DNA of 64,000 nucleotides. Source: Parietaria judaica (Eukaryota; Streptophyta; Magnoliopsida; Rosales; Urticaceae). The position numbers and the translations under genes were made by a program. Location: NCBI GenBank assembly GCA_954871525.1, contig OX940865.1, forward strand, positions 9,872,606-9,936,605, in the 5' to 3' direction. The notes below the pieces were generated by a model that was not told where the DNA came from, searched no databases, and saw only the letters and a program-made list of their open reading frames with translations. Below, piece by piece: positions 1 to 64,000 of this stretch. Numbering within the stretch: position 1 is the first letter of the stretch; every line of letters starts with the position of its first letter.

Positions 1-954
1 AATAAATCATGATGTCTATAATTTACGTGTACAAATTAAATATTATTTTTATTGATGTAAATAATTTGTGATATATTATAAAATAATATAATATTAGCAT
101 AGTAAATATGCTGAATTGACTGAATTGATCCATTGACCGGGCATTCTGATGTCTCATTGTTTATATAGGCATGTTCTATCAATATTTAAGCACATTGGAA
201 TCTAGATTATTACCTTTCTCATAGTTGACATGTTTACAAAGAACTCAACCGACTCTATAAAACATATTCAGTTTGTAAGCTCAAAAATATTTTTGATTCC
301 TTAGCTAGACTGCAACATTAGCTTAACAAAACAAATATGTAAATGAAAAGTAGTTGATGATTGTCCACTCCATTGGGATGAACCATGAATTTGCATACTG
401 ACACGAAAACCTAACCCCATAGCCACGTAGCATGATTCACATTAGCCCAACATCAAAGAGTAATCCTTTTATTTTCCTAAAAAAAAAAGAAGTAATCTTT
501 TTATGCATGCAATTTAGCCTATTTGATTTCAGAACCATATAATTTTTTCTGAGATAATGCAACTTACTATATTTAATGTTTATTTTGTATACTAAATAAT
601 CCCAATCAACAATCTACCAAATATTGTGAATTTCTTTATGTGAACCCATGCCATGAGTGAATCTAAGAACCATATGCTACCATCGATAAATAAAAAGTGA
701 TAAAGATGCATATTTTGAAAAATAAATTTGCTGTAAAAGAACACTAATTAATGTCAAGGAGTAAGTTCTTGAGATTAAATGTTTCAGCATTTCAAAAATT
801 AGTCTACTTATAATGCAAATATCATGTAGAAAATTATATTATTTTTCAAAGATCCTAGTTTTCATGACAAAACATAAGGTTTGAGAATTTAAACATGATA
901 TATATAAAGATCAATATGAGCAAGACAATCTTGAAAAGATGCAGTAATATGTAC
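1..954. other. AT-rich intergenic DNA, nothing recognised
   Basis: This stretch is strongly AT-rich with stop codons in all frames. I see no conserved coding frame, RNA gene or element border in it. It lies to the left of a short exon-like block on the minus strand, so it could be intron or downstream sequence of a gene that continues beyond the window. Confidence 0.5.
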
Positions 955-1041
955 CTCGGGAAATGCCCTCAAATCCCTCAATAGACCCAAAGTTCACTTG
1001 TTGCGAAAGGCTCCGACCCGACCTTGTGAAGTTCCAATCAG
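955..1041 (-). other. orphan exon-like block, unidentified
   Basis: On the minus strand an 87-nt block is bordered by a good acceptor (pyrimidine-rich, ending TTTAG) and a good donor (CCCGAG followed by gtacat). One frame (entry phase 2, exit phase 1) is open through its length and reads as a plausible protein segment beginning DWNFTRSGRSLSQQ and ending EGFEGISR; another frame hits a stop. I do not recognise the family. No partner exons are evident to the right, where a retrotransposon LTR starts, so this is either the edge of a gene extending left of the window or an isolated fragment. Confidence 0.3.
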
Positions 1042-1254
1042 CTAAACAACCAACCGAAAAGGAATCAGAGGCCTAAAACTTACTGAAATTCGTCAACATA
1101 AAAATAACACCTTTTAAGCAAAAAAACAAACTGAGCAGTGAAAAAAACACGGAGAGTAGAGCTTGATGGAAAGGAAAAAACAGTGAGTGAAAAATAAATA
1201 TCAAGAAAACAACTATAGATTCAAGGTTGACACTTATTCATTCAAAATATATGT

Positions 1255-1929
1255 TGTTAATGCCAAAAAATGGATCAACACTTAAAGCGACCCAAGTCTT
1301 GATTTTGGGCAGGGCCCAATGACCACTTGGCGGTCAAATAGGGTCTTGAAGCTTTATTCGTCGTTCTTGATAGGCCGGAAATATCTTCCGGAACTCCGTC
1401 TCCGTATACTTTGCTGAAATGATTAAATAAACGTAAACTTAAAGGGGTACGGAGGGGGTGCCTCTGTATCCACCTCCGACGCTCAACATTAGTCGGGTAT
1501 TTAAGTTGGGATATTTAAGAGAATGGAAAACGGAGATTTTAACGCTTTAGAAAGCGTTTTTAGAGTTGTTTTGAGTCGATATGAGTTTGATTCAGACTTA
1601 CTGTTTTGATTGAAATAAGCTTCTATTTATAAAAGGGTGCAGAGACCTCTTAGTAATTAATAATTACTTTATTAGGCCTCTGAGCAATTATGATATTGCT
1701 TGCGCGGTGAACGGTGCACGGTGCGCGATTAATTTAAAGCCTATTTTGTGGTAAAATTAACTATACTTTTAGTGACTTTTTTCGGGCCGAGTCTTGTGTA
1801 CTTTTTGGGTTGACTTTCCGTTGGCAGGCCCGGGTCGTCTTTGCGGACTTTTTTAGTCTTTTAAGCCTATTGGGCAGGTTTTTTTGTGCTGGGCCTTAAT
1901 TTTTCTACGCTCCAAAAATACCTATAACA
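1255..1929 (-). mobile_element. LTR of a Ty3-type retrotransposon (probable 3' LTR)
   Basis: A 675-bp block has matching short inverted ends (TGTTA...TAACA). Read on the minus strand it begins TGTTATAGG directly after a polypurine tract (AGAAACTGGGGGTTAA, about 1930-1945), carries a TATA box (TTTATAAATAG, near 1625) and ends GGCATTAACA. The order tract-then-LTR makes it the 3' LTR of a minus-strand element whose 3' untranslated part lies at 1930-4360. I find no second LTR copy in the window and no gag-pol frame, so the element is truncated. The long tandem-repeat tail resembles the Tat/Ogre lineage of Ty3 elements; that assignment is inference. Confidence 0.65.
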
Positions 1930-2334
1930 TTAACCCCCAGTTTCTTGGGAGATTTTATCTGGCGAGAAACTGTTTTGTCTTTCTGTGTTTGAGCTAGTGG
2001 TTTAAAAAGATATGTGGGGGCGTACCGAGGAGTAACACTCCGTGTATGCTGACGGGGGTGTTCCGCGAGATAACCTTATCGTTTCACATCTACGATCGTG
2101 AGAAATTTTCCCAGAAATCACCTCCCGTTTTTACGGGGGCGTTTGGGAGATAACCCCTTAGCTACGCTTGCGTTTGCAGATTCGATGTCTTTTGGAATAA
2201 CCTTCTGTTTTGCATTTACGGGTGTTGTTCCGGGAGATACCCGTCCATATTTTTTCTTAGAAACGGTGAGCGTAAGAGCTCTTTGGAATTTGGACTGGCT
2301 TGGGCTTCTTTGTGTTTCGATCTTCTGTCAGTGT

Positions 2335-3160
2335 TTGCGCCTGAGCGTCTTATGATTTTGAACTTATGTTAAAGATAAGTAATTTGGTCTTGTGTCGGAG
2401 TTTGCGCCTAAGTTTCTCAACCCCCCGAGCTGCTGCCGGTGTTTGCGCCTGAGCGTCGTACAATCCTAGACTTATGCCAGAATCTTGTTCTGGTCTTTTT
2501 CCGATGTTCGCGCCTGAGCGTCTTACAGTTTCAGACTTATGCCAACTATGTGTTATTCGGTCTTTAGTCTGGGTTCGCGCATGAGCGTCTCAACCCCCGG
2601 AGCTTCTGCTGTGATTGCGCCTGAGCGTCTTACGATCCAGGACTTATGCCAGAATCAGGTTCTGGTCTTTTTCCGATGTTCGCGCCTGAGCGTCTTATGG
2701 TCTCGGACTTATTTACCAAGAAGTCATGCTTTACGTAACCTATTTCTTGGGTTTTTTGCCGGATTTGCGCCTGAGCATCTTGCTCCCGGTTTATGCGTCT
2801 AGGCATCTTGTTTTTATTGTTTTGCCGGTCGCGCTTTAGCGTCTTACTTCTCGGTATTTTGCCAGGTTTTGCGCCTTAGCGTCTTACTTCCTGGCTTTTT
2901 CGCGCCGTAGCGTCTTGTCGATTTCGCGCCTTAGCGTCTTATTTCTTGGTTTCTTTCTGCCAGTTTTTGCGCCTTAGCGTCTTACTTCCCGGTCTTTTGC
3001 GCCATAGCGCTTGTCGAGTTTCGCGCCTCAGCGTCTTATTTCTTGGTATTTTTCCAGGGTTTTGAGCCTCAGCATCTAACTTCCCGGTCTTTCGTGCCGT
3101 AGCGTCTTGTCGAGTTTCGCGCCTTAGCGTCTTATTTCTCGGTGTGTTTCCCGAGTAGGT
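2335..3160. repeat. tandem repeats with GCGCCTGAGCGTCTTA core
   Basis: At least a dozen diverged copies of a core reading GCGCC(T/A)NAGCGTCTTA occur here. In the left part the spacing is about 60-70 bp, the spacer repeating 'gacttatgccagaatc' and 'ggtctttttccgatgtt'; toward the right the unit shortens to 30-45 bp. Short open frames are by-products of the repeat. It lies in the untranslated part of the retrotransposon whose LTR ends at 1929. Confidence 0.75.
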
Positions 3161-3350
3161 GGGATTAATATCGCACCTTTCTCGGTCTTATTTTGCCTAA
3201 GTCGGAGAGATTAAGATCCGGCCTTTCTCGGTCTTATTTGCCTAAGTTGGCAGGATTGAGATCTTGTCTTTTCACGGCCTTTGAGCCTGAGTTGGCGGGA
3301 TTAAGATCTTGCATTTCTCGGTCTTATCGCCCGAGTTGACGGAACTAAGA
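3160..3350. repeat. tandem repeats with TCTCGGTCTTAT core
   Basis: Three to four units of about 50-60 bp share 'tcggtcttat', 'gcctaagt(c/t)gg' and 'gattaagatc'. This is a second repeat family, following the GCGCC family without a gap. Confidence 0.65.
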
Positions 3351-3479
3351 TTCGGCCTTGTCTTGGTCTTTGCGCTTCGAAAGTATTTTTTCTGCTCAGA
3401 CTTTGATCGTCACTTTTGTTTGCTTGCTTTGTTTTTTATCTAGCCTTCGACTTCGTCTTCGTGGTTCTAATTTTGACCA

Positions 3480-4045
3480 TGTGACTGAGATAAAACTTGA
3501 GGTCCTTAAGGTGATTGAAGTGAAACTCGAGGCCATCGAGGTGAGCGATTTAAAGCTTGAGTTCGCTGGGACGACCAATGCGAAGCTTGAATTCGTTGAG
3601 ACGATCGATGCGAAACTTCAGGTTGTTCAGAAGACTGATGCTAATCTTGAAATCGTTGAGACGATTGATACAAATTCTGGACGCCGTTGAGGCGACCGAC
3701 GCAAATCTCGGGGTTATGGAGACAACCGATTTGAATCTTGAGGTCGTTGAGACGACTGGCGCTAATATATGTGCCGTTGAGGCGATCGATGCATATCTCG
3801 AGGTCGCTGAGATGACCAATTGAAAGTTTGATGTCGCTGAGGTGACCGATGCAAAGTTAGGGGTCTTTGAGGCGACCGATGCAAAGCTTAGGGTCGTTGA
3901 GACGACCGATGTGAAGCTTGGGATCGTCGAGATGAACGACGTAAAGCTTGGGGTCATTGAGACGACTGATGCAAATCTTTATGTCGATGAGGGAGCCGAG
4001 ATGAACTTGCTGATTGTCGAAGCGACTGATTTGAACAACAAGGTC
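3480..4045. repeat. 30-bp minisatellite, open in several frames
   Basis: About nineteen units of 30 bp follow the pattern GTCGTTGAGACGACCGATGC then AAGCTTGGG. Because the period is a multiple of three, frames stay open: one plus frame reads a ten-residue repeat (VVETTDVKLG-like) and the reverse strand reads serine/threonine-rich repeats. The frames shift between neighbouring units and have no sensible start, so I treat this as non-coding minisatellite DNA inside the retrotransposon remnant and not as a gene. Confidence 0.75.
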
Positions 4046-4350
4046 GTTGTCTTGCCCTGATGAGCCTTTGGCGCCGTATTTGGGCTTCGGGTGTTGTATT
4101 CGGATTTATGACTTTGATCGTTGTCATTCCTTGATGAGCCTTCGGCGTTGTCGTCGGGTTTTGGACTTTGACCAGTGCCTTTCCCTAATGAGCCTCCGGC
4201 GTCGTCGTCGGGTTTCAGAATTCGTCCGTTGATTTTTCCTGATGAGCTTTTGGAATCGTCGTCGAGTTCCGGACTTTGCCCGTAGATTTTTCCCTGATGA
4301 GCCTCCGGCGTCGTCGTCGGGTTTCGGACTTTGTACGTCGGCTTTTCTTG
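4046..4350. repeat. 50-bp tandem repeats with GGCGTCGTCGTCGGGTTTCG
   Basis: Six units of roughly 45-55 bp contain 'cctgatgagcctccgg', 'cgtcgtcgtcgggttt' and 'ggactttg'. This is the fourth distinct tandem family in 2.1 kb. The block ends abruptly at AT-rich DNA near 4365. Confidence 0.7.
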
Positions 4351-4468
4351 ATGCGCCTTTTATAATTTAATGCACATATTTATATTTGTTTTTCTTATAA
4401 TAAATATATATATTCAAATTGTATACACATTAATATTCTCTCTCAAATATGTATACATATTGCTTTTT

Positions 4469-4566
4469 TCTGATGTCGAATGAGCAGTAAAAGCTAAAGT
4501 GGCTTTTTTTTTTGTCCTCTGATGTCGAATGAGCAGTAAAAGCCAAAGTGATTTTTTTTTTTTTTG
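4469..4566. repeat. 49-bp tandem duplication
   Basis: Two copies starting at 4469 and 4518 share 'tctgatgtcgaatgagcag' followed by 'taaaagc(t/c)aaagtg' and a T run. They differ at only a few positions. Confidence 0.8.
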
Positions 4567-5330
4567 TCTTCAGCAAGCAGAGAAGCAAAAGCGAAGAGGC
4601 TTCCTTGTCCTATCGCTCGAGCCTTTCTTCGTCCTTCGCGGCCGACTTCCTTGGCCGCCAGAGGTTGCCGCGCGCGCTGATGGGAGCACCAGAGTCCTCC
4701 GTGGTGGCGTTCGCACGGCGGAGGAGACCCATATTCAGATCTAGATTCGCGTTGGGAGTGCTCTCCGATCGCCTGGTGCGCAAGCTCGTCGTGGCTTCTA
4801 GGAGGTTCACCGGCGGACCTTTTCGGTGATGCTTGGAAGAGCCGCACCTTCCGTGATGGTGGTTTAGCGGAGTTCCAGAGACCTGATGGTCGCGGCGGCG
4901 TCTGGTGGAGTCTCGGGTGCGGTCGTTGTCGGCTGCTGGTGTGCAACGACGGCGGATATGAGCCAGGGAACGACGAAAAATGGCGATGGAGTTCATGCAC
5001 TAAATCATGAAATAGTGAAACCAGACCTTAAATATCTTCTCAAAACGACATTTCTGCAATCAAGCACAAAGAGCAGAGTCTCGATGATCGGATGGAGTAT
5101 CGATTGGTTGTAGGGAAGGCTTTGTGGCGAGCGACGTTGACAGACTTGGCTACGGTGGATTCACTGTGCGATCGAGCATGCAGACACAGAGAGAGATGAG
5201 TCACCCTCATCGGAAAGAGGAAACGTCCAAAAAAGTTATTGACTTAGGTGAGGCAGAGTTGCAGAGAGAATCGGAAGAGAGGGAGGTGCAGATGAATGAG
5301 ACGATGATATTCTTTTTTTAATGAAAGGAT
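4567..5330. other. GC-rich island of unknown nature
   Basis: GC content rises sharply in roughly 4600-4980 and then falls. Several overlapping open frames on both strands cover it (for example 4494-5000 minus and 4886-5113 plus). They are rich in Arg, Ser, Pro and Gly, have no recognisable domain, and exclude each other. It may be a gene leader or a captured fragment inside a repeat. I assign no gene. Confidence 0.4.
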
Positions 5331-5572
5331 ATATATGTAGAAGATGCATATTCAACCGCTTGCGGTTATTAATCATATGTTGCGACTGTTGTAGTTGGCT
5401 GAGAGAAGAGTGAGGACGTGACGCAGAGAAGAGTGAAAAGGCATACCTCTTCATTCATGAAGAGTTGTTAAATTTAAGGGTTGCAACCTTACCATTTCCC
5501 TAAAATAACTACCTATCTCATGAAGAGTTGTAACTTTATAGCTTTAACGTGTAAACACTCACTTGTATTTAT

Positions 5573-5700
5573 TTTATTAAAAATAATTCAAAAAAAGGAG
5601 AAAAGAGAATGGGGTTGAAATTGTTTATTTTTGGGCTTTATTAAAAATAATTCAAAAAAAGGAGAAAAAAGAATGAGGTTGAAATTGTTTATTTTTGGGC
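5573..5700. repeat. 64-bp tandem duplication
   Basis: Two copies start at 5573 and 5637, each beginning tttattaaaaataattc and ending in 'tttatttttgggc'. They differ at about three positions, so the duplication is recent. Confidence 0.85.
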
Positions 5701-6470
5701 CTTGAGATTATTTTGCTTTTATATATATATAGATTTATATATTTACAGTTTTTGGTATAAGTATCGGTATTGGTATAGATATTTACAGTTTTGTAGTATT
5801 TGTATTGGTATATACATTAGATATTAATATTGGTATATATATTTACAGTTTTTGGTAAGTTCATTTACAATTTGACATCATTTACATTTACAGTTTGACA
5901 TGATTTCGTAAATTTCGTAATTTTTTGTAATTTTATTTACAGTTCAAATTGTATATACATATACAATTTTTCGTAATTTTATTTACAGTTTCAAATTGTG
6001 AATAATGTTTGTTCGGCATTTCTCATATACAGTTTAAATAATATTGATTGTTAGGGACCAAAAATTAAAAAATCATATTATGTTTTTAATCTTTAAAATA
6101 TGGAGGATTAATTCAAAAAAGTTTTGTGAAATCGTTAAAATAGGAAGGATTTAATGTTGATTTATTTAGTTTGCTACATTTAAGGAAAATATATATTTTT
6201 TATTTTAATTAATAAAAAACGAATTAATAATGTGAATTAAAAAGTGAAAGGGCAAATTAGTCCATATTTCAATTTGTTAGTGGTTATAATTACCATAATT
6301 AGAAATGGGCATTTTTTTTAAACCTTTAGTCACAAATGGGCATTTGCCTCATTTACCCTTTAATATAAAGAGGGAGGAAAGTGAATTATTTTTTTTTACA
6401 TGCTTCGGTGGTTTTGTTGCGACCACACAAATTATATTTTACCTTTCTTTTGAAAATAAGATTATGAAAC
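5701..6470. other. AT-rich DNA with TTTACAGTTT repeats
   Basis: About eight irregular copies of 'tttacagttt' and 'ttggtatatatattt' occur at 5740-6000. The rest is AT-rich without coding signal. I see no gene. Confidence 0.5.
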
Positions 6471-6479
6471 TGAATAAGT

Positions 6480-6990
6480 GATGCCGACATTATCGGACTT
6501 ACTTTCTTGGATGCGTGGGACCGGAAGAACAAGACGTGATCAAGACCTGGTCAAGCTCGATTTATTTTTGTTTTAAATTTAATTATTAATTATTTGTTTC
6601 CCTGTTTAATTAGAGAGATCTAAGGAATTAGTTTCTTATTTTCTTGCTTTAAGATTAAATTTTAGGATTAGTTACCTATTTTCTTATTTTAAGATTAAAC
6701 TTTATCTTATTGATAGGGTGCGTACGATTTTGTATGGGATTAGTCATTATTGAATAAATTTTGGAGCTTTTGCTTTGAAATAAGTCGAGTTCCTATTCGC
6801 AGAGACGTGTTCTTGATTATTCGTACGTTGCTCTACATCATCTGGTATAAGAGCCTGCTTTTATTGTGCGATGGCACCGAAGAAACGGATCGTTCATGAC
6901 ACTTTTGTGGAGAGCAACCCGAGATAAAAAGAGGTCGACGGACTTCGTGCTTAGGTTAGGTGGAGTTGTTGACCTGTCAGATGTGAGCAA
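6480..6990 (+). mobile_element. LTR plus primer-binding site of a truncated retrotransposon
   Basis: 'tggtataagagcc' at 6843-6855 closely resembles the initiator-Met tRNA primer-binding site TGGTATCAGAGC with one mismatch. It sits a few bases after a TACA/ATCA end, as expected for the right edge of a 5' LTR of about 350 bp; the left LTR edge is not resolved. About 15 bp further on an ATG (6870) opens a short Lys-rich frame, MAPKKRIVHD, typical of a gag start, which stops after 19 codons. No pol is present. This is a dead fragment of a plus-strand element. Confidence 0.5.
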
Positions 6991-7660
6991 TGATGCGGAA
7001 TGAAACGGAACAACATCTAGACGAGTCTGAAACTAAGGACAATCAAGCCAATTCGTTCGCTTACCAATTCCGTGGACGTGCGGCATTTCAGGAATCAGGA
7101 CGATGGGAGGCTTTGTTGTTTACATGAACTCAATTATTAATATATAATGTTTTGCTTCTTTCAAAAAATTAGTCCCATTTGATTGATCAATTGTAAGATT
7201 TTTATGAGCGATTAAGTCTTAAACACATATCATTTTTATAATATTTCAAATATATTTCTTCTCTTATATAGTATTAGTGGAATTTTAACGAACAAATGAA
7301 AAAGTTTACAAAAAGTTAAACAGAAACTAAAAATGGAATGTTTACAAAATGAAAATTCTTTATATTAAGTATATTTAATATTTCTTGTGTGCTAGTTGAT
7401 TCATGTGTTTTTTCGTTATTAATATAGTTTTGATATTTAAGTTATTTTTAATGTTTGAATTGTAATATAAAATTCTATCATATAAATGTATGATTTAACT
7501 ATATTTAATATTTATTTCGTACTAGTTGTTAGTTGTTAGTGTGTTTTTTTTTATTAAGAAAATTATGATACATAATATTTTTAATGTTTAAATTATAAAT
7601 TTTATCATTTTTTTCCGTCATACCCTAAAGTTTTATTAACTAATTTGAGGTGGAGTTAAT
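6991..7660. other. AT-rich intergenic DNA
   Basis: 7000-7110 may still belong to the decayed retrotransposon. The rest is AT-rich with no coding signal or element border that I can see. Confidence 0.4.
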
Positions 7661-7740
7661 ACGTGAGTAATACTGGTAGAAAAATAAATAAAAAGAAAGA
7701 CAAAAAAAAAAAAAAAAAAACCACCAGGACGAGCTTCTGC

Positions 7741-7915
7741 CACTCGCGACGTCTCGCGACGGTCACCGGAGCTTCGCGACGTCTCGCGATTCGGCGGTCG
7801 AAAATCGCGACCAGTCGCGACGAGCTGCGTAATCGCGACCAGTCGCGACTCTCTCTCTCGCAGCCATCGCGACGGCTGGACCGGCGACTTCCGGCGATTA
7901 GGTCGCGAAGACGCG
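7741..7915 (+). promoter_or_regulatory. TCGCGA-rich block, possible leader exon of gatC
   Basis: Ten copies of the palindrome TCGCGA occur within about 170 bp, in otherwise AT-rich DNA. The block continues as CG-rich sequence to a good donor (ACATCG followed by gtgagt at 8022). A possible acceptor (tcgtttaag, ending 8535) lies nine bases before the GatC start codon. A spliced leader for gatC is therefore plausible but not proved. CGCG-containing elements are bound by CAMTA-type factors in plants; any such role here is inference. A 116-codon frame crosses the block but begins in a lysine homopolymer run and looks non-coding. Confidence 0.35.
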
Positions 7916-8543
7916 ACTTGCAGCATTTCACCTCACTTCGTGCCTTGCTTCACCGCCGTTCGAAGCTGCCCACGCCAAGCTCCATCCACCGCGAGTCGCC
8001 ACCGACGACCTGAGACATCGGTGAGTCACTGTGACCAGTTGAAATTTAAGGTCAGTTTCGTTTTTGAGCTCTGAATTCGTTCATCTTTATGAATGAATGT
8101 TTGGCAAGGCTAGGTTTTGTTAGGTTAGCGAATCTCGAATGTTTGTGAATTCCTTTGGTAAATTTACGTTGGATTGAAGCTCGATTGCGTCTGTTTGGAT
8201 TGATTATAACTCTGTTGGTATTATGATTTGATTAGGTTTGGGTAGAGCTTGCTTGTACTTTGTACAGCGACAAAGAACAAGATGTTAGGGTTACCTTCTT
8301 CGGCTTCCATGCCATGCCGGTGCTGTCTCTACTCTAATGTTGAGGAAAACGCCCGTCGGATAGATTCAACACGGTCACGTAGTCACGTAGCCTCCCTTTT
8401 ATGTTGATTCTTTTCCTTACATTTTCCCTTTTTCTGTGTTTGATTGTGTTTGCTAAAGACAAGCGAAACGGGTCGTATTTGTTAACGGTTTATTAGCTGG
8501 GAGAATGTCTTATGATACAAGTGTTCTCGTTTAAGGGAGGAGA

Positions 8544-9679
8544 ATGGGAATGAGAGGTTTGATGATGGCGAAAGGAGTCAACTGTTTGGCGCTGCCTCAT
8601 CTCTTCTCCAGACCCGCTCTGAACCGTTCCGTCGCCATTCGAAGCATGTGCTCGGCCTCATCGCCGGACGTTTCCCGCTTGGCCAAAACCGCTCGCATCT
8701 CTCTCACTCCTACCGAGGTTTCTTGCTTCTCTTTTTCGAATTTTATCGTTGATGCATTGCGAACCCTATAATTGAACTTGTCTTTTCTAATTTACTATTT
8801 ATCAATATAAGCAATGTTTCTTAAAAAAAAAAAAAGAACTTGTCTTTTCAGGTTGAAGAATTCGCTCCTAAGATTCGTCAAGTCGTGGATTGGTACGCTT
8901 TTTCCAACTTCGTTTATTAAATAAAACACAAAGTGACTGAAGTATGTAAATAAATGGACAGGTTTGGGCAGCTTCAAGCAGTTGATCTCGAAAGCGTCGA
9001 AGCCGTCAATAAGAGCAGGTATTAACAAAGTTACCATCTTTCTTGTTCATTTTTCCTCAAGTAGTTCTAATTATTGCTTCCGATAGCATCAATATTACCG
9101 CTATTGAAATAAACCGATATTTTATAGTCCTCAAGAGTCGAGTTTTCGATAACTTAAGTAATTGAAATCTGCTATGAGGTTGCTTCAAGAGTGCACATCA
9201 CGGTTGAATATTAAGGTTTAAAATGCCCACACCGACGGATATATTAATTATCTAATTTCACGAGTCAGTTGTCAGATTTTGCCACCATCACCAATTTGTT
9301 TCGATCAGATTCTAAGAGTTGAACTTTAAAAACGATCAAGCTAAGAAAAACTCAAAACCCCATTCCCGATTGGAGATCGTAGTCAAGAAAAACTTGTTGC
9401 AAATCTCTATCTGATATTTATATCAATAAGTATTTTGAGCTTCAATGATGATGTTGTGCACTGACTGCTGCAGATACTGAAGGTGATAATTTTCGTGATG
9501 ATGTTCCACAAACATTTGACAATAGCTAATCAAGCCGAGTACTTTAATGAAATACATACAAAGAGTGTATTATTCATTGATTATGGGTGACTTTGTGAAA
9601 CAGAGAGGCTATGATCGGAGGAGTTCCCAAGTATGACGAGCCCTACATTCGAGTTCCGAAAGTGCTCAACAACGAATGA
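8544..9679 (+). CDS. GATC: Glu-tRNA(Gln) amidotransferase subunit C, organellar
   Basis: GatC is the small subunit of the GatCAB complex that turns mischarged Glu-tRNA(Gln) into Gln-tRNA(Gln) in chloroplasts and mitochondria. Exons seen: 8544-8717, 8852-8892, 8962-9018, a damaged block 9474-9525, and 9604-9679 (TGA). The product starts with a basic, Ser/Arg-rich presequence of about 40 residues, then carries the family signatures (DVSRLAKTARISLTPTE, VVDWFGQLQAVDLESVEAV) and the C-terminal DEPYIRVPKVLNNE. The 52-nt block 9474-9525 encodes the conserved DTEGDNFRDDVPQTFDN segment, but its only AG acceptor puts it in a frame that meets TGA at once, and a GT donor is missing (AATAG followed by ctaatc). 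Joining exon 3 straight to the last exon is in frame and gives 115 residues. So this is either an exon-skipped form or a decaying copy. The start ATG at 8544 is the first in frame. Confidence 0.75.
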
Positions 9680-10985
9680 TTTTCTTTTCCTTTTCGGTAG
9701 CGATTATTCGCGAACTATCATTTAATTTAATATGCTTTTATCGTCTACTTTGAAGAAAATTATTGTAGGTGGTATAAGGTGCCATTATATTGCAAAAAGA
9801 GAGGTTTGGACTTTTGTTGCTCTCCACGGAGCTTTCAGACGAGCCGCTTATCATTAAGATAGGTGTCAAGTGGAAGTGCAGCGATGTATGCAGCTGAGGC
9901 ATCCTAATATCATATTCACTCATGTAGTAGGGAAACTTGGGATATGGAAAAAGCAAGTCCGATTACGCCTAATCCTAAATTGAATGTAACCACGTAGGGA
10001 TCTCCTATTCCGACTTCCCCAGAGCCTCGGTAGCACAGGCAAGATAGCGATGGGTTTTCTGCCCCTTCCGATTCAATGAGCATTCTCAATATTCGCCTTG
10101 AAGAAAACTCAAACCTCCACCTCGGTGAAAGAAGAGATAAGAGGTCCCTGTGGAGAATGTGGTCGGAGGAAGAATTTTCAAAGTGCTTGGAGCTTTTTAG
10201 TAGTTAGTCCCGGTAAAGCCGCCAGTGGACGCGTTTTTTCAAAATTAAATTTTTAGGTTTGTGGTCCAAAGTTCCACCACATTACAATAAAAGTTATTAG
10301 AATGGTAAATGTCATATATTTTACTGTGTAAATCATAAGGGTCAATGGGATAAATTGCCAACCGTCGTTTGCTATTTCAATGTAATTTCACATTTGTTTA
10401 TTGTATGGTTTCAAATTCCAGTAACGTTTTAAATTTCATATCTTCTTACTTTGCACCGTCGTTTCTCCATTAAGGTGATTTTTGTTTAAAACGTCGCTCG
10501 TAACTTCTGTTGTCATCTATTTCCTCCGTTGTTTGTATTTGGACTAGAATTTTTATAGCTTACGTATATATTCATTTTCTAGTGCAACAGTTTTTAAGAG
10601 TTTTAATGCGATGTGAAATTTGTATTATTATTTTGTAGCTTGGCGAATTCATTATTTATATTTTGATTGAAATTATTGTCACAATGAATTCGATCTTCTG
10701 CTTCTATAGTTGATCTCTCTTGGTGGCTCATACTAAAAAAATAGTTGTTTCATAAGAAACTTGAAACTTGAAAGTCAGCAATAGGGAACCCGAAAAGGGA
10801 CCCACTCAATTTTGTAAGTGAAAATGTAGTGCGTTGATATTTGTTTGTAATCCAACGGCTCAGAATTCTCGAGGGATAATCTCCCTCTCACAATAAATCC
10901 ATTCTTCACTCACTCCTCGAGACTCTCGACAAAACAACCAAACCTCTTCTTCCTCCAAACCCCAGAAATCTTCTCTCTCGCGAGC
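9680..10985. other. intergenic DNA between gatC and MDH
   Basis: No gene is supported. 9960-10210 is less AT-rich and has a broken plus-strand frame around 'SLWRMWSEEEF' that may be a coding relic; I cannot identify it. 10250-10860 is plain AT-rich sequence. The last 120 bp (CT-rich, with 'tctctctcgcgag' just before the start codon) should be the MDH leader. Confidence 0.4.
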
Positions 10986-10990
10986 CGAAA

Positions 10991-13899
10991 ATGAGGTCGT
11001 CGATGTTGAGATCGGTGAAGGCGGCCATGTCCAGAGCCCAAGTCCAATCCCGATGCTTTGCCTCGGAGTCAGCGCCGGACCGGAAGGTGGTCGTTCTCGG
11101 CGCCGCCGGAGGAATCGGACAGCCATTGTCGCTGCTGATGAAGCTGAATCCTCTCGTCTCCAGCCTCTCGCTCTACGACATCGCTGGAACACCTGGCGTC
11201 GCCGCCGATGTCAGCCACATCAACACCAGATCTGAGGTAGCTCTCTCCTCCTAGGGTTTCCAATTCAGATCATCGCATTTCTCTGTGTAAAGTGTATCTG
11301 CATGTTCAATTATGGTTCTGTTTCTGTTGTTTTTGAACAATTTGTTAGGGTTTTGTCCGATCTATGTCCGAAATTCATTTCCTGTTGGTGAATTTGACTA
11401 CTTTCATATGATCGGTGTAACATTTATTCTCTGCACTATTAGCTTGCACGATAGTGAATTTTTATAGAGATTTTAGCGGCATATATCTCCAAGTTATGAT
11501 TATTGATGCACTTGTACCCGTATGTTTTTATTGGCGGCGCGTACCCTCAAGTTCTTATTTCGTTATCAGATACATTTTTGGAGGCGTTAACTCAATTAAC
11601 GCCTTAACAAAGTAAGAACTTGAGGGCTTGTACCACCAAGGTTTTAAATAACGGTTTTAAGCCTCAAAGCGTTTTTCCGTCCGTGCCTCAAGGCGTAAGC
11701 CTCAAGGCGATCGAGGCGTAAGCCTCGATACTATAATATATAAATAATTATAAAAATATATATAACATAAGATATAATAAAATCCTCAAATAACACAAAT
11801 CTAAAACTCAATCAGTCCAAAACAAAACAACATAAAGTCTCATAAATGTCTCAAAAACTCATAATAAGCATAAAATAAAAATACTAATGAGACATACGAA
11901 AAAAAATTTTAGGGTTAATGAGCTTGGAATAATAAAAGTTTAATTAAAAAAGTAAAAATATTGGAACAAGTGGCCCAGCATTTATTACTTTGTTATTTTC
12001 TTTTAGTCCCAATAATCAACTTAAACTTCCAATGCAGATGTATTTTTAAACTTCCAATGCAGTGTTTTCTCTCTCTCGTAGAGTCATCTTCTTCCTCATG
12101 AAAAAATACAGTGCAAAGCTTGGGTTTGTCTTCAATGGCAACCACCAATTTCGACCTAGTCAGGCTTAAAAATTGCCAACGCCTCAGTATAACGCCTCAG
12201 ACTCGCACGCCTCAGTGCGTGATACGTTTCCTGATGCGTGCGCCTCGAGCGGCGGCGAAGAGGCGGCTTAAAAAAGGCGTTTTGCCTGTTTGCCTCGTCG
12301 AGGCGCGCCTCAAGGCGCGCCTCACTAACGCCTTTTAAAACAATGTGTACCACCAATAAAAAAATAGGGGTATAATGCATCAACAGTCATAACTTGGGGA
12401 TATATGCCACTGCTATCTCATTTTTATATAAAAGAAAGGCTTTTGATGTGGAGCTTGAGTCCTTTGTAACATTTTGTGACTACTGACATAGGTCAAAGGA
12501 TACGCCGGCGATGATCAACTCAAGGACTCTTTGGAGGGCGCTGATGTCGTGATCATTCCCGCTGGTGTGCCGAGAAAGCCTGGCATGACCCGTGATGATC
12601 TCTTCAACATTAATGCTGGTATTGTCCAGTCCCTCTGCACTGCTATCGCTAAGTACTGCCCGCATGTGAGTCGTACATATCTCTATATGCCCTTTTAATT
12701 TTAGATATGATATACTTTTTGGCCCCTTGAAATACTGGCTTAATATGAATCCTTTGCTTTCAGGCATTGGTCAACATGATCAGCAACCCGGTCAACTCAA
12801 CAGTACCGATCGCGGCCGAAGTTTTCAAGAAAGCAGGCACGTACGATGAGAAGAGGTTGTTTGGTGTCACTACTCTTGATGTGGTTCGTGCCAAGACCTT
12901 CTATGCTGGGAAAGCTATGGTCCCAGTTGCTGGTATGCCATGTTAATGCCCCGATTTGTTTTTCTGTATTCATTCACACTGTATTATCTTATGCAGACAA
13001 CTAAAAAATTACTTCTGATATGATTGCAGAGGTTAATGTACCAGTTGTTGGTGGCCACGCTGGCGTTACTATTCTCCCGTTGTTTTCTCAGGCATGCTTC
13101 TATATCCACGCCATTTGGGAACCACTCATCTTACTTGCGGGGACTTCCAATATAATTTCTATTTCTCTAAACTTGTATACATTTCTCTGAGTCTTATAGG
13201 CAACACCGAGTGCTAATTTGTCCGATGAGCAAATTGTTGCTCTTACAAAGAGAACACAAGATGGAGGGACAGAGGTTGTGGAAGCCAAGGCCGGAAAGGG
13301 ATCCGCAACACTGTCTATGGCGTAAGTACACTTGTTTAAATGTTAATTTGTCTTTGAATGTCTCCTCTTAATTTTATGATCCAATGTTTTTTGAATCAAC
13401 TGTTTTCCTACCCTTTTTTTTTTTCTTTTTTCTTTTGCAAGATTGAGTTGATAGATTTGTCTCGGATTTTTACAGTTATGCAGGAGCCCTTTTTGCCGAT
13501 GCGTGTCTGAAGGGTCTTAACGGGGTTCCAGATGTTGTTGAATGCTCTTATGTGCAATCAACTGTGGTCCCAAATGTGCCTTTCTTTGCTTCGAAGGTAG
13601 ATTCAACAGTGTTCAATTATTTCTTGGGAATTCTTATGATCGCTTCATTCCTTACCGTAGTATTTAAAATATCGTTTAAGCTGTTTATAGGAATATGTGT
13701 AAAGCTAAGTAATGTCATTATTCAATTGCAGGTTCGTCTGGGAAAGAACGGCGTTGAAGAGGTTTTGGGATTGGGCCCGCTCTCGGATTACGAAAAGCAA
13801 GGGCTGGAGAGCTTGAAGCCGGAGCTCATTTCCTCAATTGAGAAGGGTATCGCATTTGCCAACAAGGCTCAAGGCTTAGATGAAGAAAATCATGGATGA
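10991..13899 (+). CDS. mMDH: malate dehydrogenase, mitochondrial
   Basis: This is the NAD-dependent malate dehydrogenase of the mitochondrial matrix (malate to oxaloacetate in the TCA cycle and malate shuttles). Seven exons join in frame: 10991-11236, 12492-12665, 12764-12932, 13030-13091, 13200-13321, 13476-13596 and 13732-13899, totalling 1062 nt and 353 residues, close to other plant mMDH. Residues 1-22 form an Arg/Ser-rich transit peptide (cleavage probably near RCFAS). The glycine-rich NAD loop reads [17 protein letters not shown], the mobile catalytic loop [11 protein letters not shown], and the active-site His lies in [15 protein letters not shown]. Intron 4 has a GC donor (CTCAG followed by gcatgc at 13092). 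Intron 1 (11237-12491) is inflated by nested transposons. The C-terminus carries a few extra polar residues. Identity is certain; which of the mitochondrial paralogues it matches is not. Confidence 0.96.
11471..12414. mobile_element. foldback MITE in MDH intron 1, interrupted
   Basis: The left arm (gcggcatatatctccaag, about 11476 onward, continuing through 'attgatgcac', 'tttttattgg' and 'ccctcaagttctta') pairs with the right arm (12346-12410, 'cttggggatatatgcc') and with 11605-11630. The whole element is about 230 bp of near-perfect hairpin once the 709-bp insertion at 11637-12345 is removed. No coding capacity. Outer ends are placed to within a few bases; a target duplication was not resolved. 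Confidence 0.75.
11637..12345. mobile_element. non-autonomous hAT element nested in the foldback MITE
   Basis: The 709-bp element starts CAAGGTTTTAAATAACGG and ends TTTTAAAACAATG, the terminal inverted repeat type of plant hAT elements. It is flanked by a perfect 8-bp duplication TGTACCAC (11629-11636 and 12346-12353), the size expected for hAT. Both subterminal regions are packed with AGGCG/CGCCT motifs in both orientations, while the middle is AT-rich. No transposase is present. The short frames inside it (12111-12383) are by-products. Confidence 0.9.
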
Positions 13900-14613
13900 A
13901 AAGTTTTGGGTGTGTGTGCGCAAAATAAACTCCGAAACCATACATTTTTTTGCATTCTAAGCGTTGTGTATTATTGCTGCCAATAGCAACGGCACCGGCT
14001 CTTTCTTTCTCTGATGTTTGTTTCTCTAGATAGGACATACATAAACTGCAAACTCGGCGAATAATTTCCCAGAGGTATTTTCTGGTAGGGTTTGAACTAA
14101 ATCTTATTGAGGCGGGTTTTAAATTTAATCTGAATGCAAAAGAATCTGGTTTTGTTTTTTGTTTTTATTTCTTTTCATGTTTGGAAGCAGCTGCAACATT
14201 TCACGTCTCATTGCCCTACTGTTCCATTAATTATGGTCAACGTTGTAAAAACCACCGGGCCGTGGTGTCTCACCGTTGATTAGTCGTTGTCTGAGAGATG
14301 GTCAGTACAAATGTACGAATAATCGCTAGAGAAATCGCTGTTTCTTGCCCGTCCATTTTGTGGTGTCACTCTTATTATATTTGAATCAATTATAAAGCAA
14401 TAAATTATATTCCCAAATGAATTTTGACGACCACATAAACTAACAATTAAATATCTCTATTTTTAATAAAATGTATAATGTTTCTTCTTAGTTTTCTATC
14501 TTTTTACCAAGTATTTTATATAATATCCGTAGACAAACTTTTAAAATTGGAATATTGGTTTTTCTTTGGTAAAAAAGTTATGAACTATCCTTTTGATAAA
14601 GATAATATTTAAA
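13900..14613. other. MDH 3' region and intergenic DNA
   Basis: The first 150-250 bp should be the MDH 3' untranslated region. Beyond about 14220 the sequence is AT-rich and I see no gene. Confidence 0.5.
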
Positions 14614-15453
14614 GGGAAACTTCATCAGACATCCTTCAAAACACCATAGATTATTTTATTACATCTCAAAACATCGTACAGTAGAACCTCTATAAATTAA
14701 ATACTCGATAAATTAATAGTCGCGATTAAATAATATTTTTGTCCGGTCCCGACTCGGGCTTAACTAGCTAAATTAATAATTCGCTAAATTTATAAGATAA
14801 TTATTTTTTTAGAAAGTATATAGGTCCCAAGTGCTATATAAATTAATAATTCAATATAAATACATAATTATAAAATCACTATAAATAAAATATAACATAA
14901 ATAACTATGAAATCACATTTAATAAAAAAATAACAATACACATCAATCGTGTATTCTTCCTAAAATATGATCTATATTAATTTTTTTTCTTCTTAAAATT
15001 GATGTCTTCTTGAACGTTATCTTTAATATCATTGGACTTATTAATATTTCTGATATTGGTACTCAAATAAAATATTTTTAAATCATTTAATATTATTTTT
15101 CTTTATTAATGTATAAATTAATAATTTATTAATTTATATGTTAATTAATAATCCGATAAGATAATATTTTTTGTTGGTCCCAACAATATTAATTTATAGA
15201 GGTTCTACTGTAATTGGAAATACATCCTTATTAAATTTTATGTACCAAAATACCCTTTCAAAATATACATATTGTGTCCTGAAAAATGGACATATTGCCT
15301 CCTGAAAAATGGACAAGTCGCGTCCGGAAAAATGGACACAACTAAGGGTATTTTGGTACATAGAATTTAAAAAAGATGTATTTCCAATTATGATGTTTTG
15401 AGGTGTAATAAAATAATTTATGGTGTTTTGAGGGATGTTTTATGAAGATTCCC
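14614..15453. mobile_element. foldback MITE interrupted by an Emigrant-like element
   Basis: The left arm (GGGAAACTTCATCAGACATC...) and the right arm (read in reverse, GGGAATCTTCATAAAACATC...) pair for well over 100 bp, including 'caaaacaccata' and 'aaaatacccttt'. The arms are separated by a GC-richer loop that repeats 'ctgaaaaatggaca'. Flanks tatttaaa (14606-14613) and tattaaaa (15454-15461) differ at one base and may be the target duplication. Without its insertion the element is about 306 bp. Confidence 0.8.
14679..15210. mobile_element. Emigrant/pogo-like MITE
   Basis: The 532-bp element begins CAGTAGAACCTCTATAAATT and ends with the reverse complement of the same sequence. It is flanked by TA on both sides (14677-14678 and 15211-15212). 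This end sequence and TA target are those of Emigrant-type MITEs of the pogo group. The inner part contains direct and inverted 'aattaataat' repeats and no gene. It sits in the left arm of the foldback element; deleting it with one TA restores the arm exactly. Confidence 0.9.
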
Positions 15454-15459
15454 TATTAA

Positions 15460-15765
15460 AAATAGTGATATAAACGGCAAGTTCGGTATCATGTACAAAG
15501 GGTCCGTGCTCAAGCCAGGGGAAGCCCCCGCTAGCATGAAGCACGGGGACGTAACTGTCCATTTTTAAAGTAAAGCAATTATGCTTTTTAGATTCAAACT
15601 TTTATTATATGTTGGTTAATTATAATTAGGTAGATTTTTTTATTTGATTTTAATTATTTAAATTAGGTGTAAGTCATAAACCTCTACATATAGGGGTCTT
15701 TTTTTATTAATGAAAATATATTTGGTCCAATTAATTTTATACTCGCAAGAGGAGATTCGGGCTAG
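15460..15765. other. intergenic DNA
   Basis: A short stretch with a GC-richer patch (15500-15560) and AT-rich sequence. Nothing recognised. Confidence 0.4.
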
Positions 15766-16210
15766 GTAGTCCCCAAAATGTAGGGTAAAAAACCTACCGA
15801 CCGGTTTTTTTTTTTTTTATACCAAAACCCGTATACGGATATATCCAGGTCCGAAAAAAAAAATCCCGGATATATCCGGTTCCGGGTTTTGGTTTTTTAT
15901 TTATTTTTTAATTGTGTTATTTATTGTTATTTATTGTTTAGTCCCTCGTTTCGTTTACTTGTTCAAATCTAGCATTTTGGTACTTAAGTTCGGTTTTGAA
16001 AAAGATAAATTTTTAAAATTATTTTAAGTGTTTGAAATATTTAAAAAATAATTATGAAATAAATAAAACATACAACAACAAAAAAAAGAAGAAGTAAATA
16101 TGTGTTTTTATTCAACAAACTCGAAGGTAGGATACGGGAAAGTACAACTACAACAGCAAACGAAGTTACAAATTCAAAGTACAATAAGAAAACGAACAAT
16201 TGTAAACGAA

Positions 16211-19200
16211 TTACATTTGAATCTGTGAAAAGTAATTCGTCAATTCTCGGTCGTATATATCGTTTTCTTGTTGTCGTTTGTTGGCCATAATCCAATCTCT
16301 CGAAAGCATAAGGATGTCGACCATCAATGATTTTGTAGACTTGCGGCGAGGCTCTAACATCCTTCCGAAAATTGAGAATGCCGCCTCCGATGATACCGTT
16401 GAGACCGGGATGGTGAGAATGTCACGAGCCAACAAGGATAAACCGGATACTCCGATCCATTTACGTGCCACCATTGAAGAATGTCGAGGCCTTCGTTAGG
16501 GCACGGTGTCGGAGGAAGGTTGCAGAATCGGGCGTACTCGTCGATGGTGTTGTGTCGTTGACGTCGACCAAGAACTCTAGATCCCGAAGCGCCACTTCCT
16601 TGTGAAGCCGGTGAAGAAGTTGATGCATTGCCGCGCCCGATAGCCGTAAGGTTGTAGAATAAACGGTGATTGTACACGTATGGTGATTGTGAACTACGCC
16701 CCCGCGTCCGCCCTATATTGAGCCAAAAATATTAAAGTTTAGATTAATGTTAGGAAATAAAAATAATTAATCTTAAGAAATAAAGTTAAAAAAAATTACC
16801 TGAGTTTGTTGTTGTTGTTGATTCGTTTCCTCCAGCTGATCTTCAATGTCGTTATATTTTTGCTCGTACTCTTGGTAAAGAGCCTTCATCTTCTGATCCG
16901 CATCGAAGTAATTGTGCGTCATGTAGGGCTCCCCCGTGATTTCTTGCATGGCATTTAAGACCTCCTGCAGCCTGGAAAGCTTAAGTGTCGGATCCACGAT
17001 TACAGCGGCGCAATATAGAAATAAGTGGTTTTCAGGACTCCAATAACTCTGAAACTTTGCAATCATCGGGGTTAGTACATCGGTAAATAAAGCATTACGT
17101 TTTGCGTTTTCAAAATGACAAAGTATATCGAAAATAGCAGGTAAAGCTCTCTGAGACGTGGGTGAGTAAACATGAGATAAATCAATAGTAATTTGATTAA
17201 AAAGGTGTAGAAAAGCCTGGAATTGGATGGCGATTAGCCAATCGTCTGGAGTGATGTCTTTGCGGTCTTCTTGTTCCGGGCTGTTGATCCAGTTTGTAAG
17301 AAGCTCCTTGTAGGGTAGGAGAACATCCAACATCATGTAGGTCGAGTTCCAACGGATCGGCATATCCGCTTGAAACGTTCTTACCTGGTAACCGTGAGCC
17401 CTGCAATAATCTTCCCAAGAAACTGTACGCATAGTAGATGATCGTATATACAAAATCGTGTTCCTAATTTTGGCGATACTATCGGAAATATCTTTTAAAC
17501 CGGATTGAACTATCAAGTTTATAATATGACACACACACATTTGATGAAAACAATCGTCCCTAAAATTGGTCAAACTTTCCTTCATTATTTCTACGGCATT
17601 GGCGTGGGCACTTGCGTTATCTAACGTAATGGAAACTACTATATCCTTAAGGTTCCAATCCGACAAAACTTCTAGTATCGCCTCGGCTAGGTTTACTGAT
17701 GTGTGCCTAACCCTCATCGGCCTAAAACCTATGATACGCTTTTCTATTTTGCAATTATCGTTGATAAAATGAGCTACAGCCGTAATATAATCATCATTAG
17801 CATGGCCTTTCCAACAATCCGACGTTAAAGACACTTTGTAAGAAGATTGTTGGAACATTTATTGTAAAGCGGCCATTTGCTCGTTATAAAATTTGATAAT
17901 TGTCTCGTGGGTTATATAATACGAGATTTCCCTATAGTTTATCAGCGCCACCTTCATCATCATTTCGTTAAAACCTTCTCACTCGGGCGTCGATATAGGC
18001 AAACCATCGCGTACAACCCACTGAGCAATATACAGTATATATAGATCATCGGGTAAGCGACTTACCTCCTCCGCCCGCTTTTTCTTCAAGCAATCCTTGA
18101 CGTGGTTTTCTAGGAGGCTGTTGCCGTCGTGCTTTAGATGAGCACTAAATTATGCATTGCAGTGTCGGCGAATCCCCCACCTATCTTCCAAGCCAGTTTC
18201 GTAGTTGTATCTGTAGTCGGGTATGAAGTCGTTCTGCCAAACCGCTCCCGTTAATTTCTTTCGCTTCCTCGCCAGCGGATGGGGGGGCCGACCGCGCTCA
18301 CCCAGAACAAAGGGTTGTTGTTGGGCCCCTCCACGTCCACGTCTAGCTGGCGGTGGCGGCGTTGGTAGAACTTTGTCAACTTCCTCCTCCTCGCCTTGTT
18401 CTTGAACGTAGTTCGGGTCCTCCGCATCATCATCATCATCATCATCATCGTACTGGGCATCGGGGTCGTTGGATAGGTTCCTCGACCTTGTTTCCTAAAA
18501 AAACATATTAATTTAAATATTACAAATTTACAAGAAAACGAAGAATATTACAATTACATTTATTAAATTTTAATATTGATCATATTAATTTAATTAAATT
18601 TGATATAGTTAAAATAAAAAAGTTAACAAAATTAAAAATGGTATTTCTTATGTGTGAAAATAATTATCAAACTCTTTTGGACGGAACTCCCGGAGGTTCC
18701 ACGACCAGATCGACTGGAAAGGATACTATGATCTCGCTTTAGGCCCAAGTTTTTCTAGACAGAACTCCCCGAGGTTCCCAGGCTAGCTTGGAGGAGATTG
18801 CAAAACAAACCTTATTTAAAAATCAATCTTTCTAAGACACCATAATCCAATAAGAACTTTATAATTATTACCACGCATACAAATTACATTTTTTTTTTTA
18901 AAAATTAACTTATTAAGTAACCATTTAAAGTTTAATTAAATTAATATGATTAAATGATTATTAAATCTCAAGAAATTCGTTTCTGATGTGGAAGATCAGT
19001 CGGAACCGCAACCATAGAGCATACTAAGACTTTCAAGAGACGTGGAAAATTAATTAATTAAAACTAAAATATTAGTTTTTTAACTTATTAAGTAACCATT
19101 TAAAGTTTAATTACAATAATATGATTAAATGATTATTAAATCTCAAGAAATTCGTTTCTGATGTGGAAGATCAGTCGGAACCGCAACCACAGAGCATACT

Positions 19201-19644
19201 AAGACTTTCAAGAGACGTGCCAAATTAATTAATTAAACTAAAATAATTAAACTAAATTAATTAATTAAACTAAAATAATTAAAATAATTAAACTAAACGT
19301 ACCTCGGCGTCGTGGGAAACATATTGTTGTTGCTCGTTGCTAAGGCTATTCCATTCCGGAATATTTGGACCTTGAAAATTGAGTAAGTTAGTAAACATAC
19401 CGCCTTGACCTTGAGAAATTAGTAATTGTTGGTTCAGCCCGACGCCACCGGTATCATATTGACCATGAACCAGTAACGGTTGGCTAGAAGAATCGAGAAC
19501 ATTGTGTTGATTCATAACTCCGACATTATAATTATGTTGACTAAAACTCGTCCCGCTATTAATCGACCGCGGCGACGGAATAGTGGACCGTCCTTTTCCT
19601 CGGGCATCGGGACGTCCTCGAGAACGGTTGTTGCCACTCGACAT
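16211..19644 (-). pseudogene. hAT transposase, RICESLEEPER/BED zinc-finger type, broken
   Basis: Three exon blocks can be read: 19303-19644 (start MSSGNNRSRGRPDARGKGRS, Gly/Gln-rich), 16800-18494 and 16211-16712. Exon 2 opens with an acidic stretch, then a BED-finger-like region (RRHCNA...HLKHD...HVKDC) and the RNase H-like core (VSLTSDCWKGHANDDYITAV, ITLDNASAHANAV, CVCHIINLIVQSGL, MPIRWNSTYMMLDVLLPY), and exon 3 ends with the hAT dimerisation motif (LSLLARDILTIPVSTVSSEA...AFSIFGR). Three in-frame stops lie at 18150-18152, 17979-17981 and 17859-17861. A one-base deletion near 16440 separates the halves of the dimerisation domain, and exon 2/3 phases do not match. It cannot encode transposase as it stands. 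Confidence 0.88.
18905..19254. repeat. 175-bp direct duplication in the transposase intron
   Basis: Two adjacent copies begin at 18905 and 19080 with 'ttaacttattaagtaacc' and share 'tctgatgtggaagatcag' and 'agcatactaagactttcaag'. They differ at only a few bases. They lie between transposase exons 1 and 2. Confidence 0.85.
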
Positions 19645-20215
19645 ATTAACAAAAATTAAACTAATAATAACGATTAAATTAACTAAATTACTAATAACAA
19701 CAACTAAATTAAATTAATAACAACTAATAATAAACTAAAACACTAATAATAACAACTAAATAAACTAATTTAACAACAACTAAAATACCTAAACAATATA
19801 TTAAACTAACAATAGAGAGTATTTATATAATTATAAAGTAGCTAAACTATAGAGTAAAATCGAATTTTTGAGAGCTTGAGAGAGTTTGGGAGAGTTGGAG
19901 ATGAAGAGAAGAGGATGTATGAAAAAAATGAGAGTGAAATGGTGTATTTATAGGGAAAATGTGTAGGCATTCGAGTAAGAGGTGAAATAATAGCTCCAAT
20001 GGCTATTTTTGAGGGCCCCCATGCAATTTTTACTGTTGCCTCCAACAGACACAAAATGCTGACGCGTGTCAGCTACTTTTGCCGCAGGTCATTTAATTAG
20101 CCAACGGCTCTTTATTTTATTTTTTTAAAAACCCGGATATATGTATATCCGGGTATTAACTTTCCCGGATACTGAAATATCCGGGTCCGGGTTCCCGGAA
20201 TCGAAAAGCTTGATC

Positions 20216-20851
20216 ATTCGTTTTCAATCGATTGCCCCTCCAATTTTCAGGAGTTTATTTTTTATAATTTAAATATTGCGAATTTCATACAAGCTACCTA
20301 GTTTTTCCTTTAAAATTGTTAGGTTGCGAGCTCAATCAATGAAACTATTACTAATAATCTATTTCACCATTTACCTTAGAAAAATGCATTTTAACCATTA
20401 AATTGTGTATGATTAATCTTTTATGAGTTATGATGCTCAAATTAAGAACAAGGCATCTTTTTACCGCTCCAATTATTGTGCTTGTGGTTTTTTTTTATTT
20501 TTTAAGGGTATTGCATGAATTATGATTACAGTTGTCGTGGATGATCTCTACTATAGCTTCTATTTTTCATTTATTTCTAGTATTCATTCAAGTTAATTAA
20601 AATGCAAGAAACTGAATTTGGTAAACCGGTTTAATCGCTAAATCGTGTAGCTATACTCGTAAAAACCGAAGCAAAGACAGGTCGCTATACAGAAACAGCC
20701 AGCTGAATTATATATTAATGCACAAGTTGTAACTGTGTAGGTTACAAAGGGTGGCTCAAAATCAGGCGACGACACTAAACAATTTGATTTGATAAAATCA
20801 TCAACTAAAGCTGCTTTGAATAACAAAAGAAAAGACCATCTCTATTCAATG
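20216..20851. other. intergenic DNA / GTE 3' region
   Basis: AT-rich sequence. The part next to 20852 should hold the 3' untranslated region of the bromodomain gene. No other gene is seen. Confidence 0.45.
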
Positions 20852-22780
20852 TCACCTCCTAGAGTCTGACCCACTGCCTCCTGAACAACCCTCCGCTTCC
20901 GACTCTGCACATAAAATCAATTTTCAATACACAAAATCTAACGCTCCTCTTAATTTCCGTTCCGAAAAAAAAAAAAAGTGTCAAAATCCCGGATTTCGTC
21001 TTACTTTCATTTTTCTGATTCCAGCTTTTCAAAAATGTATAAATTCTGATTTGTTTGTTCACTAATAGAAAATCGGAATTGAAAATTCTCGGTTACCAAT
21101 TCTTTTTATTTCGGAATCGGAATTTCCGAAATTCATCAGATAGAAAGCGTATATATTAATAATTACCTGAATCGGAATTTCCGAAAGTCATCAGATAGAA
21201 ACAGTTTCCAGGGAAATAAAGGTAACACGGTCTATACGTGAATCGATGTCGAAAGCGTATATATTAATAATTACCTGTTTTCGAACTTTTCTGCCTTGTG
21301 TTCTGCAAAAATAAAAATAAAAAGGAGAAATATCATATGTTAATTATTGTTATGCATTGCCATATGATATATTATATCTATCTAAAGACTTGTCTTGCAA
21401 ACAAGTATTTCAGAGACTTACGTTAAGGGCAACCTCGGCTTTCCTCTTCTTCTTGCTCAAACTCTTCATGTAGTTCGTTACGAACCGATCCAATTCCCAG
21501 AGTGTCTCGGGATCGACGCTCGCGATGTCGACCTCGATCTCGTCGTCTTGCTGCGAAAGCCCCAGATTCCTCTTCTTTATGATCTGAACCACGTTGTCCA
21601 GCTTCTCCGACGGAAGATTCTGGAGGCTCGTGCTCAGCCTCTGCTTCTCCTCGTACGTCATGTCTCGCTTCTCCGCCTCCGTGACCTTGGGTTTCTTTTC
21701 GACCGAGGGTCTCCTGGCCACGTCAGGTCCTAAAGGCTTAGTGACAGACTCTGACCGGTCGAGAGTTCTCATCGCCGGGGGAGCCGCCATTGGAGGAGTG
21801 CTCACCGGGGCAGCAAAAGACTGAGCTTTTCTTGAAGAGGGTACCGCCAAATCTGCTTCGTCGTTTTCACGATCTTTGTAATCGCTGTCCTCTCCGCTGC
21901 CGTTCTTCTTGAGATTGTAATTCGCCCCGAGCACTGCCCATTTTTCTTCGAACATGGCCAGCAACTTCTCCGCCATGGAATGTACGTCCTGTCCCTTCGG
22001 GTTGTACATAATCGCGTTGCCGAAGGTGAGCCTAACGTCGTCGGCGAATTCTCTGGCTGATTTGTATTGCGCCTTGTGCAGTTTTGCCTTCACCGTCCCG
22101 AGATCCATCGGTCGCTTGATGATCTTGTGGTAATCGAGGAGGCCAAGCGATTTCGCGTCCACGGGAGTGTTGAACACCCACCCGAATTTGTGCTTCATCA
22201 ACTTCTCCAGTAAACTGCAGCAACTCCTGAAGAACTGGCTCTGAAACTTGTCCTTGCTTTTCCCGAACATCACTTCCCCGCGCTCGCGATTCACGGCCTT
22301 CGGTTTCTTCACCGACCTCTTCTCGGCGATCTCCGTTGTTGTAGCCGCCGTGTAATTGGACGAGAACTGCGAGTGCGCTCCTCCTCCTCCGGTGAATTCC
22401 TTCGCCGCTGATTCGAGTCTCTTCGCCAAGCTTCGAACTTGATCGAGCTCGTTCGTCAATCTCCTCTTGAGCTCTCTGATGTCGATCTTCGAGCACAAGT
22501 GCAACGCGATTCTCACGCGGTTCTCGAACACGGTGTATCCGCGAAGTTCGGAGTGACCGGCGAGATGGAAGTCACTCCGGTCCGACGAGCCGTCGGAGTC
22601 GGCCGTGCCGAGGAACTGCGGCGAAGTTCGGTCAAAGCCGGAAGCGGCCGGCGGAGCTTGATTCTTCCATGGCCGTACTCTGAGCTCGCCGTCAATGGCG
22701 GATTCTGGAAACTTCTTGGGGTTCTTCCGGTTCATGTGCTTCTCTCTCGCGCGGTCACCAGCTACAGGCCCTGAAGCCAT
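20852..22780 (-). CDS. GTE: bromodomain/NET transcription factor of the GTE family
   Basis: GTE proteins are plant BET-type factors that bind acetylated histone tails in the nucleus and influence transcription. Exons on the minus strand: 21422-22780, 21275-21302 (28 nt) and 20852-20904, joining in frame to 479 residues. The N-terminus (MASGPVAGDRAREK) and a helix around residues 100-125 precede the bromodomain at about 182-284, with the ZA-loop segment WVFNTPVDAKSLGLLDYHKI and the acetyl-lysine-binding Asn in MYNPKGQDV. A linker rich in Pro/Ala follows, then the NET domain at about 370-440 (LSTSLQNLPSEKLDNVV, DDEIEVDIASVDPETLWELD). The tail is short and Ser/Gly/Glu-rich. Overall it is closest to the GTE3/GTE5 class by its N-terminus and size; exact orthology is not settled. 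Telo-box-like motifs lie in the leader region (22855-22935). Confidence 0.93.
21117..21277. repeat. local duplication copying a GTE splice donor
   Basis: Sequence around the donor of exon 2 (gaaagcgtatatattaat followed by aattacctg in plus orientation) occurs at 21251-21277 and again at 21143-21169. A flanking piece, 'cggaatttccgaaa' plus 'tcatcagatagaaa', is also present twice (21117-21145 and 21174-21202). The inner copy recreates a donor (CAG followed by gtaattatt) inside the intron, 108 nt downstream of the real one. Confidence 0.8.
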
Positions 22781-23110
22781 ACATGAAGCAGAAAAGGCGC
22801 TGTCTCTTGACCTGCCGAAGTCAACGAGCTAGGGTTTCAGACCAGAAGGGAAACCTTGAAACCCTAGGCAGCGAAATCTACGGGATTGCGAACTGGGGTT
22901 TGAATAATTTGGGGGAAATCAGGATTAGGGTTTGGATTAGCCAAATTGAAAAAGTTTTGATTGTAAAAGCTATGATGGATGATCGAACTGGATGTTTCTC
23001 AGAGCAGAAGTCCGAACTCAGATGTTTACGATGGAGCGTGAAACGCACTTTCGCTTACCGAGCGTGGCGTGAAGAGATTGCGATCATAATTTTTTAGGGT
23101 TAAATTTTTT
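22781..23110 (-). promoter_or_regulatory. GTE leader/promoter region with telo-box motifs
   Basis: This upstream region contains 'gctagggtttcag', 'gaaaccctag' and 'ggattagggtttgg', all telo-box (AAACCCTAA) relatives common near transcription starts of plant housekeeping genes. No TATA box stands out. The small plus-strand frame at 22783-23097 has no recognisable domain and is not called. Confidence 0.4.
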
Positions 23111-23563
23111 TTAATGACGGCGAAAATATTCAAAGTTTGGTAAAAAAACCTCTCGTGTACTCAAAATTTAAAAATGGTCGTAAGAATATCCAAAGTCACA
23201 TTTGGGGCGTTGACCACTCCATTTTCTAACGTAGTTAACTAACCTGTTAACTCTAGTCACGTGGACAAACGTGTGTTGTTGACATAACAAGTTTTTGCCA
23301 CGTGAACGAGCCCACATCAGCCTTGTTTACGAAAAAAAAATGAATTGAACCCCTAATTGGACTCATCCATGTGGAAAAAAATTACTATGTCAGCAACTCA
23401 CGTTTTTTCACATGGCTAGAGTTAACGGGTAAGTAAACTGCGTTACAAGAATGAAGTAGTCAACGCCCCAAATACTACTTTGGGTATTTTTTCCCTCCAC
23501 TTTTAAATTTTAGGCACGCAAAGGGTTCTTTGACCAAACTTTGAGTATTTTTCCGTCATTAAA
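23111..23563. mobile_element. foldback MITE, family A copy 1
   Basis: The element starts TTAATGACGGCGAAAATATT and ends with the inverted counterpart AATATTTTTCCGTCATTAA-like sequence. The arms pair over at least 150 bp (for example 'gcgttgaccactccattt' against the right arm near 23450-23480). It has no gene. A second copy lies at 42832-43293. The terminal TTAA could be part of the ends or a target duplication. Confidence 0.75.
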
Positions 23564-26430
23564 TTGTGGTAATAATGAACAATTTTGGTCAATAAGGGTT
23601 TCACTTTTCAAATCCCTAATCTTTTAAAGTGTTAGCAAAAATGTACAACGTCCAGTAGTGAAATCTGTTAGTCCTTCAGTTAAGGGACTTTACTTAGTGA
23701 TGGTGTGGCATCTTGGATCAGCCATGTGGCCATCCACGTGGGCAAGAGGTGCCAAGTGCAATTCATTAATTATATACGACATAAGTATTATTTTTTTCTC
23801 ATAGCAAGTGATAATTTTGGCACCTTTACACGTAATTTATTGTCTTGTATGCGTATATTGTAATCCATCTTGTATGCGTATGTCTTGTGTTTTATAATGT
23901 TTAGCTTAGTTTCTTTTTAGTTTTTGTTAGTTTAAGAAATTAAGCTCATTAAGGTAATAATGTGCTTAAAGTGATTAGTTACATGCAAAATAGGAAGAAA
24001 TGATGATTAGACTTTGATGATTGGCTGATTATTTCATGAACCACATCTTGATTACTGGATTATTGGACCACATTCCTTCATTTTGGGAAGGCCGTGTCAC
24101 TAAGTGCAGCGTCCTTTCGGGGAGGTGAGCTAAGGAGGAAAGGCAGTAGCCACCAGCTCCAAGAGAGGGGAAAATACTGAGGGATAAACCCAGAAAACGA
24201 GCTAAAAGAAGGACGAAGTTGGGAGAAGATCGGAGTTGATTCCTGCTAGCATTCAAGGAAGACATTCTGCCAGACTGTTGTAACGATCGTCACAGCAGTC
24301 TCTGTAGCACGAAAGCTGATCGGAGAGGAGCTTGGAGTGACCTTGAGCTTTATTTTTTCCATCAACTCTTTATCAAACTATTAGTCCATTTCCTGTTGTT
24401 GTGAACATATTCATTTTCTTATCGAGGGATTATTGATGGATCTTTGATTTCAATGTCACATTAGTTGTGATTGGTTATTGCTATGCTACTTTCTTGTTTT
24501 TTATTCTTGTGTGATCAATGTTAATCTTCGCTCTAGAGAATGACAATCTCTTATTAGAGTAATTAGGGTATGGATTGAAAGATCGGAAGGATTAGTTTAG
24601 CTTGAACACCGATAGGATTTTATGAGAATCTAGTATAGAAATATATTGAGAATCCTATATGGCTTAGATCGTATAGTGTTTAAGTTTGGATTTGGAAGAT
24701 TTGATGGTATATGAATATATTAATCGAATCGGACAATTCGTTAGTAGTAGGCGCTCGGAAGAGGTTTGCTCATAAATCGAAAAGCCAAAAGTTGAAATTT
24801 GTTGTAGCCGCAACCATAACGATCACATAATACTTCATTTAGATATTGAGATTTGAGGGAAATTAATCCTAGTTTCTCGTTTATCATTTTACAAATCCAA
24901 CCAGAACTCGGTGTATCCAGTAACCCGATCTTTTTACCCGACATTAAAAAATACCCAAGTGTTTTAATATGAGTATTTTATTTTGAGTACTTTATTTTGA
25001 GTGTTTTAAAAAAGACCTTTTTTTTTACTCCGTGTATTTTATTTTGGGTAATTTAATAAAGTTATTTTACTCTTTTTTTTTTTGGATTTCAATGTTTTAA
25101 TCCCGAATTTTGATTCCGGGTAAACAAATTGAGTTCAAGGTTATGTACAAAACTACCATGGCATCCGCATTTTTTCTTTCGATTCTCAAACCTTCATTAT
25201 CCGAAACTCCATGCCTGAGTTCATCGACGTTGAAAAGGATATAACAATGTCATGCCACCGTCGATTGAGTGCCACATGGCATTGACTAACTCCATTCATT
25301 GAAAAGGAGAAGTAGGTGACAGTATGAGATTTTTGGTATATATGGCATAATCTTTTTTTTTTTATATATATTCAACGTTATGTTTTGTAATACTTTTGGT
25401 ATTTGTGTCACAAGATTAATTTCTCTTTTAAATCTTTTTAAAATTAAATGTTAATATTTGATATATGTAGCGGTGAAAAAGTAGAAGACATGAACCAAAA
25501 TTTAAACCATAACCGAATAACCGAATACGAAATATAAATAGTAAAGATTAAAATGCATGGAATACTCGCATATTATTGCTATTTAACATTTCATGCGATA
25601 TCGGTATTTATTTATGATAAAATAAACTGAAGCGCAATCGCAAAGCCGCATACTGCGTTCTTGCATATGACTAATGTTATTATGAAAATTTAAATATTTT
25701 TATTGCAAAATTTATTGTACTCTACTTATATAATAGTCAGGGCTGGGCCTAATCAGACTAACGATATTTAAAACTTTGGCCTTCAAACAACCATACTAAA
25801 TGTTACAGGCTTAAGCGGGCACACCCGCAAGATGCCCGTGCGGCACTCGGTAAGTCCGTTAACCGAGTAAGCCATCCACACGTTTATCGCTATCGCTGGT
25901 TTCACACTGTCTTGGGTTCTTTAACCGAGTAAGTCATCCACACGTGTGACACTCAATTTGTAGTAGTACAACGCTAATCACAAAAATATGCGATGACCAA
26001 AAGCCTGTTGAAGAAAAAGCCCAAATTAGGGGCTCAAAAAATGAGAAGATCTTTAATTTAAGCGCAGATCACCTTTTGAACTCAAATTTAGTCCCAGACT
26101 TTCAACTTTCTACAATATCAACATCAATTCGAGGGAATTATAATAATTAAACTTTAACCGTCACTTATATATGACTATTTGTTTTGTGTATGAGATTAAG
26201 AAACACAAAAAGAAATATTAAATAATCTGAGTTAATTTTCATGAGCGTTAAATAAGTGACGATATTCGTCAAATTTAGAAACGTCGATTGTTTATAATCT
26301 GGAAGAAATACTTGATACAACAAATTAACAAGTTCAATTTTTATTCACCAGATTTTTTTATTCCCTAAACTTTTGTTGTATTAGCTCATCCCCTCACCTC
26401 AACTTGTACCTCTTAAACATAAAAATTGAT
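23564..26430. other. intergenic DNA with a probable LTR remnant
   Basis: 23940-24950 is less AT-rich, has promoter/leader-like character and no sustained frame; it resembles a decayed LTR (low confidence). 25840-25945 holds a short direct repeat of 'ttaaccgagtaag(c/t)catccacacg'. The remainder is AT-rich without coding signal. Confidence 0.4.
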
Positions 26431-26839
26431 TCAAAATAAAAGGGTTCTTAAGATTAATAGCCAATCTTGAAAGTGAGTTTAGCAAAATAGCCAACCTTTG
26501 GTTAATTTTGTAAACTAGCCAATTAACCATTTAAATGAATTTCTAATTACATTCTTACCCTTAATAATAAAAAACGAAATTAAAAATAAATAGAAATTAA
26601 CCACGTAATTTGTGGGTTATTAATCTGAAAAAATCAATGACATTTATTATGAATATTTATATCAATTATGAATTCATTTATTTTCATTAATTTAAAATAT
26701 TGCTATATATTGAAATAGCTATTAATATGGTAACAACCAAAACCAAACCCCCTTTTTGTGTATAATTCAAATTTTAAATTCAAAACATTCATATAATTTT
26801 CGGATTTTTTTTTTTTTAAAATATCAACAAATTAAAGAC

Positions 26840-27046
26840 GCTAATTAACGTAAATCAACAACGAATCAACGTAAATTAACATCGAATTAACGTAAATTAA
26901 CAACGAATTTACAATGAATTAACAACGAATTTACGTTAATTTACGTAAATTAACAACGAATTTACAATGAATCAACAACGAATTTACGTTAATTCGTAAA
27001 TTAACAATGAATTAACGTAAATTAACAACGAATCAACGTAAATTAA
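26840..27046. repeat. minisatellite of 'aacgtaaattaacaacgaatt'-like units
   Basis: About eight to ten irregular units alternate 'aattaacaacgaattt' with 'acgtaaattaac' and partial inverted forms. The array directly abuts the captured GC-rich fragment inside the Pack-MULE-like element and adds a spurious tail (LLIYVNS repeats) to the open frame. Confidence 0.7.
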
Positions 27047-27690
27047 CAGGCCTCCGGAATTTCCGGGAGAAGAGGATCTTCTCGACGGAGGCAAAGACGA
27101 CGACCTTGAGGTTCGTGGGCCGCCCGTAGAAGAGGAGGTCGGCCGCACTGTGGCGTCGCCCCGAGGCGTCGAAGATAGAGCCGCCGACTTTGGTCCCGAC
27201 GAGGTCTCGATCAGGCCGTCGCGGACGCCAAGCTGCCACGCCTTGGGCTCGGGGCGGTAGACGATCTTGCTCTCCACCCAGTCGTATGACTCGTTCACCA
27301 TCCGTGGGTCCCACGCGATACCGGACTTTGCGTAGAACTCGAGCTCGGCGTTCACGGCGCTGCTGCCACCCAGGACGCGGCCGCGCGCGTTGGGCACGCC
27401 GTCCTCGGACGTGAAGGCCTCGGCTGGCGAGTCGGCATCGGCGGCGGTGTTGGTGAAGCCGGCCGCAAGGGAGGCGAGGAATCCGTCCTGCGCCATGACA
27501 TCGCGGTCAACGTACGGCGTGCCGCCGCGCTCGAGCACCAGCACGCGGAACCCACGCGACAGCGTCGCCGCCAGCGGGCACCCGGCCGTGCCGCCGCCGA
27601 CAACTATGTAGTCGAAGTAGTCCTCCGGCGGAAACGACGTGGCGTTGATCACCAGCTTCCGAAATGTCGCAGCATCGACGTTCGTTCTTG
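27046..27690 (-). pseudogene. GMC oxidoreductase (HOTHEAD/mandelonitrile lyase-like) fragment
   Basis: The frame encodes the N-terminal FAD-binding part of a glucose-methanol-choline oxidoreductase: DYIVVGGGTAGCPLAATLSR (Rossmann loop), VLVLERGG, and the GMC signature region GRVLGGSSAVNAELEFY. It ends after about 150 matching residues at RDGLIE. The family's next block (LVGTKVGGSIFDASGRRHSA, DLLFYGRPTNLKVVVFASVE) follows at once in another frame, so a short piece is deleted and the frame is shifted. Most of the protein, including the catalytic His region, is absent. GC content is far above that of the neighbouring genes. It begins in mid-gene, preceded by a (GA)n tract at 27688-27720. This is a captured fragment and not a working enzyme. 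Confidence 0.88.
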
Positions 27691-27978
27691 AGAGAGAGAG
27701 AGAAGAGAGAGAGAGAGAGGAACGATGAAATGATTCAAATTGGTTATTAAATTCCTAAATTTGTGCATAATTAATTAAGCTTGATTTGTGCTGATTTTTT
27801 TAATTAATTACGAAATTTATAATTAAAATGATTAATTAAAGGGTATTACAGGGATAAAAAATATTAGTAAAATGCCACCTCATGTTAATTGGCTAGTTTA
27901 CAAAATTAACCAAAGTTTGGCTATTTTGCTAAACCTATGTTTCAATTTAGTTATTTGGTGCAATTTCTCAAAATAAAA

Positions 27979-29421
27979 TTTACAAGTAAACTGATAACAA
28001 TCAATATATATATATTATTATTTAGACTTGTTTAAAATAGAAGAGAGGTTAAATGAAATGAAAGCACATTGAGAGATGATAATGGAGGGTTGAATGAGGC
28101 ATTTTCAACGCCGACCAAACCCACTTTTGAAGACTTTTAGAACATCTCTTTCGGACACACATTTGTATGGCAACACGTGCTTTCCCCACATGCCACATGT
28201 GCCTTTCATTTCAATTAAATCGACCATTTTCATTATGATGACGAGATTGAGAACTGAGAAGGGTCAGTCTCTTCTCTCCTCTACACAACCAATTAATGGC
28301 AAAAGGGAAGAAAAGATTGCTCGCTATTTATTGGCAAAACTTGAAGAAGATACTCAATTTCTTTATTTAGTAACTGAATTTTCTAAGAAAAATTCATTCT
28401 CTTTTGGTTAAAGTTTTATTTTTAAGTTAACAAAAGTAAATCATGTGTAGTATCGACGAAAAATGAATAAATTTGAATTTTTTCTACATGGCTGATCAAT
28501 CTTATCCGTTGGATCGATATTATTTTACTGATTTAATAAAATAGATTTTAAAAAATCTTAGTAATCCATAAACTATAATTCCAATTCTAGAAAAAGAACT
28601 AAAAAAGACTGATCAATAATTTCTGTTCCGTTTTATCCGGAAACGAAAGCTTGCAAAAACAAATATAGATTTCCAAACACCATATCAAGTTTATCAACAC
28701 CTATTTACTTATAAACTCACACTTCTAATCTAATCTGTGGTACTTGCAAAAAAAAAAAAAAAGAGGCAGTCCACACAAAAAGGGATGATCCTTGTATGAG
28801 AAAACCACATAACATGTCTAAAAAAAAAAAAAGGAAAAGGACAATATATAATAAAAGTGTGAGAAATAGAATTTTTATTGATGACATAAATTGTTTGAGA
28901 AAATAAACAATAATAAAAAAAAGACCATCCATCTTTTCCTAATCCAATTTTAAGTACCCACCAAACAATCCCATCCAATCCCCTCATAAATTCTTTTTTT
29001 TTTTTGGAGGGGTTTTGTATATATCACATATATATACATATACATCATGCTTTCTAAAGCCAGCCATTATCTCTCTCCATCATTCAGCTGAATATAGCAG
29101 TTAATCAGTTTACAAACTTTCCAGGTATAGCAACATAGAGTACAAATTCCGCGTTTTTTTTTTTTGTGTGACAAAAATGGTGAGAAGAAACGGGAGCGGG
29201 AATCGCCCCGGAGAGCAATGAGGAACGAATGAATGAATAGGAACTACTAAATCTATCTCTCTGGTATCCACTGGCATTGGCTGCTAAATGAGATTATTTT
29301 TACGTAGTCTGATTATGTCACAGGTATCATATAAGGAGAGATGAGGAAATGAGTCCGAGGGATTACCGGGAACTGGACAGGTTTCAGGCCCAAAGAGTTA
29401 CCACATTGGCGTCGTGTAATT
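27979..29421. other. intergenic DNA and TTL 3' region
   Basis: AT-rich sequence with A and T runs. The last 300 bp or so should be the 3' untranslated region of the TTL gene. The frame at 28094-28411 (105 codons) has no recognisable domain and atypical composition, so it is not called. Confidence 0.45.
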
Positions 29422-31305
29422 CTAGGGACTGTAGTGCCTGACTGAGTGTTCCAACATATCACGACTAGGGCAAACGATTTCCTTCACTCGGTTCCCATTT
29501 TTATAGATCTTGAAGGTCGGAACGATCCTTACATTCTCTGTGTTTGCGATTGCTGGGTTTTCTTCGATGTCAACCTGTGAAAGTTGAGGAATTGAATACT
29601 CGGCATATATATATTTCAATTGTCCATACGTCTCGATAGAATTACCGAAGATATTCTAGAAAATCTAAAATTAATGAGAAAATTGTGGGGTATCTTAAGA
29701 TAATGATAATATTCTAGAGTATCTAAAGAAAAGAAAAAACTAAATCAAATGCTATCAAATCCTAAGAAAATAAATATTATAGGATTTTTCTACACTCTAC
29801 ACAACTTCTGTTTCGACATCTGCGAATTTAGTTACCTTGAGGAAATTTATGGATGGATAACGGCCACAAAGCGTGTCAACGAACAGGGACATTTGCTTGC
29901 ATTGCGTGTTTGAGTCAGCTTTGAAATGAACAACCGAAACACCTGTATATTTTGAAACTTGAGAGGCAAGATTTCACCAAAAGGCTTCGATTTTATCTCT
30001 TATTAGATAAAAAGGACACGATGCATTACCCGGAACAGAAATCGCAGCTCGGAAATGCTCAACGCCCGATACCTCTTCAACCTCACCACCAAACTTCAGA
30101 TTATACACTTCCTCTCCACGGGATTTCTTCAATGCAACTTGGGCGTGAAATAAAGATTCAGCAACCTCACTGTCATAGGGAAGCTCCTTCCTTAGAATCT
30201 CGTAATCTTTGACAGCATCTTCCCATCTCTCTAGCTGCAATCCGCAACCAATATTAGTTTATCTCGTATCTATGTGTTAATGAAAATCATTTCCCAAAAT
30301 TCAACAAAATTACGGAGCTATACCAGAGGTTTAAGAAGGGTTTACCTTGGTGTTTGAGGCAGCTCGTCGAAGCAGGGCTTTCGTGTAAGTTGGTTGTATT
30401 TCTAAAGCTTGGTTGCAATCTTCAATTGACCGCTTCCACATCCCGAGCTTAAACCAACAAGCGGCTCGGTTGCAATAAAGAACAGGGTTTGAAGGGTCGA
30501 GCCTAAGACCTTCACCATAAGCCGAGCACGCCTCTGTGAACCTTTCTGACTTGAAAAGATCGTTGCCTCGGGCCCGAGACCGTGCCACCAAACGCACGTT
30601 GTTAAGAAGCACAGCAACTTCGACGTTCCGGGCATCAAGCTGCCCGGCTTTTTCAGCAGCCGTAACTGCATTCTCAAACCTGCAGCACATCCATCATCTA
30701 TTCTCACTCTCCTTAAAACTAGTCGTGAAAGTTCTACACCAGAAATCAGTTTATACACTGGTTCATCCATAACCGAATAACCAGGATATTCTCTGGTTTT
30801 TAACCGAAACCGGATAATGGATGCATAGCAACTCATTTCTATTTCAAAATTTGATTTTTGATATAAAAAAGTTTTGAGAATTTGTTATTTTCTTATTAGA
30901 GTCGACTTTCTGGAGAAATGTAATATTTTCATTTATAAAAACCGTTTTCAACAAAGAAAAAACTGGTTCAGGTTTCAATTTCTCAAATGTCTGAAGCATA
31001 TATATATGCCGAGTATTCAATTCCTCAACTTCTCAAATTTCTCAAATGTCTGAAAGTTTCTGAGCTCACCTGCCAAGTGCCATCTCATACTGGGCTCGGA
31101 CGAAGTAGAGATAAGCTTCGGAAAGCATCCCGAAAAACTTAATTTGCGGGCTAAAGTTGGCGGAAGCCTCAAGCTTCGGCACACTCGATAAGCACGACTC
31201 AGCTTCATCGATTTGGTGGAGCTTCAAAAACGCTTCCGCTCTACACATACAGAGCTGTAAAATCAATTTGAACTAATTCAGCATTCAAAATCTAGTTCAA
31301 ACTAT

Positions 31306-31337
<32 letters not shown>

Positions 31338-32602
31338 CAACGATGAAAAGTTGTTAATACCTGAGCACAATGGTCGGCACCGGAGGCAATGGCGGCATCA
31401 CCCTCCCTCAACACATTTACCCAGTCGCCGACTCGCCGGGCATCGGTGCACTTGTTTAGATGCCTTTCTACTGCCTGCAGCTTCTGCAACTCGGCCTGAT
31501 CCAGCTGCGATCCCGGAAAACAAAGATGTCTCCTTGAATTCTCAACCTGCCCTAACCTGCAATACAAATGATGATTCTGATAACTAGATTAAAAGAGAAA
31601 CAAGGCCCTCCATGAATCAATAAGAGAGCTACAATCGAAGACATAATATACCAAGATTCAAGACTAACATACTACTTATAATCATACATAATCAAACAAG
31701 TTTAAACCCGAAAAAATAAGCAAAATAGATCCAATGCAGAGCAAGAAACAGTCTTTAGAGCTACGGCTTAGCACCTACCTAAGAAACAGAGAAGCTAAAC
31801 GCCTGTGAGCCCTTCTATAGTCGGGATCCAACTTCACCGCCTCCTGGCACTCCTTCACCGCCTCCCAAACGCGCCCGAGACCCGTCAGTGCAGCGGCGCG
31901 ATTGCTCCGGTAGGCCGCATTCGCCGGAGAGATCGCGATTGCCCGGTCATAAAGTCCCAGTGCCTCTGCAAAATTCCCCCGCTTGTAATGCTCGTTCCCG
32001 GTTCTCTTCAACTCCTCCGGATCCGTCCCCGCCCGCTGTTTCCCTCCTGCGGAGGCAGGTTCGCACTTTCCTGCAGCCACGGGGGAACCCCCGCCCCGCA
32101 TTATGCTCCCGTGGCCGTAGTTCCCCGTGCCTAACCCCAGGACATCACTACGCTGGGTCCGGTTGGCAATGCCGGGCTTGAGAATCTTCCCGGACGGGCA
32201 GATGTTCCCCGCAGGGAGCGTGCTCGGGGCCGGGGAGCTCCCGGAGTCGGATCTCGAGTTTCCAAGCTTGAAAGTCCGAGACCGGAGGCTCTCGGATGCG
32301 GTGGGCGAGCTCTCACTCGACCCCGAGAGCTCGCCAGAGTGGCTACTAGTACCGGCCGGGCCGGATTCGGATCTTCTGGGGACCGACCTGGCGCCCGAGA
32401 CCGATCCGGACGAGCTCGAGCTACTGCTGGTGGCCCCCGCCGCGGCGCCGCGTGTCCGGAGAGGGGAAACCGGCGAGCCGAGATCGAGCTCGCGGAAATC
32501 GGGCTTGTTGACTTCGTCCTGGCAGCTCAAGGAGTGAGCCAAGCGATCCGTGAGCGAGTTCAAGCCCAGCTCGGAAGTGGTCGGCTTCCCCGGGCGCGAC
32601 AT
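29422..32602 (-). CDS. TTL: tetratricopeptide-repeat thioredoxin-like protein
   Basis: TTL proteins are plant scaffold/co-chaperone proteins; in Arabidopsis they support osmotic-stress tolerance, brassinosteroid signalling and cellulose synthesis. Seven exons on the minus strand join in frame: 31779-32602, 31361-31556, 31070-31254, 30346-30679, 30030-30234, 29836-29942 and 29422-29574, giving 667 residues, slightly shorter than Arabidopsis TTL1/TTL2. The first 200 residues are Ser/Gly/Pro-rich and probably disordered. TPR motifs follow ([76 protein letters not shown]). The C-terminus is a thioredoxin-like fold ([35 protein letters not shown]) in which the usual CxxC is replaced by NTQCKQ with one Cys, as is typical of the family, so it is unlikely to be a disulfide reductase. 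Confidence 0.94.
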
Positions 32603-33080
32603 TTCCGATGCAAAACCCGTCGACGAGACAAAGACGAGCTCTGAAAAGGAGGCACGCTCGGAGCGGATTGGTGGACGAAGGTCAGCAATGTCGGCGAGCG
32701 GAGAGAGCAGTGCAGCGAGGAAGAAAGAGTGACTCCATTAAAGGGAATCAGAGAAAGCGGAGGAAAAGAAGAAAGAGATGGATAGAGATCTCGTGATTTC
32801 AAAGGAATGAATGTGAGTGAGCCTCAGCCTGTGTATGTTCTTGTAGAGAGAGAAACTGGGTTTACAGAGGAGAGAGAGAGAGAGAAGTGTAGACGAAAGC
32901 TCTTACTATTTCTTTTTTCTTTCTTCGCTTCTTCTTCTTCTTCTTCTTCTTCACGAGACAGGTCTCTCTCTCTCTCTCTACACCATATCTCTCTTTCTCT
33001 TCCTCTTCTTATTACTTCCCCACTCTCACTAACTCATCGTCATCTTCACGCGCTTCTCTCTAAAAACCACCTCCTTTAAA
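32603..33080 (-). promoter_or_regulatory. TTL leader with GA/TTC microsatellites
   Basis: Upstream of the start codon on the minus strand lie a (GAA)8-like tract (32928-32951 as TTC on the plus strand) and (GA)n tracts (32871-32884 and 32964-32982). Such purine-rich tracts are common in plant 5' leaders. The plus-strand frames here are shadows. Confidence 0.45.
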
Positions 33081-34831
33081 ATAATATGGTTATTATGCTA
33101 TTTTATCTTTCAAAATTAACGATCAATATTAATTCTTTGTTTTAGCTTAAATAAACACTATTACTTTTTCCTCACGTATAAAATCGGTATTCAAACTTTA
33201 TACATGAGAGAATAATATTAATATTTTGATCGACTAAACAAAATGAGTATTTAATAAATTATGTTTTCTCTTATTTATTTACGAAATGAGTACATTTGTA
33301 CAGATTAAGTTTTTAAACACTATTTCTTATTATAACAATTAATATTACATATATAGAACTAGTGAGCAGTAAATAAAATTAACTGCAATTTGGAAGCAAA
33401 AATATCTTAATGTACTCATACAGTAGCTATACATTTTTTTATTTGTTCTTTGGATTCAAGATTTTTAATTGAGTAAAAAATATTTATTTTAAAAATATTG
33501 TAAAAATATTCGAGTAATTTAAAAGTATTTCCGTCACAAATAACTCCTCTGAATTTTGATAGTTTCAATCAGCCAATTTTAAAAACATGAAAATGGAATG
33601 ACTTATTTGCCTCTTTTTTATATATACTAATGAAGTCATAATTCATCTACTTGTCTCACTCACTCTCTTGTTTTTCCTGATAAAGGGAATTTAATTTAAA
33701 TTAATTTGTTTGGATTCAAATGCGACAATTTTATATTAATGGCAGTTGACATAATTTAAGTCAATTGTAAGCACACGACTCTTTCCATGCTTTTTTTTTT
33801 AATATCCATTTTGGTAATTACATTACATCGTCAAAATCCACCAATAACATTTGTGATGATCAAATATTAGGTGATGATTTCCGAGCAACGATTAATTAAT
33901 TTATTAAATTAATGAGGAGGAATCAAGCATCTTCGTGATAAAACTGCATTCAATGCTCTTCCTATTTATTACTTTTTTATTCTCATTTTCAATATTTTTG
34001 TTTGACCAAAAGGTAGAAATTGATTCACCTTCGTAGTATATAATTATTATAAATAAATAAATAAATAAGCATATATTTATATAATATAATTGCACTGCGA
34101 ATTGCAATTTAACTTCTCATAAATAAAGAATTAAATTTTGTACGTATACGATTGCACTCAATAATTTTTTTAAGCTAAATAAATTAATTAAATATGTTTC
34201 TAGAATTTTAAAGCTCTTTATGCCTACAATGTGAGTCTTTAAGTCTTAACACATAATTTATCACCTCATTATCGCATGGTACTTTTTTTTTTTAATATAT
34301 TTTTCATCATATACTCAAAATTTTAAAACTCTAACTTTTTTTAATCTTATACTCAAAAATTTAAAACTCGATAATTTTTTTAGTGATCGACTAATAGGCT
34401 TTAAAGTTTGAATCATACGAATCTAATGACAAGTGAACGGTAATAGTTTTGACGTTTCTTTTAAATTTAATCCTAATCAAATTAATAAAATAGTTAATTG
34501 CTGATTTAATTAAGTAATTATAGCTTATTAATATAATAGTTTGTAGGATTGAACCGATATTAAAATATTAATAAAATAAATTGGAAATAAATTAAATATT
34601 ATATTACATACAATAATAATTTTTGTCATGAACAAAGATGTAGGTATATAATAACATGGTATATATTAACTTATTTTCATATTTAAAATAATCCATTTTT
34701 ATTTATAAAATATAAAAATACATAAATATACTATATTATGATCTAAAAAACACATTAATTTTTCGTCATTCAAATTCAAAATTATCATTTATAAATATTG
34801 AGATATGCATTAAGAAAGTGTCATCTAGCAA
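33081..34831. other. AT-rich gene-free DNA
   Basis: About 1.75 kb of very AT-rich sequence with short homopolymer runs. No coding frame or element border is recognised. Confidence 0.5.
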
Positions 34832-35182
34832 TTATCCGATATAATATCGTGGTGCGAGAATGTCGCACTCGCGTATGTTAGCTTGGGTCATCAGAATAGA
34901 TGCTCTAGCTTCCGCATCTTTCTGATGGCGTCTTCAATCAACAACGCTACCCTTGTCGAAAACTCTCCTCGGCTCAACATCAAGTAGGCCAGGGGCCTTG
35001 TTGTTGTTCCCCATCACATGGGAAGACCCCGTTGTGTAGAAGAATCTCTCCTGATTCGGTTACGTGTCCCATGCCGGTAACAAGTTAACGCTAACTCGAG
35101 GGGTGGAAGGTTCCGAACGGTGCCTCAATGCATAGCAGTCCATAAGTTGACGACCTAAGATATTATCAGAAACCGCCCTCTT
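34832..35182 (-). pseudogene. decayed coding fragment, unidentified
   Basis: One minus-strand frame holds 117 codons between 35182 and 34832 with only two internal stops (TAA at 35060-35062, TGA at 34934-34936). It reads like real protein: SDNILGRQLMDCYALRHRSE, TPRVSVNLLPAWDT, KAPGLLDVEPRRVFDKGSVV and DAEARASILMTQANIRECDI. Both stops are one C-to-T step from CAA and CGA. GC content is well above the surrounding DNA. I cannot name the family; a retroelement gag/pol piece or a host gene fragment are both possible. Confidence 0.5.
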
Positions 35183-35909
35183 TCACCGCCCCGACATGAT
35201 CATGTAGGAGTCGAGCCTCAACCGGTTAGGCGCGCACCAGTGTACCTCCTTACAGAAATTGTTAAAGAACGGATGCAAAACGCGAGAAAGTCGTAAGAAA
35301 GTGACCTCTAAGCTTTTATCCATTAAAAAACTGAGTAAAGGCTTAAGAAAGTCTCTACAAAATTATTTAAAAATAAATAGGATAACTCACTGTCTATATT
35401 ATAGGGACTAGGAAGAGTGTTATTTCACTTGTTATAAGCTCTCGTTCGTGGGTGAAAATAAACAAAGAAAGCTTTTAAAGGAATTTATTTTTAACATCCT
35501 TCATAATTTTAACCTTTGGTTCGTAACTTCGAGCATGTATATGATTGCACAGTCAAATAGGCTTTGAAATCAACATTATGCATTTTTTCAATCGATATCC
35601 ATAAGAACTCCAATTTTAAACGATTAACAACGATGAAAAATAATTGAACTATGACAATAATTTTTAATTTTATGTAACCAAATAATTAATTAGCAGGTTT
35701 TTAAATACTTATGAAATATAGATAAAAAAAATGCTTATGAAATCGACTTGCATCGGTTTGACCTTAAAAAACTAAAATTTAAAGCCACGCTCAATAATTG
35801 AATGTTATAAAAATAATTAGTTATAGGGATTATAGAGTCTAAAAGTATTCTAATTGTTATCAAATTTGATAGCGTGTTCCATTTTTTTCGCATGTATTGT
35901 ATCCAAGTT

Positions 35910-35940
<31 letters not shown>

Positions 35941-37261
35941 CAAACTCCGCCTCCGGTTATCAATTTAAATTAAAAAATGTTAGTTAAGAAAATGTGTAAT
36001 TAAGTGTCACTGTTCTTTTTGTTTTTGATAGAAAAAAAAAATTATTTTTTTGTGGCTCTCGTTCTCTTTCATGGAAATTGAGAGAGAAAAAAAATCTAAT
36101 TAATTAACTTCAATTTTTTTGTTGTTGCATAAATTATAAAGCCGTCTTGCCGAATAAGCACATGCAACGGTTACGGTCTGTTACCGCATGCTTACTCCCA
36201 TCTCGCCACAGCGCGTGTCCACAAAAGCTCTCATCGGATAAACTCATAACGACGTCGTGTTTGACGAGATTCGGGTTCACGCAAACGCCACGAAGAAGAA
36301 GAAGAAGAAATATATATTGGTGAATAATTTATATAATGTGGACAAGTTTATTCTAAAAAATATAAAACGACGGCTTATCATTAAAGTTTAACGTACCGTA
36401 TTAAAATCAAGCATTGAATTCCCTTTGTAATATAGTCATTAACTTTCACCAATATCCAACGACTTAAGGCGCGTGAAAGGGAGAATCGTTGATTCACTTA
36501 CACACTCAAAATTAATAATGAACAATAGGCGATATATTTTTTCATGTTATTTTGTAAGATCATTATCTGCAGTATATATATAAGATACATGCACCTATAT
36601 TTCTTGCTGATTTTCATCTCTGACAAAATAATATTTACCAACTCAAAATACTCAAACAAAAGACTTCAGAAATTTAGTCTCGATACTCTCCAAATATTGG
36701 TCTCTCTCACTTGTCAAATATTGGTTCAGGGAATTTATATGAGGAGAAAAAAATGATCCCTGATAATAGTCCGATATTCGAATTTTATGAGTATACAAAT
36801 GAGTTTCGAGTAAATCGGCTGATTTTTTTTTTGAAGCTTTGGACGAATTATTAATATGAATTTTTTTTTAGAATTAAAAAAGTTAAATAATTTATACAAG
36901 TCGAAAAATATTAAAAAGAAAAAAAAACGAGTAAAAAATATCGGAAATGTAAAATAAGAAAATAAAATTAAAAACTTTGATGGATGTGTGGATCACTTGT
37001 AACATTGAGAGACAAGAAGATGAATAAAAATTTACAATCAATTACCATTTTAATACTTAATTATAAATTATTATTTGAATAAAAGAATTTGTTTTAAATT
37101 AAATATAATATATGTTACTACTTCTAGTTAATAAACCAAGAAATTAAATTCATGAGAATATTATTTGTTTGTTCGTTTATTTTTCTTTCTTTCTTTTGAA
37201 GATATTTAATAAATACATACGTATAACTTTTTGTAATAATGATGGTCTAAAATTTTCCGAA
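35183..37261. other. intergenic DNA with TA microsatellite
   Basis: 35183-35330 may be a continuation of the decayed coding fragment. A (TA)n tract lies at 35908-35940. 36120-36310 is GC-richer with 'acgacgtcgtg', but no frame is supported. The rest is AT-rich. Confidence 0.4.
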
Positions 37262-37385
37262 AAAAAATTACCCTAGAATAGACTATATAAAAAAGAATGG
37301 AGCAAAGATTCGAACTCAGGATTAAAACATGGCCTTGGGCGACCACCCAACTCACCCATGAGTTGTCGGCCATGTTTTATTTGTA
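37262..37385 (-). mobile_element. tRNA-derived SINE-like unit
   Basis: On the minus strand a box-A-like motif (TGGGTGAGTTGG, 37358-37347) is followed about 30 bp later by a box-B-like motif (GAGTTCGAATC, 37318-37308), the internal RNA polymerase III promoter of tRNA-derived SINEs. The unit continues into a T-rich stretch near 37268. A tRNA gene is excluded because no cloverleaf arms can be formed. Confidence 0.4.
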
Positions 37386-37884
37386 TAAAGCACCGACATT
37401 TTCTAAGATTTAAAAAAAAATGATAACCAATTATGCCAAGATTTTACGAATTTACCATAAATATATGTAGAGGTATTTAGGTCATGGGAATTTTAATTAG
37501 TGATTTAATCATTCAATAATATGTTCCGTATTCCCATTAACAAACATAGTTGGGAATACAATATATACAAGTGCATATATATATTGAAATCATACACATA
37601 TTAGAGAGTGATACAAATATTATGTGTGATGACATAGAGTCGAGATGAAATAAATTATCAAAAACCATATCTTTTGTTTGTGATACATAATATTATATAT
37701 GCGTTTGGTATATCAAAAAACTATACATAAATATATTAGAGAGTTTGGGACGTCTAATTGTGCTAAATAGTTATAATTTAATCCATGATGACTTGGTGCA
37801 ATTTCTCTGACCAAGAAAAGAATATTATTGATGTTTCGAAATAAATTCTCACGCTCTTTGTCTCTCCATCAACACAACTACCCA

Positions 37885-37915
<31 letters not shown>

Positions 37916-38842
37916 TAATTTTCGTCTCCCTTTGCGACGATTTCTAGCTTCGCCCCTGGTTGTCTTTGCAATATCAGCAATTTTTCTTATCGCCCCGATG
38001 CAACTCGCGAGGTTCATTGGTTCCTAGAAGTAGTTGAGCTACATGATGAGTACGGCCGGAGCTCATCATGTAAGAAAGGGTCTGAAGGCTTCATGGCGGT
38101 GGTGCCTTTGCCCATGTCGGCGGTGTGAGGGGGACTAAGAAGGGAAAAAGGCTCCCGCGAGTTTTGATTGTTGTATAAAATGGTCTAGATATGTAAAAGT
38201 CTTTCGAGATCCTGATGTCGTAGAACCGAGCTCTAAGAACAGAATCATTACATGGAGGTGAGGTTGTTCCACCCATTCACATTCCGGACGAGTCGATAGG
38301 TCAGACACTACGACAATGAAAACCAATTATTTGTTTTGATTGTCATTGTTTTACATGTTTTTTGGGTAACAAAAAAAAGCATAATTTCATCGACATATAC
38401 TCATGCGGTAAAAAAAGTTTAAGAATAATGAAAAAAATAAAATAGTTTAGCGGTATTACATTGGGTACCTCATGCTACGGGAATAAGATTGAGACTTTAT
38501 TGCTAAATTTTTTATAAACTTTAAACACTTATTTTATTTTGAAGTTGATGAGATTTAAACAAAGATTTTAAGAGAGAAGAAAAATAAAATTATGTCACAA
38601 TTTCTATTAAACCGGAGTTCCAATTTTATTCAAATATAAAATATTATATATATATACATAATATTAGAAAAGCGAGTTGGGGCGGCCGACCCGCCCGCCC
38701 GCCCGTGTATTTTACAAGCCAGCTCAATCAGTGATGGGCTGACCAACTCCCAATTTTTAGGTTGGGTTTTAGTAAACTCCAATCTCTATCATTTGAGTGA
38801 TTTTCGTTTTATAAGAGGTTCGTATATATATATATATATATC

Positions 38843-38875
<33 letters not shown>

Positions 38876-40518
38876 TATTGGAGTTAGTGCACTTGTTACT
38901 TGAGTTATCATCATCAGGTGACAAAACCCAGTGTGAGGACCAATAGGAATGAGAGAAAGGCATTTATTTTAATAGGGCACAATTAAATAAATGACTGAGT
39001 AAGCTTGGAGATCACAAATAATACAATATATTTGGCTTATATGTAGTCATAGATAAGCCTAAACAAATGCATAGATAATTACACAAACAAGGAAGGTATA
39101 TTCACATATCTTTTATACATATTCGATGGAATGTGATAATAATTTAACAATGTAGTTGTTTTCATGCTTGCAATAAAAATGATTAAATACATATTGGTGA
39201 GCTTATTATTATTTTAATTATTGATGAGCTCATGTTAAGTCCCACAATTTTTATATAAACTACGTTATAAGTTTTGAGCCGATCTCTCTGAATTTTGATT
39301 TTGTCAATGGATCTACACATAATTAATATAAGCTTATTATGATTAGGTTTGATATTTTATCATTGCATTGTTCTCAGCATTATGTTTCGTATTTTGCAAT
39401 CCAAATTGTTATCCCAAATTGAGCATTTACTCTAGATCTAGACACACCCAATTTGTAATAGCATGCGAGATTATATATATATATACCATATATGTGAGAG
39501 ATAACCTAGAGAAAATAATTTTTCATGATTTTATTTTGGCCTTCAATTGACTCATTATTTATTGTTGAAATAAATGTTATTGTTGTTATGATTCAACGAA
39601 AGAGAAAGGCCATGGTAAGGACATAATCATTTCTTAATTAATGTGAAATAAATAATATTTGCTGGTGTAGGTCTTCCTCGCTCTTTTGGGCACGGTCCCT
39701 CGTTTTCATTATCTAATATTTATTTATTGGGTCAAATTTTCCGACAAAATTTTCTTTGGTTAGGTGGCGTCGGGAAAGATCGGGGGCTCTTCCATGATTT
39801 TTCACAATGGTAATGTCGCACGAAGGCACTACACCGAGGAAAGTCACCGATGAGGCATATAAAATAGAGGAAGGACAGTAAAATGAAGAAGAAGAAGAAG
39901 TCGAGGAAACAACCCTAACTTAAACGAGGAAAGTCCCGGAGAAGAAGCACGATTAACAACACTCGAGATCCGATTAACTGATCAACACAAGCAGGATATA
40001 GCAAAAGAATAAGCACCACCACTTAGAATCCAACAAAGTAAAATTATAGAATAACAGAAATCCGATTTGGAATTCCCGAAGATAAATTTCCGAAAAGATT
40101 ATAAAAAATGCCACTCAAGATAAATTTCGATAAAAACGCCTACGTACGTAAGTTTATTGAATTGTCTTAGAGCATAATCCATTAGAAAGAGCCCCTATTT
40201 CGAGACGTTGCTTACTACTCTCTGAATATGTATTTATTATTATTTGTTTATTCAGTGAGATATGGCCAATATGAATTGTGAAGAAGGGTCTCAACTCTGA
40301 AGAGATAATCGATCGAGAATCGGTGGAAATTTGTTTGAGTGCTTCTGCAAGGTCACGTGACAGGCATGTGATATGATGGTAGAAGAGAAGAGAATATGAT
40401 CTCAATCTTTTCTCTTGCCTTTTCAGATCAAAACGGTTTTCTTACAAGAGACACTGTCTTCTTATCCATTTCTCTATTTTGCCAGCCCCACTTGATTTCA
40501 AGACACCCCCTTTTTTTT

Positions 40519-40568
<50 letters not shown>

Positions 40569-40702
40569 TTGATGTGAGGTGGAGTGTTACTAGTTTATTT
40601 ATGCATTTTTCTTCAAAAATGATTAAATTATTTTATCACCAATTAATTCCTGAACTATATTCTTCTAATAGGGTAGTTCCAATAATAATTAGATGATTAG
40701 GG
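37386..40702. other. AT-rich gene-free DNA with microsatellites
   Basis: TA tracts occur at 37882-37915, 38822-38855 (followed by a GA tract to 38874) and 40521-40563. 38040-38330 and 39660-39960 are less AT-rich but contain no frame that I can support. These may be retroelement relics. Confidence 0.4.
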
Positions 40703-40980
40703 ACAGTGGCGTAGCCATACTTCATTTCAGGCGAAGCACGAACATATTTCAATCGATTTTTTTCAGAAACGTAGACAAACAAAAAGCATAAACAACTATA
40801 TTAAAGCGACTATTAGACAAATAAATAGATAATATTATTTTTCCGAGGATAGTAGAATAGATTTATAGAGTCAAGAAATTAGAGGGAATGAAAAGAGCTG
40901 AATCAAATCTTGATTATTATTATTTTTGAAGTGAGCGTATGCATATGCACTTACTAGTGCACATGTAGCTCCGCCAGTGG
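40703..40980. mobile_element. short MITE with CAGTGGCG(T/G)AGC ends
   Basis: The left end 'acagtggcgtagccatac' matches the inverted right end (read in reverse, CCACTGGCGGAGCTACATG). This end type occurs in non-autonomous DNA elements of many plants. The inside is AT-rich with no gene. Target duplication not resolved. Confidence 0.45.
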
Positions 40981-41965
40981 GAAAAATCTTGATAATGATA
41001 AAGATTATATAAATTAGACTTTTAGATGTATGAGGATGTCTCATTGTGTTTATGATCTGATCTAACTCCTCAAATGAGGAAGGCTTAGTTGATAGATTGA
41101 TTTTGTTTTTTTAGAGAGTGTGACATTTCTCTTTCTTGGCTTCCATGTCTCATTACATGTGTTTTTCAGAAGAAAACAACCTTTGAAGTTGTAGATGGAT
41201 GAAGTTATATTTATGTTTGTATATTTTGGTTTGTTTTATTTGTCCTTTATCATACCAGTTTTAGTTTTCTAACGACCTCCAAAAAAAAAATTCCAACTTC
41301 ATTTTTCCGAAGAGAAATGAAGATTACTGTCATTTCGTTATCAAAATTATTTGTTATTTTTTTAGGGTGCGAGTTTAAAATAAATAAAATAATGTTCAGT
41401 CACAAACATATATTTCAGAACATTTATAAAATTAACAAGTTAAAATAATTAAAAAAATTAAAATAAAAGGCATTTATTTCATTTTTCATCAGATCAGAGA
41501 TTAACTTATTTAGAGTAAACAAACGCATCTTTAACGGAACAAGTTAAAGCAAGTCATAAAACATACAAGAGTTTTACGTGGTTGGACTTGTAAATGAGGT
41601 ACTTACTCCACTGACATTTTCTATGAAACTTTGTAAGAGTTACATGAGAAAATATACACAAAAGACTTTCGCGAGAGTCCCAAGAGAAATGAAAAATTTT
41701 AAGAACATAATTCGAGTCCCTCGCCGAGAAGAAGTAAATCCTAGAGGGCTCCTTGATCGGAGGTTCCAAATCAGATGTAATGCGATAGTATATAAATAAC
41801 AACTCTATTATAATCATTATCATATACAAAGATGTAATGCATTTTTTTTAAGGAATATCGAAGCCATGAAATTGTACATTTTGACGAGTATAATACTTTG
41901 ACTAGCATTGGTTTATTGTACTTTAAAATTATGAGAGGGTACCCAAATGTAGTAACTAGTAAGTA
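40981..41965. other. intergenic DNA with possible LTR relic
   Basis: 41545-41770 contains 'ttttacgtggttggactt' and 'gaggtacttactccactg', phrases resembling plant retrotransposon LTRs. Evidence is weak. The rest is AT-rich. Confidence 0.3.
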
Positions 41966-41973
41966 TGATGAAT

Positions 41974-42464
41974 CAAGGTTCAACTTACCGAATTTGCCGA
42001 TAAATCGCTTGCCGTTATCGACAGATTAATTGAGAACTTACCGGATTATCGACAGAAAACTAATAATACTGTAGCTTACCGGTTACCGATACTTTTGATG
42101 ATTATCGATGGATTATCGACACTTATCGAGGATTATCGATTAAAAATCACTAAAATATTTTTAAGAATATATTTACTAAGTTTACAATGTTGATAAAACA
42201 TTAAAAATGCAAAAAAAAATAAAATCATTTCATACTCAAACATAGTTAAATAAAATATACTCTCACTCTCACATATATAAATACTTGAATAAAATCATCG
42301 AAAAATGTATTTTTTTTTATAAAAAGTATAATATTTTTGTTATTTTTCAAGAAATTTGTTGATTTTCGGGAAAAATTATAGAAAAGTACTGGTCTTGCCG
42401 ATAACTACTGGTAGGACGGATAATCGAAGATTATCGAAGATAATCGTGAAAAAGTCGAACTTTG
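41974..42464. mobile_element. non-autonomous hAT element
   Basis: The 491-bp element starts CAAGGTTCAACTTACCGA and ends GTCGAACTTTG, an imperfect inverted repeat. A perfect 8-bp duplication TGATGAAT flanks it (41966-41973 and 42465-42472). Subterminal regions are crowded with 'ttatcga' and 'ccgata' motifs, as in other hAT derivatives. No coding capacity. Confidence 0.85.
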
Positions 42465-42831
42465 TGATGAATAACAATTAGCGAAATCTCGGTTCAGCTT
42501 ATTGACAAGACATTATATACATTGAGCGCGGTATTCTAATTATTATTATTTAACTTGACAAATATACTCAAGTTGTATTCAAATGAAGCGACATATATCA
42601 AAAAAAATTAGTGAAAAATATACTATACTTTATTGAGGATTTAAAGGTTTCTTTTCGAGATATTTGGTATATTCAATAGTAGTAAAATAAAACTTGACTA
42701 CATTCAGACCACAATACAATAATGCAATAGATTTTAAATATATTTCACTGAATAAAAACTTAGAACTACATTGTCAGAGTTAAGTAAAACTTAGATATTT
42801 ATACGACCATTTACCCTTATAGTTGTCGGGT

Positions 42832-43293
42832 TTAATGACGGTAAAAATACTTAAAGTTTGAAAAGAAAGACCCCTCGTGTACTTAAAGTTTAAAAGTTTA
42901 ACAAAAATACCCAAAGTCGTATTTGGGGAGTTGACCACTCTATTCACGTAACGTCGTTAACTTACCCGTTAACTCTGGCCATGTGGAAAAATCTGTTATG
43001 TTAAGCGTAGTCATTAGGAGTTTAATTAGCTGTATTGAATGGTATTAGTTAGGAGTTTAATTCGTTATTTTTTCGTAAACGAGGCTGTGAGGGCTCGTCC
43101 ACATGGCGAAAATTGTTATGTCAGCAGCCCACGTTTTTCCAGGTAGCTAGAGTTAGCGGGTAAGTTAACGGTGTTACGAGAATGAACTGGTCAACTCTCC
43201 AAATGCGACTTTGAATATATTTGCCACCACTTTTAAACTTTGAGTACATTAAGAGCTTTTTTTACCTAATTTTCGGTATTTTTGCCATCAATA
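42832..43293. mobile_element. foldback MITE, family A copy 2
   Basis: This copy begins TTAATGACGGTAAAAATAC and ends ATTTTTGCCATCAATAA. The arms pair over about 150 bp and match the element at 23111-23563 in ends, order and length (for example 'gagttgaccactct' and 'gttaactctggccatgtgg'). No gene inside. Confidence 0.75.
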
Positions 43294-44974
43294 ACCCTAT
43301 TGTTGTATTACAATTAGGGTTTTAGATTTCACATTGCACTGCAAAAATATCATACAAAGATTTTAAACATTATAAGGCGCAAAACAATCTACGAGTTTAT
43401 ATGGTGCATATCTTGGCCATCTATATATTTTACATAATAAAATATAAAACTAATTATAGGCATGTATTGTAACTAAGATAAATTTTATAAAAAAAATTTA
43501 CACCCTCTTATATTTAAATTTTCGGACAAAGAAAATGTAAACAGAAGTGATAATATTTAAAGCGAAAGACAAAAAAAGAAAGGGTACGGATTTCATGTAT
43601 TGCTAACGTATATATAATTAGCAATTATTAATGATGTAAGATAGTAAGAGGGTGTACAATACCATATACTATATATATATATATGTGTGTATGTATATAT
43701 AGTGTAGGGCATTATTGGATATTGATGTGTTTGGAGGGTACATAAAATGCTATGAATACAAGCATAAAATCACATGCAAATGGGCATATTGCAAGGCTGT
43801 AATTAATTAAGACTTATATATGTATGGGACTTTCAATTCAAATGGCCACTTTCACTTTGGATTCCTTACAAAACAATGCAAGTCCTTTCTCTCACTAGAT
43901 AGAAATCTAGAATTACCTCTTTCATGGGTTAATTTCCATTACTTGTCCTCATGAAATATAAATATAATATATAACTCATTATCTTTTTGTTTTTGTTTTG
44001 CATGGTTGATTACTTGATTACATTTACATGCCCGTATGACCGGAAATATCAAAGTTTGTCAGAGAGGTACAATTTCATTGAGAACTGGCTTTTGATCATA
44101 ATTTGACAAATCACATTTCTCTCTCTCTCTCTCATTTATAATTGTGTAGAGAGAGAGGCACATGATGCCCATTATAGTATAATGGGACCATAAACAATTA
44201 TACTACTATTAGTGAGTTTATTTACTTATTTTTCATGTCGTTAGTAGTTCATTCTTTGTAATTAATGAGAAAGGACCATTGTGATGACTGGTTACTTATT
44301 TACTTATTTTTCATGTATGCCCCGGAATGAGTTGGGTACTTATTTTAGTTTATCGGTTATCATTTTATCACTATTTATCGATAGATATCGGATTTATCCG
44401 TGCAATATCAATGGATTACCATCGTGTTTTATATAAAATTATTTTCAAACTATATATAGTTAGTTTATATAAAGTGCAAATATAATCTTACATATCAAAA
44501 TAAATACTCATAAATAAGTCATATGATATGAGTACTAACAAGTTCAATAGATTTTCCAAGTTCCAATTTATAACAATATTATCTAATAAATACAAATAAA
44601 TTAAGTAACTTAATCATACTAAAATACTATTTAACTAAATAAAAAAAATTGATACTTTTACCGCATAAAGTTGAAAAACGTTGCTCGAAGAAAAAAAAAA
44701 CACACACTTATCTTCGATAAAGAAAAAGAGAGAAAATGAGTGAATTTTGGAGAAAATAGAGTATTTCATGTAATCTTCAACTTTTCTTCGACATTCCACA
44801 TAAAATTAAATTGATATAAACGATAACTTGACAAGTTATATTTTTCTCTTGCCTTAAGTTTTTTGTCGGTGTCAGTTATTAGTTGCATCGAAAATGATAA
44901 CGAGAACCGAGAAACCACCGATAACTTGAAATAAAAAATTACTGTTATGCGTATTTTTTGACTTATTAAAAATT
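43294..44974. other. AT-rich gene-free DNA
   Basis: Around 44340-44400 and 44860-44930 are clusters of 'ttatcgg/ccgataac' in opposite orientation, which might be the two ends of another hAT derivative; no duplication was found. Otherwise nothing is seen. Confidence 0.35.
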
Positions 44975-45390
44975 TGGGCCCAAAAGACAAAAGTCAAAGC
45001 CCGCTAGCAAAAGTCAAGGCTCATCCGCCCAAGTCAAACCCATTGGACGAATTTCAAAAAACAAAGCCCCAAAAGACGAATTCGGAAGCCGAAGATAACC
45101 TTAAAGGACCCCCGAGGCGACCCCGAAAGATACCCAACTACCCGGCGGGACCGGGCAACCTTACATGGCCCATGGCGAGGTAACAACGACCTTAGAAGGT
45201 TCCCGGCGACCCCAGATGGCGACCACTAAAGTCATCGATGACCCGCTCGACGAGACAAGCTCTACAGGCGACCTTTTTGACTAGGCGAGCCCTCCAAGTG
45301 GCCCTCTCAATGAGGCGAGCCTTCCAAACGACCTTCCCAAGCAAGCACCATCTGGTGAGGGCGACCTCACGTTGACTTCATAAGTCCAAA
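44975..45390. other. GC-rich island with degenerate short repeats
   Basis: About 415 bp of GC-rich DNA in an AT-rich desert. The left part repeats 'aaaagtcaa(a/g)gc', the right part repeats 'gaggcgagccttccaa' and 'gacc(t/c)' blocks at roughly 30-bp spacing. The 69-codon frame at 44974-45183 is Pro/Lys-rich without a domain. It resembles an LTR or leader piece of a retrotransposon. Confidence 0.4.
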
Positions 45391-47604
45391 CTGTCGGTTT
45401 ATCACAATAATACAATCCTTGCATTCGGCGATTAAAGTTAAACTTCTTAATGTGTTCTTTTAATTACTCTTGTCTGTTAAATTTCGTAATTAAAAAGACC
45501 GTATGTATTAAGAGAATAATAAAGTAATTATGAGAAGTCCTAACAATAGAAAAGCTTGTCTGAATTACTTTTTTCTTTTGTTTTCAAATATAAAATTATT
45601 TTTGCTAGAAGTTTTGGTAATTACATTTACTTGGATTCTTAGACATACTAACCTAGTAGCTCGTCATCTTTCTCAATGGATTATCCATTTGCTATAAAGA
45701 TGTTTTATTCTACTCCTTGTGCGTGATTACTTTAGTATTTAATGATTCAATTCAAGAGGTGTATTTGATTAAAAAAGAAAACAATTTTCTGGCTCCACAG
45801 CTGTATATCTTCCTATGATCAGTATTTGTATGTAATGATAATTATGATAACGTTTTATTTCTTCAGATCTTCAATTCATGGAACATTTCTCAGTGTGTTT
45901 GATTGATAATATTTTATTTCTTTGGAGCTGGAACATTTGAATCCTTGGAGTATGATTTGTAAACCATTTGAATCCTAGGAGTATGATTTTTATAATCCTT
46001 GGAGGAACGAGTAGAAGCGTTTGTAAATTAAATTTTAGTGAGAGATTATTGTTTCTCACATTGGGAATAGCGACCCTATTGTCTCGGTTATGAACCTCAA
46101 TATCGTATATAACAACGACGAACTTGTAGTCCGGGGTTACTAATGCCGATGTTGGAGAGTCAAAGCCGGAATTAGCAACACCGATATCAAGCCTACAACG
46201 TATGTGATGCTGACTCTCTTGAGAGAACCTATTTTATGTACAACACACTGAAAGATAGATGTGAATTTTTTTTTTCTTCTCAAGTAAATGAGATTTACTC
46301 ACAGGAGACATCGTTGACCTACTATGTTAAAGGATAATACTTGACGTAACGATAATCTACAAAAAGAACCCGCTGGCTGAATTGAAATACAAGATAAATT
46401 AAAGTTACGAACGATCTAAAATACTTAATAGAAGTCGGGGGGACATTTTAATGATTAAAAAAATATAGGCAAGACACGTTCTTCTCCGCCCTCGTATATA
46501 TCTATAAATCGCATTTACCAAACAAGGATGCTTAGTGAGAGTTCTTTGGTCAAAATTAAATGATACATTTTTTTCATTGAATTGTCAAAATTAAAAGTAC
46601 ACAATAAATGATTGAGCAGATTATAATAGAATTTCGTACAAATAAATTATTAATAATTATTTAAGCATCATTTAGTATTACATGCTATTGGTGATTGATT
46701 TCTTGGAAGGTCCACCTACACTCATAGCAAAATTGAATCCTTCATAAGTATTTTTGTTTTTGTTTTTTCCACTTAAGAGTGTTTGTTGAAAACAATCTAA
46801 GTTCTCACTCAAACTATGAGCACCATTTCCCATATATGCAATAAAAGGGTATTTATATGGGCCAAAAGGCAACTTTTCTTGTACAAACTTGAGATAGAAA
46901 AAGAAAAAAGAAAAAAACCATTGGCATAGTATCTCTTATTGCCCAATTAAATGAGCAATGACCACTTGAGGGGCCCATAATATGCTCATTGTTTTTGCTT
47001 AGATATCACACTAGTTTCCACTATGGCATGTCTTTCATGAATGACTTTTTCCAATCACTTAAGTATCACAAATATATTCTTTCTTAACTTCAACTTCACT
47101 TGACCAATCTCTCAACTTTTCTTTGCTCTAATGCAAACTTATCTTCACGAGGATAAACGGATTCAGGTGAGATTCAATGCAGGTCCAACTTTCTATTCAC
47201 TCGTAGAATCTGAGCGGTTTAGAAAGAACTGTCGTAAAGTTTAATATGGTAATCCCTTGATAGTGATCACTCCACCAAATCATCATCATAACCTATGATT
47301 GATAATTGTTCGTGGTCCAATCTTACGATATACTGATAAACGATGGATATACCGATGGATATTACATAAAATATTAGTTTTTACAATATAATCAAAAGTA
47401 AAACATAAATGATATGTAAATTGTTTACACGATTATTAAATGACTTGATTAAACCCATCACTTCAATTATTGTTTGTAATCATCATGTCCACCTATAAAG
47501 GGGACGAGAGATTTTAATTGCACACTCAAGATGTAAAAACTAATTAATCAGAATAAAATCATGATGCAATTAAACAATAACAATAAATATACACACGTCT
47601 AAAG
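45391..47604. other. AT-rich gene-free DNA
   Basis: 46060-46230 is slightly GC-richer and repeats 'aacgacgaac/gccgatgttg'-like words. No gene, RNA or element border is recognised. Confidence 0.4.
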
Positions 47605-47713
47605 AAAGAAGAAGAAGAAGAAGAAGAAGAAGAAGAAGAAGAAGAAGAAGAAGAAGAAGAAGAAGAAGAAGAAGAAGAAGAAGAAGAAGAAGAAGAAGAA
47701 GAAGAAGAAGAAG
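47605..47713. repeat. (GAA)n microsatellite, about 36 units
   Basis: An almost uninterrupted GAA/TTC run of about 108 bp. It creates artificial open frames of poly-Leu, poly-Phe or poly-Ser on the reverse strand. Confidence 0.97.
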
Positions 47714-48098
47714 GAAAAAGGAGAATTTTGAGATCCAGGGATGAATCCTAATATACCAGTTATGATTGGAAGAAAAGAGAATTTGTTTTTGAAGTTTAAA
47801 AGTAGAAATAATATTAGTATAATTAGGTAGGACCATAATACAGGTGGATTCCAACACAACATTATAATTATATCAACACATGCATTGACATTTTCACATT
47901 AATCCAATGCCTAATAGTAATGCCAAACTCAATTTTGCAGACATGTCTACCCACATCACATGCATTCTAATTTATGGATATGTTGCATATAATTGCATTG
48001 TTGATAGATAGGAAGCACCTATAAATGAAGAACATGGTCTCCCCATAACGAGGGTTTTTTTTTCCCTCGATCGTCACTTGTCTTGATTTTCACTTTTA

Positions 48099-48317
48099 AT
48101 GGTGAATAATATGAATATCAATACTACCGAATTGACGACTGTCGCTACGGTTCACGAGTCTTTTCAGGTTCACGAGTCTTTTCAGCGTGTTAGTTACTCA
48201 CTCGCAAGTACCCTGAAAAACTTCCTAGGAGATCACCCATTTATGACTGCTCTAGGGTCAGCAATGTTTAATTTTGAAGTTAATGAACTACCGAAAAGAA
48301 AATACATTTTGTTGTGA
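48099..48317 (-). repeat. 5S-rRNA-like remnant, possibly Cassandra-type
   Basis: Read on the minus strand, 48290-48220 resembles the 3' half of plant 5S rRNA, most clearly in ATGGGTGATCTCCTAGGAAG (plant 5S reads ATGGGTGACCTCCTGGGAAG). Similarity continues more weakly through the region before it. It is too diverged to be a functional 5S gene. Cassandra TRIM retrotransposons carry 5S sequence in their LTRs, which would explain an isolated copy. The 72-codon plus-strand frame here is not called. Confidence 0.45.
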
Positions 48318-48371
48318 TAGGAAGTTACCAATATATTATTTTAAGCCTCTTCGACCCATACAATCCCATAG

Positions 48372-48817
48372 CTACATTGTCTCAGATAACCGTACAATCT
48401 TATATCCACGTAGTCTCGGGAATATCCCATCAACAAATCTATTTGTCCAGGCAATAGAACTTATCTTGTTGCCCTCTCGGCTCACGAGATTGATGATTGT
48501 CATAAACAAAGAGCCGCACAAGACTTACAAATAGGAGAAACTAATATAATCCCGTGTAATAAAATCTGCAAATAAACTCTATATTCCTTAAAATCTACAT
48601 TGTCTCAGATAACCGTACAGTCTTATATCCACGTAGTCTCGGGAATATCCCATCAACACATCTATTTGTCCAGGCAATAGAACTTATCTTGTTGCCCTCT
48701 CGGCTCACGAGATTGATGATTGTCATAAACAAAGAGCCGCACAAGACTTACAAATAGGAGAAACTAATATAATCCCGTGTAATAAAATCTGCAAATAAAC
48801 TCTATATTCCTTAAAAT
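48372..48817. repeat. 223-bp tandem duplication
   Basis: Two abutting copies, 48372-48594 and 48595-48817, both start ctacattgtctcagataacc and differ at only about two bases (caatctt/cagtctt and caacaaat/caacacat). This is a recent event or an assembly artefact. The content is unidentified and follows the 5S-like remnant. Confidence 0.92.
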
Positions 48818-49977
48818 TTTGAAAACAAACAAATGTATGAATGTCTAATATAACGGTTCTCATTTATCCAATCTAAAGAGACCTTTTTAGATATATGACT
48901 TCGAGAGCTAACTCTAGAACTCACATGCAAACTATTACAAACATATTAGCCAAAGCAACAGCCTCTAAATGGAATTATCCACCCCAACTAGTAACTAAGT
49001 TTGGCTTCATTATTCGAGCAACTTCCAAAGAATCTGGAGAACCCAAAACTGAGGTAACTTATACAGTCTCGCAAAAGTAGACCCGGTAAGTCTAGGATTA
49101 CCGAGTCTACTTTTGTCTGGGTTGAGTTTGTATCTACCTCGACTCTGGTTAGTCCATCTCAAGATATGCACTTTTTTTCTTCTTCTTAGGTTTCACAATA
49201 AACACATCCATATTCCTTAAAAGTAGTATGACATTTTTTAAGCAAGACACGTGACATTACTAAGTAAGTACCAACTCATATGAGAACACATTAACAATGC
49301 AGATAAAGGTAGATATGGGTTGCTACTCACTAGTAATGCACTTTTATAAAAAAAGGAAAAGATGCAACTTCTCATAAACATTTCTTGAAAGATAGCAAAT
49401 ACTGCAAAGACTAACTTGATAACCCTTTTGATTTTGAGTTTTTAGTATGAGACAACTTTCATCTTTTTGGGCAAAAGTGCCCTTCCCTAAAAATAAATAA
49501 AACTCTTACCACAACCAGTCCACCACCATCGGCTTCCATTTAGTCGGCGGTCGCTGCCGTCAACTTCTATTCGGTCGACAGTGAAATCGCCTCAGTTGGG
49601 ACATTTTTCACCACAGTTGGGCGATTTTCACCTCAATAATAATAATAATGTATCGCGCCGATCAGGGGCATTTTTTCATGAATTAAGAAAAATAAAAGAA
49701 GGAAATTCTTTCTCAGGGCAAGAATGTTCAGCCAACTTAATATATGATTACAGAAGTTTGAAAAAAATCATACTTCATACAAAAGTAATGGATGAACAAT
49801 AAAGACTAAATTCCTAGAAGACTAACACTCCTAAATACTCTATAGACGAAATACCGTATCGAGCAAACCATATTTCTTTTCACGTCGTGTGGTTTGCTCA
49901 GGAAGATCAAGTTTACAGTAAGGATCATAGCCGATAAATATGTCGGAGCGGAGTAACAAAACTGACGTATCTTTGTC
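48818..49977. other. intergenic DNA and galactosyltransferase 3' region
   Basis: No gene supported. 48895-49080 has a 61-codon frame without a domain. 49500-49640 has low-complexity 'cagttgggcgattttcacc' repeats. The last few hundred bases should be 3' untranslated region of the galactosyltransferase. Confidence 0.4.
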
Positions 49978-52900
49978 CTAATCATCATCAGACTCCATTG
50001 TTGGGCTCTTCGAACAGCTTTCATTTTCATGGAGTTCCAACAACCTCTTTTCCGGATTACACAACCCTACACGAAGGGGAAGAAGATGATCAAGAAACAA
50101 TTGCTTAATGCAACGGCTTTGATTTTTTTTTCCTTTTATCTCTCCAATAATGACATAGCTTATCCATGCTATTTTCATAAGTCATGTTATTCAATTACGT
50201 TATTTTATTTATTTGATCATGTATTAGAGTCTAGTTCATTTAACTGGTTTGGGGACCGGCTCGTAAATCAAAGAGAAGATTGACCAATGTTTCTCTCTAA
50301 AATTAGGGTCAGTCAAAATATAAAGAAGAAAAAGAAAAAAAAAAACTTCCACAAGTTCTAGGTCTGTAATGAGACTCCAAATCCGGGACTGTAACACATG
50401 CTAAAAAAAATATAATTAGGCCGATAAGTTTGAGCAATTGCTAGCTGTCTCATTGAAAATTAGTCAAGAAAATATTCAAACAGATATGTATCAGAATTTT
50501 AAAAATAGCTCATTTGTGTTTATGATTAAAAGCTATTAAGATGAAAAAACTAATTAAAAGCCGATAATTACGCAGTCCAACTCCAAAAGTCTTAACAAAG
50601 AAAACAATTTTGTTATAAAAAAAATACCAACCTGAGCATTTCGGAATATCCCACATGGCTATAGATGAGGAAGTGCACTCCGGTGAGCACAACGCTTGAA
50701 CATTCTCATGTTTAACGTTCATTGCAAGCATCCATGCACCGATTGTGACGTCCTCGTTGCTAAACATCCGAAAACTGCATTTCAGACATGGAGGAATTTA
50801 GTACATCAAGTATTCATATATATTTAAGATCAACCGACCATCAAACCAAACCCATCCCAAAAGACAAGAGATAAAAATAAAAGTTGCTCGTTAAAGAACA
50901 GCAGCCCAATCTCTCTAAAGATCCCCGAGAGAATACATCGAGAACTCATTACACGAGGAAAAGAGCCACAGAGCAATACATTTGATTCATATACATAAGA
51001 AAATACATTAGGTATGTATGTAATATGTATAGATATACACACTACATTTTATACTGGCATCGCACAGCAAACTACTGATAATATTAACTTAGGGTTTAAC
51101 TAATTTTCATTAATGAGAAAGAAGAGACCATATTATAGATAGGTCCGAAAATGTATTCAACCGCTAATTTAAGTGCTTAAATAAATTAGGCAACTTGCTG
51201 AATATAAATTGCAGAAGTAAAATTATTTAAAAAAAATAACACCTATTTAATAAAGCATAATTAAGTATATAAAATGCCCAATTGGCGCCTAATTAGGGGG
51301 ATATATAAAAACTTGAATCAGCCAACAGAAAACCGATGTCTATCCTTCGAGAGCAAGACACACACTCTCCAGTGGATGTTCTTGATAGGAAACACAACCA
51401 AGCAAAAACATGAGAGCCCCTGAAATCCCGATGTAGCGAAGAGCGATACATAAAGAATACAATTTTACAGAAGAAGATAGAGCAAAAGAAAAGGACTTGC
51501 CTGTTGTTTTTTAGCGCGTCCAAGCTTGCAACAACATCGGCAGAAAGGGCATATATTGGACCATAAGCATGAAAAAAGTACTCTTTACCAAGCAGATAAG
51601 ACAATGGTTCATACCTGCAAATAAATGGCTCACGTCATTAGTTTCATAGTTAGATTAGATTAAGCAGGATCCGGTTTTCCAAAATTGATAACCGGATTTA
51701 CAGGTACCCAAAATTTTATAAACGGATGATTTCGGTATCTGGAATCCATCTGGTTTCCGGATATCGAAAAAAGGTTGTAACCCGGTTTCACCCCTAGAAT
51801 TTGTTGATGGTTTATAAACTCATGGGCTCCTACCTCTTACACTGTTCTTTAGAATTGAGTATACTATTGATATAGGCCCAATAGGAGATGGGTTCGTATG
51901 AGTTGGTATGACAGAGAAGCACACACTCTACCCACTAACTAACTGTAATGTGTGGCTTATTCAAACTGAAAAGGGACCTAAGCAATGAGAAATGCAAGTC
52001 AAATTTACTCGGTACATATAGTAAATTAACTCATTCGCTCTCTAGTATTTACGGTAGACACCATAGGAGAAAAAAAAGCTTCGCCTGATCTAGACCCTAG
52101 ACAAGATCCATAACTCGGGACCATAACAAAAAGATTCTTTCTATTTGGAATCGAGGAAAATTTGTTTCTATTAATTCACCCAATAGGTTATTTTTACAAT
52201 CAGACATAAAAAAAAATAAAAAAATAAAAAAATAAAAAATAAAAATAAAAATACATGATGGTAAAAAGGTAAAAGCTAATAAACCTAAATCGAACACTAA
52301 TATTCTATACCTTCTCCTACAAAATGATTTTCAGGGGCAGTATCAGGATTACAATTATCGGCATGAGCCTTTATGTGATAGATTCCTATCAAAGAGAGAT
52401 GAACTCTTAAAAGTTTTCAAGGTTTAAAACTCAGATACTTCCAACTCCAAAAAAGGGGATAATATTTTTTTTTTAGTATTTCAGTTGTGAGTTTCCATAT
52501 CTAGATGCTTTTATTTGTAGAAAGAAAATTAACATTTCGAAGCAAAACATATAAAAATAAAATCTCTACATGGTTTTCTTTATCAGGAAGAAAGGAAAAA
52601 AAAAAGATACAATTGCATGATCAAAAACAGCAAATGAAGTTTACGACGAAATCAAGATGCACTTACCATTTCAGCTTTGGGTCGGTGAATACTGGACCTT
52701 TCTTCATGCACCCAATGTAGGTCTGAGAGTGGGACCGCTCCTTCGCCAAGAGCAACGAAAGACGGTCTGCCATTTTAGCAACAATATTGCATTATTCACA
52801 AACCGAATTCTTCATTGAAATGACCAGCATTGAAAAGATTTGTGACTGTTCTCCAATATCTTGATACCTGGCCTTAGATAGACGTCATCGTCAGCTTTTA

Positions 52901-54195
52901 CATAAAATTCGGCATCGTAGAGGCGGTACGCAGCCTTAAAGAATGCCAACCTATATATAAAAAAATGGGACAATACTTACAATGAACACTGAAAAAGTTG
53001 ATGATGTAGTAACTAAGCTAGCACTAACGTTTTGTATGGAAGCTTACTATACTCCTCTTCAATGTCCAGCAGCAAAAAATCATCATATTCTGCTACTTCC
53101 TTCTTTAGTTCTGCCATTTTCGACTTATCACTGGTTCTTCCGATGATAAACCTAAAAACGAGACCGGTAGCTTCCTCTAACCTGCAGATGCAACACAAAT
53201 TTGTTCAATTTTCAGCAAATTTTCGTGTATTAACCCCAAAACCAAAAAAAAATAAAATAGGATTTTGTTGTTAGTGCGATGGAGATTACGTCGAGTGTGA
53301 AGCCTAATCTACACGGAAACGCTTCTTAGACCCGACGAAAAGCAGCTCCCTGAGCAGATTTTAATTTAAAAGTTATGTAACGAGGGTATTTTAGACTTTT
53401 CATACGGTTTGTTGATGCCCTTTTTTTCCTTCTTTTTTGTGTGTTCATATTTGGCCTTGACAGTGTGCGTTGTGTAGCACAAAGGGAGAGAGAGATTTGC
53501 AAGCGGCAAGTGAACGTACCTCGTATGCCGGGAAGTGAATCAATATAATGCTCGGTGTCGATTACGTTTTTGTTTTTCACCATTTACTTTCTTGAATTAG
53601 GGGATTTAAGTCGAAAATCCTAATGGCTACGCCATTGGAAAAAGATTAAGCAGCAAGCAACTACAACTACACTTTGATCGATTGAATTGACATATTTCTT
53701 CAAATCTAGCAAAAACCTGATCCAGGTTTAAGAAACTTAAACGAATTTCTACAATCTCAGCACTTCAATCTTCTGATGTAAGCTACAACAAACCATATCC
53801 AAGATATTCGATTTTTCGAGACGGAAAAAACCCTACCTTTGAAGCTCTTGTGGATCCGTGGGAAGCCAAGTCTTCCTCAGCGATCTTCTCCGGCCGACCG
53901 ACGCGAAACCGGTCTGAATCCCGACGAAGCCCATCACCTTCCGCCGGCCGATCCCACCCGCCACGGCGACAGAATCTCCGCCGCCTTCGGCGCCGGCGCT
54001 TCTCTCCCAGATGACCTTGACCGATCGAGGGCGATCGTGCTGGCACTTGGTCGGGCGGAGAAGCGAGGCGAGTCCGAAGGCGAAGCCGGCGACGCCGAAG
54101 AGGAGGCAGCCGGCGAGGAGCAGAGCGGTGGATCTGCGGGCGGAGGAGGAGGAGGAGGATTGGCGAGCGTGGAAGAGCTTCGGCGAGGAAGGCAT
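49978..54195 (-). CDS. B3GALT: beta-1,3-galactosyltransferase (GT31), Golgi
   Basis: A type II Golgi membrane glycosyltransferase of family GT31 that should transfer galactose from UDP-Gal in beta-1,3 linkage; the acceptor cannot be read from the sequence. Seven minus-strand exons join in frame: 53837-54195, 53029-53181, 52868-52950, 52667-52766, 51501-51614, 50632-50774 and 49978-50066, giving 346 residues, the same size as Arabidopsis B3GALT13/14. A short cytoplasmic tail with a Ser run is followed by a membrane anchor at about residues 23-46 ([20 protein letters not shown]). Family motifs: [20 protein letters not shown] with RKTW, FIIGRT, the metal-binding DDD in [13 protein letters not shown] (near residue 190), and EDVTIGAWM. 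Intron 5 uses a GC donor (ACAG followed by gcaagtcc). The chosen Met (54195) puts the anchor near the N-terminus; the longer overlapping frame to 54343 is in another frame. Confidence 0.94.
51655..51800. repeat. possible hAT-derived remnant in a galactosyltransferase intron
   Basis: Intron 4 contains 'caggatccggttttcc', 'gataaccggattt' and 'gtaacccggtttcacccc', which resemble the subterminal CCGGA motifs of the hAT elements elsewhere in the window. No clear inverted ends or duplication were found. Confidence 0.3.
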
Positions 54196-55363
54196 GGCGT
54201 GGATCGGAGCCTAGGAATGGCGGAGGATCTAGGGTTTGGAGAGACGAAGGGAGACGTGCATCGCAAGCGAGCGAGTGAGTGTCTTTGTGGAAGTTAGCTG
54301 AGGTGAGAGTTTTGGTTGTTATCGGCGGTTGGCGCTCAGCCACTGCTCAATGCTCCTCATGTCTGTCTTTAATTTGCGGCAAAAATGCCTAATGTTTGGT
54401 CTAATTAATACGTATGGCTAAAGTGGAAAATAACGGCAATAATACCTAATATCGCTTAAAGAGGGATTAAAATAAGGAAGGTACTCTTATGCAATATTGG
54501 GTTTTAGGTTTTTTTTTTTTAATTAAGCTAAAAAATAATGCAATTATTATAACTCTTGGGTTCAAAAGTAATGTGGCCGTTATGGCTCTTATCTAGGAAA
54601 ATCGATCACAGTAGATGAATTTGAAAAATAAATTGGACGAATGTTGATTTTTTGGTCGAGGAGAAACAGAATTATAGTCAAAGCAAAGCAAGGGATGTTT
54701 TCTTTAACGTAAACCACATGCAAAAGGACATAACATGATGTCATTCCAAAATAATAAAAAACAGCTCTACAAAGTGATGCATAAAATGATAAAAGACCAT
54801 GTCAAGAATTTCCACATCCAAGCAATTGAAAATTGACCACTTGTAGAACGAGCACACTCCAACCTTGCAAAAGCGGGTCGTTTCCAACGGAATCCCGGCC
54901 CATCGAGGCAATCAAGAGAAAGCTGATTTCGGTTTTGTAAAGATGTTTTCTCGTCGAGGCCCTTGTACTTATAGACCGCATCCTTCATTCAAAATACAAT
55001 TGGAGGAGAGGTATGTCTCCAACGGGGTCCGACGCGGACCAAGTTAAAGGAAACGAACGTGTTCCGGCTGAGCTTTATGCTCAAATTCACATGGGCAGGC
55101 CAAACTCGACCGAAAGCCGATCAAGGTCTGATTTAACCAATTATGGAGATTGTACTAATTAGTCGTGAGTTGTGACTCGCTTAAGTCAGTAAGTTTAATA
55201 TTATATATACTACGCTATTAGTCCAAATTCATTCTAATTTTTTTTCCTTCATTATTTTATTTTGATTACCATAATTTACAGCCAAAATTTCATTTTCCGA
55301 AAGGTCCAACGTCAAGAGTCCCTTCCCTATTTTAACGGCACTTCTAAGCAATGGACGAGCAGC
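54196..55363. other. spacer between galactosyltransferase and IDM1-like gene
   Basis: The first 150 bp, with 'ctagggtttgg' at 54229-54240, should be the galactosyltransferase leader and promoter (minus strand). 54480-55360 is mostly AT-rich with a GC-richer patch at 54840-55090 and no supported gene. Confidence 0.45.
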
Positions 55364-58300
55364 CTAATAATGCCTATTACTCTCCGGAACCTCTTCACTT
55401 ACGGAACACGGGGTTTCATCGCGTGCATCCATTGCTTCTCTGTTGATCTCTTCCTCCTGAGCTAAGTCTTCACATGACATCTTTGAAAACCGGTCCTGCA
55501 AAGCATTGCACTCCTCTGTAGTTCCTTCTACTCCTACTGACGACATAATGCTATCTACTCCTGATTCGCCGCTGATAAGCTTCGTTTCATGCTGTCCTTC
55601 GAGTTCCGGTTCTGTTGGCTGCTTACGTGTGTCGATATCATTTGTTACGATGGAATGACTCTCACTGAATCGTTCTTTGGACTCACTTTGAAGCTTCGTA
55701 GTCAACGACAGCGGTTCAGACACGTTACCTAGTTTACACAGCTTGTGAATTCAGTTTAACTTATCCAAAGAGGATTGAAAAAAAGATGGTTTGGAGCGAT
55801 TCGAAAGGAAGACGAATATGTTTACCGGGTTGTTCGTATGCGTTGTGGCCATCAGGGTTCAAGTGTTTTTCGAGCCGTACTGTTCCGGGAAAGACCATAA
55901 AGTTGAACTTGCTGAAAGCTAGCTTATCGGTTTCTTCCACCAGTTTGAAGCCGAAACCCTTTGTCCACGTCTCCACTAAATCTGGTATGGCAGCTACGAC
56001 TATCTTTTCAACTTTGACCGACCGGAGCATCTACGGATGCAATGATATTTTTTAATTCAATGCAGATTCAAGCGTTAATTTTAGGCCACAGTTATATAGA
56101 AAATAGATTACTATTAGAAAGTTAAAATTTCATCTTAAGTTGGAATAGCTTAATCTACAGATTCGTACCTCTTCGATCTGAGTCACCAGGATACGACACA
56201 TGCCTTGGCGACGGTATTTACTGCACGTAGCAACGAGGGGCATCTCTGCAACTTCCGTCCCATGAACCCTGCATCATCTTAGCCCACTAAAACAAGATGG
56301 CAATGAAAAAGGAAGAAACAAAAACCACCGAAATTTCTGTAATGTTCTTTACCTGATGCAAGCTACTGAAATCAGTACATCGTCTTTCTCCAAAACCACA
56401 GTGTAAAACCCTTGAAAGTTCAATCGAGCGAAGTTTGACCTAGCAGGCAGAAGATACAGAGATTGATTAGCCATATAAATAATTTACAAATCTACTTCAG
56501 AAACCACAAACGTGACAAATGCTAAATTATAAGCCAAAAATTAGCACCTCTTATCATTTTATACTTGCTTATCTTAAAAATGGCGGCCAAATTGCAAATT
56601 TAGGAGAAACATGAATTTCTAACTTTGCCATTTAAACAAACTGTAATGAGCAATGAATTAAAGGAGGATACTTTATAATGCAGAGATTTAAGGAACTAAA
56701 AAAGGACCAAAAAAAAATGATCGATCTAGATAATATGTGTATATATATAACTTAAAAAAAATTAAAAAAAGCTAACCCCCAATTGTATATGACATGAGGT
56801 ATCATGTTTATGCCGGTTCTAGCATCGATCATAGACAGAAAGCATTCCTCCATGATCGTAAGAGCGACGGATAATCTGGAATTGGATTCTGCTTTCAACG
56901 CAAAGCGTTGGGCCGAATGAACCTTTTGGTCATCATGAATGCATTTCAGCAGTGCCCATGAAAACTCGTTTGCAGCGTGATTGGTCACGCCAGTACGAGA
57001 TTGGAGCCCTGAGTTCACCTGCAAAAGAAAGAATTTTTTTTTTGACAAATCCTTGTAAAAATTTAACATAAATTATAGATTTAGCACTCCCCATCCCTAA
57101 ATATTTGGCTAATAGATTTTCTCGTCACGTAATAACCTCGCTTAAATGAGTTGAAAACATGACATAAAGACATCAAATGACGTAAATTACGAAAGACATA
57201 AGTAAATACCAATCCCGAACCTCTGCCTTGAACCTCTGCCTTCTTTCTATGATACATAATTATTACCGACATATCATTATTCAAATGCAAAAGAAAGGCC
57301 TTTCACGATCTACAAAACTACCAGAAACATGCTCACATAGCAGAAAATGTAGAAAAAATCTCTAAATATCGACAATAAATCTGGATAATGTTTCACAAAG
57401 ATAATATCTAATGGTAGCTTTTGTTTACCATTTAAATTAGCAGAAATAATGTTTGTCACTCTATAACCCAAAATTCAAATCAAAACAAATATACGTACCT
57501 CCTGACAGCTTCTACTGCAAAACCAGGAATCGGATACTGCTGCTTGGTGTCGACCCGTATCATTCAGGCAAGCCTCGTGATCTGTTTAAATATATAGAGA
57601 TATAGAAAAATCAAAGCTAGTTTGTATATATTCAATATTTTTAATTAGTTAACTCAATGTAATTAATAATTATAAATAAGTTAGCTATATCTTTTCTACA
57701 GGGTTTATATTGTTACTAGCTTCTTAGTACATATAAGTTATAACCCATTTCTGACGACTAAAGATAATTATCATTTTTATCCAAAAACCTAAAATTTTAA
57801 TACATTTTAATAAGTGGAAGAACATATTTCCAAATTAACATAAGCTTCCCTGCACATTTAATGAGTAAACTATCAAACTAATGAGCATAATATTTCAAAC
57901 TTAAGCCGCAAGGGAACCTACATTTATGCTCGCACTGTGAACATTTCAATCCATACGAGGCACTCGAAACATCTTTATCATTTACGAAAGAGCCACATAT
58001 CCAACAGGCACAGTTTGGGCAATACCAGCTTCCTTCAGGGAGATCCTACATTACAAAACCAAAATTCATCCATAATCAGAAGAAACAACAGCATCAAGTA
58101 TACTAGACTTTTCAAGTTAGCCATGTAAAATAAAGGAAATAATTATCTGTGAATTAAAAAGAAAGAAAAAAAACCCGGATATTTACATGCGGAATACTAG
58201 ACAGGTTGAGAAGCAAAACACCTGAATGTTTATTGTAGAGATATGTAAGGATTAATATTTTTTTCTTTTGGGATTTGACAGCATTTGATAAGTTTTACAA

Positions 58301-60838
58301 TTTAGTTTTCTCTTTTTAGAGACTCTAATATTCTCATTAGTTCAAGAGATTATTTTAGATCTTCTAGAATATTCTTATCCAATTCTTCTCTATTTTGACA
58401 TGAATTCAAAGCAGTTACCAAAAAAAAGTACCTTTTTTAATTTATTTTTTTAAGTTCGACAAAAGACGGAGAATACAAACCTGAGGGGGCAAACAAGATT
58501 GATGGAAAGTCGAGGGGCAATTGTCACAGCATAGTAACTCGCCCCCTTCGCCGCAGTGCCCACATGAGTCATCATTCCGGTCGTCGTTGTCCACTTGCAC
58601 GGCCGGAGAACCTCCTTTTCTGATCTTATACTCATCAGACCAAGCTTGAAGCTGGCAAATAGTGAAGGGCTTGCCAGATTCCATGAAAAGATTCAAGCAT
58701 GGCCGATTTGATTTAAACCCGGCATGAGCTTTGAAACCCGAAATAGAGAACAACTTGCCACAACACTTGCACAAGATGCCATCCCTAGAAATCAGACCAT
58801 CTTTGAGGACAGCATTATCGTTAGGGTTTCGATATTGTACCACATCGTTCAAAGATATAACCTCGGTGTTTATCAGCCACGACAAAACGGTTCGCACTCC
58901 TACCGAATACCATTTACCGTCTTTCAAGTGTTTACCTCCGTTCACCGTGCTCGGAAGCAAATGGCAAGTGCGCTTTTTGCTTTTGCGCTTCCTCCAAGCC
59001 TTTGATTTGCAAGCTTTCTTCCAAGAATTGCATCCAATAGCACTACTAGGGCTGAAATTCTTGTTCTTAATTATAGCTGAAACCAACAAATCGTCGTCTT
59101 CAATATGACATCTCACTGATTTTTTCTTTATTTCAGAATTGGTAGAAGAATTCCTCTTTGACTTTGAGACCTTTTTCTGAATCTTATTAAAGGAAGAGTT
59201 AACAGACAATGGGTTTTGGGGAATCCCTCTCATATTTGCGTTGGCCGGAGGGTTTTCTTGGTCCTGATTTGACTGTACAAACTTAGCATCGCCATTATCA
59301 GAGAGTAAGAAAGCTCCATCAGGAGAAGCTGAAGTTGAAATTGAAATCAGTTCCATCTCGGATAGCTTTTTGGACTTCTTTCGATTCTTCTTTTTTGAAC
59401 CATCTCCTGGAGAAAACGAATCTGCCTGCTCCAGTTGAGAAGATTCCGATTTCTGAAAAGGAACCGACCCCTGAGTTGTGCTGTTTGGACATTCATACCC
59501 TGATTCGAGAAGACGATGCTCAAAATCAGTCACTCCCAGTCCCATGAACTCATCGTTATTCTCAAGAGAACTAACTTCGTTAGTCGTATCCACATAAATA
59601 TTGGAGCGTGATTTATTACAGATCGGGCATTTTACATTTCCATCTTGATGACCGGAAACGGAACACAAGCAATTAGCTGCTTGCTGGGAAAAGTCAAGAA
59701 AATCTCCCTCTTTTGAAATTTGGTGATCAACGCCGTTTTTCTTCACTAACCCATGACTTGCTTTAACCATTTGTCCCTTTCTCAGTGCACCAATCTTTCT
59801 ATCAATAAACGCCACAACAACAAAGGGATCTAACAGCCTCCACCTGTAAGCCAATTCCGTGCGATTTTCCTCCTTATCAAGAATTACCAAAGTATCAACT
59901 AAATCAGACAAGAATTGAGTGATATTACACCACTGCTTAGTATCCTCATCATTTTTATCTGCCCTTAAAATCTCACCACAAACCCTCCAAGCTTTGGCGA
60001 GTACACGAATTAACTTTCCATTTGGCATCCTATAAACCGACTCCAAATGCGTCCTGTTCGGTCTTTGGCGCTTTTCAACTTCCCATCCCAATTCACCAAG
60101 CAAACGAGCGACATGGTACTGTAGAATTGGGCGAGGATCCTTCTTCAAATTTTCCTTTGATCCAATCTCAAACGTGTCATGCTCAAAAGTTTCGGGTTCT
60201 TGAGATCCTTTCAAATCGGGTAAAGGATGGGATTTGAGAGTCTGGTTTTCAGCAAAGAAAAGTCTCGAAGCAAAGCTCTCCTGGGAAACAGGTGAAGCAA
60301 TCGTTTTACCGAAAACCGCTTCGGTCCTTTCCTTAGCTTCATCGAAAGTGATGCCTCTTACAATTTCTCCGTGCTGCTTTAATAGATAGCAACTAGACTT
60401 AAGTCCCTGTTTGGAACATTCCACCAAACGGAAAGTAACCACTTCCGAGACTGTGGTGGAAGCACTCTTTTCAAGAGACGCTGATGAAATCTTAACTGGA
60501 TCAGACTCTACAATATCAGGGTCATAAATCGAAGAATTTATCACTTTACCACCCAATTCCTTGCCGTTTTCTTTTACAGTAGCAGAAATTTTCGGGAAAG
60601 TCTCCGGTTCAGAGGAAAAATGACTCGTAATGGCTGAATTATCACTGTTTGAATAAGTAGAAGGGTCAGCATTTTTGCTGGACTCGCATTCAAAGTTAAT
60701 TGCTCCAGTTACAAGGCACTTCTTGCTAGCATGACCGACATCGTTTCTGAAGAAAATCTCTCTGAATATAGACCGCTCAAGCTTCGACCCTTCAAAACCA
60801 TCATCTATCAAATCCTCAATCCCGCTATCGAATAACAT
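55364..60838 (-). CDS. IDM1: IDM1/ROS4-like histone acetyltransferase (MBD, PHD, GNAT)
   Basis: IDM1/ROS4 is a nuclear acetyltransferase that recognises methylated DNA and unmodified H3 tails and acetylates H3 to permit ROS1-type DNA demethylation. Eight coding exons on the minus strand join in frame: 58481-60838, 57922-58045, 57499-57581, 56777-57018, 56353-56439, 56169-56268, 55826-56030 and 55364-55728, giving 1187 residues, virtually the length of Arabidopsis IDM1. An MBD-like block lies at about 235-290 (VARLLGELGWEVEKRQRP); Lys-rich segments at 480-495 and 610-625; a conserved C2-containing region at 640-735 (CKCCGKLFSISGFKAHAG); the PHD finger from residue 759 (CGHCGEGGELLCCDNCPSTF), continuing as SWYCPNCACWICGSF in exon 2; and the GNAT domain from exon 4 on, with the acetyl-CoA loop in KYRRQGMCRILV. 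The C-terminal 120 residues are acidic and unstructured. Related PHD-GNAT paralogues exist, but length and MBD favour IDM1. Confidence 0.92.
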
Positions 60839-62780
60839 TTTGACAAACTATAAAATGTTTGAGACCGTCATAACAGAATCTGCAGCAATAATCAGATTCT
60901 CTCGCTCCTTCTGCTAACTTCCAAGTAGCCTGCAAAACAAAGTCATGTAGTGAATAAGTAGATCAATACATAGCACTCTGCATTTTAAGAACAGCATTTA
61001 AATGATAAAAGAAGGTTATGCATACTTTAAATATGTGTTTCACCCGGCATACATGAACATACGAAGAAAATTACGCTTTAGCCGGACTTCATTAGTAAAA
61101 ACAATATCAACTAGTAATTCTTTCATTGACTTGCTGAATCGTTATAATTCAGTTCTATAATGATAATGAACTATTGATTTCCCATTCTGTTCATTTATGC
61201 TACAAGAACAGTCATTCATATATAAATAGTGACATGTGCATACATTACTCAAGCCATGTCTTTTGGTACTCTCTTTTTTCGTGCTATTTTTTAAATGGTA
61301 TTATCTTAGGACACACTGTTAATACTCTCTAACACATCATTGCTTCATGCTGCTTTACCAGGACACGTCAGTGATTGTGAGAGGCAAAATTGGATCAAGT
61401 AAAAAAAATATCAATTATCGCAACTACATTGCAAACTAGGATAAAAGTGCATTGATTAAAGAAACCTATGGAGAGCTTGGCCAACAAGAACAGAGGCATC
61501 GATGACGTAAAAATTACCTAAAATTCCATACGAGAAGTTCCACTATGTCATACTTACCTAATTGACGTTTTGGATCCGACAATAACCTTTAAATAAGCTC
61601 AATAGGACGCAAAATAGAATAAAACATTACTCATTTGAGATCGAAAGTTTAATTTTCAGATAAGGCGACATAAGGAGCAAAGATCAAGTGTGCATCTAAT
61701 TACATAAGAAAACGCAAGAAAAGAAAATCAAAGAAAGTCGATTCGAAACTCATTAAACAGATACGTCAGCCGAGAAAGATGACAATATCATTCCTCCTAC
61801 GCTCTTTACAAAACAGGACAGTGCCAAAAAAAGGTACCAAATCTTAGATACCCTTGTCCTCCTTATGCTGACTCAATAAATGCCAAGCTAAACACGTCAA
61901 AACATTCCTTAACGGCCATGCATATCCATAATCAGCAAGCAAAAATCTTCCTACGACGTAAGATTACTATAAATTGGAGGTAGGTTTTCTCAATGCACAA
62001 GAAGCAAGAGAAGAAAAAAATACCGCGAACGTGTAGGGTTAAAGTTTCACACTACTCAGATTATCCTACTACTTAGCAGAACTTAACTAAGTGAATATGT
62101 GTTCCAAACCCACATTCCTTAATTTCCAAAACTACCATAATCTCATGCTAACCCGGGAAATCAATCTCGTCACTGGTCTTGAACCGAACATACATCATTC
62201 CCTAGATTAAGGAACAGGTACCCGATCTTAGGGTACGTAACATCGATCCAAACACCCAGGTTCAGGATTACCTTAATCGCCACGAAAACATTTGCAAACC
62301 TATCTTGTATTGCACATATGAAAACTATGAGACCCAGCTCAAACACATTGAATATACTAGAGATATTGTGCATGATCTCAAGTTAAAGAGAAATTCCCAC
62401 ACATTCCCTTGCTTCTAAATTGAACAACACATGAGGAAACTTTGCATGCAAAATCAAATCAATCTAATTACATTTTACAGGGTCATGTGAATTTCCCATG
62501 ACTGACGAAGTCTCAATTCAACACAGACAAACATTTCAAGCCGAGAAATCTCCAGAATCAAGGCCCGATTAATGAAGAGACGAGAGTAAACCCGAGCTTC
62601 GCAATGCGAAGTGGTCGCAATTCAAATCTGAGAAAACGAATGAAGCTATCGCTCACCTCCGCAGCGCATTCCCGATCAACATGCAGGTCCGATCGACGGC
62701 GAGATTAGGGTTTGGAGGGTCGGCGAGCTGGGAGCGAGCAAAAGGGGTTTCCTTCTTCTAGCACCATTTCTGAGGGAATG
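60839..62780 (-). other. 5' leader of IDM1-like gene with 1.7-kb intron
   Basis: On the minus strand an acceptor (ttttgcag then GCTACTTGG, exon end 60929) precedes the ATG by 91 nt. A good donor (GCGGAG followed by gtgagc, exon edge 62657) lies upstream, next to GC-rich sequence with a telo-box (62703-62713, read in reverse AAACCCTAATC). This implies a leader intron of 60930-62656. No coding sequence is seen in the intron. Telo-boxes are common near starts of plant housekeeping genes. Confidence 0.6.
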
Positions 62781-63272
62781 GGTGAGTGAAGAAATGGCAA
62801 TGGCGTTACTCTCTAGAATTATATATGTTTGTCTGTGTATCTATACATCCATGTATATCGCCATCTTTCAGCTCGCTCTCTCTCTCTCTCTCTCTCTTAA
62901 TAATATTTATTTATTTTTCTGGAGATTAATACATATAATTCAGGGAGGTCCCATCTCATCTCGTATGAGAAATGAGAATGAGAGTGTTGTTGGATTGGAA
63001 TTATTGCAATTTATTACACTAAATGCATGTCTTTTTGGTGATTTTAGTGTTATAATTCATTCATTTTTTATTTTTGCATTCATGGAAGCCCAAATTTGGT
63101 GTTATTAAACGGAAATTTGTTTTTCATTGAACAATATAAAATTATATTTTGCAGAGCTAGCCCGGAAAATTATACGTTCCACGGCCGAAAGTCCCGGTCC
63201 GTCACAGCACTTAAAAAAATGATTTCTAGAACTCGGAAAAATCGTTAGACTCATAGTTCATAAAGTTCTCGA
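62781..63272. other. promoter-side intergenic DNA with CT tract
   Basis: A (CT)n tract at 62877-62896 lies upstream of the IDM1-like leader. The 108-codon plus frame at 62782-63108 spans the tract, is hydrophobic by composition, has no domain, and is not called. Confidence 0.4.
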
Positions 63273-63280
63273 GTCGTGAG

Positions 63281-63582
63281 TAGTCCTGTAAATACATACC
63301 CGGAATTCCAGAAAAAAATTCAGAACCAGAACTTTCTGAATCTGGATTTTTTCAGAACTAGAAAGTTCTGGTTCTGGTTCTGGATTTTTGAAAAATTCAG
63401 ACTCCGTTTTTTTTTTTCAATCTGAACCGTTGATATTTTTTATCTGACGGTTATTTTTAAAAAAATAAAAAAACAATAACAAATCGGAACAGGATTACAC
63501 TATCCGGGTAAAAACAAAACCAGAAATTTCTGGTTTCTGTTTTTATACCGGATCCGGTTTTGTTACTGTATTAACAGGATCA
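63281..63582. mobile_element. non-autonomous hAT MITE
   Basis: The 302-bp element starts TAGTCCTGTAAATAC and ends GTATTAACAGGATCA (inverted repeat with few mismatches). It is flanked by a perfect 8-bp duplication GTCGTGAG (63273-63280 and 63583-63590). Subterminal regions repeat 'ccggaatt', 'cagaaccagaa' and 'ccggatccgg'. Its ends resemble those proposed for the hAT element at 15.77-20.2 kb. Confidence 0.9.
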
Positions 63583-63590
63583 GTCGTGAG

Positions 63591-64000
63591 CTGTATCTCA
63601 CAATTCAGTGGTCGTCTTTGCTGATGATTTGTGGTCTGAAATTGTGAAGGCCAAGTTTTGTGGCCGTGAAATAATTACTCGGCCATTTGGTTGAGCGTTT
63701 CGTCAGTTGCGGCTCTTATAACACAAATACTTTCAAAACACAAAAAAATATTAACTTATAATTTTTTTGAGCTCGCTCGCTGTAGAATTGAGTTTGTATC
63801 TTCGGAATATGTGGTTGTAGCAGCCCGCGATTCGTGTTGGAATTAGCAGCTCGTCATAAAGTGTTATAATAATAATACAAGCAAGTGTTTTGAAATTGAG
63901 TCTCGCGTTCATTAAAAAACTTTTTAGTGTTTAAATATAATTTCATTCAATGTTTTAAAACCTTTATCAGCATGTCCTTGATATGTCCAAAAATAACTTG
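63591..64000. other. intergenic DNA to window end
   Basis: No gene or element recognised in the last 410 bp. Confidence 0.4.

What the first reader, a model, noticed from the sequence alone, without database searches (positions are those of the whole stretch)
26442..27967. Pack-MULE-like element has captured a GC-rich GMC oxidoreductase fragment
About 80-bp inverted ends, an identical 11-bp flanking direct repeat (TCAAAATAAAA) and an internal gene fragment with no transposase fit a Mutator-like gene-capturing element. The captured piece is the N-terminal FAD-binding part of a HOTHEAD/mandelonitrile-lyase-like gene, with a deletion plus frameshift after RDGLIE. Its GC content is far above that of the intact genes here. 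Pack-MULEs are best documented in grasses and are known to favour GC-rich captures, so a clear eudicot case is worth describing.
Basis: partly seen in the sequence, partly recalled or inferred. Interest (0 to 1): 0.75.

Follow-up and report, generated by a model that had tools for sequence, protein, structure and literature searches.

The report
Transposon family swapping captured gene pieces
A small plant jumping element has copied a piece of an ordinary oxidoreductase gene from another chromosome, and its close relatives carry pieces of other genes between the same ends, which makes a good case for studying how such elements pick up genes.

Summary
The element is real and is a Pack-MULE: a Mutator-like element without transposase, carrying a copied gene piece. 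Its limits are 26442-27969; the target site duplication is 9 bp (AAAATAAAA), not 11. In the host genome 40 copies with its arms (window included; best 40 of 2028 candidates) were read: 31 have perfect 9-bp duplications, against 27 of 1560 mismatched flank pairs, and one copy has an empty site. The likely donor is a GMC gene on C20, 96.3-98.4% identical to the 22 GMC-carrying copies and closer to each than its paralog on C3. The high GC is the donor's; frameshift and deletions followed capture. A (GA)n tract edges the cargo in 40 of 40, and the GMC capture ends inside a (GA)n tract of the donor. All 42 copies read lie on six large contigs, against 59 of 150 MULE transposase hits, suggesting one subgenome. 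A clear new member of a known kind; (GA)n-guided capture is inference.

The parts
26442..27969 (.). whole element (Pack-MULE, 1528 bp)
   Evidence: limits fixed by comparison with the other 39 copies and their 9-bp duplications
26433..26441 (.). left target site duplication AAAATAAAA
27970..27978 (.). right target site duplication AAAATAAAA
26456..26527 (+). left inverted repeat (core 26477-26527)
   Evidence: 72 nt, 85% complementary to 27884-27955; core 51 bp at 98%
27884..27955 (-). right inverted repeat (core 27884-27934)
26843..27048 (.). AT-rich minisatellite (about 21-bp unit) that ends the left arm at the cargo boundary
   Evidence: present at the left cargo boundary in the 40 copies printed
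27046..27689 (-). captured GMC ((R)-mandelonitrile-lyase-like) fragment, FAD-binding N-terminal part, with 37-, 18- and 31-bp losses after capture
27690..27719 (+). (GA)n tract at the cargo/right-arm junction, shared by the right arm and by the donor gene
27720..27969 (.). right arm
   Evidence: shared with other copies, some cargo classes having other right-arm types

Best explanation
A Pack-MULE of a multi-copy family in a plant most likely of the Rosales. Shown by sequence: the copies read share a left arm ending in an AT minisatellite, a right arm that starts at a (GA)n tract, and a cargo slot between them. The cargo of the window copy was copied at DNA level from the 5' part of a GMC gene whose nearest present copy is on C20; the copied stretch starts at a 3-bp match (ACA) to the left array and ends inside a (GA)n tract that the gene carries in its inferred intron 1. 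The 22 GMC copies share these junctions or deletions of them and look like one copying event followed by transposition with 9-bp duplications, further losses and recombination. Inferred: the copying happened during repair or replication of the element, with the polymerase switching templates at short matches, the (GA)n tract acting as one such match; movement is by a MULE transposase supplied in trans. The window copy is a broken gene piece and most likely codes for no enzyme.
For: 31 of 40 copies have perfect 9-bp duplications, 6 more 8 of 9, 3 fewer; mismatched flanks give 9 of 9 in 27 of 1560. All 22 GMC-carrying copies examined are closer to the C20 gene (96.3-98.4%) than to the C3 gene (94.4-97.0%); majority state 11 of 732 differences to C20 and 22 of 730 to C3, diagnostic sites 17 to 6 with 1 other. 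L009 keeps the stretch between the (GA)n tract and the coding part, so the copy is of DNA, not spliced RNA. In the 5501-base donor locus the only 12-mers shared with the right arm of a non-GMC copy (L022) start at 2913-2940, that is in the (GA)n tract where the copying ends. PF10551 MULE transposase domains are plentiful, 150 of 150 scored over the cut-off among 723 candidates (some may be host genes derived from MULEs).
Against: No autonomous element with these ends was identified. The outer ends of the inverted repeats are poorly matched. There is no DNA outgroup for the two GMC genes, so capture before they split is not excluded; the 17:6 sites could in part be changes of the C3 gene alone. 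For the DUF740 cargo the donor-like gene has no (GA)n tract of four units or more in the stretch fetched, so (GA)n guidance is shown for at most one capture. The tract in the arm could have come with the GMC piece and spread by recombination, though three other cargo classes carry it. The donor's exon structure is inferred without transcripts; its two main exons are open, with one TAA counted at the end of the second match. No expression or small-RNA data.
Confidence: 0.9

Rival explanations
1. A pseudogene of the GMC gene that happens to lie between unrelated repeats, not a transposon.
For: The fragment is broken by a frameshift and deletions.
Against: Full-length copies of arms plus cargo at four other places at 91-99%, 9-bp duplications, an empty site for one GMC-carrying copy.
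Confidence: 0.02
2. A gene-capturing element of another kind (Helitron, CACTA or retroposed cDNA).
For: Helitrons also carry gene pieces (review PMC13317346, passages); CACTA elements too (recalled).
Against: 9-bp duplications and long inverted ends; the duplication length is that given for MULEs, 9-11 bp (PMC3310237, passages); L009 keeps intron-like sequence, against a cDNA.
Confidence: 0.03
3. The (GA)n boundary is not a guide for capture but a slippage-prone tract; its place at the junction is coincidence, helped by a habit of such elements to copy 5' parts of genes, where CT tracts may be common (recalled).
For: The tract varies widely in length between copies, is a short (CT)5 in the older DUF740 copy at C21, and the DUF740 donor-like gene shows none of four units or more in the stretch fetched.
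Against: In the GMC donor the copied stretch stops inside the tract; tracts of 7 or more units number 5 outside the element in the 64-kb window; of the GMC gene loci examined the two donor paralogs (six loci, overlapping) carry one and 15 other loci do not, though not all of these reach intron 1. The element copies L073 and L074 carry one too.
Confidence: 0.45
4. The chromosome bias reflects insertion preference or incomplete scoring and not two subgenomes.
For: One search scored only 40 of 2028 candidates, chosen by similarity to the window copy. DUF740 pieces occur on both contig sets.
Against: The GMC-cargo copies found by the protein search (18 copies; 84 of 153 candidates scored) are all on the same six contigs; duplicate gene pairs seen join one contig of that set to one outside it (C20-C3, C22-C8, C4-C1, C10-C5); MULE transposases show no bias, 59 of 150 against 40.2% of bases.
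Confidence: 0.15

Closest known systems
Pack-MULEs of rice, Arabidopsis, tomato and maize
   Same: 9-11 bp duplications, long inverted ends, host gene piece in a non-autonomous element, multicopy cases, preference for GC-rich sequence in rice and maize (PMC3310237 passages; PMC8277862 passages)
   Different: one set of arms with four cargo classes among 40 copies, mosaics between them, and donor-like genes at 96-98%; GC-rich capture in a eudicot, where PMC3310237 expects less GC contrast
Pack-TIRs of animals and the gap-filling / fork-switching models (PMC8277862, passages)
   Same: gene piece between transposon ends, microhomology at breakpoints (1-36 bp, median 2 bp there)
   Different: here one breakpoint lies in a microsatellite shared by arm and donor; the word microsatellite occurs 0 times in the held main text of that paper
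SaTar microsatellite-targeted MULEs of guayule and rice (PMC5907723, passages)
   Same: non-autonomous MULEs associated with microsatellites
   Different: there the microsatellite flanks the element and guides insertion; here it lies inside, at the cargo boundary
Pack-MULEs in allotetraploid Oryza minuta (PMC3890553, passages)
   Same: same element type with completely different captured sequences, in two subgenomes
   Different: grass, single loci; here a family confined, as far as read, to one contig set

Membership tests
Mutator-like element (MULE) | 9-11 bp target site duplication | tested here: met
   9/9 in 31 of 40 copies, 8/9 in 6, fewer in 3; control 27 of 1560
Mutator-like element (MULE) | long terminal inverted repeats | tested here: met
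   72 nt at 85%, 51-bp core at 98%; outer ends weaker
Mutator-like element (MULE) | moved by a MULE transposase (in trans for short copies) | tested here: inconclusive
   MULE domains abundant; none tied to these ends
Pack-MULE | contains a piece of a host gene with an identifiable donor elsewhere | tested here: met
   gene at C20:31544455-31546143
Pack-MULE | no transposase gene inside | tested here: met
   only ORF of 120 aa or more is the GMC one; six-frame Pfam scan finds no transposase family
Pack-MULE | the whole unit transposes | tested here: met
   arms plus cargo at many places with own duplications; one empty site
SaTar element | element flanked by microsatellites, often without duplication | tested here: not met
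   duplications present; (GA)n is internal; some copies lie in runs of A or T

The most novel reading that the evidence does not exclude
The family is a cassette with a standing docking site: the (GA)n tract at the edge of the cargo slot lets the broken or stalled element anneal to CT/GA tracts near the 5' ends of host genes, so cargos are swapped again and again while the arms stay. This could explain why such elements take 5', GC-rich gene parts (the 5' preference is recalled). The family ran this cycle within one progenitor of a young allotetraploid.
Probability: 0.25. Interest if true: 0.7.

Novelty: new member of a known kind. Interest (0 to 1): 0.45.

Why it matters
How MULEs acquire gene pieces is described as not yet understood (PMC3310237) or perplexing (PMC8277862; passages of both). 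Here a donor-like gene, breakpoints, later deletions, mosaics between cargos and chromosomal confinement can all be read in one genome, so template-switching models and a microsatellite docking idea become directly testable, and the family may serve as a marker for the proposed subgenomes.

Tried and rejected
Rejected: foreign (grass) origin of the GC-rich piece, since the donor-like gene in the same genome has GC3 0.885 and the best outside single-module hits are Rosales. The Nyssa row P0001 scores higher because it is a two-module protein (sequence seen); the Zingiber row P0006 is taken to be the same kind from its length only. Rejected: frameshift as part of the capture. Rejected: (GA)n taken from the DUF740 donor. 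C21:25170500-25172500, first taken for a DUF740 donor, proved to be an older Pack-MULE of the same family with duplication TTATTTAAT. Of the DUF740 genes only those on C4 and C10 were fetched; those on C1 and C5 were not compared. Cluster 2 cargo (8 of 40) looks by recall like a plant KNL1/Spc105 N-terminus; Pfam gave nothing and the protein search 3 short proteins, one of Ficus carica called hypothetical; its donor was not found. Cluster 4 (3 of 40) and the extra piece of L037-L040 stay unidentified. Pfam in a wrong frame gave nothing. No DNA of relatives was available, so there is no orthologous empty site for the window copy. Papers PMC3813661 and PMC3029777 were not held. Looking at a nettle genome paper (listing, passages) did not settle the host; the species is not identified.

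Dropped: 9 rows of four genes, 2 of the older C21 element, 6 TAG rows at 246-333 or 248-333 (all on the six contigs), and 11 shorter or otherwise stopped rows (8 on the six contigs). With the 6 the TAG rows are 7 of 22, so that contrast is weaker than the GMC one.

Full report
What is there. The element spans 26442-27969. Its inverted ends pair over 72 nt at 85% with a 51-bp core at 98%. It is flanked by AAAATAAAA on both sides. A six-frame Pfam scan of the element finds only FAD/NAD-binding families, below their cut-offs.

The family. The host genome is held (G000, 538.7 Mb, window at C7:9872606-9936605). A search with the element gave 2028 first-look candidates, of which 40 were scored. The 40 places, the window's own included, were fetched. 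Of the 40, 31 have a perfect 9-bp duplication, 6 have 8 of 9, and 3 have fewer (the best offset within 12 bp was taken). With the same offsets, flanks taken from different copies give 9 of 9 in 27 of 1560 pairs. For one GMC-carrying copy of the 40, L037, the joined flanks match a stretch beside L003 at 94.6% over 502 columns straight across the junction, an empty site; its duplication is a run of T and so is ambiguous.

The cargo and its donor. The cargo is the N-terminal FAD-binding part of a GMC oxidoreductase (oxynitrile lyase 3gdn, E 1.5e-37). Outside the genome the best single-module relatives listed are Morus 74%, Trema 72%, Ulmus 70%, Cannabis 69%, which points to Rosales; the species is not identified. 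Inside the genome two genes stand out, on C20 and C3; their two main exons are open, with one TAA counted at the very end of the C20 match, and no transcript was seen. All 22 GMC-carrying copies examined (20 of the 40, plus L073 and L074) are closer to the C20 gene, 96.3-98.4%, than to the C3 gene, 94.4-97.0%. The majority state differs from C20 at 11 of 732 sites and from C3 at 22 of 730; the two genes differ at 24 of 730. Without an outgroup, capture before the two genes split is not excluded. The GC richness is that of the donor: the exon stretch holding the captured part is 66.7% GC with GC3 0.885 in the C20 gene.

Breakpoints. On the left the array reads TTAACA and the donor GCGACA just before GGCCTC, a 3-bp match. 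On the right the copied stretch ends inside a (GA)n tract that the donor holds at L072:2914-2951; on the gene's strand the stretch from there to the coding part begins with GT and ends with AG, so it looks like intron 1. L009 keeps that stretch. In the 5501-base donor locus the only 12-mers shared with the right arm of a non-GMC copy (L022) lie in this tract. The window copy lacks 37, 18 and 31 bp against the donor; L005, L006 and L009 keep the first two stretches and L009 the third, so the losses followed the capture.

Other cargos. The 40 inserts fall into four classes: GMC 20, cluster 2 with 8, cluster 3 with 9, cluster 4 with 3. The inner stretch is 51-61% GC in all 40. Cluster 3 is DUF740, E 1e-36, 96-97% over its main block to a gene with an open frame of 543 aa at C4:17779319-17780767; an older copy at C21 carries 811 bp of it at 97.2% with duplication TTATTTAAT. 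A (GA)n tract of at least four units sits at the right cargo boundary in 40 of 40. The ten truncated GMC copies of type B (L006-L008, L030-L036) end in a stretch that resembles the right end of cluster 3 (read; aligned for L006; a 20-bp exact match of L006 to the older DUF740 copy), so they look like mosaics. L037-L040 hold GMC pieces around an unidentified piece.

Chromosomes. All 42 copies read lie on C4, C7, C10, C20, C21 and C22, 40.2% of the bases; so does the older C21 copy. MULE transposase domains lie there in 59 of 150 and name 13 large contigs in all (Fisher p 1.4e-14, treating copies as independent). Duplicate gene pairs seen join this set to the rest: C20-C3, C22-C8, C4-C1, C10-C5. 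The simplest reading is a young allotetraploid of 6 + 7 chromosomes in which this family multiplied in one progenitor. This is inference; one search scored only the best 40 of 2028, and rows of the DUF740 search are less clean (see Tried and rejected).

How it likely works. Shown: donor DNA in a slot between constant arms, and spread with 9-bp duplications. Inferred: template switching during repair or replication of the element at short matches, with (GA)n as the match for the GMC capture, and movement by a transposase in trans. The DUF740 donor-like gene shows no (GA)n at its end, which speaks against a general rule.

Known or new. Pack-MULEs, also in eudicots, are in print: 46 in Arabidopsis and 220 in tomato (PMC3310237, passages). 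The same element type with different captured pieces is in print for Oryza minuta (PMC3890553, passages). Searches for Pack-MULE with microsatellite (15 of 33 listed), with subgenome (10 of 25 listed), and for related terms with template switching (12 of 21 listed; 128, 8 of 316 listed) showed no title or abstract start that describes a microsatellite at the cargo boundary. Only open-licence papers were searched, and only passages of five papers were read besides those of the nettle paper.

Noticed in passing
G000 contigs C20/C3, C22/C8, C4/C1, C10/C5: Duplicate gene pairs, 24 of 730 sites different in the captured GMC stretch, and 13 large contigs in the MULE tally suggest a young allotetraploid with 6 + 7 chromosomes.
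   Followed up: partly
G000, about 62 places: A DUF740/OCTOPUS-like gene piece (mostly profile positions 241-362) is spread over the genome, including a type with one TAG on contigs where the GMC family was not found; whether these are Pack-MULEs too was not examined.
   Followed up: partly
L037-L040: An unidentified second captured piece sits between two GMC pieces.
   Followed up: no
window 16773-17858: ORF of 361 aa that looks by recall like a hAT-type transposase (RICESLEEPER-like).
   Followed up: no
window 48372-48817: Tandem duplication of a 223-bp unit, two copies at 99%.
   Followed up: no
window 2332-3189: GC-rich minisatellites with a repeated GCGCCT..AGCGTCTTA-like motif.
   Followed up: no
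window 58442-60838: Large exon of an INCREASED DNA METHYLATION 1-like PHD-finger gene.
   Followed up: partly
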